DNA from: Acidimicrobiales bacterium
GTDB lineage: Bacteria > Actinomycetota > Acidimicrobiia > Acidimicrobiales > GCA-2861595
Reading direction: 5' to 3'
DNA length: 54,181 nt
Assembly: GCA_035540975.1 (NCBI GenBank)
Contig: DATLFN010000029.1
Span: 1 to 54,181 of the forward strand
In this document: one piece after another, positions 1 through 54,181 of the stretch
Layout: every line of letters begins with the position of its first letter
Position numbering within the stretch: position 1 is the first letter of the stretch
Translations under genes and position numbers: made by a program
Notes under the pieces: generated by a model
Database searches by the model: none
What the model was told of the DNA's origin: nothing
The model's input: the letters and a program-made list of their open reading frames with translations, nothing else

Positions 1-1988
1 CCCACGCCGCCCACGCAACCCACGGGGACCATGCGGCGATGTTCCGCACGCGGTTCTGGGCGAGCCTGGCGCTCACCATCCCGGTGGTGCTCTACAGCGA
101 GATGCTGATGGACCTCACCGGGTGGATGCCCCCGGCGTTCAGCGGAGACCGGTGGGTCGCCCCTGTCCTCGGCACGCTCACGTTCCTCTACGGCGGCCCC
201 GTGTTCCTCCGCGGCGGCCTCGACGAGCTGCGGCGCCGCCGGCCGGGGATGATGCTCCTCGTCTCCATGGGCCTCCTGGTCGCCTTCGGCGCCTCGGCGG
301 CCACGCAGCTCGACCTGCTCGACGTCGACCTGTGGGCCGAGCTGGCCACCCTCACCACCGTCATGCTGCTGGGCCACTGGCTCGAGATGCGGGCCCTCGG
401 CCAGGCCAAGGGTGCCCTGGCGGCGCTCGCCGCCCTCCTCCCGGACGAGGCGGAGCGCGTGACGGGAACCGGCACCGAGACGGTGGCGCTGGCCGACCTC
501 CGGGCCGGGGACGTCGTCCTCGTGCGCCCCGGCGGCCGTGTCCCCGCCGACGGCGTGGTGACGGAGGGCGACGCCGAGCTCGACGAGTCGATGGTCACCG
601 GCGAGTCGCGGCCCGTGGCCAAGCGCCCGGGCGACCGGGTCGTCGCCGGCACGGTGGCGACCGACTCGTCCATCCGCCTCCGGGTGGACGCCGTGGGCGA
701 GGACACCGCGCTCGCCGGCATCCAGCGCCTGGTCGCCCAGGCCGAGGCGTCCCGGTCGCGGGCCCAGGCGCTGGCCGACCGGGCCGCCGCCCTGCTGTTC
801 TACGTGGCCGCCGTCGCCGGCACGGCGACCTTCCTGGCCTGGTACCTCTCGGGCGACACCGAGCACGCCTTCGTGAGGACGGTCACCGTCCTGGTGATCG
901 CCTGCCCGCACGCCCTCGGCCTGGCCATCCCGCTGGTGGTGAGCCTGTCCACGTCGATCGCCGCCCGGGCCGGGATCCTGGTGAAGGACCGCCTCGCCCT
1001 CGAACGGATGCGCACGGTCGACGCCGTGCTGTTCGACAAGACCGGCACGCTGACCAAGGGCAACCACGGCGTCACCGGCGTCGCCACCACGACCGCCGCC
1101 GCGGCCGACGAGGACGAGCTGCTCGGCCTGGCCGCCGCCGTGGAGTCCGATTCGGAGCACCCGTTGGCCAAGGCCATCGTCGCCTTCGCCCGCACGCAGG
1201 GGGTCGCACCCCGCACCGCATCCGGCTTCCGGTCGATCACGGGCCGGGGCGTGGAGGCGATCGTCGACGGCGAGCGGGTGGCGGTCGGGGGCCCCAACCT
1301 CCTCCGCACCCGCGGCGTGGACGAGCCGGCCGCCCTGGCCGCCACCACCGACGGCTGGCGGGCGCGGGGGGCGGCCGTCCTCTACGTCCTCCGGGGCGAC
1401 GAGGTGGCCGGCGCCCTGGCGCTGGAGGACGAGATCCGGCCCGAGTCGCGTGAGGCGGTCGACGCCCTGCACCGGCTCGGCGTCAAGGTGGTCATGATCA
1501 CCGGCGACGCCCGCCAGGTGGCCGACGCCGTGGGCGCCGAGCTCGGCATCGACGAGGTGTTCGCCGAGGTGCTGCCCGAGGACAAGGACTCGGCGGTCAC
1601 CGGCCTCCAGGCCCGGGGGCTGCGGGTGGCCATGGTGGGTGACGGGGTGAACGACGCTCCTGCCCTGGCCCGGGCCGACGTCGGCGTCGCCATCGGGGCG
1701 GGGACCGACGTCGCCATCGAGTCGGCCGGGGTCGTCCTCGCCTCGTCCGATCCCCGGGCCGTCCTCGGCGTCATCCGCCTGTCGCGGGCGAGCTACCGCA
1801 AGATGGTCCAGAACCTGGTGTGGGGCGCCGGGTACAACCTGTTCGCCATCCCCCTGGCGGCCGGCGTCCTGGCGTGGGCGGGCGTCACCCTCGCCCCGGC
1901 GGTGGCGGCGGTGCTGATGAGCGCGTCGACCGTGGTCGTCGCCGTCAACGCCCAGCTGCTGCGCCGGGTCGACCTGTCGCACCGCTGA
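1..1988 (+). CDS. P1B-type heavy-metal ATPase, CPH class (CopB-like), 5' end outside window
   Basis: Membrane ATPase that would pump a soft metal, most likely copper, out of the cytoplasm. Numbering from the ATG at 39: actuator TGES at 187-190, membrane metal motif CPH at 289-291, phosphorylation motif DKTGT at 333, an SEHP nucleotide-site motif, and GDGVND with its Asp near 535. C-terminal helices carry YN and MSxST motifs usual for the CPH class. The frame stays open upstream of 39 to the window edge and encodes four His in twelve residues (HAAHATHGDHAA), as in the His-rich N-terminus of CopB proteins, so the ATG at 39 is probably internal and the gene truncated by the window. Family is clear; metal specificity is inferred. 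Confidence 0.93.
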   Translation, partial: HAAHATHGDHAAMFRTRFWASLALTIPVVLYSEMLMDLTGWMPPAFSGDRWVAPVLGTLTFLYGGPVFLRGGLDELRRRRPGMMLLVSMGLLVAFGASAATQLDLLDVDLWAELATLTTVMLLGHWLEMRALGQAKGALAALAALLPDEAERVTGTGTETVALADLRAGDVVLVRPGGRVPADGVVTEGDAELDESMVTGESRPVAKRPGDRVVAGTVATDSSIRLRVDAVGEDTALAGIQRLVAQAEASRSRAQALADRAAALLFYVAAVAGTATFLAWYLSGDTEHAFVRTVTVLVIACPHALGLAIPLVVSLSTSIAARAGILVKDRLALERMRTVDAVLFDKTGTLTKGNHGVTGVATTTAAAADEDELLGLAAAVESDSEHPLAKAIVAFARTQGVAPRTASGFRSITGRGVEAIVDGERVAVGGPNLLRTRGVDEPAALAATTDGWRARGAAVLYVLRGDEVAGALALEDEIRPESREAVDALHRLGVKVVMITGDARQVADAVGAELGIDEVFAEVLPEDKDSAVTGLQARGLRVAMVGDGVNDAPALARADVGVAIGAGTDVAIESAGVVLASSDPRAVLGVIRLSRASYRKMVQNLVWGAGYNLFAIPLAAGVLAWAGVTLAPAVAAVLMSASTVVVAVNAQLLRRVDLSHR

Positions 1989-2042
1989 CCTCCCGGCTCG
2001 TGCGGCGCCGGCCCTTCGGGCGGCCGGCGCCGTACCGGCGCG

Positions 2043-2411
2043 TCAGGGCGACAACCGGTCGAGCAGCCAACGGGGGCCGACGACGCCCGCCCCCACGGCG
2101 CGCACGCGGGCCGCCAGGGCCCGGTCGGCGGACACGACGGTCACCACGCCGGCCGGAGCCGCCGAGGCGGCGGCGGCGATGGTCTCGTCGCCCTCACCCG
2201 GCGCGTGGACCACCCGGACGCCGTCCTCGTCGCCCTCCTTCGCCCCGCCCCGGGCCGCGCCCTCGAGGACGACCACGACCGGTGCGCCGACCCGCCCGTC
2301 GGCCACCGCCACCCGCACGGCGTGGACGAGCCCGGCGGCGGCCCCCGCCCGGTCGCGCCACCACCCGTCGGGCCGGGAGCCGACCACGTTGGCGGCGTCC
2401 ACGACGAGCAC
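2043..2411 (-). CDS. Small NYN/PIN-like nuclease-fold protein
   Basis: 122 aa from a GTG. It opens with a hydrophobic strand and VVDAANVVG, then WWRDR, and later has alternating Val-rich strands and acidic residues (GDE near residue 75, SADRAL near 94). This layout fits small NYN/PIN-type metal-dependent nuclease folds; related actinobacterial proteins are often labelled NTP pyrophosphohydrolase without proof. The first Asp and the later acidic residues would be metal ligands. It is convergent with the metal ATPase and lies about 100 bases downstream of a flavoprotein gene on the same strand. No clear ribosome site precedes the GTG. Fold assignment is moderate; substrate unknown. Confidence 0.6.
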   Translation of the reverse strand: MLVVDAANVVGSRPDGWWRDRAGAAAGLVHAVRVAVADGRVGAPVVVVLEGAARGGAKEGDEDGVRVVHAPGEGDETIAAAASAAPAGVVTVVSADRALAARVRAVGAGVVGPRWLLDRLSP

Positions 2412-2507
2412 CGGCTCAGGTTCGCGCGTGCACGGCGACGACGGCCGGTGCCGGTATCCGCCCGGTGACGTGCCGGCACGTGACCACCGCCCGGCGGGTG
2501 GCGGCCG

Positions 2508-3536
2508 CTACGACGACCGGCGGGCGCCGCCCGCCCCCCGATCCGCCGTCTTCGGCATGCGCACGACGAGGTCGGACGGTGCCGTGGGGTCGGCGTTGCC
2601 CCGCTGGGCCCCGAGCGGGCGCTCCAGCCGGAACAGGGCGGGCATGCCCTCCTGGTGGGCGACGGGGGAGAACAGGTCCCGGGCGACGAAGCGGGACCGG
2701 ATGGCGGCCAGGGTGGCCGGGTCGGGGACGTGCTTCTGGTTGAAGTAGTGCTCCTGGTAGATGAACTCCTCGGCCGCGCCCATGTCGGAGAGCGCCGTCG
2801 CCATGTCCTCCGTCATCGCCCCGTTCCCGCACAGGTAGAAGCGGTTGCCCCCGAGGGCGGGGAGCAGAGGCGGGACGGACTCGGTGAGCCTTCCCCGCAG
2901 CCCACGCCACGCCGGGGACGGCTGCGACAGCGAGACGTGGTACGAGAAGCCCGGGAAGCGGCGGGCCACCTCGTCGAGGTCGTCGGTGAGGCAGATGTCG
3001 TCCTCCAGCCGGAGCCCCCAGTAGAGGGTGACCCGGCGCCGGAAGCCGGCGTCGGCCAGGTAGGAGACGAGGGCGTGGAACGGACCGACGCCCACGCCGG
3101 TGGCCAGGAGGACGAGGTCCCGGTCCTCGTCGCGGGGCACCATCGCTCGCCCCGTCGGGGCCCGGAAGGCCAGCACCTCGCCGGGCTGCATCGAGCCGAG
3201 GTAGCGGGACACCGGCCCGTCGGCGACGACCCGCACGATCAGCTCGAACGTCCCGTCGTCGCCCGGAGGAGAGAAGATGCAGTACGGGCTGCGGGCGTAC
3301 CCGACCCCGTCGACGTGGTACTCGACGCCGACGAACTGGCCGGGCAGGTGCTCGAACGGGCCGCCGTCGACGACGCGGAAGCGCAGGCGCACGGTGCCCG
3401 TGGGCGCCACCGTGGTGGCGGACAGCACCTCGGCCCGGCGGTCGTAGCGGCTCTTCCGGCTCCACCCGCCGGCCACCGCGGCGGCCGCGGCCTCGCTCGG
3501 CGTGAGGCGGCCGGGAACGGACGCCGGCGGTGTCAC
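2508..3536 (-). CDS. Ferredoxin-NADP reductase-like FAD/NAD(P) oxidoreductase
   Basis: 342 aa flavoprotein. The N-terminal half is an FAD-binding barrel with GQFVGVEY and [11 protein letters not shown] (a variant of the usual RxYS flavin motif). The C-terminal half is a nucleotide-binding domain with [11 protein letters not shown], then [12 protein letters not shown] and a terminal EHYFN region, like bacterial Fpr-type reductases. It should pass electrons between NAD(P)H and a ferredoxin or oxygenase; the partner is not next to it. The frame is open further upstream, but the GTG at 3536 is preferred: AGGAGGA sits 9-15 bases upstream (3545-3551) and the longer N-terminus is Arg/Pro-rich and unlike the family. 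It is divergent from the mycothiol dehydrogenase. Confidence 0.82.
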
Positions 3537-3676
3537 GGGACTGGTCCTCCTCGGCGAGCGGGGTCCGCCCTTCCCGCCGATTCTACCCGCCCTGCCCGCG
3601 AAATCCCGGTCGGGACGCCGGCGGGCGTGCCCCGCGCGACGATGGCCGGGACCCGGCGAGCGAGGGGAGCGGCGCG

Positions 3677-4762
3677 ATGGCACGCGAGGTGCGAGGGGTG
3701 GTCGCCCGGGCCAAGGGCGAGCCCGTCTCGGTGGAGACGATCGTCGTGCCCGACCCCGGCGAGGGGGACGTCGTGGTCCGGGTGCAGGCGTGTGGGGTGT
3801 GCCACACCGACCTCCACTACCGGGACGGCGGGATCGCCGACGACTTCCCGTTCCTGCTGGGCCACGAGGCGGCGGGCGTGGTCGAGCAGGTCGGACCGGA
3901 CGCCGGGGACCTGGCGCCGGGTGACTACGTCGTCATCGCCTGGCGGGCGCCGTGCGGGACGTGCCGGTCGTGCAGCCGGGGCCGGCCCTGGTACTGCTTC
4001 GCCAGCCGCAACGCCTCCCGGCCCATGACGCTCGCCGACGGCACGCCGCTCAGCCCCGCCCTCGGCATCGGCGCCTTCGCCGACCTCACGCTGGTGGCCG
4101 CCGGGCAGGCGGTGAGGATCGACCCCCGTGCCCGCCCGGAGGCGGCCGGGCTGATCGGCTGCGGCGTGATGGCCGGGTTCGGCGCGGCGGTGAACACCGC
4201 CGGCGTGGGCCTGGGCGACACGGTGGCCGTCATCGGCTGCGGTGGCGTGGGGAGCGCGGCCGTCGCCGCCTCGGCCCTGGTCGGGGCGCGGAGGGTGATC
4301 GCCGTGGACGTCGATCCCCGCAAGCTGGAGTGGGCGACGCGCTTCGGTGCCACCGACACCGTCGACGCTCGCAGCACCGACCCGGTGGAGGCGATCCGGG
4401 CGCTCACCGACGGGTTCGGGGCGGACGTGGTGATCGACGCCGTCGGCCGGCCCGAGACGTTCCAGCAGGCGTTCTACGCCCGGGACCACGCCGGGGTCCT
4501 CGTGCAGGTCGGCGTCCCCACGCCGGCCATGCGCCTCGACGTGCCCCTCGTGGACGTGTTCAGCCGGGGCGGGGCCGTCAAGCCGTCCTGGTACGGCGAC
4601 TGCCTGCCGTCCCGTGACTTCCCCCGCCTCATCGACCTCTACCTGTCGGGGCGGTTCGACCTCGGCGGCTTCGTCACCGAGACCGTGAAGATCGACCAGG
4701 TGGAGCAGGCCTTCGAGAAGATGCACGCCGGCGACGTGCTCCGTTCGGTCGTGGTCCTCTGA
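3677..4762 (+). CDS. mscR: S-(hydroxymethyl)mycothiol dehydrogenase (zinc alcohol dehydrogenase family)
   Basis: 361 aa. Oxidises the formaldehyde-mycothiol adduct (or nitrosomycothiol) with NAD in the cytoplasm. Catalytic zinc ligands appear in CGVCHTD (Cys42) and LGHEAAG (His63); the four-Cys structural zinc site is CGTCRSC with a following Cys; the Rossmann glycines are GCGGVGS. The region [15 protein letters not shown] near the C-terminus is characteristic of the mycothiol enzyme. The ATG at 3677 has GAGGGGAG about 10 bases upstream and gives the family's usual N-terminus. The stop is 13 bases before a metallo-beta-lactamase-fold gene, the same pairing seen for the M. tuberculosis homologue. 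Its presence implies that the organism makes mycothiol. Confidence 0.93.
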
Positions 4763-4775
4763 GGCGGCCGCCGGC

Positions 4776-5384
4776 GTGAGGATCGACCTCGTCCGCACCG
4801 CCGGCGTGTTCTCGCTCGACGGCGAGGACTTCGACGTGGAGAACAACGTCTGGGTCGTGGGCGACGACGAGGAGTGCGTCGTGGTCGATGCCGCCCACGA
4901 CCCTTCGCCCATCGTCGACGCGGTGGGCGGCCGGCGGGTGGTGCTGCTGGTGTGCACCCACGGCCACAACGACCACGTCAACGCGGCCCCCGGCGTGGCG
5001 GACGCCACCGGCGCGCCCGTCGCCATCCACCGGGACGACCGCATGTTGTGGGACGCCGTCCACCCCGACCGGGAGCCCGACGTCGACCTGGCCGACGTGC
5101 CGTCGATCGATGTCGCCGGCGCCCGCCTCGAGGTCCTCCACACGCCCGGCCACTCGCCCGGCGGCGTGTGCCTGCACGTGCCGGCCGAGGGCGTGGTGTT
5201 CTCGGGCGACACGCTGTTCCAGGGCGGGCCGGGCGCCACCGGGCGGTCGTTCTCCGACCGGGGCACGCTCGTGGCGTCCATCCGGTCGAGGCTGCTCGTC
5301 CTCCCGCCCGAGACGGTGGTGCACACCGGCCACGGGCCGTCGACCACCATCGGGGCGGAGGCGCCCGGGATCCCGGGCGGTTGA
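4776..5384 (+). CDS. Metallo-beta-lactamase-fold hydrolase partnered with MscR
   Basis: 202 aa, GTG start, 13 bases after mscR, so probably one transcript. The metal-binding signature HGHNDH (HxHxDH) is near residue 66; a further His lies in HTPGHSPGG, Asp in FSGDTLF and the last His in VHTGHGPST. The layout matches glyoxalase II-like hydrolases. From the conserved pairing, a likely role is hydrolysis of S-formylmycothiol, the product of MscR, releasing formate and free mycothiol. That role is inference; the fold and two-metal site are directly visible. Confidence 0.88.
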   Translation: MRIDLVRTAGVFSLDGEDFDVENNVWVVGDDEECVVVDAAHDPSPIVDAVGGRRVVLLVCTHGHNDHVNAAPGVADATGAPVAIHRDDRMLWDAVHPDREPDVDLADVPSIDVAGARLEVLHTPGHSPGGVCLHVPAEGVVFSGDTLFQGGPGATGRSFSDRGTLVASIRSRLLVLPPETVVHTGHGPSTTIGAEAPGIPGG

Positions 5385-5487
5385 CGGTCGGCTCCCGTGC
5401 TTCTTTGTCGAGAAACCGACCTGGGAGGTGGAAAGGTGACCGAAGAAGCGCGGGCCGCCCTCGCCGCCTGCCCGACTCAGATCAGAC

Positions 5488-5706
5488 TCACGCCGCCCGG
5501 CGGGCGCCGGTGCGCCACTCCCAGGCGTCCACCACCGCCGAGGCGCGGACGAACACGTCCGTGCCGGCGGCGAAGAGCCACACCGTGCCCGGGGACGGCC
5601 GGGCGGAGACGAGCGTGGCGTCGTCGATGCGTGACCCGTCGGCCAGGGAGACGCCCACCTGGCGCCCCTCGAGGGTGCGGAGATCGGAGATCCGGCGAGG
5701 CGTCAT
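5488..5706 (-). CDS. Tiny barrel-like protein A, coupled to fdhD (paralogue of 50055-50249)
   Basis: 72 aa. Its ATG overlaps the fdhD stop as ATGA (5703-5706), so translation is probably coupled, and AGGGAGGA lies about 5 bases upstream. The sequence is short alternating hydrophobic strands (VGVSLADGS, TVWLFAAG, DVFVRASAVVD) with a terminal WEWR, suggesting a small SH3- or LSM-like barrel. It aligns over almost its full length with the 64 aa protein at 50055-50249: shared DLRxLxGRxVxVxL, DxSxI, VWL, FV, VVDxWExR. Function unknown. The pattern looks like a ligand- or RNA-binding adaptor, but nothing in the sequence proves it. Confidence 0.75.
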   Translation of the reverse strand: MTPRRISDLRTLEGRQVGVSLADGSRIDDATLVSARPSPGTVWLFAAGTDVFVRASAVVDAWEWRTGARRAA

Positions 5707-6578
5707 GGCTGTCCTCCCTCGTTCCATAGCAACGTAGGTCCGTCGCCGGAGGGATGCGCGGATGGCCCGTCCTGATACGGCGCATCCGAGAACGGCGCCG
5801 GCGCGTAGACGTTCATCGACGACGGGCGCAGGAACCCGACGAGGGTGAGGTTGGCGCGCCGGGCGGTCTCGACGGCCAGCGACGACGGGCCGCTGACGGC
5901 CGCCACCAGGCCGAACCCGGCCGCCCATGCCTTCTGCACCATCTCGAAGGACGCCCGGCCGCTGACGAACAGCGCCGCCCCGCCCGCCGGGAACCGGCCG
6001 TCCAGCAGGAGACGGCCCACGACCTTGTCCACGGCGTTGTGCCGGCCGACGTCCTCGCGCACGACGCCCACGTCGCCGGTCGCGGGGTCGAAGGACGCGG
6101 CGGCGTGCACCGAGCCGGTGGCCTCGAACAGCGACTGGGAGGCGCGCACGGCGGCGGGCACGGCGGCCAGCACGACCGGGTCGGCGGCAAGGGGGGCGGG
6201 CAGCGGGGCGAGGCGCGCCGCCAGCGACTCGATCGACGCGTGGCCGCACAGGCCGCAGGCGGCGCCGACGGTGCCGAGCCTCGCCGGCGCGGCGGGGGCG
6301 ACGCCGCCCGTGTCGACGTCCACCACGTTGAAGCCCGTCCCCGCCGCCGGTCCCGTGGCGCAGTACCGGACCCGGCGGACGGGCGCCCCCGCCAGCAGCC
6401 CCTCGGCGGACAGGAAGCCGACGGCCAGCTCGAAGTCGTGGCCCGGCGTGCGCATGGTCGTGGCGACGAGGCGGCCGTCGAGGCGGACCTCCAGCGGCTC
6501 CTCCACGATGACCGAGTCCGGCCGCACGCCCCTGCCGGGCGTCGAGACGAGCACCTCCCGGCGACGGCCCCGTGCCAC
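5703..6578 (-). CDS. fdhD: Formate dehydrogenase accessory sulfurtransferase FdhD
   Basis: 291 aa. FdhD moves sulfur to the molybdenum or tungsten cofactor before insertion into formate dehydrogenase. Diagnostic features: an early EEPLEVR, PGHDFELAVGFL, the CGLCG Cys pair, and DVGRHNAVDK, then SGRASFEM. The GTG at 6578 is chosen because TACGGT (6586-6591, minus strand) lies exactly 7 bases before it, the leaderless pattern seen all over this window; a GTG three codons upstream is possible. The 3' end overlaps small protein A by 4 bases. No formate dehydrogenase gene is in the window; mobA at 10635 belongs to the same cofactor pathway. Confidence 0.95.
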   Translation of the reverse strand: MARGRRREVLVSTPGRGVRPDSVIVEEPLEVRLDGRLVATTMRTPGHDFELAVGFLSAEGLLAGAPVRRVRYCATGPAAGTGFNVVDVDTGGVAPAAPARLGTVGAACGLCGHASIESLAARLAPLPAPLAADPVVLAAVPAAVRASQSLFEATGSVHAAASFDPATGDVGVVREDVGRHNAVDKVVGRLLLDGRFPAGGAALFVSGRASFEMVQKAWAAGFGLVAAVSGPSSLAVETARRANLTLVGFLRPSSMNVYAPAPFSDAPYQDGPSAHPSGDGPTLLWNEGGQP

Positions 6579-6585
6579 GCCGCCC

Positions 6586-6591
6586 ACCGTA
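6586..6591 (-). promoter_or_regulatory. -10 element of fdhD
   Basis: TACGGT on the minus strand, seven bases before GTG 6578. It predicts a leaderless or nearly leaderless transcript. No good -35 seen. Confidence 0.6.
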
Positions 6592-6633
6592 GGGGACCTC
6601 CGACGCCGCGACCGCCCGCCCCGGGCAGCGCGT

Positions 6634-6639
6634 TATCGT
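6634..6639 (+). promoter_or_regulatory. -10 element of the 6647 gene
   Basis: TATCGT followed by seven bases and GTG 6647. Start of transcription predicted at 6646-6647. Divergent from the fdhD -10, 43 bases away. Confidence 0.6.
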
Positions 6640-6646
6640 CGGCCGA

Positions 6647-7447
6647 GTGAACGACCGCGAGGTGATCGACGCCTTCCTGACCGGCGGGGCGAAGCGGGCC
6701 TTCGGCCCCTCGCTGCACATCGAGAACAACTCGTTGATCCTCAACGGCTGGTGGCACGCCGCGCTGCGGATCGCCGACGGCGTCTACGTCGTCCGCAACG
6801 AGGAGCCACGGGAGGACCGCGCCCCGCTGGACGAGCTGCTGGGGGCCCTCGTCGGGCTCGGGCTCTCGCAGGTGGCGCTCGACCATCCGTACATCCAGCC
6901 CATCACCTACACCGAGATCTCCCTCGGCCAGGTCTCGTGGTCGCTGTGGGCCACCGACCTGGCCACCGGCGAGGCGGCGCTGGCGGACCGCGCCTCGGCC
7001 GAGACGTTCTTCACCGACACCGACACCGACAGCGCCTTCTTCGACGCCTCGGGCGATCCCAGGGACGCCGACTTCAGCGCCGAGCTGGGGGGCGCGCGCC
7101 GGGTGGCCGGGCTGCCCGCGGCCCTCGTGCTCACCGTCGGCGTCGAGCGCGAGCGGGCCGAGCAGCTGGGCGCCGAGCTGGACGACTGCCGGATCGTCAC
7201 CAAGTCGTTCGCCGAGTTCCCGCCCAGCGCCTGTGGCGCCCTCATCCCCGGCGTGGTGGTGGTCGACGCCAGCGACCGCACCGGCATCGAGTTCATCATG
7301 GAGCTCCGGGCGGAGGCGTGCGGTCGCTACGTGCCCGTGGTGGCGCTCACCGAGACGCCCGAGCTGCCGCTGGGCGCCGATTCGGTGGTCGACCTGCGCC
7401 AGCCGCCGAGCGCGTGGGCCGAGCCGGTCCGGGCCCTGCTCCCCTGA
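6647..7447 (+). CDS. Unknown protein with a degenerate receiver-like C-terminus
   Basis: 266 aa, leaderless-type GTG start. I do not recognise a named family. The first ~130 residues include Asn/Trp-rich ENNSLILNGWW and read as a mixed fold, followed by an acidic TDTDTDS stretch. The last ~130 residues resemble a CheY-like alpha/beta fold: hydrophobic strand ALVLTVG, GVVVVDAS with Asp at the place of a phospho-acceptor, PVVALTE, then SVVDLRQP. It could be a pseudo-receiver. It is 13 bases upstream of a Rieske ferredoxin gene on the same strand, so the two probably act together, perhaps in redox sensing; that is inference. Confidence 0.7.
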   Translation: MNDREVIDAFLTGGAKRAFGPSLHIENNSLILNGWWHAALRIADGVYVVRNEEPREDRAPLDELLGALVGLGLSQVALDHPYIQPITYTEISLGQVSWSLWATDLATGEAALADRASAETFFTDTDTDSAFFDASGDPRDADFSAELGGARRVAGLPAALVLTVGVERERAEQLGAELDDCRIVTKSFAEFPPSACGALIPGVVVVDASDRTGIEFIMELRAEACGRYVPVVALTETPELPLGADSVVDLRQPPSAWAEPVRALLP

Positions 7448-7460
7448 GGGCTCGGCCGGC

Positions 7461-7892
7461 GTGACGCCCGAGCCGCGCTGGGAGGCGGTGCTGCGCAGCG
7501 GGGACTGCGTCGCCGGCGACGACGACGGGCCCGCCTTCGCCGCCGTGCGGGTGGGCGACGCCGACCTGCTCGTCGCCCGGCTGCCCGGCGGGGAGGTGGT
7601 CGCCTTCGCCGCCGAGTGCCCGCACCTGTCGACCCCGCTGGACGGGGCCACGCGGCGAGACGGGCGGCTGCGCTGCGCCCGGCATCTCTACGAGTACGAC
7701 CTGCGCACCGGCGAGAACGTGGTGCCGGCGCGCGACGCGCCGCCGGCGTCGCTGTGGAGGCTCAGGCCCGGCTACCTGTCACGGCACCGGGTGCAGGAGC
7801 GCGACGGGTGGATCCTGGTGGCGGACCGCCCCGAGCCGCCGCCCGCCGCCTACGACGCCGGCCTCGAACGGAGCCCGACCCGGGCGGGGTGA
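7461..7892 (+). CDS. Rieske [2Fe-2S] ferredoxin-like protein
   Basis: 143 aa, GTG start, 13 bases after the preceding gene. The Rieske cluster ligands are visible as CPH (near residue 54) and CARH (near 73), separated by about 17 residues, as in small Rieske ferredoxins of oxygenase systems such as TmoC. It lacks a membrane anchor and an oxygenase catalytic domain, so it should be a soluble electron carrier. No oxygenase is adjacent; the only linked gene is the unknown protein upstream. It is convergent with a GAF-ANTAR gene 5 bases away. Confidence 0.85.
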   Translation: MTPEPRWEAVLRSGDCVAGDDDGPAFAAVRVGDADLLVARLPGGEVVAFAAECPHLSTPLDGATRRDGRLRCARHLYEYDLRTGENVVPARDAPPASLWRLRPGYLSRHRVQERDGWILVADRPEPPPAAYDAGLERSPTRAG

Positions 7893-7897
7893 CGCGA

Positions 7898-8713
7898 TCA
7901 GCCGGCGAGGCCGGCTCGGCCGACGTGCGAGCTGTCGGCGTTGCGCCGGTCGACGATGGAGCGGGCCACCTCGCTGAGCTTGCGGTTGGACCGCTGCGAC
8001 GCCCGCCGCAGCACGTCGAACGCCTGGTCCGACGACACGTTCTGGCTCGCCATGATGATGCCCTTCGCCTGGCCGATGATGTCCCTGTTCTCCAACGCCT
8101 GGGTCAGCTGCCGGGCCAGCAGCTCGGCCCGTTGGAGGGCGCACGCGTTGGCCAGCGTGATGGACGCCTGGTGGCCCAGGAGGCACGCCTGCTCCTCCGC
8201 GTCACCGAGCGCCCGCTCCCGGCGCGAGTAGAGGTTCAGCGCGCCCAGCGCCTCGTCGGCCACCGCCAGGGGAACGGACAGGGAACCGGCGATGCCGCTG
8301 GCGGCGGCCGGGCCGGCCAGCTCCGGCCAGCGCTGGTCGGTCGCGAACGAGTCGACCCGGACGACGTGGCGCTGCTGGACGGCGTCGAGGCAGGGGCCCT
8401 TGCGGGCCGCGTACTGCGCCCGGTCGAAGTCGACGGCGGCCGCAGCCGACGAGACCGACGTCGACACGCGGCCGTCCCGGGCGAGGGTGACGCTCGCCGC
8501 GTCGCACCCGGGGATGGCGGCGACGGCGACGGAGGTGACGCTCTCCAGCATGCGCTCGACGGTCGTCTCGCTGAGGAGCACGCCGGCCAGCTCGCGGAGC
8601 CCGCGTTCGAGGGGCCGGTCGTCGCATGCGGACGCCGGCGACATCCGCCCGTCGCTCTCCGGCCCCGGCGCCCGGCCCTCGGGGAGGTGCTGCGGTCCCG
8701 CGGGAATGGCCAC
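7898..8713 (-). CDS. GAF-ANTAR transcription antitermination regulator
   Basis: 271 aa from GTG 8713; ATG 8644 (248 aa) is an equally good start. A GAF sensor domain spans about residues 35-185 (VTSVAVAAIPGCDAASVTL through ALGALNLYS). A C-terminal ANTAR RNA-binding module follows (about 200-255) with AKGIIMASQNVSSDQAFDVL and an Arg/Ser-rich third helix. Such proteins bind paired hairpins in nascent RNA and stop termination in response to a signal at the GAF domain. No target hairpin pair is obvious next to the gene. Monocistronic by spacing. Confidence 0.9.
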   Translation of the reverse strand: MAIPAGPQHLPEGRAPGPESDGRMSPASACDDRPLERGLRELAGVLLSETTVERMLESVTSVAVAAIPGCDAASVTLARDGRVSTSVSSAAAAVDFDRAQYAARKGPCLDAVQQRHVVRVDSFATDQRWPELAGPAAASGIAGSLSVPLAVADEALGALNLYSRRERALGDAEEQACLLGHQASITLANACALQRAELLARQLTQALENRDIIGQAKGIIMASQNVSSDQAFDVLRRASQRSNRKLSEVARSIVDRRNADSSHVGRAGLAG

Positions 8714-8854
8714 TCCGTGGCGGTACCCACCTCGGGTCCGTTCCTATCGACTCAGCGGTCCCGCACGGTGCCGGTCACTCTGCGTAGCCGGTGGCCCAGC
8801 CCCTCGTCGACGTCCCGGTCGGGCTCCCTGGCCGGCGCCGTGCCCGCCGGCTCG

Positions 8855-9877
8855 TCACCGGGAGCGCAGCCCGGCGGCCGAGGCCAGCAGCTCGTAGGAG
8901 CGCAGGCGGGCCGCCGGGTCGTGGCAGACGGTGACGACGAGCACCTCGTCCACCCCGAACGCCGCCGCCAGGCGGGCCAGCTGGCCGACCACCCGGTCGG
9001 GCCCGCCGACCACGAGGCGGCCGCGGTCCTGGGCCAGGCGGGCGCGGCGGGCCGGGTCGAGGGCGGCCACCGCGGCCTGCGCGTCGTCCACCGAGGGAAC
9101 CGGCCCCCGCTGCTCCTCGGGCGAGAGGCGCCACACCAGGCCGCTCAGGGCCAGCCGCTCGGCCGCCTCGTCGGTGTCGGCGCACACGGCGGCCACCGCC
9201 ACGTTCACCCGGGGCTCGGTATCGGCGGCCGACGGGCGGAAGTTGCGGCGGTAGCGGCCGACGACCTGCGGCCCGAAGTCGGGGGTGATGAAGTGGGCGA
9301 AGGAGTAGGGGAGGCCCAGGGCGGCGGCCAGGCCGGCGCTGTGGGGACTCGACCCCAGCAGCCAGACGTCGGGCCCGTCGCCGGGGCCGGGCATGGCCCG
9401 CACGGCGGCGGCGGGATGGCCGGGCTCGAGGCCGCCGCCCAGCCACCCGAGGAGGTCGACCACCCGGCGGGGGAAGTGCTCGTCGCCGTACGCCGTGGGG
9501 CCGGGCCGGAGGGCGGCGGTGGCCACCGGGTCGGCGCCGGCGGCGCGGCCGATGCCGAGGTCGATCCGCCCCGGGAACAGGGCCGACAGGACGCCGAAGG
9601 CCTCCGCCACCTTCAGCGGGCTGTAGTGGGAGAGCATGACGCCGCCCGAGCCGACCCGGATGCGGGAGGTGGCCGACGCCACCTGGGCCGCCAGCACCTC
9701 GGGTGCGGTGCCGGCCAGGCCGACGACGCCGTGGTGCTCGGCCAGCCAGTACCGCGAGTAGCCCAGCTCGTCCGCCGCCCGGGCCAGGTCGACGGTGTGG
9801 CGCAGGGCGGCGGCCGGCGTCGTCCCCGCCGGCACCGGCGACTGGTCGAGGACCCCGAGGCGCAGGGGCGCCGTCAG
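8855..9877 (-). CDS. LLM-class flavin-dependent monooxygenase (luciferase-like), CTG start
   Basis: 340 aa TIM-barrel flavoprotein using FMN or F420. Family hallmarks: opening LGVLDQSPV, YWLAEHHG near residue 50, RIRVGSGGVML, FPGRIDLGIGRA, and a terminal region with VGGPDRVVGQL. The substrate cannot be read. Start choice: homology demands the N-terminus TAPLRLGVLDQSPV, and the only codon there is CTG 9877, which overlaps the preceding gene's stop as CTGA; no ATG, GTG or TTG lies nearby in frame. Coupled reinitiation at CTG is therefore likely. The long open frame further upstream is antisense to the GNAT gene and unlike the family. Confidence 0.85.
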   Translation of the reverse strand: MTAPLRLGVLDQSPVPAGTTPAAALRHTVDLARAADELGYSRYWLAEHHGVVGLAGTAPEVLAAQVASATSRIRVGSGGVMLSHYSPLKVAEAFGVLSALFPGRIDLGIGRAAGADPVATAALRPGPTAYGDEHFPRRVVDLLGWLGGGLEPGHPAAAVRAMPGPGDGPDVWLLGSSPHSAGLAAALGLPYSFAHFITPDFGPQVVGRYRRNFRPSAADTEPRVNVAVAAVCADTDEAAERLALSGLVWRLSPEEQRGPVPSVDDAQAAVAALDPARRARLAQDRGRLVVGGPDRVVGQLARLAAAFGVDEVLVVTVCHDPAARLRSYELLASAAGLRSR

Positions 9878-10086
9878 GAGGCGGGCTCGCTGGGCAGCCG
9901 GGCCCGGATGGCGGCGTCCACCAGCCGGCGCGCCCGCCCGGCGCCCGCCAGCGCGGGAGGCAGCTCCAGGCGACGGGTGTTCGACGTCACCTCCGCTTGC
10001 ACGTCCGCCAGTGTGGCCGACCGCAGCGCGTACGGGCGCCCGCCGACCGGTGCCAGAGCGGCGCGGCTGCCACCCGGGCCGCCCAT
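9874..10086 (-). CDS. Short unknown protein coupled to the LLM monooxygenase
   Basis: 70 aa if it starts at ATG 10086. Contains LRSATLADVQAEVTSNTRRLELPPAL and an Ala/Arg-rich helix near the end; no family recognised. Its stop TGA overlaps the CTG start of the monooxygenase, which supports it being translated. The start is uncertain: ATG 10086 is the reverse reading of the same CCATGG that holds the GNAT start, and a longer frame would run antisense into that gene. A GTG near 10001 is another option. Confidence 0.45.
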   Translation of the reverse strand: MGGPGGSRAALAPVGGRPYALRSATLADVQAEVTSNTRRLELPPALAGAGRARRLVDAAIRARLPSEPAS

Positions 10087-10624
10087 GGGCCACGCTGGCG
10101 CGGTGGTCGCCGAGCGCGCCTCGCCCCGCTTCACCGTCCGACGGGCCACCGCGGCCGACGTCGAGCCGCTGGTGGACCTGTTCGTCGCGGTCGCCGCCGA
10201 AGGCCGCTGGATCGGCCGTGAGGTTGTCGACCGGAGCGAGCGTCACGCCGAGCTCATGGCCGCCCTGGCGTCCCCCGACGACGGCGTGTTCGTGGCCGAG
10301 GCGGCGGGCGGCGTGATCGGGCACCTCGGGATCGTCCGGCGCCGCTACGGCGTGGCCGACCTGGGGATGATGGTCGCCGAGGGATGGCGGGGCCGGGGAG
10401 TCGGCTCCGCCCTGCTGGCCGCCGGCCTCGGGTGGGCGCGGGAGGCCGGTGCCCACAAGGCCGCCCTCCGGGTGTGGCCCCACAACGAGGCGGCGCGTCG
10501 CCTCTACCGCAGGTTCGGCTTCGTCGAGGAGGGCCGGCTGCGCCGGCACTACCGGCGTCGCAACGGCGAGCTGTGGGACGCCGTGGTGATGGGGCTGGTG
10601 CTGGACGAGGGCCCTCGCGGGTGA
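10085..10624 (+). CDS. GNAT N-acetyltransferase
   Basis: 179 aa from ATG 10085; GTG 10103 is an alternative. A GCN5-type acetyltransferase: strand FTVRRATAADVEPLVDLF, GVIGHLGIV, the acetyl-CoA loop WRGRGVGSALLAAGL (RGxGxG/A), then HNEAARRLYRRFGFVEEGRLRRHYRR typical of RimJ/RimL-like or general N-acetyltransferases. The acceptor is unknown. Convergent with mobA, only 10 bases between stops. Confidence 0.88.
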   Translation: MGHAGAVVAERASPRFTVRRATAADVEPLVDLFVAVAAEGRWIGREVVDRSERHAELMAALASPDDGVFVAEAAGGVIGHLGIVRRRYGVADLGMMVAEGWRGRGVGSALLAAGLGWAREAGAHKAALRVWPHNEAARRLYRRFGFVEEGRLRRHYRRRNGELWDAVVMGLVLDEGPRG

Positions 10625-10634
10625 GGGCGGCGGC

Positions 10635-11207
10635 TCAGCCGGTCGGCGCACGCAGGCGGGCCCGCTCCAGGTCGTCCGCCGTGTTGACGTTGAACAGCTC
10701 GTCGCCCTCGACGGCCACCGTCGTGGCTTCCAGCTCGTCCAGGAGGGTGGTCATGCGGCGGACGCCGCGGGCGATGAGGCGCTCGCACGCGTCGAGGGCG
10801 GCGGTGCGCGGGTAGCGGGCGCACAGGGGCTGGGGGCGGGCGTCGGCGGCGGCGACGGCCAGCCCGGGCGGCACGGCGAGCAGCCGGTCGAGGACGGGGC
10901 CGGCGAAGGGGAGGTCGCAGGCGAGCACGAGCACGTCTTCCGCGTCCACCTGCGACAGGCCGGTGGCCAGGGCGTTCATCGGGCCCCGTGCCCCTTCGCG
11001 GTCGAGCACCACGGGAACGTCCAGGGTCGGCAGGAGGACGCCGGGCCGGGACACCACGACGACGGGTTCGCAGCGGGCGCCCACCGCGTCGACGGCCCGC
11101 TCGACCAGGGTGCGTCCCCGCATCACGACGCCGGCCTTGGCGCGGCCGAGGCGGGTGCCGCCGCCCCCGGCCAGGACGAGCCCCGCCACGGGTGGGTCGG
11201 CTGCCAT
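10635..11207 (-). CDS. mobA: Molybdenum cofactor guanylyltransferase
   Basis: 190 aa. Transfers GMP from GTP to molybdopterin to make the guanine dinucleotide cofactor. The N-terminal nucleotide loop reads LAGGGGTRLGRAKA, followed by VVVSRPG, EGARGPMNALATGL and the metal-binding LVLACDLPF; the C-terminus has FNVNTADDLERAR. The ATG at 11207 is supported by TACCGT (11215-11220, minus strand) exactly 7 bases upstream, a leaderless promoter arrangement. It fits fdhD at 5703 in serving a molybdoenzyme located elsewhere. Confidence 0.92.
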   Translation of the reverse strand: MAADPPVAGLVLAGGGGTRLGRAKAGVVMRGRTLVERAVDAVGARCEPVVVVSRPGVLLPTLDVPVVLDREGARGPMNALATGLSQVDAEDVLVLACDLPFAGPVLDRLLAVPPGLAVAAADARPQPLCARYPRTAALDACERLIARGVRRMTTLLDELEATTVAVEGDELFNVNTADDLERARLRAPTG

Positions 11208-11214
11208 GGCCGCG

Positions 11215-11220
11215 ACGGTA
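11215..11220 (-). promoter_or_regulatory. -10 element of mobA
   Basis: TACCGT on the minus strand, seven bases before ATG 11207; predicts a leaderless transcript. Confidence 0.6.
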
Positions 11221-11394
11221 GCGAAGGGCCCCGGACGGGCGGGCGACCCCCGGGGGATCGCTGGCTCGGGGCGGCCGGGGGGTCTAGGGTGCGGCCGAGC
11301 AGCGTTGGTGGCGCTGTCGACCGGATCACCGGGGCATCGGGCCGCGGCACGACCGGCTGGCTGCCCTGCCCGCGAACCGTCCGGAGGCCCGACC

Positions 11395-11616
11395 GTGAGC
11401 ACCGCAGTGCAGCCCATCGAGCCCCCGGCCGGCCGCCGCCCCTTGCCCTGGGCGCCCATCGCCGCCGTGGTCCTCGTCGTGCTGGCACTTCTCCTCGCCA
11501 TCCCCATGGCGCCGCCGCCCGACGACCGGCCCCGCCCGGCCGCCTCGGTGGGCGGTCCCGCTGCCGGCGCCGGCGCCGCGCCGGCGCCCGCCGTGCGTCC
11601 CGCCCCCACTCCCTGA
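11395..11616 (+). CDS. Small single-pass membrane protein, unknown
   Basis: 73 aa, GTG start with GGAGG about 9 bases upstream. A polar Pro-rich N-terminus (~18 residues) is followed by one hydrophobic helix (about 19-38, PIAAVVLVVLALLLAIP) and a Pro/Ala-rich tail (APAPAVRPAPTP). No family recognised; it could anchor or tether something at the membrane surface. It sits alone, divergent from mobA and convergent with valS. The good ribosome site and the TM pattern are the evidence that it is real. Confidence 0.6.
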   Translation: MSTAVQPIEPPAGRRPLPWAPIAAVVLVVLALLLAIPMAPPPDDRPRPAASVGGPAAGAGAAPAPAVRPAPTP

Positions 11617-11683
11617 CCCTCGGTGGTCGGCAGCCGGAGGGGGCCCGGCTGCGGCGGCGAGCGGGGCCCACGGGCCCTGGCCG

Positions 11684-14197
11684 TCACGTGGTCGGCTGGG
11701 AAACCGCCGGAGGGGCGAGGGTCACGTCCAGGGACGGCTCCTCGGCCTCCTCGAACCGCAGCTCGGCCAGCGACCCGGCGTCGCGCAGGTCGCCCTCGGC
11801 GGCACGCAGGGCGGCCAGCCGGTCGGGCCGGTCCCGCACCACCAGCAGCTCGACGCCCGCCCGCTGCGAGAGCTTGGCCTCGCTCTTGGCCTTGCGGAGG
11901 GCCCGCAGGGCGGCGCTGGCGGTGTCGAGGACCGACGGGTCGGCGCCGTCGCCGGCGGACAGCTCGGCCGCCTCGGGCCAGCGGGCGCGGTGGACCGACC
12001 CCTGCTGCCACCAGGACCAGACCTCCTCGGCGACGAAGGGCAGGAACGGTGCGAACAGGCGGTGGAACACCGACAGGGCGAGGCGCAGGGTGGCCGTGGC
12101 CGAGGCCCCGTCGGCGCCACCCCGGTAGGCGCGGTTCTTCACCAGCTCCACGAAGTCGTCGCAGAAGGCCCAGAAGGCGGACTCGGTGCGCTCCAGGGCG
12201 CGGGCATAGTCGTAGCCCTCGAAGGCGGCCGTGCAGTCGTCGACCAGGCGGGACAGCCCGCCCAGCAGCGCCCGGTCGACGGGCGCCGCCGGGTCGCCGC
12301 CCCCGTCCGGCAGCGACAGGACGAACTTCGAAGCGTTGAGGACCTTGATGGCCAGGCGCCGGCCGTTCTTCATCTGGTTCTCGTCGAACGCCGTGTCGGT
12401 GCCCGGCCGCCCGCTGGACGCCCAGTAGCGCACCGCGTCGGACCCGTACTTCTCCAGCAGGGCGATGGGCGTCACGACGTTGCCCTTCGACTTGGACATC
12501 TTCTTGCGGTCGGGGTCGAGGATCCACCCCGAGATGGCGGCGTCGGTCCACGGCAGCGACCCGTGCTCGTGCCACGAGCGGACGACGGTGGAGAAGAGCC
12601 AGGTGCGGATGATGTCGTGGCCCTGGGGGCGGACGTCGTAGGGGAACACCATGGCGAAGAGCTCGTCGTCGTCCCCCCAGCCTCCCGCCAGCTGGGGGGT
12701 CAGCGACGAAGTGGCCCACGTGTCCATCACGTCGGGGTCGGCGGTGAAGCCACCGGGCGCGTCGCGCTGGTCCTCGGTGTAGCCGTCGGGCACCTCGGTG
12801 GACGGGTCGACGGGCAGGCGCCCGGCGGCCGCCGGCAGCGGAGAGGAGAAGTCGGGCTCGCCGTCGTCGCCCACCGGGTACCAGAGGGGGAAGGGGACGC
12901 CGAAGAAGCGCTGCCGGCTGATGAGCCAGTCGCTGTTGAGCCCTTCCACCCAGTTCTCGTAGCGGGCCCGCATGAACCCGGGATGCCAGCGGAGGTCGCG
13001 GCCCAGCCGCTGCAGCGATTCCTTGTGGTCGAGGACGTCGATGAACCACTGGCGGCTGGTGACGATCTCCAGCGGCCGGTCCCCCTTCTCGAAGAACTTG
13101 ACCGGGTGGGTGATGGGCCGGGGCTCGCCGATCAGGTCCCCGCTCGCCTTCAGGCGCTCGACGATGCGGGCGCGGGCCTGCTTGATGCTGGCGCCGGCCA
13201 GCTCCTGCCACGCCTCCCCGTCGGGGACGCCGTCGGGCGGCGCGGCGACGACCCGGCCATCGCGCCCGACCATGCTGCGCACGGGGAGGCCGAGCTCGCG
13301 CCACCACACCACGTCGGTGACGTCCCCGAAGGTGCAGATCATGGCGATGCCCGAGCCCTTCTCGGGGTCGGCCAGCTCGTGGGCCAGGACGGGGACCTCC
13401 ACGCCGAACAGGGGCGTGCGGACGGTGGAGCCGAACCGGGGCCGGTAGCGGGCGTCGTCGGGATGGGCGACCAGGGCGACGCACGCCGGGATCAGCTCCG
13501 GCCGGGTGGTCTCGATCTCGATGTCGTCGAAGCGGATGCGGTGGTACGCCCCCGGCTGCTCGCGGTCCTCCAGCTCGGCCTGGGCGACGGCGGTCTGGAA
13601 GTCGACGTCCCACAGCGTGGGCGCCACCTGCTGGTAGGCCAGGCCCTTCTCCAGCAGGCGCAGGAACCCGAGCTGGGCGACCTTCTGGGCCCGTTCGCCG
13701 ATGGTGGTGTACGTCGTCGTCCAGTCGACGGACAGCCCGAGGCGCCGGAACAGCTCCTCGAAGGCCCGCTCGTCCTCGGCCGTGAGCCGGTGGCACAGCT
13801 CGACGAAGTTCGGCCGCGACACCGGGACGGCGTGCCGGGCCGACGGCCCCGGCGGCTCCAACGCCGCGTCGTAGGGGAGGTGGGGGTCGCACCGGACCCC
13901 GAAGTAGTTCTGGACGCGGCGCTCGGTGGGCAGGCCGTTGTCGTCCCAGCCGATGGGATAGAAGACCTGCTTCCCCCGCATGCGCCGGTAGCGGGCGACG
14001 GTGTCGGTGTGGGTGTACGAGAAGACGTGGCCGACGTGGAGCGACCCGCTGACCGTGGGCGGCGGCGTGTCCACCGCGAACACCGCGGCACGGGGCCCGC
14101 GGCGCTCGAAGCGGTAGACGCCCCGCTCCTCCCAGTGCGCGGCCCAGCGCGCCTCCAGGCCTTCGAGGGACGGTTTTTCGGGGACGTTGGCGGCCAT
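11684..14197 (-). CDS. valS: Valyl-tRNA synthetase
   Basis: 837 aa class I synthetase that charges tRNA-Val. HIGH motif SGSLHVGHV near residue 55, WDDNGLPTERRVQ, an editing domain in the middle, and KMSKSKGNV near 577, then the anticodon-binding domain. It ends soon after that domain without a clear C-terminal coiled-coil arm, like the other actinobacterial enzymes of this branch. The start at 14197 gives the family N-terminus (MAANVPEKPSLEGLEARW); the frame upstream of it overlaps cysS and is not used. Only 20 bases separate the start codons of valS and the divergent cysS. Confidence 0.97.
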   Translation of the reverse strand: MAANVPEKPSLEGLEARWAAHWEERGVYRFERRGPRAAVFAVDTPPPTVSGSLHVGHVFSYTHTDTVARYRRMRGKQVFYPIGWDDNGLPTERRVQNYFGVRCDPHLPYDAALEPPGPSARHAVPVSRPNFVELCHRLTAEDERAFEELFRRLGLSVDWTTTYTTIGERAQKVAQLGFLRLLEKGLAYQQVAPTLWDVDFQTAVAQAELEDREQPGAYHRIRFDDIEIETTRPELIPACVALVAHPDDARYRPRFGSTVRTPLFGVEVPVLAHELADPEKGSGIAMICTFGDVTDVVWWRELGLPVRSMVGRDGRVVAAPPDGVPDGEAWQELAGASIKQARARIVERLKASGDLIGEPRPITHPVKFFEKGDRPLEIVTSRQWFIDVLDHKESLQRLGRDLRWHPGFMRARYENWVEGLNSDWLISRQRFFGVPFPLWYPVGDDGEPDFSSPLPAAAGRLPVDPSTEVPDGYTEDQRDAPGGFTADPDVMDTWATSSLTPQLAGGWGDDDELFAMVFPYDVRPQGHDIIRTWLFSTVVRSWHEHGSLPWTDAAISGWILDPDRKKMSKSKGNVVTPIALLEKYGSDAVRYWASSGRPGTDTAFDENQMKNGRRLAIKVLNASKFVLSLPDGGGDPAAPVDRALLGGLSRLVDDCTAAFEGYDYARALERTESAFWAFCDDFVELVKNRAYRGGADGASATATLRLALSVFHRLFAPFLPFVAEEVWSWWQQGSVHRARWPEAAELSAGDGADPSVLDTASAALRALRKAKSEAKLSQRAGVELLVVRDRPDRLAALRAAEGDLRDAGSLAELRFEEAEEPSLDVTLAPPAVSQPTT

Positions 14198-14205
14198 GAT
14201 GGGGT

Positions 14206-14212
14206 TACCGTA
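14206..14212. promoter_or_regulatory. Shared bidirectional -10 element between valS and cysS
   Basis: The 7-bp sequence TACCGTA reads TACCGT on the plus strand (14206-14211) and TACGGT on the minus strand (14212-14207). With the usual 6-base spacing, plus-strand transcription starts exactly at the cysS GTG (14218); minus-strand transcription starts at 14200, leaving a 3-base leader before the valS ATG. No ribosome site exists for either gene, which agrees with leaderless initiation. Confidence 0.7.
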
Positions 14213-14217
14213 CCCGG

Positions 14218-15579
14218 GTGCTCCGGCTCCACGACACTGCATTCGGCGCCGCACGCGAGCTGGCCCTGCGCGATCCGGGCAAGGTGTCGATGTACGTCTG
14301 CGGGCCAACCGTGTACGGCCTGCCCCACATCGGCCACGGCCGCCAGCTCCTCGTCTACGACGTCCTGCGGCGGTACCTGGAGTGGTGCGGGTTCGAGGTC
14401 CACCACGTCTCGAACATCACCGACGTGGACGACAACATCATCGGGCGGGCCAACCGCGAGGGACGCACCGAGCCCGAGGTGGCGGCCGAGTTCGAGAAGG
14501 CGTGGTACGACGCGGTGGACGCCCTCGGCGTCCTCCGGCCCCACGACGACCCCCACGCCACGGCGTACGTCCCCGAGATGGTCGAGCTGATCGGGCGGCT
14601 GGTCGAGGCCGGCATCGCCTACGAGACGAGTGACGGCGTGTACTTCGGCGTCGAGTCGGTCGACGGCTACGGCCTCCTCGCCGGCCAGTCCCTCGAGTCG
14701 ATGCGCGCCGGCGAGCGGGTCGAGGTGGTGGACGAGAAGCGCTCGCCCGCCGACTTCGCCTTGTGGAAGAAGGCCAAGCCGGACGAGCCGTCGTGGCCGT
14801 CTCCGTGGGGCGACGGGCGGCCCGGGTGGCACACCGAGTGCGTGGTGATGTCGCTCAAGCTCCTGGGCGACGGGTTCGACCTGCACGCCGGCGGCATGGA
14901 CCTGCGATTCCCCCACCACGAGAACGAGCGGGCCCAGGCCGCTGCCCTGGGCAAGACCTTCGCCCGCCACTGGATGCACCACGCCTTCGTGGAGATGGGC
15001 GGCGAGAAGATGTCGAAGTCGCTCGGCAACTTCGTCACCCTCACCGACCTCGTCGAGCGCACCGACCCGCGTGCCTACCGCCTGCTCGTCCTCCAGTCCC
15101 ACTATCGCTCGCCCCTCGAGGTCCTGCCCGGCACCGTCGAGCGGGCCGAGCGCACCCTCGCCAAGCTGGACGACCTCAACCGGCGGTGGGAGTCGCTGGG
15201 CGACCGCCGGCCGGCGGCGGAGCCGGACCCGGCCGCCCTCGACCGCTTCCGCGCCCTGATGGACGACGACCTCGCCACGCCGGCGGTCACCGGCCTGCTG
15301 TTCGACCTCGTCGGCGCGGCCAACGTCTCCCTGGCCGCCGCCGATGTCGCCGCCGCCGCCCCCACGGTGGCCGCCGTGCTCGAGATCGCCGGCGCCCTGG
15401 GGCTGGCGCCCCGGGCCGCCGACACGCTGGTGGACGACGAGACGGCCCGCCTCGTCGCGGAGCGTGACGAGGCCCGCGCGGCGCGCGATTTCGCCCGCAG
15501 CGACGCGCTCAGGGAGCGCCTCACCGCTCTCGGCTGGGTCGTCCAGGACACCCCGGGGGGCACGACGGTCCACCGCTGA
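14218..15579 (+). CDS. cysS: Cysteinyl-tRNA synthetase
   Basis: 453 aa. Charges tRNA-Cys. HIGH motif LPHIGHGRQ near residue 37 preceded by the zinc Cys in YVCGPTVYG; further zinc ligands in HTECVV and FPHHENE; EKMSKSLGNF near 263; a C-terminal DALR-type anticodon domain with DFARSDALRERLTALGW. The close paralogue MshC (cysteine:glucosaminyl-inositol ligase) was considered, but the full C-terminal domain and length favour CysS. Start GTG 14218 coincides with the predicted transcription start, so the mRNA is leaderless. Confidence 0.95.
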   Translation: MLRLHDTAFGAARELALRDPGKVSMYVCGPTVYGLPHIGHGRQLLVYDVLRRYLEWCGFEVHHVSNITDVDDNIIGRANREGRTEPEVAAEFEKAWYDAVDALGVLRPHDDPHATAYVPEMVELIGRLVEAGIAYETSDGVYFGVESVDGYGLLAGQSLESMRAGERVEVVDEKRSPADFALWKKAKPDEPSWPSPWGDGRPGWHTECVVMSLKLLGDGFDLHAGGMDLRFPHHENERAQAAALGKTFARHWMHHAFVEMGGEKMSKSLGNFVTLTDLVERTDPRAYRLLVLQSHYRSPLEVLPGTVERAERTLAKLDDLNRRWESLGDRRPAAEPDPAALDRFRALMDDDLATPAVTGLLFDLVGAANVSLAAADVAAAAPTVAAVLEIAGALGLAPRAADTLVDDETARLVAERDEARAARDFARSDALRERLTALGWVVQDTPGGTTVHR

Positions 15580-15585
15580 CGACCG

Positions 15586-15614
15586 TTTGCCTCGGCGGGC
15601 GCGGCTGCTAACGT
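15586..15614 (+). promoter_or_regulatory. Promoter of the cold-shock gene
   Basis: TTTGCC (15586-15591), 17 bases, TAACGT (15609-15614). Transcription would start near 15621, giving a leader of about 85 bases before the GTG at 15706, long enough for the temperature-responsive 5' UTR usual in cold-shock genes. It begins only 6 bases after the cysS stop. Confidence 0.6.
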
Positions 15615-15705
15615 CTTTCGCTGGAGACTTGCTGCATCGCACGACGCAGTCGCACGGAGGGCATTCTCCTCACAAGCAGTCCAACAAGTAAGGAGGATCG
15701 CCATC

Positions 15706-15906
15706 GTGGCGACCGGAACGGTCAAGTGGTTCAACGCCGAAAAGGGCTACGGCTTCATCTCGCAGTCCGAGGGCGCAGACGTCTTCGTTCACTTCAGCGC
15801 CATCCAGACCAACGGCTACCGCTCCCTCGAGGAGGGCCAGCAGGTCGAGTTCGAGGTCCAGGAAGGTCCCAAGGGCCTTCAGGCAGCCAGCGTCCGTCCG
15901 CTCTGA
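15706..15906 (+). CDS. cspA: Cold-shock domain protein
   Basis: 66 aa OB-fold nucleic-acid chaperone. RNP1 motif GYGFI and RNP2 motif DVFVHFSAI are present; length is the family's standard. GTG start with AAGGAGGA 8 bases upstream. It binds single-stranded RNA or DNA and melts structure at low temperature or during stress. Own promoter with a long leader upstream and an intrinsic terminator at 15956-15986 downstream, so a single-gene unit. Confidence 0.97.
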
Positions 15907-15955
15907 CCCGCCGCCCCCCGAGCGCGGGGCATCTCGGAGCAATTTCGAGCGTTCG

Positions 15956-15986
15956 AGCCTCCGGCCAAGCGGCCGGGGGCTCTTTC
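15956..15986 (+). terminator. Intrinsic terminator after the cold-shock gene
   Basis: An 11-bp stem (15956-15966 with 15971-15981, one G:T pair) closed by a 4-base loop and followed by a short T-containing run (CTTTCG). Lies 50 bases past the cold-shock stop and before the convergent sigma gene. Confidence 0.75.
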
Positions 15987-16009
15987 GCGTGCACTCCCGA
16001 GCCGCCTCT

Positions 16010-17497
16010 CTAGTCCCGTAGGTCGAGGCCGCTCGGCGCGCTGGCGGGGGGCTCGACGGCCCGGCCGGTGGCCTCCACGGCGGAGACCACGGCGTCCGCC
16101 GGGGGAACGGTGTTCCCGCTCGGCGGCGACGCGCAGGCGACGGGGATGCCGAGCACCCGGATGTCGCGGCACGGCTGGCGCTGGTCGGCCAGGTCCACGT
16201 CCACCACGGCGGCGTCGGTGGCGACCTTGACCCGGCCCTTGCCGAGCGCCTCGAGGTCGGTCCCCGCCAGCCGCTGCAGCTCGTCGGGCAGACCCTCGAT
16301 CTGATCGGCCAGAGCGGCCAGGTCGACGGCTGCGCCGGCATCCGCCCCGCTCGCCCCCGCAGCGGCGTGGGCCGAGGCCCTCGCGCCGGCACCCGACGTG
16401 GACGTGCTGGCGGTGGCGGCGGGGGCGGCGATGCTGGTCGGAGGCGGGTTGGCACTCCGCCGGTCGGCGATCGCCCCCGCGCCCACCACGCCGGCCACCA
16501 GCAGAGCGGCGGACGCGATGGAGGCGACGAGCGAGCTCGACGCGGTGACGGCGCCCGCGCCGACACCCACGCTCGCCACCGGAGCGGCCGTCCCAGCCGC
16601 ACCCGCCGTGCCGGTGGCGCCGACGCCGGCGGAGGCCGACGCGCCCGAGGTGACGCCCACGGAGGCGGACGCGGCGCCCGTGGACGGCGCCGCCAGCTCC
16701 CACTCGGCCAGGGCCAGGGCGGCCAGCCCGGCGGGCAGCGGCAGCACCGACCGGCGCAGCGACGGCGCCAGGTCCTGAAGGTCGGCGAGGCGGGCCCGGC
16801 ACGGGTCGCAGCCGGCGAGGTGCTGGTCGACCTTGGCGACGTCGCGCGGCGCCAGCCCGCCGGCGGCGTACGCGCCGAGGCGATCGACGGTGTGGCGGCA
16901 GCCCAACCGCACGTCGTTCTGCCGGAGGTGGGCCTGGAGGTAGCGCTCCCGAAGCCCCGCCCGGGCCCGGACGGCGAGCTGAGCGACGCCGTTGGGCGAC
17001 ACGCCGAGCAGCATGGCGGCGTCCCGGGCGGGGATCTGCTCCACCTCGGTCAGCCACAGGACCGACCGCCAGCGTTCGGGAAGGCTGCGGAAGGCCCGGG
17101 CGACCATGCTGGCGTCCTCGTCGGCCAGCAGGAAGTCGACCGGACCGCCGTTGAGCGTCGGCCATTCGCGATCCTCGGCCGCCTCGCTCGGTTGTTGACG
17201 CCCGCCTCGACGGAGGACGTCGATGGCCGCGTTCCGAACGGCGGCGAGCAGGTACGGGAGGAAGTGGTCGGCCGCGTAGAGGCGCTCCGGGAGGGCCTGG
17301 AACACCCGGGTGAAGGCGTCGCTGACCGCGTCGGCGGCATCGTCGGGGTTCGTGGTGACCGCCAGGGCCACCCGCCAGGCGGCGTCGACATGGCGGCGGT
17401 AGAGCTCTCCGAAGGCGGCGAGGTCGCCGGCGGTGGCGCGGGCGACGAGCGACGCGTCGGTCGCCTCCTGTTCCGCCGTCTGTCCTCGCTTGCGCAT
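16010..17497 (-). CDS. ECF sigma factor fused to zinc-finger anti-sigma-like, membrane and extracytoplasmic regions
   Basis: 495 aa. Order: sigma-70 region 2 (about 17-100, DAADAVSDAFTRVF), region 4 (about 135-190, SLPERWRSVLWLTEVEQI and a helix-turn-helix), then an anti-sigma-type zinc finger (about 200-237, with HTVDRL and HLAGCDPC, the HxxxCxxC motif), an Ala/Ser/Gly-rich linker, one membrane helix (about 322-344) and a ~150-residue tail outside the membrane with two Cys. This is the membrane-tethered ECF architecture in which the sigma factor carries its own regulator. ATG 17497 follows AGAAGAGAGCGG; TACTCT at 17547-17552 (minus strand) may be its -10. The activating signal is unknown. 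Confidence 0.9.
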   Translation of the reverse strand: MRKRGQTAEQEATDASLVARATAGDLAAFGELYRRHVDAAWRVALAVTTNPDDAADAVSDAFTRVFQALPERLYAADHFLPYLLAAVRNAAIDVLRRGGRQQPSEAAEDREWPTLNGGPVDFLLADEDASMVARAFRSLPERWRSVLWLTEVEQIPARDAAMLLGVSPNGVAQLAVRARAGLRERYLQAHLRQNDVRLGCRHTVDRLGAYAAGGLAPRDVAKVDQHLAGCDPCRARLADLQDLAPSLRRSVLPLPAGLAALALAEWELAAPSTGAASASVGVTSGASASAGVGATGTAGAAGTAAPVASVGVGAGAVTASSSLVASIASAALLVAGVVGAGAIADRRSANPPPTSIAAPAATASTSTSGAGARASAHAAAGASGADAGAAVDLAALADQIEGLPDELQRLAGTDLEALGKGRVKVATDAAVVDVDLADQRQPCRDIRVLGIPVACASPPSGNTVPPADAVVSAVEATGRAVEPPASAPSGLDLRD

Positions 17498-17773
17498 CCG
17501 CTCTCTTCTCACAGGTCCCACCCGGACCGGACCGCCCTTGATCGCCAGAGTACCGGGCCGTAGGCCCGAATTCGACCGGTACCGCGCGCGGGTCGCGCCC
17601 CTCGCGCCAAGGGGGTCGAAAGCCCCTCTACCGGGCCGTCGCGGCGAACCAGGTCGGTCACGGCAACGGGCGGCTGGTCCTCCCGCGGGCGGCCGGCGGT
17701 CGGCGGCCGGCCGGTCACCCCGCGGCGGTCGCCTCGACGGCGACCCGGGCGCCGGGCCGTGCGAGAGTGGCCC

Positions 17774-18994
17774 ATGGCGCCGTTCTCACTCGAGCTCGAC
17801 GAGGACCAGCTCCAGGTCCGGTCCTGGGTACACGGGTTCGCGGCCGACGTCGTGCGGCCCGTGGCGTCGGAATGGGACGAGCGGGAGGAGACGCCGTGGC
17901 CGGTGATCGAGCAGGCGGCGGACGTCGGTCTCTACTCGCTCGACTTCCTGGCCAACGCCTTCGCCGACCCCACCGGCCTCACCGTCCCCCTCGTCATGGA
18001 GGAGATGGCGTGGGGCGACGCCGGCATCGCCCTCGCCATCTTCGGCACGACCCTGGGCGTCTCCGGCCTCATGGCCAACGGGACCCCCGAGCAGGTCGCC
18101 GAGTGGCTTCCCCTGTGCTTCCGCGACGAGCAGGGGAAGGTCGCCGTCGCGGCCTTCGCCGTCTCCGAGCCCGACGCCGGGTCCGACGTCAGCTCGCTGC
18201 GGACGCGAGCGGTCTACGACGAGGCGACCGACGAATGGGTCCTCGACGGCACGAAGACGTGGATCACCAATGGCGGCATCGCCGCCGTGCACGTGATCGT
18301 GGCGTCGGTCGACCCCTCGCTCGGCTCGCGCGGCCAGGCCAGCTTCGTCGTACCGCCGGGCACGGCCGGGCTCTCCCAGGGGCAGAAGTTCAAGAAGCTC
18401 GGCATCCGCGCCTCGCACACGGCGGAGGTCGTCCTCGACGGGTGCCGCCTACCCGGGCGCTGCCTGCTCGGCGGGCGGGAGAAGCTCGACGAGCGCCTGG
18501 CCCGGGCCCGCGAGGGCCGCAGCACCGGGCGCAGCCAGGCCGCCATGCGGACGTTCGAGTCGTCACGCCCGGCCGTCGGAGCCCAGGCCGTCGGCATCGC
18601 CCGGGCCGCCTATGAACACGCCCTCGAACACGCCAAGAACCGGCGGCAGTTCGGCCGGTCGATCGTGGAGAACCAGGCCATCGCCTTCAAGCTGGCCGAC
18701 ATGAAGACGCTTATCGACGCCTCCCGGCTCCTCGTCTGGCGGGCGGCGTGGATGAGCAGGCAGAGCAGCGGGTTCCCGAACGGCGAGGGGTCGATGGCGA
18801 AGCTCTTCGCCGGTGAGACGGCCGTGAAGGTGACGGACGAGGCGATCCAGGTCCTCGGCGGGTACGGCTACGTGCGCGACGAGCCCGTCGAGCGCTGGCA
18901 CCGGGACGCCAAGATCTACACGATCTTCGAGGGCACGTCCGAGATCCAGCGCCTCATCATCGCGAGAGCCATATCCGGCAGGCACATCCCGTGA
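17774..18994 (+). CDS. Acyl-CoA dehydrogenase
   Basis: 406 aa FAD enzyme that removes two hydrogens from an acyl-CoA. Motifs: AVSEPDAGSDVSSLRTRA and WVLDGTKTWITNG (substrate/FAD loop), NRRQFGRSI, and near the C-terminus VLGGYGYVRDEPVERWHRDAKIY followed by the catalytic Glu in IFEGTSEIQR. All core residues look intact. ATG 17774 gives the normal N-terminus. It has no adjacent beta-oxidation genes, so the substrate cannot be told from context. Divergent from the ECF sigma gene across 276 bases in which I see no other gene. Confidence 0.93.
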   Translation: MAPFSLELDEDQLQVRSWVHGFAADVVRPVASEWDEREETPWPVIEQAADVGLYSLDFLANAFADPTGLTVPLVMEEMAWGDAGIALAIFGTTLGVSGLMANGTPEQVAEWLPLCFRDEQGKVAVAAFAVSEPDAGSDVSSLRTRAVYDEATDEWVLDGTKTWITNGGIAAVHVIVASVDPSLGSRGQASFVVPPGTAGLSQGQKFKKLGIRASHTAEVVLDGCRLPGRCLLGGREKLDERLARAREGRSTGRSQAAMRTFESSRPAVGAQAVGIARAAYEHALEHAKNRRQFGRSIVENQAIAFKLADMKTLIDASRLLVWRAAWMSRQSSGFPNGEGSMAKLFAGETAVKVTDEAIQVLGGYGYVRDEPVERWHRDAKIYTIFEGTSEIQRLIIARAISGRHIP

Positions 18995-19140
18995 TCCGGC
19001 TGGGCCGACGCCGCGGGAACGGCCGTTCCGGTCCGCCCGGAACCGTTCATGCGGCAGGAACGGGCGATATCCGCCCCTTCTTGCCGCACGAACAACGCCG
19101 ACCCGTCGGGGAACTCGCCAGGCGACCGCTGGGGTCGACG

Positions 19141-20310
19141 TCACTCGACGACGAAGGTACCAAGACCCGCTGACACGGCACTGTTGGGGGAGCGTTCGAT
19201 TCCTCGTCCTGACCCATCGGCGCAGTTGACCTCCCGGTACGTGGTCTGCGTCAGGGTGGCGTAGAAGCGGTACAAGCCCGGGCTGACACGCCTCCCGTCC
19301 TCATCGCGGCCGTCCCATCGCACGGTGAGGTCATTCGCGCCGACCGACAGCGGAGTCTCCACAGGGATCCCGCGGATCGCGCTCCCTGGCCATGGTGCGT
19401 CGATCGGAGCGATCTCGAAGAGGAGCCCGTGGACCTCCGTGTCCGGCCTTTGCATCGCCCGGATCGCGACGGTCACACCCTCGGGCCCAACGGTGAGCTG
19501 CCATTCGTTGCCCGGTCGGCCAACGACTTCGAACGTCACCGCCGGCGGCGGCGGGGGTGCCTTGGTTCCGACGCACTCTCGATCCCGGTTCGACGGAACC
19601 GTCGTGGCGGTTGGCCGGATGGACGCGACGATGCGCTCCACGGCGGCTCGGTCTCCGGCAGAGACGTTCGTGCCGAACCACACCATCACCCGGTAGCCGT
19701 CGTCACCTCCCAGCGTTACCCGGACGCCGTGACTCGGTGCCTGTGGAGGATGAGCCTCCGAAGGCGTCGAGGCGGTCCAGTCGACGGCGAGCGGGAAGGC
19801 CGTGTCCGGTTCGGCGGGGTGGAACGACGGCCTCAGCCTCATGTGGCTCATCTCGACGGCTCCGAAGGTGTCGGGCACCCCGCCGAGGTCCCACGACGTG
19901 GTGCACGGCGGCGGCTCGTGGAAGCGGAGCGCGCGGTCCAGATTGGTCACCACGGTGCCCGAGAAGCCGACCCGGCACTGCCCGGAGAAGTGCTGCACGG
20001 TCCAGCCCGCGGGATGCTCGAAGCGCCAGCCGAGTGCGGAGCTGGTCGCCGCCACCCACCCGTCGGCGGCCTCGCGGGGCCCGGCGACGACGCGGCGGTC
20101 GTCGGCGCCGTCGCCGGCACGGACCGCAGCGGCAGCGGCCACAACCGCGACGACCACAGCAGCGGCGGCCGCAAGACGACGGGTCCTCCGGCGCCGATCG
20201 TGAGATGCCAGCCGCTCGTCGACCCTGTCGCGGAGGTTGGGCGGCGGTGGAAACCGGCGGGCGGCGTGATCGAGGCTGTCACGCAAGCAGTGTTCGAGCT
20301 CAGTCGTCAT
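19141..20310 (-). CDS. Membrane-anchored anti-sigma-like protein with C-terminal FlgD-type Ig domain
   Basis: 389 aa. A polar N-terminus of ~45 residues ends in an Arg cluster, then one Ala/Val membrane helix (about 46-63) and a large outside region. The C-terminal ~130 residues contain VRWDGRDEDGRRVSPGLYRFYATL, the signature of FlgD-like Ig folds. The ATG overlaps by 11 bases the end of a sigma-factor reading frame (20300-20460), the usual sigma/anti-sigma arrangement, so the N-terminus probably bound that sigma factor. The sigma gene is now only a stump, leaving this protein without its obvious partner. GGAGGG precedes the start by about 7 bases. Confidence 0.75.
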   Translation of the reverse strand: MTTELEHCLRDSLDHAARRFPPPPNLRDRVDERLASHDRRRRTRRLAAAAAVVVAVVAAAAAVRAGDGADDRRVVAGPREAADGWVAATSSALGWRFEHPAGWTVQHFSGQCRVGFSGTVVTNLDRALRFHEPPPCTTSWDLGGVPDTFGAVEMSHMRLRPSFHPAEPDTAFPLAVDWTASTPSEAHPPQAPSHGVRVTLGGDDGYRVMVWFGTNVSAGDRAAVERIVASIRPTATTVPSNRDRECVGTKAPPPPPAVTFEVVGRPGNEWQLTVGPEGVTVAIRAMQRPDTEVHGLLFEIAPIDAPWPGSAIRGIPVETPLSVGANDLTVRWDGRDEDGRRVSPGLYRFYATLTQTTYREVNCADGSGRGIERSPNSAVSAGLGTFVVE

Positions 20311-20460
20311 CGTCGTGCCCTCCGAGGATGTCTCGTAGCCGTTCCAGGCCGCGTGCCGTCGTGGACTTGACCGTTCCGACGGGTATCTCGAGGATCTCCG
20401 CCACAAGTTCTGCGTCGACGGGCCTCACCACCTCTCCAGATGCCGGCTGGCGGTCACAGG
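20300..20460 (-). pseudogene. 3' remnant of an ECF sigma factor gene (region 4 only)
   Basis: Translating from about 20460 to the TGA at 20300 gives the C-terminus of a SigE-like sigma factor: DAELVAEILEIPVGTVKST, then RGLERLRDILGG and an acidic end. Regions 2 and linker are absent; upstream the sequence turns into an unrelated frame ending ASRHLERW. The overlap with the downstream anti-sigma-like gene is intact, so the 5' part was lost by deletion. A GTG at 20427 could still start a 42-residue peptide. Confidence 0.75.
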
Positions 20461-20622
20461 TTCCATGAGTCCGGCGTCCTCCAGTGTGCTCAGCCGTCCG
20501 GGGTGCTCGTCGGGGCCGAAGCCTCAGGGCGAGCGCGTCCCCGAGCCGGCGTTCGGGGTGCGCCTGGGTCGACCTCGGCTTGTGGCGGAGTAGCCGGGCC
20601 TGCGTGCCCGGGACCAGACCCC

Positions 20623-21189
20623 TCAGGCCGTGGCTCGACTGGGCTGGTAGCGCAGAGCGACCGCCCCGGCCCGGAACTCCTGGCGACCCACGAGCTCAAG
20701 CTCCAGCCGCTCCCTCAGGCCGGCGAACAACGTCGGCCCGTGGCCCGCCACGATGGGGTGGACGACGACCTCGTACTCGTCGATCAATCCCAGGTCGGCC
20801 AGGGCCAGCGGGAGGGTCACGCCTCCCACGTACAGGCCCCGGCCGGGCTCATGCTTGAGCTCCTGAACGGCCGTCGCCAGTTCGCCGCGCAGGAGCTCGG
20901 CGTTCCAATCGACGTGGTCCAGGGTGCCCGACACCACGTACTTCTTCGCCCTGTCGATCGCCCGGGCGAAGGGGACCATCCAAGCAGCCATCCACTCGGG
21001 CCCCGTCCCGGTCGCCGACTGCCGCCACGCCGCCTCCATCATCTCGTAGGTCACCCGGCCAAGGAGCAGGGCATCGGCTCGCTCAAGCCCGTCGGCGAAA
21101 TGGCGATGCAACTCCTCGTCCGGGCTCATCACCCGGTGATCGCAGCAGCCGTCGAGGGTGACGTTGATCGAGTACCGGAGCGGTCTCAT
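20623..21189 (-). CDS. Dihydrofolate-reductase-like (RibD C-terminal domain) protein
   Basis: 188 aa. Fold signature: INVTLDGCCDHR at the start, LLLGRVTYEMMEAAW, KKYVVSGTLD, YVGGVTLPLALADLGLIDEYEVVVHPIVAGHG, all typical of the RibD_C/DHFR-like family abundant in actinobacteria. Likely an NADPH-dependent reductase of unknown substrate; not a true folA. AAGGGGGAG precedes the ATG. It lies 110 bases after the XRE-cupin gene on the same strand. Confidence 0.88.
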   Translation of the reverse strand: MRPLRYSINVTLDGCCDHRVMSPDEELHRHFADGLERADALLLGRVTYEMMEAAWRQSATGTGPEWMAAWMVPFARAIDRAKKYVVSGTLDHVDWNAELLRGELATAVQELKHEPGRGLYVGGVTLPLALADLGLIDEYEVVVHPIVAGHGPTLFAGLRERLELELVGRQEFRAGAVALRYQPSRATA

Positions 21190-21299
21190 GGTTGCTCCCC
21201 CTTGCTGGGATCGAAGGCGTCACACCCCGAGGACGGTGCACCCGTAGCACCGGAGGACGGTTGCGGCAACCATGATCCCGGTTGTGAACCCGGCGAGGA

Positions 21300-21878
21300 C
21301 TACACCGCCGATCGGCCGTCGGTCTCGTGATGGACATGGGCGCGTTGGCCGTCGCGGTCGAAGATCATGATCAGCTCGGCTGGGCCGTCGATGGCTGCGA
21401 AGGCGTGCGGCGTCATCGTGGCGAACTCGGCTGCTTCGCCCGCCTCGACGACGATGTCGCGCTCGCCGAGCGACAAGCGCACCCGCCCCTCGGTGACGAA
21501 GAACCAGTCATGACCCGGGTGGACGCGTTGCGTCGTCTTCCTGCGGGTCGGTTGGAACCGCATCTTGACGGCGATGGTTCTGCCGGTCGGTCGGCTCAGC
21601 ATCCAGGTCGTGCGCGTACCCGACGTGCTGGGTGTCGGGCGGATGACGACGTCGTCGTCGCTGCGGAGGTCGAGCAGCGCATCGAGGTCGACCTGGAGGG
21701 CACCCGCCAGCGGCAGCAGGATGTCGAGGCTGATCGTGCGCTTGCCGGTCTCGACCCGGCTGACGGTGGAGGCGCTGAGGTTGGCGCGCTCGGCGACCTC
21801 GTCGAGCGACAGCCCAAGCGTGGTCCGGAGGCTCCGTAGCCGAGTCCGTACCGTCTGCTCGACTTTGTCGGGCCTCAT
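21300..21878 (-). CDS. XRE-family transcriptional regulator with cupin sensor domain
   Basis: 192 aa. N-terminal helix-turn-helix (about 13-67: LGLSLDEVAERANLSASTVSRVE, then DILLPLAGAL) and a C-terminal cupin barrel (about 110-185: HPGHDWFFVTEGRVRL, EAGEAAEFATMTPHAF). Such proteins sense a small ligand through the cupin. ATG 21878 has GGGAGGAG just upstream. Between it and the divergent oxidoreductase-methyltransferase lies a perfect palindrome (21894-21910), a likely binding site, so it probably controls both itself and that gene. Confidence 0.92.
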   Translation of the reverse strand: MRPDKVEQTVRTRLRSLRTTLGLSLDEVAERANLSASTVSRVETGKRTISLDILLPLAGALQVDLDALLDLRSDDDVVIRPTPSTSGTRTTWMLSRPTGRTIAVKMRFQPTRRKTTQRVHPGHDWFFVTEGRVRLSLGERDIVVEAGEAAEFATMTPHAFAAIDGPAELIMIFDRDGQRAHVHHETDGRSAV

Positions 21879-21893
21879 GTCGCTCCTCCCCGT

Positions 21894-21910
21894 CTTGCAG
21901 ATTCTGCAAG
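21894..21910. promoter_or_regulatory. Candidate operator for the XRE-cupin regulator
   Basis: Perfect inverted repeat CTTGCAG-ATT-CTGCAAG: 7-bp arms, 3-bp centre. It is located 16 bases upstream of the regulator ATG and 42 bases before the divergent gene's ATG. Confidence 0.65.
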
Positions 21911-21938
21911 ATCCCATGCGCTGTTGTGCGGTACACCG

Positions 21939-21944
21939 TACTGT
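21939..21944 (+). promoter_or_regulatory. -10 element of the reductase-methyltransferase gene
   Basis: TACTGT followed by seven bases and ATG 21952; predicts a leaderless transcript. A GTAC-ACC-GTAC inverted repeat overlaps it at 21931-21941. Confidence 0.55.
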
Positions 21945-21951
21945 TGCGACC

Positions 21952-23541
21952 ATGAGCGGTCACGCTCCCCGTACCGTCGAGCGGCACACCGACGTCGCCG
22001 TGATCGGTGGGTCCGCCGCCGGGCTGTCCGCCGCCCTGCAGCTCGGCCGCCAGCGCCGGTCGGTGATCGTCGTCGACGCCGGCGAGCCCCGGAACGCCCC
22101 TGCCTCCCACATGCACGGCTACCTCGGCCGCGAAGGCGAGCCACCGTCGGCGCTGCTGGCCGCCGGTCGTGAGGAGGTCCGTAGCTACGGTGCCGAGGTC
22201 CTCGACGGCCGTGTGACCACGGTGACCCGGACGGACGAGGACCGCTTCCGCCTTGCGCTCGTGGGCGGTCATTCGGTCGTCGCTCGCCGGGTGCTCGCCG
22301 CGACCGGTCTGGTGGACGAGCTGCCGGACATCGAAGGCCTCGCCGAGCATTGGGGCGGTGATGTCGTCCACTGCCCGTTCTGCCACGGCTACGAGGTCCG
22401 CGACCGACGCATCGTGCAGCTCGTCACCCATCCGATGGGTCTGCACACGGCGCCGTTGTTCCGCCAGTTGAGCGCCCGGCTCACCGTCGTCGTACACGGC
22501 GACCTGGACGTGAACCGCGGCGAGCTGGACGCACTCCGCGCCGGTGGTGCGGACATCATCGACGGTCCGGTGCGTCGCATCGTCACCGGTGCCGACGGGC
22601 ACGTCGCCGCCGTCGATGTGGACGGCGACGTTCGCATCGACGCCGACGTGGTCGTGGTCAGTCCGCGCTTTCGCGTCCGCGCCGGACCCTTCGTCCCGCT
22701 CGGTCTCGAACTGACACCGCATCCGAGCGGCCTCGGCGACGCCGTCACGACCGACGCCACCGGCGCTACGAGGGTGCCGGGCCTCTACGCCGCCGGCAAC
22801 GTGACCGACCCGAGCCAGCAGCTGGCGCAGGCCGTCGCCAACGGCAGCCGGGTCGGCGCCATGATCAGCTTCAGCCTGGCCGACGACGACCTTCGGGGCC
22901 CGGACCGGCCGTCCGCCGGTTCGACCGACTGGGATCAACGCTACGGCGACGTCCCGATGTGGAGCGGGAACCCGAACGGCACGTTCGTCGACGAGGTCCG
23001 TGGCATCGCCGCGGGTCGCGCGCTCGACGTCGGTGCCGGTGAAGGAGGGGACGCGCTGTGGTTGGCCGAGCACGGTTGGGACGTGACGGCGAGCGACATC
23101 TCGCGACGCGCTCTCGAGCGCGTCGACGCCGAGGCCACACGCCGCGGGCTACGCGTCGAGTGCCGGCATGCAGATGCCAACGGGCTCGACCCGTTCGAAG
23201 CAGGCGCGTTCGACCTCGTGTCCGCGCAGTATGCGTCGATCCCCCGCACCCCTGACGACCGCGGTGTCTGCAACCTTCTGAACGCGGTCGCGCCGGGCGG
23301 CACGTTGCTCGTGGTGAGCCACGACCTCGGGCCCATGCGGGCGCCGATCGACACGTCGACCCACAGCCGGGCGTTCGACCCGGATGCCTACGTCCGCGTC
23401 GACGACATCGTTGCCGCGATCGCCGACTCGTCGGCGTGGGACATCGAGGTTCACGGGACGAGACCTCGGCCCCTCGGAGCGGCGTCAGCGTCGCACCACG
23501 TCGACGACCTCGTGTTGCGGGCCCGACGCCGAATCAGCTGA
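21952..23541 (+). CDS. Thioredoxin-reductase-like flavoprotein fused to a SAM methyltransferase
   Basis: 529 aa two-enzyme fusion. Residues ~1-310 are a thioredoxin-reductase-like domain: VIGGSAAGLSAAL (FAD), the redox pair HCPFCHGYEV, and the late FAD motif VPGLYAAGNVTDP. Residues ~325-529 are a class I methyltransferase with LDVGAGEGGDALWLAEHG (SAM loop), ASDIS, and DLVSAQYASIP. This fusion occurs in other actinobacteria; a role in thiol redox plus detoxification of a soft electrophile or metalloid is plausible but unproven. Leaderless-type start. Divergent from an XRE-cupin regulator with a shared operator. Confidence 0.92.
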   Translation: MSGHAPRTVERHTDVAVIGGSAAGLSAALQLGRQRRSVIVVDAGEPRNAPASHMHGYLGREGEPPSALLAAGREEVRSYGAEVLDGRVTTVTRTDEDRFRLALVGGHSVVARRVLAATGLVDELPDIEGLAEHWGGDVVHCPFCHGYEVRDRRIVQLVTHPMGLHTAPLFRQLSARLTVVVHGDLDVNRGELDALRAGGADIIDGPVRRIVTGADGHVAAVDVDGDVRIDADVVVVSPRFRVRAGPFVPLGLELTPHPSGLGDAVTTDATGATRVPGLYAAGNVTDPSQQLAQAVANGSRVGAMISFSLADDDLRGPDRPSAGSTDWDQRYGDVPMWSGNPNGTFVDEVRGIAAGRALDVGAGEGGDALWLAEHGWDVTASDISRRALERVDAEATRRGLRVECRHADANGLDPFEAGAFDLVSAQYASIPRTPDDRGVCNLLNAVAPGGTLLVVSHDLGPMRAPIDTSTHSRAFDPDAYVRVDDIVAAIADSSAWDIEVHGTRPRPLGAASASHHVDDLVLRARRRIS

Positions 23542-23692
23542 GAAGAGACCCGGACCCGATCCTGCGATGTCGGCCGGGACCGCCGGCTGTGAGCCGGACG
23601 CTGCCGCTCGCCAGCCGGCGGACCGCTGACCGGGCGGGCGCTGGCCGGCGGCCGGTGGGGCCGCGGCCGTGGCCGGGCCGGGGCCGGGCCGG

Positions 23693-23953
23693 CTAGCCCC
23701 GGTGCGACCGGTTCTTGTCCACGACGGCGCCCAGGATGAGCACGAAGCCCAGCAGGCGGACGACGTAGAGGGCGACCCGCGGGTCGGCGCCGGGGTCGCT
23801 CAGGGCGAGCGCCACCGCGTTCGCGGAGAAGACGGCGAAGGCGGCGGCGAACAGCGCGAACAGCCGGTCTCCCGAGCGTCGCCAGAACTTGAGGAACGAC
23901 AGGGCGGCGACGAGCGATCCCATGGCGATGACGCCGGACAGCAGTTGCCTCAT
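23693..23953 (-). CDS. DUF5985-type small membrane protein, second of a pair
   Basis: 86 aa with three hydrophobic segments (SGVIAMGSLVAALSFL, FALFAAAFAVFSANAVAL, VVRLLGFVLILGAVV). The ATG overlaps the stop of the preceding DUF5985 gene as ATGA (23950-23953). Both proteins share the layout of short membrane helices with Arg pairs between. Family name recalled from known actinobacterial and proteobacterial pairs; function undescribed. Confidence 0.75.
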   Translation of the reverse strand: MRQLLSGVIAMGSLVAALSFLKFWRRSGDRLFALFAAAFAVFSANAVALALSDPGADPRVALYVVRLLGFVLILGAVVDKNRSHRG

Positions 23954-24207
23954 TCGGCGTCCCACACCAAGCCGTAGACGAGCAGGACCATGCCGGCGGC
24001 CGCGGGTACAAGCCGCCACGTCGACAGGTCGGCGTCCGGGACCACGATGAGGTCGACCACCAGCACGACGTTGTTGAGCCCGAGGCCGGCGAAGCACAGC
24101 CCGCTCCACAACAGGAGGCGGGTCCGAGTCCGGAGGTAGGCCCGCAGCAGCAGCACGGCGCAGGTGACGCTCGTCACGGCGCAGAGGAGGTAGACCGCTT
24201 CTGCCAT
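23950..24207 (-). CDS. DUF5985-type small membrane protein, first of a pair
   Basis: 85 aa. Three membrane segments, with LLRAYLRTRTRLLLWSGLCFAGLGLNN in the middle as the family hallmark. Starts 1 base after the stop of the HTH-like gene upstream and overlaps the next gene by 4 bases, so the three are one operon. Possibly two subunits of a small membrane complex controlled by the HTH-like protein; that is inference. Confidence 0.78.
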   Translation of the reverse strand: MAEAVYLLCAVTSVTCAVLLLRAYLRTRTRLLLWSGLCFAGLGLNNVVLVVDLIVVPDADLSTWRLVPAAAGMVLLVYGLVWDAE

Positions 24208-24208
24208 C

Positions 24209-24502
24209 TCAGTCCTCGTCTCTCAAGCGGAAGGCGTCGGAGAAGTCGCGGATCGGCCCGCTCGGCCTCGAGAAGATGATCGAGACGATGGCCACGCGAT
24301 AGGTCGGGTAGAGCTCGGCCAGGCGCGCCACGAGCTCGGCGTCGCCGGCGCGCCTCGGGCGGAGACGGAAGGCCTCGCCCTCCCGGGCGAGGAGGCCGGA
24401 GCGGGCGAGGTGGCCGAGGGCGGCGGCCGCCTGTTCGGGCTCCACCCGGAGCTCGCGGCCCACGGACGCCGCCGTCCACGTCATGTCGGGCTGGCCGTGC
24501 AC
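24209..24502 (-). CDS. Winged-helix-like protein heading the DUF5985 operon, start codon unclear
   Basis: 97 aa from GTG 24502. A winged-helix pattern is visible (WTAASVGRELRVEPEQAAAALGHLARSGLLAREG), followed by a short helix with YPTYRVAIVSIIF. Homologous-looking sequence continues in frame upstream (FPADLRSFVERC, then VQLEVLLLV) for about 29 codons to a TAG, yet that stretch has no ATG, GTG or TTG. So either the GTG start removes a conserved part, or a rare start such as ATC at 24589 (followed by AAAGGGGG) is used, or the 5' end was damaged. It heads an operon with two DUF5985 genes. Confidence 0.65.
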   Translation of the reverse strand: MHGQPDMTWTAASVGRELRVEPEQAAAALGHLARSGLLAREGEAFRLRPRRAGDAELVARLAELYPTYRVAIVSIIFSRPSGPIRDFSDAFRLRDED

Positions 24503-24804
24503 CAGCAGGAGGACCTCCAGCTGGACGGCGCTCGTGAAGCACCGCTCGACGAAGGAGCGGAGATCGGCCGGAAAGTCCCCCTTTGCGATCGACGGACGCT
24601 ACCGGGCGGGCGGCCCCGTGGGGTGGTCCTCGGGCCTGACGTCACGGCATCACCGGATGGTCTCGATCGACGGCCTCGCGACCGAGTCCCCGAGCACGGG
24701 GCACCACGTGCCGGTGTCGCCGATTCACGGAGTCGGAGGCAGCTGGCGGCGTGCGAACGGCGTGCCGGCGCGTTCGATCCGTCCGTGCGTTGCATCATCG
24801 GGTC

Positions 24805-25167
24805 GTGAGCGATCCCATCCACGTTGGCCGGCTGGATCCAGCCGAGTGGCTCGGCCGATCTGTCCGCGTGGTCATTGATCGGTCGCTCAGGTCCCTGCAT
24901 CCGAGCGGCACATTCCGGTACGAGCACAACTACGGCTTCATCCCGGGGTTCATCGCCGCGGATGGCGAGGAGCTCGACGCGTACGTCCTTGGCCCGACGG
25001 AGCCCCTCGACGAGTATGTCGGCACCGTCATCGCCGTCGTTCTCAGGGACGACGACATCGACGACAAGCTCGTCGTGGGCGACGCGCGCGACTGGACGGC
25101 AGACATCGTCACAGTCGATCAGGTTCCAAGAGCAGTTCTTCGGCTCGACCGTCTCACCGGGGCTTGA
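24805..25167 (+). CDS. Short inorganic-pyrophosphatase-like protein
   Basis: 120 aa, GTG start. Resembles the core of soluble inorganic pyrophosphatase: FRYEHNYGFIPG, DGEELDAYVLG (metal-binding Asp residues), and DDDIDDKLVVGD (Asp/Lys). It is ~50 residues shorter than the standard enzyme: the N-terminal Glu/Lys part and the C-terminal region are missing. Small proteins of this type exist in many bacteria; activity on pyrophosphate is uncertain. It stands alone in a sparse region; 24590-24804 upstream shows no gene. Confidence 0.75.
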   Translation: MSDPIHVGRLDPAEWLGRSVRVVIDRSLRSLHPSGTFRYEHNYGFIPGFIAADGEELDAYVLGPTEPLDEYVGTVIAVVLRDDDIDDKLVVGDARDWTADIVTVDQVPRAVLRLDRLTGA

Positions 25168-25276
25168 GCACCCCGGCTCGCACCGGACGCGGCACGAGGA
25201 CGCCTGCCTCGCCGGCCCGCGCGCCGGAACGGCGGTTCTTCACCGGCCCAGAACCACACGCATGACCGCTTGCACG

Positions 25277-25723
25277 TCACCTGCCAAGGAGGCGCTCGAG
25301 CTGGTCGGCGAGGTCCTCGGGGAAGACGGTTTCGCCCGTGCTGCGGAGCTCCTCGACGGACCACCACCGATGGCTCCGGAACGTTGCCAACTCGGTGGCC
25401 GTCCATCGGGTGAGGGCCGGTTCGAACGTCGGCGTGCGGACGAGGAAGAACCACTCCTCCTGGTCGTACTCCGTTCCTTCGAACTCCCAGGCGAACATCC
25501 TCGTGAAGACGACGGGCCCCGGCTCCTCTACCACCAGGCCCGTTTCCTCGAACACCTCACGAATGGCGGCGTCCTCAGGCGTCTCCCCCGCTTCCACGGC
25601 GCCGCCGACGGGGAACCACCACGCTGGTCGGTCGGGCTTGGTGCGGTCGATTCCGCTGAGGAGAAGAACGTGCCGGCGATCGTCGACGAGCAGCACCTTG
25701 GAGCTGTGTCTTCGAACGCCCAC
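25277..25723 (-). CDS. Nudix hydrolase
   Basis: 148 aa. The Nudix box is complete: GGAVEAGETPEDAAIREVFEE followed by TGL (GX5EX7REUXEEXGU), starting near residue 40. WWFPVGG precedes it, and the remainder is an alpha/beta fold with HRWWSVEEL. It should cleave a nucleoside diphosphate linked to another moiety; substrate unknown. GTG 25723 with AGGGGCG upstream. Divergent from corA, with 77 bases between starts. Confidence 0.92.
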   Translation of the reverse strand: MGVRRHSSKVLLVDDRRHVLLLSGIDRTKPDRPAWWFPVGGAVEAGETPEDAAIREVFEETGLVVEEPGPVVFTRMFAWEFEGTEYDQEEWFFLVRTPTFEPALTRWTATELATFRSHRWWSVEELRSTGETVFPEDLADQLERLLGR

Positions 25724-25773
25724 CGCCCCTCATTCTCGCCGACGACCCGGCGTTCCGGCGACGTCCGTAGCGG

Positions 25774-25790
25774 TTGCAAGCCCCTGCAAG
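25774..25790. repeat. TGCAAG direct repeat upstream of corA
   Basis: TTGCAAG (25774-25780) and CTGCAAG (25784-25790): the TGCAAG units are 10 bases apart, one helical turn, ending 10 bases before the corA start. The half-site matches that of the XRE operator at 21894-21910. Could be chance. Confidence 0.35.
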
Positions 25791-25800
25791 ACTGGCCACC

Positions 25801-26769
25801 GTGATCGTCGATTGTGCCGTGTACAGAAACGGGAAGCGTGCTCCCGAGCCGCTCGACCTGAACAACGCGCTCAACACCGCCCGAGCCGATGGCGGGTTCG
25901 TGTGGATCGGGCTCCACGAACCGACCGGCGACGAGTTCTCCAGCGTCGCCGAGGCGTTCGGCCTCCACCCCCTGGCCGTCGAGGACGCCATCCACGCCCA
26001 GCAAAGGCCGAAGCTGGAGCGCTACGGCGACAGCCTGTTCATGGTGTTCAAGCCAGCACGGTACGTGGACGCCGAAGAGGTCGTCGAGGTCGGCCAGATC
26101 ATGGTCTTCCTCGGGTCGGAGTTCGTGGTCACGGTGCGCCACGGCGAGTCGACGGAGCTCGCTGACGTGCGCCGGATGCTGGAGGAGGACCCGGCCCGCT
26201 TGGACTGGGGGCCAGGGGCGGTGCTCCACGCCATCGCCGACAAGGTGGTCGATGACTACGCGGCCGTGATGGTCGGCCTCGACGACGACATCGACCAGAT
26301 CGAGCAGCACGTGTTCGCCGGACCGAAGGCCACCCACGCCGAGCGGATCTTCAAGCTCAAGCGAGAGCTACTCGACTTCCGGCGGGCGGTCGACCCTCTC
26401 GAAGCACCCCTCGCCGAGCTGGCGGCCGGGGTGAAGCCCGTCGACGAACGCTCGTCGAACTACTTCCGCAACGTCCACGACCACGTGCTTCGGGCGTCAG
26501 AGCACCTCGCCGGCCTGGACGCTCTGCTCGACAGCGCGCTCAATGCCAACGTCGCCCAGGTGGGAATGCGACAGAACGAGGACATGCGCAAGATCTCGGC
26601 GTGGGTCGCCATCATCGCCACGCCGACCTTGATCGCGGGCATCTACGGCATGAACTTCGAGCACATGCCGGAACTGGAGTGGGTCGTCGGCTACCCGGTC
26701 GCGCTGGCGGTGATGGTCACGGTGTGCATCCTCTTGTACCGGAACTTCAAACGGCGGGAATGGCTTTGA
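25801..26769 (+). CDS. corA: CorA-family Mg2+/divalent cation channel
   Basis: 322 aa. A large cytoplasmic alpha/beta domain with long helices is followed by two C-terminal membrane helices. The GMN selectivity motif appears as YGMNFEHMPE between them, and a basic tail (NFKRREWL) closes the protein. Forms pentamers in the cytoplasmic membrane. GTG 25801 gives the usual VIVDCAVY start; an in-frame TTG at 25774 is less likely. Divergent from the Nudix gene. Confidence 0.94.
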   Translation: MIVDCAVYRNGKRAPEPLDLNNALNTARADGGFVWIGLHEPTGDEFSSVAEAFGLHPLAVEDAIHAQQRPKLERYGDSLFMVFKPARYVDAEEVVEVGQIMVFLGSEFVVTVRHGESTELADVRRMLEEDPARLDWGPGAVLHAIADKVVDDYAAVMVGLDDDIDQIEQHVFAGPKATHAERIFKLKRELLDFRRAVDPLEAPLAELAAGVKPVDERSSNYFRNVHDHVLRASEHLAGLDALLDSALNANVAQVGMRQNEDMRKISAWVAIIATPTLIAGIYGMNFEHMPELEWVVGYPVALAVMVTVCILLYRNFKRREWL

Positions 26770-26845
26770 GCGACGGCCCTTTGGGGACCAATGCTTCGGA
26801 ACGCGGGCGCCTCCGCCTCGGTTCCCTGGCAGCGGACGACGAGCC

Positions 26846-27529
26846 TCAAGTGCGAACGAGCCGCAGCGAGTGGATCCGGATCCACACGAGGGTCGGGATG
26901 GGGAGAGGCCGGCAGAGCCGCGGCGTGACGCGGCGGACGGTGCCGATCGGTACCCCATCGAAGGACTGATAGGAGGTGATCACCTGGGCGGCGCGCGCCC
27001 AGGTCCCGAACGCCGTTGCCGTGTAGTCATGTCGACGGATGAGCCCGTCTCGGCCGATGTGCAGCGTGTGAACGCGGCCGTGACCGGCGATCGTGTCCGG
27101 GAGCGTGATCCGGAGCCGACGGAGAGCACCGGCGTCGGGAGGGCGGTCGACACGCTCGGCCCGAGCGAGGAGGAGTGGCAGGGTCATGTAGGTCCACATG
27201 GCGGCTGAGGCGAAGGTGCCGAGATCTTCGGGCTGCCACCGGAACCGACGTGAACCGGAGCGCAGGCCGGCGAGCCGCGACTTCAGTTCCTCGCTGCTGG
27301 TGACGTTGACCGTCCATGGCCTGGGACCGTCGGCGGTGAGGGCAATCTCTTGGCGGACCGGGCTCAGGCGCGCCTCGACATGTGCCAGTGCGTGAGCCTG
27401 TCGTTTGGCGGCGAAGGCGAGCCCGCCACTCGAGAACGAGACGTCGATGTAGTCGGCAGCGGCCATGGACGCAGCGCCGTGCGCGTCGGCCACTTCGCGT
27501 GCGAGGTCGAGCGCGGCGAGGGCGATCAT
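26846..27529 (-). CDS. Conserved actinobacterial protein of unknown function
   Basis: 227 aa. Its ATG overlaps the stop of an alpha/beta hydrolase gene (ATGA at 27526-27529), so the two form an operon. Visible pattern: an early strand FSSGGLAFAAKRQ, a central RRFRWQPEDLGTFASAAMWTY, and a terminal RHDYTATAFG and PTLVWIRIHSL, reading as a beta-rich fold similar to a group of uncharacterised actinobacterial proteins. No catalytic motif or membrane helix. Possible partner of the hydrolase and target of the divergent HxlR regulator. Confidence 0.72.
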   Translation of the reverse strand: MIALAALDLAREVADAHGAASMAAADYIDVSFSSGGLAFAAKRQAHALAHVEARLSPVRQEIALTADGPRPWTVNVTSSEELKSRLAGLRSGSRRFRWQPEDLGTFASAAMWTYMTLPLLLARAERVDRPPDAGALRRLRITLPDTIAGHGRVHTLHIGRDGLIRRHDYTATAFGTWARAAQVITSYQSFDGVPIGTVRRVTPRLCRPLPIPTLVWIRIHSLRLVRT

Positions 27530-28335
27530 CGGCTGACTGCGGTGGCCAACCCGGCGATCTCGTCAGCGAGCTCGGTCGGGCACTCGTGTGGAAGGAAGTG
27601 GCCCACGCCCTCGAAGATGCGCAGGCGGCCGTTCGCGGCAGCGGCGGTGCGCTCGGCCTGTTCCACCGGGAAGAAGGGATCTCGGTCGCCCCACCCGACG
27701 AGCACCGGGACCTCGACGGACTCCAGCGCCGCGGCGACCGGCGCGTACAGCTCGGGCAGGCTCGAGAGCGCTTCGGAGAAGATTGCCGCGATGGTTCGCC
27801 GCTGGGGCCTGTCGCCGACGTAGACGTCGGCATCGGGTGGCGGCGATCCCGGCCCGGTTCCTTGACGGAGCATGAGCCGGAGCGAGGGAGCCGTGAAGAG
27901 CAGTCGCGAGAACAGCCCACCCAGCATCGGGGCGTTGGCCAGCGACAACGGGAACGGGATCGGTGTGTCGGGGAACATGTTGCCCGAGAGCAACGACAAG
28001 GCGGCGACGAGATCTGGGCGGCCTGCCGCGAGAAGGGCGCTCACGGGGGCACCGAAGTCATGTCCGACGACGGTTGCCCCACGCACCCCGACGTCGTCGA
28101 GCAGGGCCGCGACGCCGGCCGCCTGCGCCGCGGGGCCGACGGCGTCGATGGTGGGGCTCGTCGGGCCGTCGCTCGCGCCGAACCCGACGAGGTCGGGCGT
28201 GACGACGTCGAACGAACCGTCGAGCGCAGCCTCCACCCGCGCCCACGCCCGGCCCTGCCCGGGAATGCCGTGCAGCAACACGACCGTGGGCCCGCTGCCG
28301 CTTCGTCGATAGGCCAGCCCCTCGCCTGCACGCAT
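27526..28335 (-). CDS. Alpha/beta hydrolase
   Basis: 269 aa. Oxyanion motif LLHGIPGQGRAW near residue 20, nucleophile elbow VVGHDFGAP near 93 (Asp as nucleophile, as in epoxide hydrolases and haloalkane dehalogenases), acid in WGDRDPFFP and catalytic His in GVGHFLPHE. Substrate not determinable. GGAGGG precedes the ATG by 6 bases. Divergent from the HxlR regulator across a 45-base AT-richer gap with a palindrome, so probably under its control. Confidence 0.9.
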   Translation of the reverse strand: MRAGEGLAYRRSGSGPTVVLLHGIPGQGRAWARVEAALDGSFDVVTPDLVGFGASDGPTSPTIDAVGPAAQAAGVAALLDDVGVRGATVVGHDFGAPVSALLAAGRPDLVAALSLLSGNMFPDTPIPFPLSLANAPMLGGLFSRLLFTAPSLRLMLRQGTGPGSPPPDADVYVGDRPQRRTIAAIFSEALSSLPELYAPVAAALESVEVPVLVGWGDRDPFFPVEQAERTAAAANGRLRIFEGVGHFLPHECPTELADEIAGLATAVSR

Positions 28336-28349
28336 GCCGCCCTCCTCAT

Positions 28350-28373
28350 CTACTCCATATAGTGTAGTAGACT
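28350..28373. promoter_or_regulatory. HxlR operator and leaderless -10 element
   Basis: An AT-rich island. CTACT (28350-28354) is repeated inverted as AGTAG (28366-28370). TAGACT (28368-28373) lies 7 bases before the HxlR GTG, and TACACT on the minus strand (28367-28362) could serve the hydrolase gene. The overlap of palindrome and both -10 elements suggests autoregulation. Confidence 0.6.
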
Positions 28374-28380
28374 CCACCGG

Positions 28381-29028
28381 GTGGGCGAACGCAAGTCCTA
28401 CGGTCAGTTCTGTGGGCTGGCTCGCGCTCTCGACCGGGTCGGGGACCGTTGGAGCCTGCTCATCGTGCGCGAGCTGCTGATCGGAGACCGCACCTTCCGA
28501 GCACTGGAGAGCGCCCTCAGCGGGATCAGCCCGTCGCTTCTCGCCAAGCGCCTCACCGCACTCATGGACGACGGACTCGTCGTTCGCAACGACGCTCCTC
28601 CCCGTTCCAAGAGCGTCGAGTACCACCTCACCGACGCCGGCCGGTCTCTCGAACCCGTCATCATCGACCTGATCCGCTGGGGTACCAGGTGGATGCTGGG
28701 CGGGCCCGGTGACGACCTGGTCGACCCGAGGTGGGCGCCCCTCGCCCTCCGGGCGCTGCTCGAGGACCAACCAGCTGGTCGCGGCCGCGTGCACCTCGAC
28801 GTCGACGGCATCGAGGTGACGGTCAGCGCCTCGAATGGGCGACGCCGGGTGACACCGGGGCATCACGGGCTTCCGGACGCCACCGTCGCCGCACCGCTGC
28901 CCGCGCTCTTGGCGATGGCCGCCGGCGCCGTGACACTGCAGCGCTCGACTGTCGCGGTCTCCGGTGACGCAGCTGTTGCCGACGAACTCCTCTGTGCTCC
29001 CGTGGCGGGGGATCGCGACGGTCGTTGA
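28381..29028 (+). CDS. HxlR-family transcriptional regulator
   Basis: 215 aa. N-terminal winged helix of the HxlR type (CGLARALDRVGDRWSLLIVRELL, FRALESALSGISPSLLAKRL, a wing with Pro/Arg, then YHLTDAGRSLEPVI). About 100 extra residues follow, possibly a sterol-carrier-like ligand domain (VHLDVDGIEVTVSASNG, AAPLPALLAMAAGAV). GTG start at a leaderless position. Likely a repressor of the divergent hydrolase operon. The pattern with an extended C-terminus is common in actinobacterial relatives. Confidence 0.9.
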   Translation: MGERKSYGQFCGLARALDRVGDRWSLLIVRELLIGDRTFRALESALSGISPSLLAKRLTALMDDGLVVRNDAPPRSKSVEYHLTDAGRSLEPVIIDLIRWGTRWMLGGPGDDLVDPRWAPLALRALLEDQPAGRGRVHLDVDGIEVTVSASNGRRRVTPGHHGLPDATVAAPLPALLAMAAGAVTLQRSTVAVSGDAAVADELLCAPVAGDRDGR

Positions 29029-29104
29029 GGTGATGGTTCGATCACCGTGCGCCGTGCGGCGATGAGATCCAGGTGGCGGGGAGGTCCGATCATGCGCAAC
29101 GTTG

Positions 29105-29463
29105 TCAGACCGGGAGTTCGATGCTGCCGCCGGCGTTGAGAGGGTCGCGCAGCAGTCGGCGGAGCGACATGCCGAGGCCGTACGTGTTGATCCCCCTGGT
29201 CGGGGTGATGCGCAGGAAGCAGCCACGGGCATTGTCGAGCTCGCCGTGACCGGTGATCGAACGCAGTTGGCCGTTCGCGAGCAGCCCGACGATCACGGGG
29301 TCGTCGTTGTCGAGGATCGCTGCTCGCGCCTGGAAGAACACCGACGACGGCGGCCCGACCGGGAGCCTCCGGACCGGATGTTCACGCCGACCCGCGGGTT
29401 GGCGGCGATGTTCACCGCCTTGCGGCTCGTACGCAGCGTGTTCACGTACAGCGTGGTGCCTAT
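29105..29463 (-). pseudogene. Remnant of a PPOX-class flavin/F420 enzyme, 5' deleted and frameshifted
   Basis: Reading minus strand from ~29463: GTTLYVNTLRTSRKAVNIAANP continues to VGVNIRSGG, then the frame must shift (near 29370) to pick up SVFFQARAAILDNDDPVIVGLL, SITGHGELDNARGCFLRITP and NTYGLGMSL to the stop at 29105. This matches the C-terminal two thirds of a pyridoxamine-5'-phosphate-oxidase-like protein. The N-terminal part is missing; it abuts the truncated AraC gene. Confidence 0.7.
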
Positions 29464-29464
29464 G

Positions 29465-29963
29465 GCCGGAGATCGTGAAGGACGAGCCGGGCCAGGAGGC
29501 CATCCTCGACCGGCTGCTCGATCTGTTCCTGATCGCCGCGCTGCGGCGGTGGTTCGCCGGCCTCGGTGCCGAGGCGCCGGCCTGGTACCGGGCCCACGGC
29601 GATCCCGTGGTCGGCCGGGCACTCCGCATGCTGCTCAACAACCCGGCGCAACCGTGGACCGTGGCCGCGTTGGCGCGCCACGCCGGGGTCTCGCGGGCGG
29701 CCCTGGCCCGTCGGTTCACCCTGCTGGTGGGGGAGCCGCCCATGACATTCCTCACCGCGTGGCGGATGGCGCTTGCCGCCGACCTGCTGCGAGAGCCGGG
29801 GGAAACCGTCGCCTCGGTCGCCCGCCACGTCGGGTACGGCAGCCCCTTCGCTCTGAGCACCGCCTTCAAACGGGCGCGTGGCATCAGCCCGCACCAGTAC
29901 CGGGCTCACGCCCGTCAGGGCCACCCCCCGAGGGGCCCTCTCGGCCCGCCGGGCGGCGAGTGA
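29465..29963 (+). pseudogene. 5'-truncated AraC-family regulator
   Basis: About 163 residues of an AraC protein: end of the sensor domain (DRLLDLFLIAALRRWF), a linker APAWYRAHGDPVVGRAL, and a complete double helix-turn-helix (WTVAALARHAGVSRAALARRF and GETVASVARHVGYGSPFALSTAFKR). The N-terminal ~130 residues of the cupin sensor are gone. A GTG at 29475 could give a 162 aa protein with DNA binding intact, so residual function is possible. Confidence 0.75.
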
Positions 29964-30719
29964 CCCGCCCGGGGCGACGCGGCGATGACGTCGGACCGAC
30001 GGTCTCGGTCCGGTGCGGGAAGGAGCGGAGACGGCGCGTGGTGCATGACCGGCCCTCGAGTGCCATGTCGCAGGCCCCCCTGGGCTTCGGCAAAGCCGCC
30101 GTAGCCGTCAGCGAACCGTAGGTGGCTCCATGCCACGAGCGTGCGCACCGCGGCGTGGACAAACGGCCAGACCGCACGTCGGCGGCACCACTCGCCGCTG
30201 CGAGGCGGACGCAGCCGGCGAAGGATGCCGGCGATGGCCTCTGTCGGTTGGCTCGCCGATGCATCCGAGGAGTCGCTCGGGTCGGCGCGGGCCGAAGCCA
30301 TGCCCGAACTGGCCGGGCCTCCGACTCTGCGCGAGGGCGCTCGGCCGGTCTGCGGAGGACGAGGCCGTCCCTCGCTGTGCCCGACGTCGTGGCCGTCACC
30401 CGGCATCCGGCGCTCGTGGCGACCGCCTCGTGCAACGAGTCCCTCTGGGGGGCTTCACGGCTACGAACCACTTGTGGGAGCGAAACGCCATGGTCCTCGC
30501 CGCGGTGGTCGACTTCGAGGAGAGCGTTGCGGCGGACTTCCACTTCGACGTCCGTTACCTCCCCGGCAACGCCCGCACCCTGGACCTGCTCCTCGCACCG
30601 CCAGGGTGTACGAACGGCGGTCCGGGCGCAAGGTCGCACCGGGGCGGGTCATGGCGTGGAACGCTCTCACCGTCCGCGGCGACGCCCGGGGGCGACGGTC
30701 GCCTCAGCGGTGCAGAGTG
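29964..30719. other. Gene-poor stretch with no supported gene
   Basis: About 750 bases. Several open frames exist on both strands but none has a recognisable fold or a ribosome site with a sensible start. A stretch at 30490-30600 (AAVVDFEESVAADFHFDVRY in one frame) looks protein-like and may be a fragment of a lost gene; it runs in frame toward the antitoxin without a stop. I see no terminal repeats of a mobile element. Confidence 0.5.
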
Positions 30720-30725
30720 TATGGT
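30720..30725 (+). promoter_or_regulatory. -10 element of the toxin-antitoxin pair
   Basis: TATGGT followed by seven bases and ATG 30733. It decides between the two in-frame ATGs (30721 and 30733) in favour of the second, as a leaderless start. Confidence 0.55.
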
Positions 30726-30732
30726 GAGTGGT

Positions 30733-30993
30733 ATGGCGACGAAGAAGGTCACCGTGACTCTCGATGAACAACAGGTCGAGAGGATCCGGCGGCTCGTGGG
30801 AGCGGGCAAGGTGGCGACCGTGTCGGGTTTCGTCCAGCACGCCGTAGCCGTCTCACTCGACGATGTCGCCGGGTGGGGGGCGATGCTCGCCGAGGCCCTG
30901 GCCCAGACGGGCGGCGACCTGACCGACGAGGAGCGGGCGTGGGCGGACCGGATGCTCGGGACGGGCACGAAGGCAGGGTCGACGGCCGCATGA
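30733..30993 (+). CDS. VapB-like antitoxin
   Basis: 86 aa. The N-terminus KKVTVTLDEQQVERIRRLV has the strand-helix pattern of ribbon-helix-helix or AbrB-type antitoxins, and the acidic C-terminus (GGDLTDEERAWADRML) would wrap the toxin. Its stop overlaps the toxin ATG (ATGA, 30990-30993), the normal type II order. It should bind DNA near its own promoter and neutralise the PIN toxin. Confidence 0.82.
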   Translation: MATKKVTVTLDEQQVERIRRLVGAGKVATVSGFVQHAVAVSLDDVAGWGAMLAEALAQTGGDLTDEERAWADRMLGTGTKAGSTAA

Positions 30994-31370
30994 CTCAGGG
31001 GATCACCCTCGACGCCGGAACCCTGATCGCCGTCGACCGGGACGATCGGTCGGTTGTCGTGATCCTCGCCCGGGCCACCGAGGTCGGGGCTCGGCTCACA
31101 CTGCCAGCAGCAGCGCTGGCCCAGGCGATCCGCCGGCCCGAGCGCCAGGTCCGGCTTGCCCGCTTGATCCGCCAACCGAACGCGGACGTCGTGGCGCTCG
31201 ACCGGGTGGACGCGACGAACGTCGGGCGCCTGCTGTCGGCCTCCGGTACGGCCGACGTGGTCGACGCTCATGTCGTCATCTGCGCCCGTCGGGCAGACCA
31301 GAGAGTGCTGACATCGGATGCGAGCGAGCTCCGCCGCCTCGATCCACAGCTCGAGGTCGTCGAGGTCTGA
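30990..31370 (+). CDS. VapC-like PIN-domain toxin
   Basis: 126 aa. Opens with ITLDAGTLIAVDR, the first PIN Asp in the usual place; the later acidic residues occur in TADVVDAHVVICAR and LTSDASELRRL. An Mg2+-dependent RNase fold, likely cleaving tRNA or rRNA when free of the antitoxin. Translationally coupled to the antitoxin. Located among decayed genes, as mobile-type TA pairs often are. Confidence 0.82.
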   Translation: MTQGITLDAGTLIAVDRDDRSVVVILARATEVGARLTLPAAALAQAIRRPERQVRLARLIRQPNADVVALDRVDATNVGRLLSASGTADVVDAHVVICARRADQRVLTSDASELRRLDPQLEVVEV

Positions 31371-31685
31371 CGGCGCCCCGAGAGGCGCTCAGAAGCACGA
31401 GCGCCACACGGTGACAAGGCCCATCGTCGCGGTCTCCTCGATGGGCGCCACGAGCACCCCCTCGTCGAGGTCCGCGACCGTCTTTGAACGCACGCATGGT
31501 CGAGCGCCGTCTTCGCGGGCCACCTCGGCGCGACGAGGAGATCATGCGCAACCGCTCATCCCAGCGGGGCCGCAGCCGAAATCCTCCTTCGGCATGAGCC
31601 TGCCTACGCCCACCCCCGACAACAGGTCCTTCCGTACGAGGCTCCGTCGCGCGTCGCGCGTCGCGCGTCGTGGCACGATCGCGCG
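31371..31685. other. Intergenic, no gene; 7-bp tandem repeat at its end
   Basis: 315 bases without a supported frame. At 31646-31670 the unit GTCGCGC occurs three times in tandem plus GTCG, just upstream of the next gene. Confidence 0.6.
31646..31670. repeat. Tandem GTCGCGC x3.6
   Basis: Perfect 7-bp units, 15 bases before ATG 31686. Likely slippage-prone; may alter the promoter spacing of the downstream gene. Confidence 0.7.
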
Positions 31686-32060
31686 ATGGACGACGAACCC
31701 GAGGTGCGGCTCGTCAGGTGGGCCGGTCCGTGGAGCGAGACCGACCCCGACGCCAACCTGAAGGCGGACATCGCCTTGTACAGCAACGTCGACCCGCTGG
31801 CCACGGTGGGCAACCTGGCCGCCTCCGTCGACGTCCCGGTCGGCGCCGTCGTGCGCTACGTGCTGGCCCGCTGGGCGTCGGCCGGTTCGGAGGGCCTCCT
31901 TGCCGCCGGGCCGTCCGTCGTCAATCGCATGTGGGCGACCTGCGCGGAGGCCGAGGCGGCCGGCGACGACGAGGCCCGGTTGGCGGCCTACGCCGAGCTG
32001 CGGCAGATGGTGGCCTGGTTGCGCGTGCCGCTGGAGGGCGAGGCGGGCTATGGGGTGTGA
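31686..32060 (+). CDS. Small conserved actinobacterial protein (DUF6027-like)
   Basis: 124 aa, all-helical. Sequence VRLVRWAGPWSETDPDANLKADIALYSNVDPLATVGNLA followed by a helix VPVGAVVRYVLARWA and MVAWLRVPLE matches, from memory, a DUF6027-type family of actinobacteria; function undescribed. The central part may form a helix-turn-helix (LAASVDVPVGAVVRYV). No operon partner: the next gene is 208 bases away. Confidence 0.68.
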   Translation: MDDEPEVRLVRWAGPWSETDPDANLKADIALYSNVDPLATVGNLAASVDVPVGAVVRYVLARWASAGSEGLLAAGPSVVNRMWATCAEAEAAGDDEARLAAYAELRQMVAWLRVPLEGEAGYGV

Positions 32061-32268
32061 CGGCCACAGCGGGCCGGGGCGACCGCCGTGGCCGCGTGCC
32101 GGGTCGCCGGTAGCCGGCGGTCGCCGACCAGCGACCGGTACAGGCGCCGACCGGGGGCACCGCCGGTCCGAAGGGCGGTGCCGCCCGCCGATCTCGGGTC
32201 CCCGACGACCGTGCCGCTGTGGAGCCCCCTTGCACCTGCTCGGTCGGGGAAGTGAGACCATCACCACG

Positions 32269-32607
32269 ATGGCATACGACGAGAAGCTCGCCCGACGCAT
32301 CCGTGACGAGCTCGCCGGGCGGCCGGGTGTCACCGAGATGAAGATGTTCGGTGGGCTCGCGTTCTTGATCTCGGGGAACATGGCGGTGGCGGCGAGCGGC
32401 CAGGGTGGCCTGTTGGTCCGGGTCGACCCCGAGGAATCCGAGGCCCTGGTCGCCAGCGGGAAAGCCCGACGGATGGAGATGAGGGGCCGCGAGATGGCGG
32501 GTTGGCTGCGGGTCGATGCAGACGACGTCCGCACGGACGGCGACCTCTTCCAGTGGGTCGGGCTCGGTGCGGCCTACGCAGGGTCGTTGCCGGCGAAGAA
32601 GCGGTGA
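32269..32607 (+). CDS. TfoX/Sxy N-terminal domain protein
   Basis: 112 aa consisting only of the TfoX N-terminal domain: MAYDEKLARRIRDEL, EMKMFGGLAFLISGNMAVAAS, LLVRVDPEESEALV, and a terminal GWLRVDADDV and WVGLGAAYAGSLP. In proteobacteria the domain links to competence, but stand-alone actinobacterial versions have no known role. TTGCAC 17 bases before GAGACCAT may be a promoter. Single gene. Confidence 0.88.
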   Translation: MAYDEKLARRIRDELAGRPGVTEMKMFGGLAFLISGNMAVAASGQGGLLVRVDPEESEALVASGKARRMEMRGREMAGWLRVDADDVRTDGDLFQWVGLGAAYAGSLPAKKR

Positions 32608-32681
32608 TCGTCGGTCCCCGCGCCTTCACGGCGACCGCTCCGGCGGCCCACCCGGCCTCGGTCGACCAGCCCGGTCGCCCG

Positions 32682-33305
32682 TCACCGGAGGAACGCCCCG
32701 GACCACCGACGGACGCCGTCGAGCTCGGTCGCCTGACCGAGGGCGACCCAGAGGGCGAGCCGCGCCTTGTGGGGGCTCAGGTCGCCGCCGAGGATGCACC
32801 CGAGGGCGGCGACCTCGTGGCCGCCGCCGGGCCCGCCGTAGGTGGGCGACACGGAGCCGGTGGCGCAGCGGGTGGTGACGACGACTGGGACGCCCTCGCC
32901 GAGGGCGCGCCGGATGCCGGGCACGAGGTCGCGGTGAACGTTGCCGGCGCCCGTCGCCTCTGACGGCACCTGCCCCGGGCGCCGGCGTCGAAGTGCCATC
33001 CGATGACGCCGCCGTCCACGCCGACGTGGGAACGCACCTCGGCCACGGCCGTCACGGCCGGTCGCCCGCCCGCGGTGGCTCCGGCGGGACGGCCGAGCCG
33101 CCGACGGAGCGGAAGGCGTCGTCGGCCGTGGTGTCGGTCTTCGTGGCCCACCGGGCATGGTGCGTGGCGCGCCCGAGGAGGACGACGGGCCCTCCACGCC
33201 TCCCGAGCCGGCGAGGGCGAGCGCCGCCCGGAGGTTGCCGGGCCGTGGGCGCCACCGCCGGCGGGCGACGATGATCGTCCGCCCCTGCGCCCCGTAGTCG
33301 CCCGG
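32682..33305 (-). pseudogene. Frameshifted, 5'-truncated L-asparaginase relic
   Basis: Three reading frames on the minus strand each hold part of an asparaginase. About 33300-33220: GAQGRTIIVARR and NLRAALALAGSGG. Then another frame: VVLLGRATHHARWATKTDTT (HARWATKTHTT-like). Then a third: VRSHVGVDGGVIGWHFDAG. Finally back to EATGAGNVHRDLVPGI, VPVVVTTRC, YGGPGGG to the stop at 32682. At least three frameshifts, and the N-terminal third with the catalytic Thr is absent. Confidence 0.75.
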
Positions 33306-33348
33306 CCTGCATCACCATGGAGGCATCTCATCCTGACAGGAGGCCACG

Positions 33349-33618
33349 ATGGATCTCGGGAAGCTCGCCAAGAAGGCGAAGGCGGTCGTCGGCACGAAGG
33401 GCGACAAGATCGCCTCCGGCATCGACAGGGCCACCGATCTGGTGGACAAGAAGACCAAGGGCAGGTACCACGACAAGCTCCAGAAGGTGGACGAGCTGGT
33501 CGAGAAGCTGGACAAGACGAAGGACCGCCCGGCGGCGGGGCCCGACGCATCCGACGCGCCGGACGCGCCCGACGCGCCCGACGCGCCCGAGCGCCCCGGC
33601 GAGGCCCCGAGGCCGTAG
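33349..33618 (+). CDS. Rv0909/MT0933-type antitoxin-like protein
   Basis: 89 aa. The first ~60 residues (MDLGKLAKKAKAVVG, then GDKIASGIDRATDLVDKKTKG and YHDKLQKVDELVEK) match the MT0933 antitoxin-like family, a short amphipathic Lys-rich helix protein widespread in actinobacteria. The tail is (DAP)n, encoded by a 9-bp tandem repeat. ACAGGAGG precedes the ATG. No toxin gene is adjacent; in M. tuberculosis the partner lies next door, so here either the toxin is elsewhere or the protein has another role. Confidence 0.8.
   Translation: MDLGKLAKKAKAVVGTKGDKIASGIDRATDLVDKKTKGRYHDKLQKVDELVEKLDKTKDRPAAGPDASDAPDAPDAPDAPERPGEAPRP
33544..33588 (+). repeat. 9-bp tandem repeat inside the antitoxin-like gene
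   Basis: Five units of GACGCGCCC (first two with changes) encode DAS-DAP-DAP-DAP-DAP. In-frame, so copy number can vary without breaking the gene. Confidence 0.8.
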
Positions 33619-33702
33619 TCACGGCGACGCCTCCGTTGGTCGGCCGCCGGATCGACGCCCGTCGGTGAGCCGCGACGGGTGCGGCCCGTCGCCCGTCGCT
33701 GG

Positions 33703-33879
33703 TCAGTCGTCCTCGACCTTGTTCACGTGCGCTTCGTGCGTCCGGATCTCCCGACCGTTCTCGCCCAGCGCGACGGTGAGCTCGTCACCGATGATGTCCT
33801 TGTCGACGATGACGCCCCACCGGCCGTCGAAGTCGCCCTCGGTGATGATGACCTTGTCACCCTTCTTGAAGCGAGTCAT
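33703..33879 (-). CDS. KOW-like small protein
   Basis: 58 aa. FKKGDKVIITEGDFDGRWGVIVDKD resembles a KOW motif (nucleic-acid binding barrel found in NusG and ribosomal protein L24), followed by a second set of strands (LTVALGENGREI). Probably a single small barrel. No strong ribosome site. It is divergent from the phosphoesterase. Function unknown. Confidence 0.65.
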   Translation of the reverse strand: MTRFKKGDKVIITEGDFDGRWGVIVDKDIIGDELTVALGENGREIRTHEAHVNKVEDD

Positions 33880-34065
33880 CCCGCCATGTTGGCATCGCCG
33901 GAGGGCGGAGCCGGGCGAGGCAGGGTCGGGGCCATGTGATCGTTCCCGGTGGGGCGGGTCCCGCCCGGGCCGGCGTATCGAACCGACGGTGCGTGGGTAG
34001 GGCTCGGCCGTGATCGCCGGCCCGGTCCCGCCCGCCCGTGTGACGACCGCGGCCGGCCGGCGTCG

Positions 34066-35463
34066 ATGATCGACCACACCGCGGAGGACGTCGTCCTCAT
34101 CAGCGACCTCCACCTCGGTCCCGGCGCCCTCCATTGCGTCGAGACGTTCTTCCACGACGCCGAGCTGTGCCGCTTCCTCGACTCGCTGATCGTCCGATCG
34201 GACCGCGAGGGCCGCCGATGGCGACTGGTGATCCTGGGTGACTTCCTGGACTTCCTGCGCTGCGAGCTGGTCACCCATCCCGACGGCGGGGCGCCGACCG
34301 AGGAGGTCGCCCTGGCGACGCTCGACCGCATCGTCGAGCACCACGGCGACGTGTTCCGGGGCCTGGCCCGGTTCCTCGCCGCCGGGTTCCCGGTGGAGAT
34401 CGTGCTCGGCAACCATGATGCGGAGCTGGTCCGCCCGGCGCTCCAAGAGCGCGTGCGGCGCGTGCTGGCCGACGCCGGCGCCGGCGCGGCGGCGACCGAC
34501 CACGTGCGCTTCCATCCGTGGATCTACTACCTGCCGGGCGTCGTCTATGCCGAGCACGGGAGCCAGCACGACGGGTTCAACTGCTTCAGCACCGTCCTCC
34601 ACCCCTACGCCGAGGGGGCGCCCGGGCCGTTGGAGCGCCCCATCGGGACCTACCTGTTCGAGGCCGTCGAGCGCCTCGTCTACGACATCGACCCGTGCCC
34701 GGACCATGTCAGCTCGCCGCTGCGCTACTACCGGCTGGCGGCCCGTCGCGAGCCCGGGCCGGCCGTGGGCGCCCTCGTGCGCCAGGCGCGCCTGTTCACC
34801 GATCTGGTCCACCACGCCCGCTCGATCTCCGGCCCGCGATGGGCGGCGCGGCGGGCGGCGTACAGGGAGGGCGCGCTGGAGCCCTACGCCGAGGAGATCG
34901 GCCTGTCGCCGGCGGCGGTCGCCACCATCGACGAGATGTCGTCGGCGTCGGAGAGCCCCATCGCGCTGCTGGCGAAGGAGGCGGTGAAGATCAACACCCG
35001 CCGCTCGGGCCCGGCGGTGGCGCTGTTGTCACTGGCCTACCTGGCCATCCGGCGCGGCAGCATGCGCAGCGTCATCATGGGAGGGGCGGCAGCCGGCTCG
35101 CTGTCGTTCGTGCGCAAGGGCCTGCCGCTGTCACCCACCGGCCGGCACGTGATGTACCTCCAGCGGGCGGCGGCGCGGATCGACGCGCTGCTGGCGGCCG
35201 AGGGCAGGGCGGTGCCGGCGTACGTCTTCGGGCACACCCACGCCGCCCAGCACCTCCCGCTCCGCTTCGGGCCCGGCGCGCCGCAGTACCTGAACACCGG
35301 CACGTGGGCGTGCCTGGCCCCACCGGCGGCGGAGACGCTGCGCACGATCCGCCCCACCTTCGTCCACCTGACGGCCGCCCGCGAAGGGGCACCGCGAACC
35401 GCCCGCCTGCTGGCGTGGCACGCCTCGTCGGAGTCGGCCGAGACGCTGCGGTTCCAGACGTAG
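34066..35463 (+). CDS. Calcineurin-like metallophosphoesterase
   Basis: 465 aa. Two-metal phosphoesterase motifs in order: VLISDLHLGPG (near 10-20), LGDFLDFLR (near 64), LGNHDAELV (near 119), YAEHGSQHD (near 160) and FGHTHAAQH (near 388). The spacing between the last two is unusually long (~220 residues) and holds a helical insert plus a hydrophobic patch near 325-345 (LLSLAYLAIRR, IMGGAAAGSL), perhaps a membrane association. Substrate unknown. ATG 34066 gives a family-like start; no clear ribosome site. The 186-base gap upstream has no gene. Confidence 0.87.
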   Translation: MIDHTAEDVVLISDLHLGPGALHCVETFFHDAELCRFLDSLIVRSDREGRRWRLVILGDFLDFLRCELVTHPDGGAPTEEVALATLDRIVEHHGDVFRGLARFLAAGFPVEIVLGNHDAELVRPALQERVRRVLADAGAGAAATDHVRFHPWIYYLPGVVYAEHGSQHDGFNCFSTVLHPYAEGAPGPLERPIGTYLFEAVERLVYDIDPCPDHVSSPLRYYRLAARREPGPAVGALVRQARLFTDLVHHARSISGPRWAARRAAYREGALEPYAEEIGLSPAAVATIDEMSSASESPIALLAKEAVKINTRRSGPAVALLSLAYLAIRRGSMRSVIMGGAAAGSLSFVRKGLPLSPTGRHVMYLQRAAARIDALLAAEGRAVPAYVFGHTHAAQHLPLRFGPGAPQYLNTGTWACLAPPAAETLRTIRPTFVHLTAAREGAPRTARLLAWHASSESAETLRFQT

Positions 35464-35535
35464 CGCCGCGTCGACGAGGCGACCCGGGCGGTGACGCCGG
35501 CCGGCGACCGCCGCCGTAGCCGGCCACGTGCGGCA

Positions 35536-35566
35536 CTAGGGTCGCCGGCGTGGTGCGGTGGCAGCG
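35536..35566 (+). repeat. Upstream copy of a duplicated promoter-and-start block
   Basis: 31 bases identical, except one base, to 35609-35639. It carries TAGGGT, 7 bases and GTG, like the real gene's start. The GTG (35550) opens a 20-codon frame whose stop TAG is 35610-35612, the first bases of the second copy's -10. Confidence 0.8.
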
Positions 35567-35608
35567 CTGCTCGGCCCCGATGGCGAGCCGCTGGTGCTGC
35601 TCGCGGCG

Positions 35609-35639
35609 CTAGGGTCGCCGACGTGGTGCGGTGGCAGCG
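35609..35639 (+). promoter_or_regulatory. Downstream copy: -10 element and start of the 35623 gene
   Basis: TAGGGT (35610-35615) sits 7 bases before GTG 35623, a leaderless arrangement. The whole block is a direct repeat of 35536-35566, 73 bases apart. Confidence 0.65.
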
Positions 35640-35970
35640 GGTGGCGATCCTCGGCGTGGTTGCCTGGCTGGTTGCCGTCGTCATGTGGGCGAACCGGTCG
35701 TGGACCGAGACGGTCCCGGTGGTGACGCCGGTCGGAGCTTCGGCCCAGTCCCGGACCTTCGTGTGCGGCGCGCCGCTCGGCTCGAACACCGTCACCGAGC
35801 GGACGCCCCCGTCCGACCTGCCGCTCGACGGCCGCCCCTGCGAGGAGCACGGGGAACGACGGGTGCTCGCGGTGGTCGACGTCGGTGTCGGCGTCGTCCT
35901 GATCGCCGGGCTGGCCTACCTCGGCCGGCGCTCGGCCGCCCGCCACGACGAGGACGCCCTGGTCGACTGA
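35623..35970 (+). CDS. Small membrane protein with two helices, unknown
   Basis: 115 aa. N-terminal helix (WQRVAILGVVAWLVAVVMWA), ~60 residues outside the membrane with two Cys (FVCGAPLG and GRPCEEHG, possibly a disulfide), and a second helix near the end (VVDVGVGVVLIAGLAYLG), then a charged tail. No family recognised. The GTG is placed by the leaderless promoter; an adjacent GTG codon at 35626 is equivalent. A tandem copy of its promoter lies just upstream. Confidence 0.7.
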   Translation: MVRWQRVAILGVVAWLVAVVMWANRSWTETVPVVTPVGASAQSRTFVCGAPLGSNTVTERTPPSDLPLDGRPCEEHGERRVLAVVDVGVGVVLIAGLAYLGRRSAARHDEDALVD

Positions 35971-36012
35971 CGTCAGGCCGGCGGCCGCGGTGGCGAAAGC
36001 CCCGCCATGCCG

Positions 36013-36018
36013 TACCCT
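36013..36018 (+). promoter_or_regulatory. -10 element of the 36025 gene
   Basis: TACCCT, six bases, then GTG 36025, the same geometry as cysS; predicts a transcript starting at the start codon. Confidence 0.55.
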
Positions 36019-36024
36019 CCGGGC

Positions 36025-36180
36025 GTGTTCAAAGCGCTCGTCGTGATCGGCCTGCTGGCGGCGGTGGCGTGGTACGCGTTCGACATGCTCCGCCAGACCG
36101 ACCCGGACCGCCTGCCGCAGCCGACCCAGGTCGTGGTCCCCGACCCGCCCGACGTCAGCTTCGACGTCCCCACACCGTGA
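36025..36180 (+). CDS. 51-residue single-pass membrane protein
   Basis: GTG start at a leaderless position (an ATG at 36007 would add six residues but lies within the promoter). One hydrophobic helix (FKALVVIGLLAAVAWYAF) at the very N-terminus, then a Pro/Asp/Val-rich tail. Single-gene unit between a membrane protein gene and the convergent VOC gene. Unknown function. The supporting evidence is the promoter, the coding-like base pattern and the TM helix. Confidence 0.6.
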   Translation: MFKALVVIGLLAAVAWYAFDMLRQTDPDRLPQPTQVVVPDPPDVSFDVPTP

Positions 36181-36231
36181 GCGACAGGCGTCGGCGGCGG
36201 CCGGCGGGCGAACGCCCACCGAGCCTCCACC

Positions 36232-37020
36232 TCACTTGGCGGGCATCTGCTCGTTGGGCGCGACGAGCTTGAACCGGGCGCCGAGAGGGTCGGTGGCGGC
36301 CGCCAGGCGGCCGTACGGCGTGTCCATGGCCGCCTCGACGGTGGTGCCGCCGAGCTGCTCGATCCTGGCCAGGGCGGCGTCCGTGTCGTCCACGCCGAAG
36401 TAGACGGACCAGTGGGCGGGGACTCCCTCCGGCAGGAACGCGGTGGCGTCGAAGATCCCGGCCGTGGCGGCGTCACCCGACCCGAGCGTGGTGTACCGCA
36501 TCTCCTCGGTGTCGCTGAGGGTGGCGGTGTCCCAGTGGAAAACGTCACGGTAGAAGGCGACGGACCTGTCGTAGTCGCGCGTGTGCAGCTCGAACCAGGC
36601 GGGCGCGCCCGTCTCGGCCAGGACACCGAAACCCTGGTACCGGTTCGGCTGCCAGATGCCGACGAAGGCTCCGCCGGCGTCGGTCACCCCGGCCATCGTG
36701 CCCAGGTCGCCGACCTCCATGGCGTCGACCTGCACGGTGCCGCCGTTGGCCGTGGCCGCCTCGAGCGTCTTGCGGGCGTCGTCGGTGGCGAGGTACACGC
36801 TCCAGACGTCCTGCACGCCCATCCCCGGCTGGGCGGCCATGCCGCCCGCCACCCGAACGCCGTTGCGGGTGAAGTTGAAGTAGCCGCCGAACTCCGGCGC
36901 CGGCTCCTCGGCCTCCCAGCCGAACAGCTCGCAGTAGAAGGCACGACTGCGCTCGACGTCCGAGCTGGCGAGATCGACCCAGCAGGGCGCACCGATGGGG
37001 GCGGTGTCTCGTGTCGGCAT
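36232..37020 (-). CDS. Tandem VOC (glyoxalase/bleomycin resistance) protein
   Basis: 262 aa, two VOC domains: first ~10-125 (CWVDLASSDVERSRAFYCELFGW), second ~135-258 (WFELHTRDYDRSVAFYRDVFHW). Each repeats the beta-alpha-beta-beta-beta module. Several metal-ligand positions look replaced, so it may be a ligand-binding protein rather than an enzyme, as with many actinobacterial paralogues of this type. GAGGGAGAG precedes ATG 37020. Convergent with the 36025 gene. Confidence 0.9.
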   Translation of the reverse strand: MPTRDTAPIGAPCWVDLASSDVERSRAFYCELFGWEAEEPAPEFGGYFNFTRNGVRVAGGMAAQPGMGVQDVWSVYLATDDARKTLEAATANGGTVQVDAMEVGDLGTMAGVTDAGGAFVGIWQPNRYQGFGVLAETGAPAWFELHTRDYDRSVAFYRDVFHWDTATLSDTEEMRYTTLGSGDAATAGIFDATAFLPEGVPAHWSVYFGVDDTDAALARIEQLGGTTVEAAMDTPYGRLAAATDPLGARFKLVAPNEQMPAK

Positions 37021-37199
37021 GTGCTCTCCCTCGTGTGGTCTCGTGAACCCGTCACCGCTTCGACGGGCGGCATGGCGCGAACTCATCGGCGGTCGTGAGC
37101 GACGCCCTCGAAGGGGAACAGGCCCGAACGGTACGAGCGCCGGCCACCCGCCGCCGGGTGGCGGTGATACGCGACGCCGACCCGTGCCGTAGGACGGGG

Positions 37200-37619
37200 G
37201 TGACTCCCTCGGAGGTGAGCGCCCGTGCCCTGGCCGTCCTCCTGGCGGGGATGGGGACGTTGCACCTCGTGACGCCGGCGCCCTTCGAGCGCCTGGTGCC
37301 GCGCTGGCTCGGCTCGCCCCGGGCGTGGGTGGTCGCCACCGGCCTCGCCGAGATCGCCTCCGGAGCCGCCCTCGTGCCGGCGGCGACACGGCGGGCCGGG
37401 GCGTGGGCCGCCGCCGCCACGCTCGTCGTCGTGTTCCCCGGGAACGTCCAGATGGCGGTCGACGCCGGTGCGCCGACGACCCCCGTGACGGTGGCCCTGT
37501 GGTTGCGCCTGCCCCTCCAGGCGCCCCTCGTCGCCTGGGCGCTCCGCCACACCCGCCGCCCCGGCCCGCCCGGCGCGGCGCCGGATCGGGCCCGCCGAGG
37601 CCGGTCCGCCGGGGGTTGA
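37200..37619 (+). CDS. DoxX-like small membrane protein
   Basis: 139 aa. Four hydrophobic helices: ALAVLLAGMGTLHLVTP, AWVVATGLAEIASGAALV, AWAAAATLVVVFPGNVQMAV, and LWLRLPLQAPLVAWAL. The pattern RW..PRAWV...G..E...G and FPGNVQMA resembles DoxX-family proteins. Start GTG 37200 is one of two close options (GTG 37215). It lies 28 bases upstream of an ABC1 kinase gene and is probably cotranscribed. Confidence 0.7.
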   Translation: MTPSEVSARALAVLLAGMGTLHLVTPAPFERLVPRWLGSPRAWVVATGLAEIASGAALVPAATRRAGAWAAAATLVVVFPGNVQMAVDAGAPTTPVTVALWLRLPLQAPLVAWALRHTRRPGPPGAAPDRARRGRSAGG

Positions 37620-37647
37620 CCCGGCCGGCGCCGGGTACACGAGGGGC

Positions 37648-39324
37648 GTGGCGCTCTCATTGCGCCCCCAACACGTGGGGCGGTACCGGGACATCGTCCG
37701 GCTCCTGGTCAAGTACGGCCGATCGGACCTCGTGCGCGAGGCCGGCCTCGACGACCTCGCCGAGACGGACGGTTCGGCCGACGGACAGCCGCCCGCCCGG
37801 GCCGAGGAGCTGGCCGAGGACCTCGAGGCGCTCGGGCCCACGTACATCAAGCTCGGCCAGCTGCTGTCCACCCGGGCCGACCTGATCCCCCCGGCGTACG
37901 CCGCCGCACTGACCCGGCTCCAGGACTCGGTCGAGCCCTTCCCGTACGAGGACGTCGAGCGGATCGTCTCGTCCGAGCTCGGGTTCCGCATCTCGAAGGG
38001 CTTCTCCTTCTTCGACCACGAGCCGCTGGCCTCGGCCTCGCTCGGCCAGGTGCACCGGGCCCGGATGCGCGACGGGCGCGAGGTGGTGGTCAAGGTCCAG
38101 CGGCCGGGGATCCGGGAGCGGATCGCGGCCGACATGGAGGCGCTGTCCGAGGTCGCCACCTTCGCCGACGCCCACCTCTCCGCCGGCCAGCGCTACGGCT
38201 TCTCGGACCTGCTCCAGCAGTTCCGCCGCTCGCTGAGCCGGGAGCTGGACTACCGGCGGGAGGCCGCCAACCTCACCACGCTGGGGCGCATCCTGCGCAC
38301 CTACGACCGCCTGGTGGTGCCCGAGCCGGTGGACGACTACACCACGTCGGTCGTCCTGACGATGGAGTACGTGCCCGGGCGCAAGGTCACCGAGCTGGGG
38401 CCGCTCGCCCGCATGGAGATGGACGGCTCGGTGCTGGCCGAGCAGCTGTTCCAGGCGTACCTCGACCAGATCCTGGTCGAGGGGTTCTTCCACGCCGACC
38501 CCCATCCCGGCAACGTCCTCCTCACCACGGACGGCCGGCTGGCCCTGGTGGACGTGGGGATGGTCGCCCGGGTGCCGCGCACCATGCGGCACCAGCTGGT
38601 GAAGCTGCTCCTGGCCATGAGCGACGGGAACGGCAAGGGAGTGGCCGAGGCGGCCATCGCCCTGGGCCGCCCGCTCGACTGGTTCGACCCGGAGGGCTTC
38701 TGCTCCCGGGCCACGGAGCTGGTCGAGAACGCCGAGGGCCTCAGCATCGACCAGATCGACACGGGCTCGCTCGTCATGGAGCTGATGCGCATCTCGGGCG
38801 ACAACGGGCTGCGATTGCCTCCGGAGCTGTCGATGCTGGGCAAGGCCCTGCTCAACCTCGACCAGGTCGCCCACACGCTCGATCCCGCGTTCGAGCCCAT
38901 GGAGGCCATCGAGGAGCACACCAACGAGATCATGCAGAGCGAGATGCGGACCTCGTCGGGGAGCATGTTCTCGTCGCTCCTCGAGGCCCGTGACTTCGTC
39001 GAGCAGCTGCCGGGGCGGGTCAACAAGGTCATGGACGCCGTCGCCGACGGCAACTTCGAGCTGAAGGTCCACGCCATCGACGAGGCCGAGCTGATGCGCG
39101 GGTTCCAGAAGCTCGCCAACCGGCTCACCATGGGGATGCTTCTCGCCTCCCTCGTCCTCGGTGCGGCCATGCTGATGCGCGTGGAGACCGACTCCACGCT
39201 GCTCGGGTACCCCGCCGTGGCGATCATCTGCTTCCTGGCGGCCGCCGGTGGCGGCATCGCCCTCATGGCATCGATCCTCCACTCGGACCGGAGAGCCCGG
39301 ACCCATCCGGCCCGCAAGCCGTGA
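37648..39324 (+). CDS. ABC1/UbiB-family atypical kinase
   Basis: 558 aa. ABC1 kinase features: GPTYIKLGQLLSTRADLIP (KxGQ), the Ala-rich loop PLASASLGQVHRA, VVVKVQRPG (Lys), ELDYRREAANL, HADPHPGNVLL and LVDVGMVARV (metal Asp). The C-terminal ~60 residues hold two membrane helices. UbiB-type proteins assist quinone or lipid metabolism with an ATPase activity; here menaquinone or lipid homeostasis is a guess. GTG start. TACACG six bases before the GTG is a near match to the leaderless -10. Confidence 0.92.
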   Translation: MALSLRPQHVGRYRDIVRLLVKYGRSDLVREAGLDDLAETDGSADGQPPARAEELAEDLEALGPTYIKLGQLLSTRADLIPPAYAAALTRLQDSVEPFPYEDVERIVSSELGFRISKGFSFFDHEPLASASLGQVHRARMRDGREVVVKVQRPGIRERIAADMEALSEVATFADAHLSAGQRYGFSDLLQQFRRSLSRELDYRREAANLTTLGRILRTYDRLVVPEPVDDYTTSVVLTMEYVPGRKVTELGPLARMEMDGSVLAEQLFQAYLDQILVEGFFHADPHPGNVLLTTDGRLALVDVGMVARVPRTMRHQLVKLLLAMSDGNGKGVAEAAIALGRPLDWFDPEGFCSRATELVENAEGLSIDQIDTGSLVMELMRISGDNGLRLPPELSMLGKALLNLDQVAHTLDPAFEPMEAIEEHTNEIMQSEMRTSSGSMFSSLLEARDFVEQLPGRVNKVMDAVADGNFELKVHAIDEAELMRGFQKLANRLTMGMLLASLVLGAAMLMRVETDSTLLGYPAVAIICFLAAAGGGIALMASILHSDRRARTHPARKP

Positions 39325-39347
39325 ACCCGGCCCTGAACCGTGGCGCC

Positions 39348-39373
39348 GGAATACCCTGCCGGGTATCGACGTT
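39348..39373 (+). promoter_or_regulatory. SigH/SigR-type promoter of the thioredoxin gene
   Basis: GGAATA (39348-39353), 17 bases, GTT (39371-39373), matching the known SigH/SigR consensus GGAAYA-N17-GTT. A perfect inverted repeat ATACCC-TGCC-GGGTAT (39351-39366) overlaps it. Predicted leader is about 30 bases. Confidence 0.65.
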
Positions 39374-39408
39374 CCCACAGTGACGCAATCTCCCCCACAG
39401 GAGGCCCC

Positions 39409-39780
39409 GTGGCAGTCACCGAGCTGACCGAGTCGACGTTCGCCGACGTCCTCGCCGAGAACGAGATCGTCTTCGTCGACTGGTGGGCGGAGTGGTGCGG
39501 GCCGTGCCGTGTGTTCGCCCCGGTCTTCGAGCACGTCGCCGAGCAGAATCCCGACCTCGTGTTCGCCAAGGTCGACACCGACGCCAATCCGGCGCTGTCC
39601 AGCTCGGCCGGCATCCGGTCGATCCCGACGCTGATGGTCTTCCGAGAGCAGGTGCTGCTGTTCTCCCAGCCCGGCGCCGTGCCGGCCGCCGCCCTCGAGG
39701 ACCTGGTCGAGCAGGTGCGCTCCGTCGACATGGACGAGGTGCGCAAGGCGATGGCCGACCACGCGGGCACGGGATCGTGA
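39409..39780 (+). CDS. trxA: Thioredoxin
   Basis: 123 aa. Active-site motif WCGPC (Cys30, Cys33) in VDWWAEWCGPCRVFAPVF, with the cis-Pro in IRSIPTLMVFRE. Length and fold are normal, with ~15 extra residues at the C-terminus. GTG start with AGGAGG about 6 bases before. Its promoter matches the thiol-stress sigma consensus, so it should be induced by disulfide stress. Reduces protein disulfides in the cytoplasm. Confidence 0.95.
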   Translation: MAVTELTESTFADVLAENEIVFVDWWAEWCGPCRVFAPVFEHVAEQNPDLVFAKVDTDANPALSSSAGIRSIPTLMVFREQVLLFSQPGAVPAAALEDLVEQVRSVDMDEVRKAMADHAGTGS

Positions 39781-39846
39781 CCTGGTCCCCCGGCGCCTGA
39801 CATCTGATCGGCCGCAGGGCCGCCCCGGCAGCGACTCGCTCGGGGG

Positions 39847-40899
39847 TCAGCGGTGGAAGGCGGCGACCCGCTCGGCCTCGTCGTCGACCCGGCGCCGGAC
39901 GCCCCTCGGCAGCGGCTCGAACGGTTCGGTGCGGACGGTGTCGCCGTCGAAGCGCCAGGTCCCCGCCACCCGCCCGTCCACCAGGAAGCTGGGCGACGAC
40001 TGGGGGCTCCTGGTCGAGAACAGGAAGGGCCGGTGCTGGTCGGCCAGGACCTCGGCCCGGCGGGCGTGGGCCAGCAGGACGGCGTCCCAGGTGGGCAGGA
40101 ACCGGACCGGCGCCTCGGTCTCGGGAGCGGGGAGCGGGGCGCCGGGAAGGTCCAGCAGCTGGCGGCGCGAGGCGTCGCGGAAGCGCCGCAGCTCGATCGT
40201 GGCGGCCACGGCGGCGAACGCCCTGACGGGCACGCCCGCCCAGTCGGCCGCGTCGCGCAGCGGCGCCGGCCCGAAGGCGCCCAGGTAACGGCGCAGGAGC
40301 AGCTCGAGGCCGGCGCCGTCGGTCGCCTCCGGCGGCGGCGGCCCGATCCAATCCTCGGCCAGCGCGTAGAGGTCGGCGCTGCGCCGCTCCCACGTCCCCG
40401 ACGGCGGCACCCGCACGAGGTCGAGCCACAAATTCACGCCGTTCCACACCGCGCTCTCGAGCCCCAGCCCGGCCACCAGGTCGCGCCGCCGCCGAGGCCC
40501 GCCGGCGAGTGCATCCCGGACCCGTTCGGCCGCCGTCTCGACCCGGGCCTCCATCTCCGGGCCGCCGCGGTGGGCACGGAGGTACCAGCGGCGGCGATGG
40601 GCGCGCACGGCGGCCGAGGCGAACCACCAGTCGTCGGCCGCCACCAGGTGGATCGTGGCCCGCAGCAGCGTGCCCTGGACCGCCGTCCGGTCCTCGAGGG
40701 CCCGCGTGACGTCCGCCCGCCGGAGCCCGGCCAGCCGGGACCACAGGCCCACGTACATCGACGGTGCGTACTGGGCCTGGAGGAAGCCCATGGCCCGGAG
40801 GGCGTCGGGCACGGCCAGGTCGGCCCGATCGAGGAGGAGCTGGCGCGACAGCAGCGCCCGGTTCAGGGCGCGTGCGCCGAGGACGCCGTTCCCGGACAC
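39847..40899 (-). CDS. AlkZ-like winged-helix DNA glycosylase family protein
   Basis: 350 aa. The family signature starts with ARALNRALLSRQLLL and contains the catalytic-type QxQ motif FLQAQYAPS (Gln41, Gln43), then DVTRALEDRTAVQGTLLRATIH. A series of winged-helix modules makes up the rest. AlkZ-type enzymes unhook DNA interstrand crosslinks or protect producers from DNA-alkylating compounds; closer relatives without a toxin cluster may be general repair enzymes. GTG start; TACCGT (40906-40911, minus strand) stands six bases before it (leaderless). Confidence 0.85.
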   Translation of the reverse strand: MSGNGVLGARALNRALLSRQLLLDRADLAVPDALRAMGFLQAQYAPSMYVGLWSRLAGLRRADVTRALEDRTAVQGTLLRATIHLVAADDWWFASAAVRAHRRRWYLRAHRGGPEMEARVETAAERVRDALAGGPRRRRDLVAGLGLESAVWNGVNLWLDLVRVPPSGTWERRSADLYALAEDWIGPPPPEATDGAGLELLLRRYLGAFGPAPLRDAADWAGVPVRAFAAVAATIELRRFRDASRRQLLDLPGAPLPAPETEAPVRFLPTWDAVLLAHARRAEVLADQHRPFLFSTRSPQSSPSFLVDGRVAGTWRFDGDTVRTEPFEPLPRGVRRRVDDEAERVAAFHR

Positions 40900-40905
40900 G
40901 CGGCA

Positions 40906-40911
40906 ACGGTA
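40906..40911 (-). promoter_or_regulatory. -10 element of the AlkZ-like gene
   Basis: TACCGT on the minus strand, six bases before GTG 40899. Confidence 0.6.
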
Positions 40912-40939
40912 GCGACGGGGGGAACCGGGTGCCGCCGCC

Positions 40940-40945
40940 TACCGT
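40940..40945 (+). promoter_or_regulatory. -10 element of the lipoprotein gene
   Basis: TACCGT, nine bases, then ATG 40955; with normal spacing this leaves a ~3-base leader, the same arrangement as valS. It is divergent from the AlkZ-like -10, 29 bases away. Confidence 0.5.
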
Positions 40946-40954
40946 CCAACGATC

Positions 40955-41836
40955 ATGCGTCGTTCGGTCGCCCTCCTCCTCGCCGTGCTCGCCGCCGTCC
41001 TCGCCGGGTGCAGCGACGATCCGACGACCGTCGAGGCGGGCGACGAAGGGGCGGGCACCGGGCCCACCACCACGTCCGGGCCGGCGGCGACCGTCCCGCC
41101 GGCGGGCGCCGGAGCGGTGCTCCAGATCACGACCGGCGGGGGGTTCGTCCCCGCCGAGATCCACTTCGCCAACCTCCCGCAGTTCACGATCTACGCCGAC
41201 GGCCGGGTCGTCGTCCCCGGCCCGACCACGCTCGAGTATCCCGGCCGGGCCCTGCCCAACCTGCGGACGGGCTCGGTCGGCGCCGACGAGGTCCGCCACG
41301 TGGTCCAGGCGGCCGAGGCGGCCGGCGTCGGGAAGTCCCTCGACCTCGGCCGGCCCCCGGTGGCCGACGCGCCGACCACGACGTTCGTGCTCGTCGACGG
41401 CGAAGGGACCCACCGCACCGACGTCTACGCGCTCGACATCGACGACGGCCCCGGCCTGTCAGCCACCCAGCTGGACGCCCGCCGCCGGCTCCTCGACCTG
41501 GTGGCCGAGACCGGGCGCCTGGGCGACACCGCCGCCGGGCCGTACCGGGCGACGGCCGTGTCGGTGCTGGTGCGGCCCTACGCCGAGGTGGACCGGAGCG
41601 GGCTGCCGGGCGAGCCGGCGCCCGCCGAGGTGGAATGGCCCCTCGCCGACGTGGCCAACGGTGGGCGCGAGCAGTTCGGCGGGCGCTGCCTCGGCTTCAC
41701 CGGCGACGACGCCGAGCGGGTCCTGTCCGCCGCCGCCGACGCGCGGGCCGACGCCCGCTGGCGCTCGGGAGCGACGTTCTGGTGGCTCGCCTTCCGTCCC
41801 GAGCTTCCCGGCGCCGAGCCCTGCGCCGACCGCTGA
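40955..41836 (+). CDS. Putative lipoprotein, unknown
   Basis: 293 aa. A lipoprotein signal: MRRS, a hydrophobic core, and lipobox LAGC with Cys19. A Thr/Pro/Gly-rich spacer follows (~20-55), then a folded region with VLQITTGGGFVPAEIHFANLPQFTIYADG and RVVVPGPTTLEYPGRALP. Attached to the outer leaflet of the cytoplasmic membrane. No enzyme motif; actinobacteria have several such uncharacterised lipoproteins. Confidence 0.85.
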   Translation: MRRSVALLLAVLAAVLAGCSDDPTTVEAGDEGAGTGPTTTSGPAATVPPAGAGAVLQITTGGGFVPAEIHFANLPQFTIYADGRVVVPGPTTLEYPGRALPNLRTGSVGADEVRHVVQAAEAAGVGKSLDLGRPPVADAPTTTFVLVDGEGTHRTDVYALDIDDGPGLSATQLDARRRLLDLVAETGRLGDTAAGPYRATAVSVLVRPYAEVDRSGLPGEPAPAEVEWPLADVANGGREQFGGRCLGFTGDDAERVLSAAADARADARWRSGATFWWLAFRPELPGAEPCADR

Positions 41837-41851
41837 CCGTCGGGGCGACCG

Positions 41852-41900
41852 GTTCCGGCGGCAGGAAGGGGCGCTATGCGCCCGAGTTTGCCGCCGGAAC
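41852..41900. terminator. Long nested hairpin between convergent genes
   Basis: Outer arms GTTCCGGCGGCA (41852-41863) and TGCCGCCGGAAC (41889-41900) pair perfectly over 12 bp; inside, GGGCGC-TAT-GCGCCC (41869-41883) forms a second 6-bp stem. No T-run, so it is at best a hairpin-type bidirectional terminator or mRNA end protector. Confidence 0.55.
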
Positions 41901-41961
41901 ACCGGCACCGGAGCTGCCGGCGCCGAGCCCCTCGCCGGCCGTGGCGGCGCTCCGCCCGTCC

Positions 41962-42468
41962 TCAGGCGCCGAGGAGGCCCCGGACGTAGGCGGCCTGGCC
42001 GACGTGCTGGAGGGCGTCGTCGGCGATGCTCACCAGGCGCACGCCGAGGGTGACGGGTGGGTCCCAGCGGCGGTCCACGATGCGGTCGAGGTCGGCGGGG
42101 GACAGGTCCTCCAGCATGGCGACGGTGCGCTCGTGGACGGCGCCGAGGTACTCGAGGAGCGCCTCCGAGGACTCCGGCCGGACCGCCGCCACCTGCTCGG
42201 CCGTGTGGCCGTAACCGTTGTTGGCGGGGTCGGGCTCGAGGCCGAACCGCCCCGCCCAGTCGCCGCCCACCCACAGCTGGTCGGCCCCCAGGATCTCGGC
42301 GACGTGGTCGTCGGCCACCCGGGCGACGTGCCACACCAGCCAGCCGACGGGGTTCGCGCCGACACCGGGCGCTTCTGTCAGGCGGGCGGGGTCGAGGCCG
42401 TCCACCGCCGCCCGGGCCAGAGGCGGGATGCGGCCGTACAACTCGACGAGCAGCGCAGAGACGTCCAT
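41962..42468 (-). CDS. DUF664/DinB-fold protein, mycothiol-transferase type
   Basis: 168 aa four-helix DinB fold. Features: MDVSALLVELYGRIP, NPVGWLVWHVARVADDHVAE (His residues as metal ligands), LWVGGDWAGRFGL and the late SIADDALQHVGQAAYVRGL (another His). This is the DUF664 group, whose members are often called mycothiol-dependent transferases. It may link mycothiol to an electrophile. Start at ATG 42468; the frame upstream is long but unlike the family. Convergent with the lipoprotein. Confidence 0.85.
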   Translation of the reverse strand: MDVSALLVELYGRIPPLARAAVDGLDPARLTEAPGVGANPVGWLVWHVARVADDHVAEILGADQLWVGGDWAGRFGLEPDPANNGYGHTAEQVAAVRPESSEALLEYLGAVHERTVAMLEDLSPADLDRIVDRRWDPPVTLGVRLVSIADDALQHVGQAAYVRGLLGA

Positions 42469-42605
42469 CAGGCGCGATTCCACCACGCCGGACCGATGGA
42501 CGCTCGCTCGACGCCGCCGGCCCGTGGGCGCCCAGCACGGTGGCCGCATTCGGCCGGCCGGCCGCCGGGCCACCCCAGCGCTCAAGGGGCGGCCGCCGGA
42601 CGCCG

Positions 42606-44192
42606 ATGGACTCCGGGTCCCAACGGTGGCCTCTACGGAGGAGGGTCGTCATCCTGGCGTCGAACGCTCCGAGCTCCTTGCCCTCGGGCTCGCCGGCCGG
42701 CGAACCCGACGTCGCACGCCCGGCCCCCCGTTCTGCGGGACAGCGGGCCCTCGCCGCCGCTCGCGCCGTGCTGCGCGGCGCCCTCAAGCTCGCCATCGTC
42801 GCCTACGCCGCCGTCATCCTCGGGTTCGTCTGGCTCACCAAGGACCTGACCTTCGCCACGCTGGCCCGCGACCCGCTGTTCGCGACCTACTCCATCGCCG
42901 TCGTCCTGTACGTCCTCGGGCGCTTCGTCGTGGCGCTGTTCTACCGGTCCGTGCCCGACCGCGGCTTTCGCCCCACGGTGTCGATCATCATCCCCGCGTT
43001 CAACGAGGAGGACGGGATCATCGGGACGATCGCCTCGTGCCTCGCCGTGGACTACCCGGCCAGCCGCCTCCAGGTGATCGCCGTCGACGACGGGTCGTCG
43101 GACCGCACCTGGGAGCGGATCCAGGAGGCCAAGCAGCGCTGGCCACAGCTGTACGCGGTGACGCTCGGGCGCAACTACGGCAAGCGGGGCGCCATGGCGG
43201 AGGGGATCCGGCGGGCGACAGGCGAGATCCTCGTGTTCGTCGACTCCGACTCCTACCTCGACGCCGACGCCGTCGTCAACCTCGTGCAGCCCTTCGCCGA
43301 CCGCCGGGTGGGGGCCGTGGTCGGTCACGCCGACGTGCGCAACAGCGGCGTCAACTGGCTGACCAAGATGCAGCAGGTCCGGTACTTCTCGGCGTTCCGG
43401 GTCATCAAGGGGACCGAGTCCCTGCTGTCGGGCACCGTCACGTGCGCGTCGGGGTGCTGCGCCGCGTACCGGCGCAGGGTCGTGCTCCCGCTCCTCGAGG
43501 GCTGGGAGTTCCAGACGTTCCTCGGCCGGCCCGCCACCTTCGGCGACGACCGGGCCCTGACCAACCGCATCCTCACCGGCCACCGGGTGGTGTACCAGGC
43601 GTCGGCTCGCGCGGAGACGGTCGCCCCCGAGCGGCTGCGCGTCTTCTTCCGCCAGCAGCTGCGATGGAAGAAGTCGTGGCTGCGGGAGTCCATGCAGGTG
43701 CTGCGCTACTTCTGGCGCAAGAACCCCGCCGCCGCCGTCTTCACCTACGCCTCCATCGCGTTCCCGTTCATGGCGCCATGGGTCGTCCTGCACGCGGTGG
43801 CGGGCCGGCTTCTCGGCGGGGAGCCGGGCGGGCTGTGGTTCTACGTCGTCGGCACCTACGCCATGGCGCTGCTGTACTCGCTCTTCTACGCTTTCAAGCG
43901 CCAGGACGGGCTGTGGTTCCACGGCATGACGTTCGTGGCGCTCTACATGAGCGTCCTGGTGTTCCAGACCTACTGGGGCATCCTCACCATGCGGGACACG
44001 AGGTGGGGCACACGGGCGTCGACCGTCGAGCACGCCCGCATCGACCAGGGCCTGGTGGTCGCCCTGCCACCCGACGTCCGCCGGCCTCCCCAGGCGATGG
44101 GGGCCCGCTTCGGCCGGCCCGACGACTACCAGCACGGTCGGCGGGAGGGCGAATCGGCCGCCGCCGACCACGCGCCGGTCCTCGAGCGATGA
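42606..44192 (+). CDS. Membrane GT2 polysaccharide synthase (hyaluronan/PNAG synthase-like)
   Basis: 528 aa from ATG 42606. GGAGGAGGG at 42637-42645 points instead to CTG 42654 (512 aa) as start. Order: two membrane helices (about 45-95), a GT2 catalytic domain with SIIIPAFNEEDG, AVDDGSSDRTW, VDSDSYLDADA, GDDRALTNRIL (general base) and QQLRWKKSW (the QxxRW polymer-binding motif), then several C-terminal membrane helices. A processive synthase that polymerises and exports a sugar, like HasA or IcaA. Its stop overlaps the deacetylase start (ATGA). Product sugar unknown. Confidence 0.9.
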   Translation: MDSGSQRWPLRRRVVILASNAPSSLPSGSPAGEPDVARPAPRSAGQRALAAARAVLRGALKLAIVAYAAVILGFVWLTKDLTFATLARDPLFATYSIAVVLYVLGRFVVALFYRSVPDRGFRPTVSIIIPAFNEEDGIIGTIASCLAVDYPASRLQVIAVDDGSSDRTWERIQEAKQRWPQLYAVTLGRNYGKRGAMAEGIRRATGEILVFVDSDSYLDADAVVNLVQPFADRRVGAVVGHADVRNSGVNWLTKMQQVRYFSAFRVIKGTESLLSGTVTCASGCCAAYRRRVVLPLLEGWEFQTFLGRPATFGDDRALTNRILTGHRVVYQASARAETVAPERLRVFFRQQLRWKKSWLRESMQVLRYFWRKNPAAAVFTYASIAFPFMAPWVVLHAVAGRLLGGEPGGLWFYVVGTYAMALLYSLFYAFKRQDGLWFHGMTFVALYMSVLVFQTYWGILTMRDTRWGTRASTVEHARIDQGLVVALPPDVRRPPQAMGARFGRPDDYQHGRREGESAAADHAPVLER

Positions 44193-45643
44193 GTCGGCCG
44201 CGGCACCTCCGGCCCCGCACCGGCTGGCTGCGCACCGCCGGGATCCGCCAGTTGGTGACCGGCCTGGTCGCCCTCCCGCTGTCGGCGCTGCCATTCGCCG
44301 CCTACCTGAACCTGACGCCCGAGGGCCGCCTGGTGCGCGACCGGGCGCTGGTCGCCCTGGCCCCGCCCTCGTTGCCCGACCTGACCGCCGCGCAGCAGGC
44401 CGCCGCGGTCAGGGCTGCGCCGCGCTACGAGGGCGCCGTCATGGCGCTCGCCTACCACGGGATCGGGTCGGCCTCGGACGGCGAAGGCGGGTTCGTCATC
44501 CCGCCGGGGCGCTTCGCCGAGCACCTGGCCACCCTGAAGGCGGCGGGGATGCGGACGGTCACCGCCGCCGAGGTCGCCGCGGCGTTCGACGGGGGTGCTC
44601 CCCTGCCGGAGAAGGCGGTGATGCTCTCGTTCGACGACGGCCGCACCGACGCCATGATGTTCGCCGACCCGCTCCTGAAGGAGGCGGAGATGTCGGCGAC
44701 CATGTTCGTCATCACCGGCGCCGCCTCCGAGCCCGGCATCTACTACGCGTCCTGGGACAGGCTCGAGTCCTACGCCCGTTCCGGGCGGTGGGACCTCCAG
44801 GCCCACACCGCCGAGCTGCATCGCGAGCACGAGGCCGCCGGCGGCGGGAAGCTGCCGGCACTGACGAGCCTGTACGAGGGCGAGACCCTCGAGGAGTACC
44901 GGGCCCGGGTCCGGGCCGACCTGGCCAGCTCCAGCACCGCCATCGAAGACCACACCGACCGCCGGGCCGTGGCGTTCGCCTACCCCTTCGGCGCCTACGG
45001 GGCGGAGCGGACGAACTCCCCGGAGGTCCGTCGGGTCCTCCGCGACGAGGTCGACCGGCGGTTCGCGATCGCGTTCCACCAGGACGAGCAGGAGTCGATC
45101 CCGCTGGCGACGCCGCAGGACGACCGCCTCGGTCTGCGCCGGCTCGAGGTGCAGGACTGGAGCGGCGTGGAGCTGCTGCGGCGCATCGCCGCCGCCGCCC
45201 GCCGCACCGGCCCGTCCCCGGTCGAGCCGCCGCCGCGCCCGGCGCCCGTCGTGGTGCCGGTGCCGGAGACGGTGGCGCCGGCCATCACCGATCCCGACCT
45301 CACCATCCCGCCCGTCGCGACGGTGCCCCCCCGTCCCACGCCGTCGACGACCGCCGGTCCCCGGCGCCCGCCCGCCGCGGCGGTTGCACCGCCGCCGCCG
45401 ACCACGGCGCCGCCGCCGCCAGCGCCGCCTGCGCCGCCTGCGCCGCCGCCGCCGACCACGCCGACGCCTGTGCCACCGACCGCGGCCCCCACGACCGCGG
45501 TACCGCCCGCCACCACGACGACCACCCGACCGCCGGCCACCACCACGACGACGACGACCACGACGCGGCCCGACCCGACGACCACCACGACGGCCCCCAA
45601 CGGGTGCCGCTCGCGGGGCCAGGGGAGCATCTGCAAGAGCTGA
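44189..45643 (+). CDS. Polysaccharide deacetylase with long Pro/Thr-rich tail
   Basis: 484 aa. N-terminal membrane anchor (about 20-45), then a NodB-type domain: AYHGIGS, motif 1 SFDDGRTD (near 145), motif 2 AHTAELHREH (near 203), motif 3 AFAYPFGAYG. The domain sits outside the membrane. After ~residue 345 comes a ~135-residue run of Pro and Thr with Thr repeats, ending in NGCRSRGQGSICKS with a Cys pair. Start overlaps the synthase stop by 4 bases, so it modifies the polymer made by the adjacent synthase, as IcaB/PgaB do. The tail may span the cell wall. Confidence 0.92.
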   Translation: MSRPRHLRPRTGWLRTAGIRQLVTGLVALPLSALPFAAYLNLTPEGRLVRDRALVALAPPSLPDLTAAQQAAAVRAAPRYEGAVMALAYHGIGSASDGEGGFVIPPGRFAEHLATLKAAGMRTVTAAEVAAAFDGGAPLPEKAVMLSFDDGRTDAMMFADPLLKEAEMSATMFVITGAASEPGIYYASWDRLESYARSGRWDLQAHTAELHREHEAAGGGKLPALTSLYEGETLEEYRARVRADLASSSTAIEDHTDRRAVAFAYPFGAYGAERTNSPEVRRVLRDEVDRRFAIAFHQDEQESIPLATPQDDRLGLRRLEVQDWSGVELLRRIAAAARRTGPSPVEPPPRPAPVVVPVPETVAPAITDPDLTIPPVATVPPRPTPSTTAGPRRPPAAAVAPPPPTTAPPPPAPPAPPAPPPPTTPTPVPPTAAPTTAVPPATTTTTRPPATTTTTTTTTRPDPTTTTTAPNGCRSRGQGSICKS

Positions 45644-45697
45644 CCCGGCGGCCAGCCGGCCGCTCCCGCTGCCAGCCGCGCCGAGGGCGTGTCGGGG

Positions 45698-45984
45698 TCA
45701 GGCTGCCTTCTTGCCCGCCTCGATATGGGCCGGGAGCCGGCTCGTCTCCACGCCGCTCTCGACGAGGACCTGCACGGCCCGCCCCGTCATTCGGTGAGCA
45801 CGCGGAGCACGACGTGGTCCGGGGTGTCCGGCCGGACCGCCGCCGTACCGCGTGGCGCAGCGCCGGCTCCAGCGCCTTGGTGGGCCCGGGCGTGAAGGGC
45901 GTGCGGCACGGGGCGGCGACGAGCCGGTGGCCGAGGTCCCGGGCCGAGACCACGACGGCGCCGGGCTTCGAACCGCTCGAACAC
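45698..45984 (-). pseudogene. Frameshifted Clp N-terminal-domain protein
   Basis: From GTG 45984 (GGAGGAGG upstream) the frame gives VFERFEARRR, but the sense continues in another frame as VVVSARDLGHRLVAAPC and GPTKALEPALRHAV, then in a third as DTPDHVVLRVLTE, and finally MTGRAVQVLVESGV through the stop at 45698. Together they resemble a Clp amino-terminal domain protein with the order of known homologues. At least three shifts in 290 bases: a decayed gene, or sequence errors in a GC-rich tract. Confidence 0.65.
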
Positions 45985-45990
45985 GATCGC

Positions 45991-46212
45991 CTACCTCCTC
46001 CTCCGGGAGCCGGCGTGCTTCTTGTGCACCGCCTGGCGGCTGACGCCGAGGACCTCGGCGATGTCCTGCCACGACCAGCCCATCGACCGGGCGTTGGCCA
46101 CCTGCAGATCCTCGAGCGTGTCCAGCAGCCGGCGCAGCGCGGCGACCGCCCGCAGGCCCACCACCGGGTCGGGGCTGCCCGCCTCGGCCGCCAGCTCCGT
46201 CGCCTCGCTCAC
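45991..46212 (-). CDS. Small helix-turn-helix protein upstream of the Clp-N gene
   Basis: 73 aa, GTG start. C-terminal HTH: SMGWSWQDIAEVLGVSRQAVHKKHA, with an N-terminal Ala-rich helix pair. The same small HTH is often followed by a Clp N-terminal-domain gene in actinobacteria, as here (6-base gap). The promoter is unusually good for this window: TTGACA-N17-TAGGAT, with the -10 six bases before the GTG. An 8-bp inverted repeat overlaps the -35, consistent with autoregulation. Confidence 0.75.
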   Translation of the reverse strand: MSEATELAAEAGSPDPVVGLRAVAALRRLLDTLEDLQVANARSMGWSWQDIAEVLGVSRQAVHKKHAGSRRRR

Positions 46213-46218
46213 GGCGTC

Positions 46219-46247
46219 ATCCTACGTTGACGCCGCCGAGCTGTCAA
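46219..46247 (-). promoter_or_regulatory. Canonical sigma-70 promoter of the small HTH gene
   Basis: On the minus strand TTGACA (46247-46242), 17 bases, TAGGAT (46224-46219), then six bases to GTG 46212. Leaderless. The -35 is embedded in the operator at 46243-46268. Confidence 0.75.
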
Positions 46248-46268
46248 CCGAGATTGACGGCGGTTGAC
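46243..46268. promoter_or_regulatory. Inverted repeat with TTGAC half-sites
   Basis: GTCAACCG (46243-46250) and CGGTTGAC (46261-46268) are perfect inverted 8-mers, 10 bases apart. More TTGACG copies occur at 46227 and 46254. Probably the binding site of the small HTH protein. Confidence 0.6.
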
Positions 46269-46324
46269 GTCGGCCCGGGCCGGCCGAGGCTGTCGGGCGC
46301 TCCCCGCCGTCCGGGGGCGGCCCG

Positions 46325-46330
46325 TATCGT
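46325..46330 (+). promoter_or_regulatory. -10 element of the rhomboid gene
   Basis: TATCGT followed by seven bases and ATG 46338; predicts a leaderless transcript, divergent from the HTH promoter. Confidence 0.6.
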
Positions 46331-46337
46331 CGCGATC

Positions 46338-47237
46338 ATGGAGGGCCGGTGCTTCCACCACGCCGACCGTGAGACGGGGCGGTCGTGCACCCGATGCGAC
46401 CGCCCTGCGTGCGCGGACTGCCTGACGCCGGCGCCCGTCGGCTCCCACTGCTGGCAGTGCCTGAAGGCGGCTCGGCCGCCGGTGCGCGAGCGGGCCCGGC
46501 GCTGGAACGCCCGGACGAACCTCTTCGTCACGCACCTCGTGATCGCCGCCAACCTCACCGTGTTCGTGCTCGGCCTGCTCGACGGGGCGTCGGCCGTAGG
46601 CGACCGCGGGGGGTCGCTGTTCGGTGGCGTCGAGAGCATCCACCGCAGGCTGGCGCTGTACGGGCCGGCCGTCGAGGGCGGGGACTGGTACCGGCTCGTC
46701 ACCTCGGGCTTCGTCCACTACGGGCTCCTCCACCTCGGGCTCAACATGGTGGTGCTGCACCAGCTGGGAGGCCTGCTCGAGCCCGTGCTGGGCCGGGTCC
46801 GCCTGGCCGCCCTCTACACCGCTGCCCTGCTGTCGGGGTCGTTCGGCGCCGTCCTGCTCCGGCCCGAAGCCCACACGGCGGGAGCGTCGGGCGCCGTCTT
46901 CGGGCTCCTCGGCGCGGCCGCCGTGGGGCTGCACCTGAGGGGCGCCAACGTGTGGCGCACGCCCATCGGCACCCTGGTCGTGGTGAACGTGCTGATGACG
47001 TTCGCCCTTCCTGGCATCTCGATCGGCGGCCATCTGGGCGGGTTGGCGGGCGGCGCCCTGGTCGGCGCCGTGATGCTCCGCGAACCGGCGACGAGGGCGT
47101 CGATCCTGCGGGGGGCGGCCGCCGCCGGGCTCGTCGCTGCCGTGGCGGTCGGAGGGGCGCTGGCGACGACGAGGGAGGGGGAGGAGGAGGCGCGCTCGCG
47201 TGCGACGGAGCCCGTCACCGCCGTGTCACCGCCGTGA
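46338..47237 (+). CDS. Rhomboid-family intramembrane serine protease with N-terminal zinc finger
   Basis: 299 aa. An N-terminal B-box-type zinc finger (CFHHADRETGRSCTRC, ACADCL, HCWQC; about 4-50) is followed by a six-helix rhomboid core. Catalytic Ser is in GASGAVFG (Ser184) and the catalytic His in GGHLGG (His232); FVHYGLLHLGLNM before them is the conserved loop. It cuts within transmembrane helices of unknown substrates. The B-box plus rhomboid layout is usual in actinobacteria. Leaderless-type promoter. Confidence 0.94.
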   Translation: MEGRCFHHADRETGRSCTRCDRPACADCLTPAPVGSHCWQCLKAARPPVRERARRWNARTNLFVTHLVIAANLTVFVLGLLDGASAVGDRGGSLFGGVESIHRRLALYGPAVEGGDWYRLVTSGFVHYGLLHLGLNMVVLHQLGGLLEPVLGRVRLAALYTAALLSGSFGAVLLRPEAHTAGASGAVFGLLGAAAVGLHLRGANVWRTPIGTLVVVNVLMTFALPGISIGGHLGGLAGGALVGAVMLREPATRASILRGAAAAGLVAAVAVGGALATTREGEEEARSRATEPVTAVSPP

Positions 47238-47331
47238 TCCTCGTCGAGAGCCTGCGGGACCGGACCGGGTGGGCCTGTTCCGGCCGACCGGTCGTCGGTA
47301 CAGTCTGGGGGGGCTACAGGGGAGGGATGCC

Positions 47332-48762
47332 ATGAGCACGGAGGCGATCGACGTCACCGGTCTGGACGGCGGGACGGTCTCGTTGTCGGCTGCGGACCTG
47401 GACGCGTTGGCGGGCGGGCTGGACGGGCCGGTGCTGCGCGCCGGCGACGACGGGTGGGACGACGCCGTCCGCATCTGGAACGGCATGGTGGCCCGGGTGC
47501 CCGCGGTCGTCGTGCGGCCGACGAGCGCGGCCGACGTCGCCGCCGTGGTCCGCTTCGCCGCCGGCCACCGCCTGCTGACGAGCGTGAAGGGCGGTGGCCA
47601 CAACATCGCCGGCACGTCCATCGCGCCCGGTGGGCTCACCCTCGACATGTCGCTGATGCGCCAGGTGGACGTGGACGTCGAAGGCCGCGTCGTCCACGTC
47701 GGTCCCGGCTGCATCCTGCGCGACGTCGACACCGTGACCCAGGAGCACGGCCTGGCCGCCATCCTGGGCTTCGTGTCCGAGACGGGCGTGGCCGGCCTCA
47801 CGCTCGGCGGTGGCTTCGGGTACCTCACCCGCCGGTACGGCTGGACCGTCGACACCCTGCGGGAGGTGGAGGTGGTCACTGCCGACGGACAGGTCCTCGC
47901 GGCCGACCACGACCGCGAGCCGGAGCTGTTCTGGGCGCTGCGGGGCGGCGGCGGCAACTACGGGATCGCCACCCGCTTCACGTTCTCGCTCTTCGACGTC
48001 GGGCCGACGGTCACCGGAGGGCTCATCGCCTGGCCGGGCGCCCGGGCCGACGAGGTCCTCCGCGCGTACCGGCAGCTGACGGGCTCGGCACCCCGCGAGC
48101 TCACGGCGGTGTGCAGCGTCCGTCTCGCTCCGCCCGCCCCGTTCGTGCCGCCCGAGTGGCACGGGAAGCCGATCGTGGCCATGGTCCTCTGCTACACGGG
48201 CGCCGACGCCGGGACCGACCTCGCACCGGTGCGGGCCCTCGGCGACCCGATCTTCGACCTCGTCATGGAGAAGCCGTACGCGGCCCAGCAGCAGATGCTC
48301 GACGCCACCCAACCCAAGGGCCCGCACTACTACTGGAAGACCGAGTTCGTCCCGTCGCTGCCCGACGAGTTCCTCGACACCTTCCGGACCGCCGCCGAGA
48401 AGGTGACGTCGCCGATGTCTCAGTCGATGATCTTCCATTTGGCGGGTGCCCTGAACGAGCGGCCGGAGGACGACGGCGCGGTGGGCAACCGCGACGCCGC
48501 CTACGTCACCGGCTTCGCCGGGTCGTGGCCGCCCGGGGACCCGCGGTCGGGCGACCACCTCGACTGGGTGCGCAGCTCGTGGGAGACGATCCGGCCCTTC
48601 TCGACGGGAGGCAACTACGTCAACTTCCAGCTGGCGGACGACGACGCCGACCGCACGGAGGCCGCCTACCGCAACAACTTCGAGCGGCTCCGCAAGGTGA
48701 AGGCGGAGTACGACCCCGACAACCTGTTCCGGGTGAACCGCAACATCGCCCCGCCGTCGTAG
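47332..48762 (+). CDS. FAD-linked oxidase (berberine-bridge-enzyme-like)
   Basis: 476 aa. PCMH-type FAD domain with SVKGGGHNIAG, whose His should bind flavin covalently; the second, Cys-type link seen in bicovalent enzymes is absent (GFVSETGVAGLTLGGGFG). The C-terminal substrate domain ends in a BBE motif (NYVNFQ, YDPDNLFRVNRNI). Oxidises an alcohol or sugar with oxygen. Substrate unknown; secreted or cytoplasmic location not clear, no signal peptide. ATG 47332 after GGGGAGGGA. TACAGT at 47299-47304 is a candidate -10. Confidence 0.93.
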   Translation: MSTEAIDVTGLDGGTVSLSAADLDALAGGLDGPVLRAGDDGWDDAVRIWNGMVARVPAVVVRPTSAADVAAVVRFAAGHRLLTSVKGGGHNIAGTSIAPGGLTLDMSLMRQVDVDVEGRVVHVGPGCILRDVDTVTQEHGLAAILGFVSETGVAGLTLGGGFGYLTRRYGWTVDTLREVEVVTADGQVLAADHDREPELFWALRGGGGNYGIATRFTFSLFDVGPTVTGGLIAWPGARADEVLRAYRQLTGSAPRELTAVCSVRLAPPAPFVPPEWHGKPIVAMVLCYTGADAGTDLAPVRALGDPIFDLVMEKPYAAQQQMLDATQPKGPHYYWKTEFVPSLPDEFLDTFRTAAEKVTSPMSQSMIFHLAGALNERPEDDGAVGNRDAAYVTGFAGSWPPGDPRSGDHLDWVRSSWETIRPFSTGGNYVNFQLADDDADRTEAAYRNNFERLRKVKAEYDPDNLFRVNRNIAPPS

Positions 48763-48829
48763 GCGTCGCTGCGGCGCGCCAGGTGCGGCCGGACGATGGC
48801 GGCCGCGCCTTCCGGGGAAGGGGTGCAGC

Positions 48830-49966
48830 ATGACCGAGATCGACCACGACGAGCCGCGCCCGGCGCCCGAGCGGCGTCCCCGCCCGGCCGTCCCGGCTGG
48901 CCTCGAGCGCGCCGCCGCCTGGAGCTGGCGACTGCTGGTCGTGGGTGCCGCCGCGGTGGCTGTCCTGGCCCTGCTCGGGCGCCTGCGCCTGGTCCTCTTC
49001 CCGCTCGTCCTGACGCTGCTCGTCACCCGCGTGCTGTGGTCGCCCGCCCGGTGGCTGCGACGCCGGCGGTGGCCCGCCGGGCTGGCGGCGGCCGTCACGG
49101 TGCTCGGGTTCCTGGCGCTGGTGACGGCGGCGTTCTCCGTGGTCGGGGCCGTGGTGGCCGACGAGGCCGGGGACCTCGGCCCCACCCTGGGCGACGCCGT
49201 GGACGACGTGGAGCGGTGGCTGGTCGAGGACAGCCCCTTCGACGTGAGCCGGGAGGACGTGGCCCGGTTCCGCGCCGACCTGGGGGACACCGTCCGGGCG
49301 GCGGCCGGGTCCTCGGGCGGCGCCGTGGTCTCGGGGGCGATCGCCGTGGTGGAGGCCGTCCTCGGGGTGGTGCTGGCCCTGATCATCACCTTCTTCGCGC
49401 TCAAGGACGGCGACCGCTTCGTGGCGTGGGGGCGCAGGATGGTCCCCGCCGACCGGCGCGACGTGGCCGGGGTGATGGCCGCCCGGGCCTGGGAGACGGT
49501 CGGCGGCTACCTGCGGGGGGCCGCCCTGCTCGGCTTCGTCGAGGGTGTGGCGATCGGGATCACGCTCGCCCTGGTCGGGGCCAGGCTGGCGGCGCCGGTG
49601 GCCGTGCTCACGTTCATCACCGCCTTCGTGCCCTTCGTGGGTGCCATCGTCTCCGGAGTGGTGGCGGTGCTGGTGGCGTTGGCGACGGGCGGCGTCGAGG
49701 CCGCGGTGGTGGTCGCCGTGGTCGCCGTCGTCATCCAGCAGTTCGACAACGACCTGCTCGCCCCCCTGGTGTACGGGCGGGCCCTCAACCTCCACCCCGT
49801 CGTCGTGCTGCTCGCCATCACCGCCGCGGGCGCCCTGTTCGGCCTGGCCGGGAGCATCCTCGCCGTGCCCGTGACCGCCGTGGTGGTGAACGTCGTCGGT
49901 GCCGCCCGGGGCCACGAGGAGGGCGGCGGACCGGGGGACGGGGAACGGTCGCCGGCCCCGGCGTGA
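48830..49966 (+). CDS. AI-2E-family membrane transporter
   Basis: 378 aa. Two helices near the N-terminus, a soluble hairpin, and a C-terminal membrane bundle with the family's GYLRGAALLGFVEGVAIG, FVPFVGAIVSGV and QQFDNDLLAPLVYGRALNLHP. The family includes the AI-2 exporter TqsA and Na+/H+ antiporters; substrate not determinable. Good ribosome site GGGGAAGGGG before the ATG. Follows the FAD oxidase by 67 bases, possibly in one transcript. Confidence 0.93.
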   Translation: MTEIDHDEPRPAPERRPRPAVPAGLERAAAWSWRLLVVGAAAVAVLALLGRLRLVLFPLVLTLLVTRVLWSPARWLRRRRWPAGLAAAVTVLGFLALVTAAFSVVGAVVADEAGDLGPTLGDAVDDVERWLVEDSPFDVSREDVARFRADLGDTVRAAAGSSGGAVVSGAIAVVEAVLGVVLALIITFFALKDGDRFVAWGRRMVPADRRDVAGVMAARAWETVGGYLRGAALLGFVEGVAIGITLALVGARLAAPVAVLTFITAFVPFVGAIVSGVVAVLVALATGGVEAAVVVAVVAVVIQQFDNDLLAPLVYGRALNLHPVVVLLAITAAGALFGLAGSILAVPVTAVVVNVVGAARGHEEGGGPGDGERSPAPA

Positions 49967-50054
49967 CCTGTCCGATTCGTCGGGAGGTTGAGCAACCCGG
50001 GGTTGCGGGGGCACACTTGACCCGGACGGGCACAGGTGGGTGCAAGGGGGCCAG

Positions 50055-50249
50055 ATGCGACACAGGCTGGTGGGCGACCTTCGAGCGCTCCAGGGGCGGC
50101 GCGTGAGCGTGGCGCTGACGGACCAGTCGTGCATCCACGACGGGTTCCTCCTCGGTGTCACCGCCGAGCGGGTGTGGCTGGACAGCTCGGGCGAGGAGAC
50201 GTTCGTGAGCCTCGCCGACGTGGTGGACTTCTGGGAGACGCGCGGGTAG
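50055..50249 (+). CDS. Tiny barrel-like protein B (paralogue of 5488-5706)
   Basis: 64 aa. ATG 50055 after AAGGGGG. Pattern: [19 protein letters not shown], then [25 protein letters not shown], short strands with a terminal WExR motif. It aligns with the fdhD-coupled protein at 5488-5706 over ~58 residues with about 26 identities. It sits 97 bases upstream of a sigma factor gene on the same strand. Family not recognised; the strand pattern suggests an SH3/LSM-like barrel. Confidence 0.72.
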
Positions 50250-50346
50250 CACCGGCGCTGCGGTGGGCCGTCCCGGCGGGCCGGCCGAGAGATTTCTGAC
50301 CTTCGGACCTGTTGCGCGGCCCCGAACCGGCCGAACGTATACATCG

Positions 50347-51411
50347 ATGACCACACCCGTCGTCGATCGCGATGTGGACCGGCGCATGGCCGACCTCGTT
50401 CGCCGCGGTGCCAGACGGGGGACCGTCGCCCTGTCGCGGGTCGAGAGGCTCATCGACGCGCTGGCGCTCGACGACGAGGGCGTCGACGCGCTCTACCGGC
50501 GCCTGGACGGAATGGGCGTCGTGGTGAGCGACGACTGCGGCCGGCGACGCGGTCGCGCCGCCCGTGCCGACGACGAGGTGGTGCACTTCACCACCGACAG
50601 CCTGCGCCAGTTCCTCGACGAGATCGGGCGCCACCCCCTGCTGACCGCCGAGGAGGAGATCGAGGTGGCGCGGTGGGTCGAGGCGGGCGACGCCGGAGCC
50701 AGGCAGCGCATGATCCTGGCGAACCTGCGCCTGGTGGTGTCGATCGCCAAGCGCTACCAGGGCCACGACATCGCCCTGCTCGACCTGGTCCAGGAGGGCA
50801 TCTTCGGCCTGGTGCGGGCCGTCGAGAAGTTCGACTGGCGGCGCGGCTTCAAGTTCTCCACCTATGCGACGTGGTGGATCCGCCAGGCGCTCCAGCGGGC
50901 CGTCCAGAACCAGGCGCGCACCATCCGCATCCCCGCCGGCGTCGCCGACCGCGAGCGCGCCATCGGCGCCGCCCGCCGCGAGCTGACGGAGGTGCTCGGC
51001 CGCTCGCCCAGCGACGAGGAGCTGGCCGACGCCACCGGTCTGACGGTGCACCAGGTGTTCGCCGTGCGCGACGCGGCACGCGTCGTGGTGAGCCTCGACC
51101 AGCCGGTCGGCCAGGAGGGCGAGGAGACGACGATGGGCGAGTACGTGCCCGCCGACGCCCCGGGCCCCGACGAGGAGATCTCGGTCAGCCTGCGCAACCA
51201 GGTGTTGCAGGCGGCGCTGGCGGCGCTGCCCGAGCAGCACGGCGCCGTCCTGCGGCTGCGCTACGGCATCGACCGGGGCGTCCCCCTCAGCGTCCGGGCC
51301 GTGGCCCGCGAGCTCGCCCTCCCCGGGCCGCTCGTGCGCCAGATGGAGGCCGAGGCGCTCGCCCAGCTGGCCGCCCGGCGGGAGATCGACGCCCTGCGCG
51401 ACGCGGCCTGA
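50347..51411 (+). CDS. Group 2 (SigB/HrdB-like) sigma-70 factor
   Basis: 354 aa. A variable N-terminus (~75 residues) is followed by regions 1.2 ([21 protein letters not shown]), 2 ([26 protein letters not shown] and [13 protein letters not shown]), 3 ([15 protein letters not shown]) and 4 ([15 protein letters not shown], a helix-turn-helix near the end). Region 4 lacks part of the usual GLxDG...TLEEVG pattern, pointing to a non-essential, stress-type sigma factor. ATG 50347 lies next to an AT-rich GTATACAT (50337-50344). Confidence 0.92.
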
Positions 51412-51438
51412 GCCGGGGTTTGGCGGGCCCGCCGGCGG

Positions 51439-52077
51439 TCAGCGGCGGGTCGACTGGGCCAGGCAGGCGACGACCTGCTCGTCGGTGGTCTGCGAGAAGT
51501 CGCGGTACCACTGACCGATGGCGTGGAACGGCTCCGGGTTGGCGACGCAGGCCAGCTCGTCGGCGTCGCCCTCGAAGCGGGCCGCCCACCCGGGCGGCGC
51601 CACCGGGACCGCCAGCACGACGCGAGCGGCCCCCTGGGCCCGGGCGACCTGGCAGGCGGCGCGGGCGGTGGACCCGGTGGCGATGCCGTCGTCGACGACG
51701 ACCACCGTGCGCCCGTCGACGGGGATCCTCGGCCGGTCGCCCCGGAACCGCTCGGCCCGCCGCTCCAGCTCGGCCCGCTCCCGCTGCTCCACCCTGGCCA
51801 GGTCCTCGGGCGAGACGCCCGCCACCCGCACGACCGATTCGTTCACCACCCGTATGCCGTCCTCGCCGATGGCACCCATGCCCAGCTCCGGCTGCGCCGG
51901 CACGCCCAGCTTGCGCACCACGATCACGTCCAGCGGCGCACCGAGGTGGTGGGCCACCTGGGCGCCCACCGGGACCCCTCCGCGGGGCAGCCCGAGGACG
52001 ACGACGTCGGCGTCGCCGAGGTGCTCCACCTCGGCGGCCAGCCGGCGCCCGGCGTCCACCCGATCGGCGAAGAGCAT
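51439..52077 (-). CDS. Phosphoribosyltransferase, DosR-regulon type
   Basis: 212 aa. The PRPP-binding motif VVVVDDGIATGST occurs near residue 124, with an N-terminal FADRVDAGRRLAAEVEHL, LGLPRGGVPVGAQVA and VIVVRKLGVPAQPELGMGAI, the pattern of the Rv0571c/Rv2030c-like group that hypoxia regulators control in mycobacteria. GGAGGAGG before the ATG. A DosR-like box lies 78-92 bases upstream. Substrate unknown. Convergent with the sigma factor gene (27 bases between stops). Confidence 0.9.
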   Translation of the reverse strand: MLFADRVDAGRRLAAEVEHLGDADVVVLGLPRGGVPVGAQVAHHLGAPLDVIVVRKLGVPAQPELGMGAIGEDGIRVVNESVVRVAGVSPEDLARVEQRERAELERRAERFRGDRPRIPVDGRTVVVVDDGIATGSTARAACQVARAQGAARVVLAVPVAPPGWAARFEGDADELACVANPEPFHAIGQWYRDFSQTTDEQVVACLAQSTRR

Positions 52078-52154
52078 GGTTCGACCTCCTCCTCATCCGT
52101 CCTTCCCCGGCGTCCGGGGCTGCGCACACCGGACACCGAGTCCGCGGGCGCGAA

Positions 52155-52169
52155 AGGACCAATGGCCCT
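52155..52169 (-). promoter_or_regulatory. Possible DosR-type box upstream of the phosphoribosyltransferase
   Basis: Plus strand AGGACCAATGGCCCT, close to the palindromic mycobacterial DosR core GGGACTWWAGTCCC, with conserved GGAC and GNCCC. Located 78-92 bases before ATG 52077. The rest of the 259-base gap (52078-52336) shows no gene. Confidence 0.45.
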
Positions 52170-52336
52170 GGTTCACCGGCCCGGGTGTCGCCACCTTTCC
52201 GGCAACGCCGGACGCAAGGGAGCCACGGTCCAGGGGGATGGTCCTCGAGCGGCTGGAGTGACCCGGCCACCCGCCCTTCTGTGGACACCCCCAACCGCAG
52301 GATCGGTGCCGAGGCTCCACAGAACGGATGGGCCTG

Positions 52337-52942
52337 TCAGGCCGCCTCGGCCCACGCCCGGCCGGCGCTGTGGGCGGCGACGCCGCCGATGATCATGGCG
52401 GCGAGCGGGTCCGCCCACCACCAGGCGAACGCCGCGTTCACCACCAGCGCGGCGAGGATGCTCGACGCCAGGCAGCCGTCGAGGAAGGTGATGGACGCCT
52501 CGGCCCGGAACGGGGCGCTGGCGAGGGCGGTGCCGACCCGTCGCTTCCAGCGCGCCAGCCCGAACATGACGGCGGCGGTGACCGCCAGGAACACGATGCC
52601 GGCCGGGGACTCGCCGGGCTCGTCACCGGCGACCAACTGGCGGGCGCCGGCGACGATCAGGCAGGCGGCGAGGACGCCGAAGGCCACGGCGACGAGGCGC
52701 AGCGCCCGCCGGTCGCGCCCGTCGGGCTCGCCCGGTGCCCCGTCGAGGTGCCAGACGACGACGAGGGAGGCGAACACCTCCACCAGCGAGTCGAGCCCGA
52801 AGGCGATCAGCGCCAGGGAGCCCGAGGTGACGCCGAGCCCGATCGTGACGAGGACCTCGACGCCGTTCCAGGCGACGGTCGCCCACTGGAGCCGGCGGCC
52901 GACCAGGCGCAGCCGCTCCCGGCCGATCGGCGCGACGGTCAC
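52337..52942 (-). CDS. Cation-efflux-like membrane protein lacking the cytoplasmic domain
   Basis: 201 aa, five or six membrane helices. FGLDSLVEVFASLVVVW and ITFLDGCLASSIL with WADPLAAMII carry Asp residues at the positions of the metal site in cation diffusion facilitators. The C-terminal cytoplasmic domain of that family is missing, which is common in a short actinobacterial subgroup. GTG 52942 chosen; an upstream extension is Arg/Pro-rich. Transport function and metal unknown. Confidence 0.83.
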   Translation of the reverse strand: MTVAPIGRERLRLVGRRLQWATVAWNGVEVLVTIGLGVTSGSLALIAFGLDSLVEVFASLVVVWHLDGAPGEPDGRDRRALRLVAVAFGVLAACLIVAGARQLVAGDEPGESPAGIVFLAVTAAVMFGLARWKRRVGTALASAPFRAEASITFLDGCLASSILAALVVNAAFAWWWADPLAAMIIGGVAAHSAGRAWAEAA

Positions 52943-53056
52943 GGACGGCGACGCTCGCCCAGTGCCGCAACCTCGAGGCCCCCGGCGGGCGAGGGCCGTC
53001 TCCGGCCGCGGTGCGGCGATCGGGCGGGCCGGCACGTCGCCGGCCCGCGTCGGTCG

Positions 53057-53350
53057 TCAGTCGCGGCCGATGGTGTCCTCGTCGCCGGTCCCCGGGTCGG
53101 GGACGCGGTCGCCGGAGACCTCGTCGCCCTCCGGGTTGACGGCATCGGCCACGCCGTGGCCGGCCGCACCGCCGGCGATGCCGCCCACCACGCCGCCGAC
53201 CACCGCTCCGGGGGGACCGGCCACGGCGGCGCCGGCGACGGCACCGGCGGTGGCACCGGCCCCCGTCCCCGTGCCCGTCCCGACCGGGTGGTCGTCCCGG
53301 TCCTCGGCATTCCGGTCGTCGATGCGGCGGGAGTCGTCTCGCTGGTCCAT
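53057..53350 (-). CDS. Glycine-zipper small protein
   Basis: 97 aa. A charged N-terminus (DQRDDSRRIDDRNAEDRDD), then Gly/Ala/Val repeats of the zipper type (GAGATAGAVAGAAVAG, VVGGVVGGIAGGAAGHG, about 25-65) and an acidic tail. Gly-zippers insert in membranes or form oligomers. Ribosome site GAGGAGG before the ATG. Function unknown. It faces a decayed ltrA gene on the other strand. Confidence 0.75.
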   Translation of the reverse strand: MDQRDDSRRIDDRNAEDRDDHPVGTGTGTGAGATAGAVAGAAVAGPPGAVVGGVVGGIAGGAAGHGVADAVNPEGDEVSGDRVPDPGTGDEDTIGRD

Positions 53351-53505
53351 CTCGTGCCTCCTCGTTGGGACAACCGGCACTCGTGCCCGCCGCCGGCGGC
53401 GGTCAAACGGCTCGGCCGTCCCGGGCGCCGACCGTTTCCCGACGGCGGCTGCCCGGTGCGTCGCACGCGCACGGCGGCCCCTCCGGCCAGCGGCGGCGCC
53501 CGACG

Positions 53506-54181
53506 ATGACCGTCCAGCAACCGGATTCGACCGCCGCGGACGACGAGTCGGGGACCACCGGCGCCGTCCGCCCGCCCGTGCTGCGCACGGCCGAGGACAG
53601 CGACAGGGAGCGCCAGGCGACGTGGACGGAGCTGTTCTTCGACCTCGTGTTCGTCGTCGCCGTCAGCCGCACCAACGAGCTGCTGGCGGCCGACCAGTCG
53701 CTGCTCGGCGCCGTGTGGTTCGCCGGCGTGTTCGCGGCCGTGGCGTGGTCGACTTCGTCATGTACGCCGAGCGGTTCGACACCGACGACGTGGTGCACCG
53801 GCTGTCGAAGGCCGCGGCCATGTTCGCCGTCGGTGCGGTCGCCTTCGGTCCGCTCCGACGGTGCGGACCACCGGCGCGGTGGGCTTCGCTCTGGGCGGCG
53901 GTCGTGGCCGCCGCCCTGCTCGTGCTCTGCCTGTGGTGGCTGACGTTCGACTTCGTGGAGGAGGGCGCCCCGGGTGGGACGCGCGGGCTCGCCTACGTGT
54001 ACTCGCACCTGCCCGTCTACGGGGGCATCGCCGCCCTCGGCGTGGGCATGCAGCTGGTGGTCGAGTCCACGGCCGACGCCCCTCTCGCCGGCCCCGCCCG
54101 GTGGGTCCTGTGCGGCGCGGGGGCCGGGTACCTGCTGGGCGTCGCCGGGATCCGGGCCAGCGCCGACCCCCACCCCCGTGC
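53506..54181 (+). pseudogene. Decayed LtrA-type membrane protein, continues past the window
   Basis: Starts normally at ATG 53506: WTELFFDLVFVVAVSRTNELL is the family signature. Near 53746 the sense changes frame to VDFVMYAERFDTDDVVHRL and AAAMFAVGAVAFG; soon after, ~140 residues of the usual core are missing and the text resumes with LLVLCLWWLTFDFVEEGA, YVYSHLPVYGGIAALG to the window edge. So at least one frameshift and one internal deletion. Confidence 0.75.

Follow-up and report, generated by a model that had tools for sequence, protein, structure and literature searches.

A small-protein family with a predicted Sm-like fold, present in two copies in an Acidimicrobiales genome

Rof (YaeO) is a small Sm-like protein that resembles Hfq and inhibits Rho by protein binding, and it has been reported to be restricted to Pseudomonadota (PMC11018626); it provides a documented precedent for Sm-like proteins acting through a protein partner. 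In mycobacteria, no Hfq homologue has been identified (PMC4109619). The FlgV protein of Borrelia illustrates that the Hfq label on a small protein can mislead, AlphaFold having disagreed with that label (PMC11607428). Here we describe two small proteins, copies A and B, encoded 44 kb apart in a window of 54,181 nt (the whole stretch of DNA that was analysed), for which AlphaFold, in contrast to the FlgV case, supports an Hfq-like fold.

The features of the two loci are collected in Table 1. The preliminary description gave the right coordinates for copy A but omitted its strand: the gene lies on the minus strand, where it is translated as MTPRRISDLRTLEGRQVGVSLADGSRIDDATLVSARPSPGTVWLFAAGTDVFVRASAVVDAWEWRTGARRAA, and the plus-strand reading of this interval is interrupted by a stop. 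The TGA of fdhD and the ATG of copy A share 4 nt (ATGA, 5706-5703), and 88 nt separate the AI-2E-type transporter gene from copy B. A near-perfect palindrome, GCAACCCGGGGTTGC, occupies positions 49992-50006, about 50-60 nt ahead of copy B. Across the family, the inverted repeats found upstream are at chance level (mean longest arm of 5.44 versus 5.26 in shuffled sequences, a value equalled in 15 of 60 shuffles), and the palindromes ahead of copy B and some relatives were dropped as a candidate signal because shuffles match their arm length.

Table 1. Coordinates of copies A and B and of the genes adjoining them in the window
Feature	Coordinates	Strand	Evidence or remark
Copy A, 72 aa predicted Sm-like small barrel protein	5706-5488	minus	ATG at 5706, stop ends 5488; AlphaFold and Foldseek
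Ribosome-binding-site region of copy A	5707-5722	minus	GAGGGAGGACAGCC ahead of the ATG
fdhD	5703-6587	minus	PF02634, E 2.2e-58; followed by copy A
AI-2E family transporter, preceding copy B	48830-49966	plus	PF01594, E 1.7e-55
Copy B, 64 aa predicted Sm-like small barrel protein	50055-50249	plus	AlphaFold pLDDT 93.9; Foldseek Hfq matches
Sigma-70 family factor, following copy B	50347-51411	plus	PF04542/PF04539/PF04545/PF00140

Comparison of the two copies shows 28 identical residues out of 65 (43%, pairwise E 1e-14), confirming the similarity noted in the preliminary description. When the whole source genome is scanned, copy A recovers copy B at E 3e-10 and exactly two convincing copies are present; up to E 10, the only candidate for a third is one marginal match at E 0.17. 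Further searches recovered relatives outside the window, bearing out the suggestion of a wider family, with about 30 relatives found in total in about 25 genomes, all of Acidimicrobiia type; those contigs that carry a name are from Acidimicrobiia or from unclassified Actinomycetota metagenome-assembled genomes. Since about 15-17 candidates were scored per genome, the counts of genomes carrying the family are lower bounds: at least 2 among 40 relatives in the first search, at least 21 of 397 in an order-level profile search (at least 19 once two chance matches are removed), at least 12 of 395 at class level, and at least 23 of 347 in an order search with a profile of divergent members. The two chance matches, L024 and L025, were discarded because they fall within long ORFs that have no relation to the family. 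In a phylum sample of 396 genomes, the source genome was the only one in which the family was detected. The distribution is thus patchy, amounting to at least roughly 5% of the sampled genomes in the order, and up to three copies occur per genome (G911 and G917). No relative was found in the plasmid search or, with the A1 query, on viral contigs, and among phages there were only weak, partial matches in Klebsiella phages, at thymidylate synthase (E 0.4).

Judged by their codons, the family genes are under purifying selection, with dN/dS values of about 0.11, 0.12, 0.24, 0.35, and 0.21 in the five closest pairs; both the homologues and the codon-level conservation on which the preliminary description had made its proposal depend were therefore found. 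A sequence resembling a ribosome-binding site precedes 21 of 25 family genes. The consensus core of the family reads LEGRxVxVALxDGSRIDDCxLVS..TLWLFxNGxDxFVPLxDVxDxWE, in which W43 and V58 are invariant across 29 members. The family tree is poorly resolved, with copy B on a long branch and copy A grouping weakly with one relative (L031). A longer possible relative with a 129-residue frame and the core TMWLTEVDGE..DVVL was seen in two f32 genomes (L110 and L111), at marginal E-values of 2e-4 and 6e-4.

Two structures were predicted with AlphaFold, one with copy A as the first sequence of an alignment of 26 (pLDDT 83.6) and one with copy B as the first of 29 (pLDDT 93.9); the queries differ but the alignments overlap, so the two models are not fully independent. 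In each, a helix at the N-terminus leads into five strands, the last of which is preceded by a short turn. Searching the PDB with Foldseek ranked the Hfq of Methanocaldococcus jannaschii first for both models (E 1.6e-3 for A and 6.8e-4 for B), with a superposition rmsd of 0.9 Å over 50-52 residues and a target-normalised TM-score of 0.82. Hfq and Sm chains account for about 45 (model A) and 44 (model B) of the top 50 fold matches. The others are designed small barrels, CgeA, a cytochrome, an integrase entry, and the uncharacterised 2rb6, and SH3-like barrels designed de novo are matched too. Foldseek E-values of 6.8e-4 to 1e-2 are modest, in keeping with the short length of 65 residues. The family is thus predicted with good confidence to have the topology of the Sm-like superfamily, an N-terminal helix and a strongly bent five-stranded barrel, in line with the barrel-like character and the comparison with LSM and Hfq put forward in the preliminary description.

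Scans against Pfam, NCBIfam, and PHROGs returned nothing significant for the core members, so that the family is indeed unnamed in these libraries, and an Rfam scan of the window was likewise empty. At the periphery, the divergent relative L022 touches DUF6897 (PF21838) at E 3e-4, its 20.7 bits lying below the curated cut-off of 23.9, and one member of set A3 touches the MM0924 family (NF041655) at E 1.5e-4. The core members, including copies A and B, are unmatched by these two profiles, neither of which has a match in the source genome, and a literature search for DUF6897 or MM0924 found no paper. Designed 'Pizza6' propellers were the top sequence matches in the PDB and were rejected as spurious, arising through a short repeated W/F stretch. 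On the predicted models, copies A and B belong to a new lineage-restricted family within the known Sm-like fold superfamily, confined to Acidimicrobiia as far as sampled.

Within that superfamily, the M. jannaschii Hfq-like protein MJ1435 (2qtx, 4x9c, 5dy9) is alike in predicted fold and size and has a DG/NG turn after strand 1; its match at the sequence level is weak (E 1.1-1.2 over strands 1-2). The Hfq profile PF17209 matches neither the window copies nor any member of set A2. The [YF]KH motif, corresponding to the YKHA of the Hfq Sm2 region with its uridine contacts, occurs in 0 of 29 members, and the family carries FVPLxDV at this position. As regards the basic rim patch that Hfq has on helix 1 (RRER), arginines at positions 10, 15, and 16 are common in the family, and by-eye alignment places them out of register with R16, R17, and R19 of the E. 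coli protein. The E. coli Hfq core has a pI of 9.8 and the family a mean of 5.7, the majority of its members being acidic; acidity is not universal, since copy A is basic, with a pI of 11. None of the conserved genes that classically adjoin hfq, such as miaA, was identified beside the family copies. LSM and archaeal Sm proteins (PF01423) are alike in predicted superfamily fold and differ in that the LSm Sm2 motif [IVL]RG is found in 0 of 29 members; the best LSM match (E 0.22) came from one divergent member, and all scanned members fall below the Pfam cut-off. Profile-profile alignments with hhalign against Hfq, LSm, and Rof were not significant, although the positive controls Rof-Hfq and Hfq-LSm also reached only 2% and 22%, so that these scores carry no weight for or against descent from Hfq. 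By its motifs and profile matches the family is not Hfq, though it is Hfq-like in predicted fold.

The closeness of that fold invites the reading that these proteins are Hfq stand-ins, that is, ring-forming RNA chaperones that would bind sRNA and mRNA via a non-canonical surface, in a lineage lacking Hfq. PF17209 has zero matches in the source genome and in 20 related genomes, with the control positive in 5 of 14 reference genomes; mycobacteria, too, are without an identified Hfq homologue (PMC4109619). However, the YKH motif is missing, the arginines appear by eye to be out of register with the basic rim of Hfq, the proteins are mostly acidic, and the family is patchy and has diverged into as many as three paralogues. 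An essential, general replacement for Hfq it cannot be, because neither Hfq nor this family is present in most of those related genomes in which both profiles were searched. We therefore consider this reading tentative and on balance unlikely.

A role as a small structural or assembly barrel, outside nucleic-acid handling and transcription, would be compatible with the many functions served by small barrels, and the spore-crust protein CgeA (9l9d) is itself a Foldseek match, at rank 47. Against this, the family showed no association with genes of the envelope or the spore, and inspection of the N-terminal sequence revealed no export signal, which makes such a role quite improbable. The comparison with Rof (PF07073) yields several points of resemblance: Rof is likewise small, Sm-like, devoid of the Hfq RNA motifs, and acidic (pI 4.5-6.0), it has a DG turn after strand 1 in common with the family, and a rho gene is present in the source genome. 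A Rof-like function, in which the Sm-fold proteins would bind Rho and block its RNA sites, is nevertheless very improbable. PF07073 does not match the family, the helix-1 residues through which Rof contacts Rho (Y-D-x-x-E) occur in 0 of 29 members, the score of the family profile against Rof is equalled by about 6% of shuffles, and Rof has been reported from Pseudomonadota alone (PMC11018626).

The gene neighbourhoods bear on whether each copy serves the gene beside it. Among the loci examined, at which some of the neighbours were annotated, no neighbouring gene recurs across lineages, while synteny is present within them. An ACT-domain gene lies downstream of the family gene in genus g133, and a sugar-nucleotidyltransferase gene beside it in the bacterial family f13. 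Four divergent members from the bacterial family f32 (L072, L073, L075, and L087) share a conserved locus with genes for an ammonium transporter, GlnD, RsfS, a NadD-like protein, and an FAA hydrolase, the small gene standing tail-to-tail with the FAA-hydrolase gene in two of them (L073 and L087); a Na/H exchanger and a pyridoxamine oxidase are encoded beside other members. Coupling to fdhD, asserted in the preliminary description, thus holds for the source genome, by virtue of the ATGA overlap, and among the family loci examined it is found only there. The position of copy B ahead of a sigma-70 gene is likewise correct for the window, while the linkage is not kept in other genomes. Because no neighbour is conserved across lineages, these linkages say little about function. 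Copy A as an accessory of FdhD or formate dehydrogenase maturation, and copy B as a co-regulator of the sigma factor, would account for both arrangements in the window, but no other member lies beside either gene among the partly annotated neighbours, and we regard this as a most improbable explanation. The reading of both copies as chance ORFs, of which high-GC sequence yields many long ones, is ruled out by conservation, given homologues in so many genomes, closest-pair dN/dS below 0.4, the frequent ribosome sites, and the confident predicted fold.

Two further observations concern the sequence ahead of the family genes. In genus g133 (L062, L063, and L066), a short, conserved hairpin-like block lies within about 85 nt upstream of the start and is possibly a leader or operator; GGGCC-GAAT-GGCCC is replaced by GGGTC-GAAC-GACCC in L066, a compensatory change. 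In f13 (L076 and L070, with L059), a promoter-like block, ATCC[AC]CCACCT ... CTCTACAAC, lies about 25-100 nt upstream of the family gene.

The explanation that we favour, with a probability of roughly 55%, is that copies A and B are paralogues of a fast-evolving, single-domain Sm-like family and work as trans-acting adaptors or regulators that reach their target through the barrel surface. Action in trans, not tied to fdhD or to the sigma factor, is suggested because the neighbours differ between lineages. The barrel surface would contact the target, and the acidic pair D28-D29 in strand 2, together with D50 and the aromatic residues W43, F52, and W62, may form either the framework of the fold or an interface. 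The target is more likely to be a protein component of the machinery for gene expression than a uridine-rich RNA bound in the manner of Hfq, since the RNA-contact motifs of Hfq and LSm are missing and the family has an acidic bias. RNA binding by the family is possible in the light of the predicted fold. Of the two roles named in the preliminary description, small adaptors or nucleic-acid binders, the Sm-like fold fits either, whereas the absent motifs and the acidity of most members weigh against nucleic-acid binding of the Hfq or LSm type.

With Hfq unidentified in mycobacteria (PMC4109619) and undetected in the source genome and its 20 relatives, RNA chaperoning in the phylum is an issue, and a family with a predicted Hfq fold in Hfq-less Acidimicrobiia provides a concrete candidate for an sRNA/mRNA chaperone. 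It is conceivable, if rather doubtful, that some Acidimicrobiia, apparently lacking Hfq, carry their own fast-evolving and often duplicated Sm-like riboregulators, which would engage RNA, or else proteins that handle RNA, by means of a surface unrelated to the YKH site of Hfq. Should the proteins instead bind protein targets, they would constitute another case of the Rof type, in which the Sm fold has been turned into a protein-binding regulator.

Follow-up and report, generated by a model that had tools for sequence, protein, structure and literature searches.

A probable half-lost ECF sigma/anti-sigma operon in an Acidimicrobiales bacterium, with the anti-sigma-type gene intact behind the end of its sigma gene

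How does the gene of an anti-sigma-type membrane protein come to stand behind only the last codons of a sigma gene, and what use, if any, could be left for the protein? The question is raised by contig DATLFN010000029.1 of the Acidimicrobiales bacterium assembly GCA_035540975.1, of which the window analyzed here comprises 54,181 nucleotides. We consider it likely that the locus is an ECF sigma/anti-sigma operon of which one half has been lost: the sigma gene would have been mostly deleted and the anti-sigma gene left intact, with the sigma stub kept or tolerated for the ribosome-binding site that it carries.

The orphan membrane protein and the sigma remnant

The anti-sigma-type membrane protein (389 residues; positions 19141-20310, minus strand) is intact as judged by ORF translation, profile searches and alignments, and the first-pass annotation, to which it looked so, is borne out. 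An open frame of 389 codons has a probability of ~6e-4 in random sequence of equal base composition, and residues 1-245 are 51% identical to a protein from another genome of the same family (G001). The protein is built from a charged, sigma-binding-like segment (residues 1-42), a single hydrophobic stretch read directly off the sequence (~45-63), an extracytoplasmic middle domain (~83-240), a proline-rich hinge and a C-terminal part. Its N-terminal segment is homologous to those of proteins encoded beside full sigma genes; at this locus only a remnant of the adjacent cognate sigma gene is present. The match to the NCBIfam antisigma model NF052375 is weak (22.7 bits against a cut-off of 100), and inspection of residues 1-45 finds no Hx3Cx2C, the motif given for the zinc-binding class I anti-sigma domain in PMC7406223.

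A FlgD-like Ig domain had been proposed for the outside portion of the protein, and the likeness holds at the level of a motif and a sub-threshold match. Near the C-terminus a W-D-G-R-D-E-D-G ... G-x-Y motif resembles that of the FlgD Ig-like domain (PF13860), but the match (~309-357) scores 21.1 bits, below the curated gathering score of 27, and the model of the domain, built from a 12-sequence alignment, is a beta structure of low confidence (mean pLDDT 65). When this low-confidence model is compared using Foldseek, FlgD/hook-cap chains rank 2, 3 and 14 (best E 0.016, TM-score 0.37-0.38), and none of the 844 matches reaches an E of 0.001. We regard the FlgD-like character of the C-terminal domain as suggestive only.

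Upstream lies the remnant of a SigE-family ECF sigma gene (20300-20404, minus strand), identified by DNA alignment to the intact sigma gene of G001 and by Pfam and NCBIfam profiles. It comprises the last 34 codons and the stop, corresponding to the second half of region 4. Homology to the G001 gene starts at 20404 and ends at the stop at 20300, with 78% identity across 32 residues. The first-pass annotation was thus right about the sigma tail and too generous about its extent, which it gave as the last ~45 codons (20300-20460). The longest reading frame of the remnant starts from a GTG and encodes 43 residues (20300-20431, minus strand), its 5' 9 codons being without clear sigma homology; the in-frame GTGs, at 20431 (43 residues) and 20428 (42 residues), do not include 20427, the position that had been reported. 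This 43-codon frame matches positions 32-54 of the 54 of Pfam Sigma70_r4_2 (E 2.1e-4; 21.3 bits, below the gathering score of 25.7) and positions 131-158 of the 162 of the NCBIfam SigE-family model TIGR02983 (E 8.7e-7; 29 bits, the cut-off of 141.55 being set for a whole protein). From the latter match, ~130 codons are missing. A member of TIGR02983 has both region 2 and region 4 (~160 residues), and what is left here is the C-terminal helix-turn-helix part of region 4. In the spacer that separates the breakpoint from the next gene (20405-20622), a profile search detects no sigma-like sequence in any of the six frames, all scores being negative, and the idea of a decayed or frameshifted sigma gene upstream was dropped.

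Relative to G001, differences at codon positions 1, 2 and 3 number 4, 3 and 12 in the tail (30 codons), 9, 2 and 16 in the first 36 codons of the anti-sigma gene, and 78, 70 and 117 across residues 1-245 of the membrane protein (240 codons). This concentration at third positions implies that the tail and the N-terminal segment spent most of their history under selection. The bias mostly reflects the time before the sigma gene was lost and carries little information on what followed the deletion.

The sigma stop and the anti-sigma start overlap by 11 nucleotides (20300-20310, minus strand), as had been noted, with the anti-sigma ATG at 20310 and an identical layout in G001. Because of this overlap the ribosome-binding site of the anti-sigma gene falls within the last sigma codons, where a Shine-Dalgarno-like GGAGGG (20318-20323, minus strand) can be read by eye within the remnant, 7 nucleotides before the ATG. 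The GTG starts of the remnant itself are poorly spaced by the same kind of inspection, lying 0 and 3 nucleotides behind a GGAGAG. No sigma-70-type promoter was found near the remnant or the orphan gene where 0.1 would be expected by chance, a consensus scan being uninformative for a genome of such composition, and no terminator was found near the remnant, about as chance predicts.

The intact state in relatives and the missing sigma sequence

The intact locus in a relative, with which the breakpoints were to be aligned according to the first-pass annotation, is provided by G001, in which the 51%-identical protein is preceded by a full sigma gene with an equal overlap. More broadly, surveys of sampled genomes other than this one find an adjacent full sigma gene at 52 of the 57 examined loci with an N-terminal match, that is (40+8+4)/(41+12+4). 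The initial surveys yielded 53 loci in other genomes, of which 41 have an N-terminal match (query start 18 or less); 40 of these have an adjacent full sigma gene (at least 130 of 167 model positions, at a gap of at most 142 nt), the remaining one being L070, in which the sigma gene is frame-split. The other 12 loci, matched only from query position 31 or beyond (roughly the membrane span and what follows) and lying outside the 57, comprise four with a full sigma gene and eight with none. A phylum-wide search added 19 new loci for examination, including 12 with an N-terminal match; the seven whose match starts at 21 or beyond are not counted. Eight of the 12 have an adjacent full sigma gene (L127, L130 and L133-L138), the sigma gene is ~330 nt off in L132 and ~1 kb off in L139, L141 lies at a contig edge, and L124, in genome G672, has a sigma tail only. 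Four further new loci (L154, L156, L157 and L158) came from five genomes searched in the order of G672; all have a full sigma gene, ~150 nt away in L157. The five exceptions among the 57 are accordingly L070, L132, L139, L141 and L124.

Six best candidates were scored per genome and genomes were sampled from larger groups, so that the match counts are lower bounds. Survey rows without a locus were left out (five in one survey, one in another), and L003 was present in one homology search and missed by a later survey. The phylum-wide search had 39 rows, 19 of them without a locus, from which G672:C64, G867:C244 and two further G818 copies were looked at. A sigma search with default filters missed the G672 tail, which was found at higher sensitivity, and since the eight sigma-less loci were searched with default filters, tails may have been missed there.

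A short sigma gene is not the normal state of the family: the protein occurs in two of the six same-family genomes, this one included, and the other of the two has the full gene. No other tail-only locus was seen in the sampled genomes of the order. The first-pass annotation had named relatives with the same short gene as their normal state as what would speak against a deletion; among the sampled genomes of the order the tail-only state is confined to this one, and G672, which belongs to another class, shares it. The relatives compared all lie outside the genus.

Two other irregular sigma genes came to light. In the same genome, L029 (G000:C82, ~1323-1768) has a SigE-like sigma gene whose reading frame shifts inside region 4, while the overlapping anti-sigma gene behind it is intact; the shift is either a mutation or an error in the assembly of a 3.4-kb contig. 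In L070 (G492:C1, reverse-complement 1014-1489), a SigE-type sigma is divided between two overlapping frames, the split falling in the linker that connects regions 2 and 4; on this 3-Mb contig the arrangement is a frameshift or a split sigma.

We looked for the missing part of the gene throughout the genome. With the G001 sigma as query, 16 stretches are matched across all 171 contigs; the tail in the window is 74% identical, the others 45% or less, and those longer than 140 residues 39% or less. No close match to the missing codons turns up on any of the 171 contigs, and relocation of the N-terminal half elsewhere was rejected, the best other sigma being 39% identical. Taken with the full gene in G001 and at 52 of 57 loci, this supports the proposal that the anti-sigma gene was orphaned by deletion of its sigma gene. 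The breakpoint lies inside the 54-kb contig, across which GC is even, in an assembly that is 96.9% complete in its 171 contigs.

Beyond the spacer, the upstream neighbor on the strand of the orphan gene encodes a RibD_C-domain protein (20623-21189, minus strand; Pfam E 2.8e-13). The relatives looked at have contexts other than this one, and synteny approached from the RibD_C side was abandoned, its homologs (up to 74% identical) sitting, in the loci examined, without the other window genes tested. The spacer has only 18-34 nt matches in these loci, and no copy elsewhere in the genome beyond one 24-nt match. This near-repeat (20531-20554, 96%) recurs on contig C146 of the same genome and contains, by eye, a short C/G-rich inverted repeat. 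On the other side, the convergent neighbor is an acyl-CoA dehydrogenase gene (17759-18994, plus strand). The order cysS, csp, sigma/zinc-finger fusion, acyl-CoA dehydrogenase is kept in the same-family genome G004 and in G002, and the G004 synteny stops at the dehydrogenase, with no match over ~15 kb more save a 41% paralog match at 3.7-4.8 kb of the window; G002 agrees with G004, its contig stopping ~1 kb beyond the dehydrogenase. The fusion is encoded by a single ORF (16010-17521, minus strand) with sigma regions 2 and 4, then zf-HC2 and a hydrophobic segment, which makes it a sigma/anti-sigma-like fusion protein; same-family genomes likewise have it beside the dehydrogenase. In G001 the sigma/anti-sigma pair sits between icd-like and mdh-like genes (names by eye), which in the genome of the window are ~90 nt apart with no pair between them. 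Such differing surroundings show the pair to be an accessory locus that occupies different sites. It was also considered as plasmid or viral cargo, for which there is no plasmid match and no relative in viral contigs.

A second tail-only locus and the middle domain beyond sigma genes

Apart from G001, the best match of the phylum-wide search (E 1.1e-33) lies on contig C10 of G672, from another class of the same phylum. Its protein, of 238 residues and 35% identical to that of the window, shares the N-terminal, membrane and middle parts with it and lacks the FlgD-like C-terminus. Directly before the anti-sigma-type gene, and overlapping it by 4 nt (ATGA), is a region-4 tail that matches positions 25-54 of the Sigma70_r4_2 profile with 29.0 bits, above the gathering score of 25.7; the 2.6 kb scanned hold no further sigma-like sequence. 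The upstream neighbor is divergent and dnaB-like (by eye) instead of RibD_C, the sole nearby in-frame start for the tail is a TTG, and a strong Shine-Dalgarno GGAGG is seen by eye 5 nt from the anti-sigma start. The four full sigma genes found in its order indicate that the tail-only state is not the rule there either.

The two tails have only nine of 28 aligned residues in common and differ at the G-T pair shared by all sequences of the sigma alignment. On this basis the comparison suggests two separate losses, though they may descend from one shared old loss. The presence of a strong Shine-Dalgarno in both tails offers the simplest reason for their retention: the stub may be kept as the carrier of the surviving gene's start signal.

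The middle domain was also followed on its own, with a two-sequence profile. In G672:C64 (L144, 4464-5306, minus strand) it occurs in a protein that by eye looks like a lipoprotein and shows no evident segment for sigma binding; neither the 9.0 kb examined around this copy nor the 7.7 kb examined around that of G786 contains a sigma match. The nearest sigma to the G867 (C49) copy is on the other strand, full sigma genes lie near the copies of G806, G779 and G867 (C244), and in G750 the contig ends within the copy. A 733-residue frame in G818:C389 (L148, 1996-4194, minus strand) has three tandem middle domains; they follow an N-terminus of the anti-sigma type, and a full sigma gene precedes the frame. 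The occurrence of the domain in proteins without a sigma gene beside them implies that it is not tied to sigma control, and gives some support to a second role for the orphan. A sigma-independent role of the orphan protein is therefore plausible as far as domain distribution can suggest it.

Explanations of the locus and their meaning

In gene order, overlapping stop and start, N-terminal segment, single hydrophobic stretch and variable extracytoplasmic domain, the locus resembles the operons of SigE-family ECF sigma factors with short membrane anti-sigma factors (TIGR02983), from which it differs in having its sigma gene cut down to the last 34 codons. We propose that a deletion or rearrangement removed about the first 130 sigma codons and whatever preceded them, the loss following from the comparison with relatives and its mechanism being conjectural. 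The remaining sigma end would thereby have been joined to unrelated DNA carrying the RibD_C gene, and the downstream anti-sigma gene left intact. The site within the last sigma codons may then have been what kept the stub, by selection or by mere tolerance. The protein would now be without its cognate sigma, and any action it retains would most likely run through the extracytoplasmic domain or consist in weakly sequestering a paralogous SigE-type sigma; alternatively, the membrane protein may be a relic at an early stage.

An assembly artefact, with unrelated stretches joined at ~20404 and the sigma gene whole in the organism, would require that the rest of the gene fall into a gap, as it could in a 171-contig assembly of this completeness, and the G004 gene order also stops nearby. 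We nevertheless think this improbable, given that the rest of the sigma is on no contig, that the break lies well within a contig of even GC, and that a different genome, G672, has the same kind of configuration. It is less probable still that the tail is translated as a functional mini-protein of 42-43 residues that binds the anti-sigma segment, for example keeping it folded or blocking other sigma factors. The recurrence of a tail before an intact anti-sigma gene in G672 and the third-position-biased change relative to G001 are what such a protein would predict. Helix 1 of class I anti-sigma domains contacts region 4 at helices 4.2 and 4.4 (PMC7406223), and the end of that region is present in the tail. 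Yet region 2 is missing from the tail altogether, as is more than half of region 4. Since class I domains engage region 4 with one helix and region 2 with a second (PMC7406223), an isolated piece of region 4 could serve as a partial ligand at most. The GTG starts with their badly spaced Shine-Dalgarno, the TTG of G672 and the little that the tails share, with no conserved peptide visible, likewise argue against it, and the 42-residue mini-partner of the first-pass annotation finds no support.

For the surviving protein, decay without any role is a serious if tentative prospect: the cognate sigma and any promoter before it are gone, and the orphan state, seen in a single one of the sampled genomes of its order, may not persist. 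Against decay speak the 389 open codons, a good Shine-Dalgarno sequence and the recurrence of the orphan layout in a different class. A regulator acting in trans, restraining a paralogous SigE-type sigma of its own genome, seems unlikely. The strong conservation of the N-terminal segment with G001 would suit it, as would the 14 other ECF-like sigma loci detected in the genome with the G001 sigma. However, 10 of these 14 have their own overlapping downstream gene for a membrane or zinc-type anti-sigma (counted by eye), the remaining four lacking one or not being judgeable, so that no obvious unattended SigE-type sigma awaiting a partner is apparent. The best-scoring paralog is, moreover, only 39% identical to the G001 sigma, and anti-sigma factors of one group are mostly orthogonal according to PMC7406223.

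A limited literature search returned no paper on an orphan anti-sigma factor with a truncated sigma factor, and we make no claim that none is in print. The closest parallel is Nocardia SigK/RskA, in which RskA is truncated, its remnant still inhibits and is often annotated as a pseudogene (PMC7509140). There too a sigma/anti-sigma pair has one member left as a remnant, but it is the anti-sigma that is cut, whereas here it is the sigma. A broader proposal would be that sigma loss with retention of the region-4 tail is a recurrent route by which an anti-sigma is freed as a stand-alone membrane protein, or becomes a receptor with a built-in mini-sigma-4 ligand, its extracytoplasmic domain then being used without sigma as in the lipoprotein-like copy of G672; we hold this to be rather a long shot.

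Returning to the half-lost operon that we favor, the analysis brought two unexpected additions, a second, distant tail-only example and a sensor domain without a sigma gene, the latter being the best argument that the orphan can still have a use. An anti-sigma factor without its sigma would be expected to be useless, and two such loci in different classes make it testable whether these proteins are relics, cross-regulators or bearers of a new task. For the persistence of sigma stubs the loci offer a simple rule, namely that the stub may remain as it bears the ribosome-binding site of its partner.
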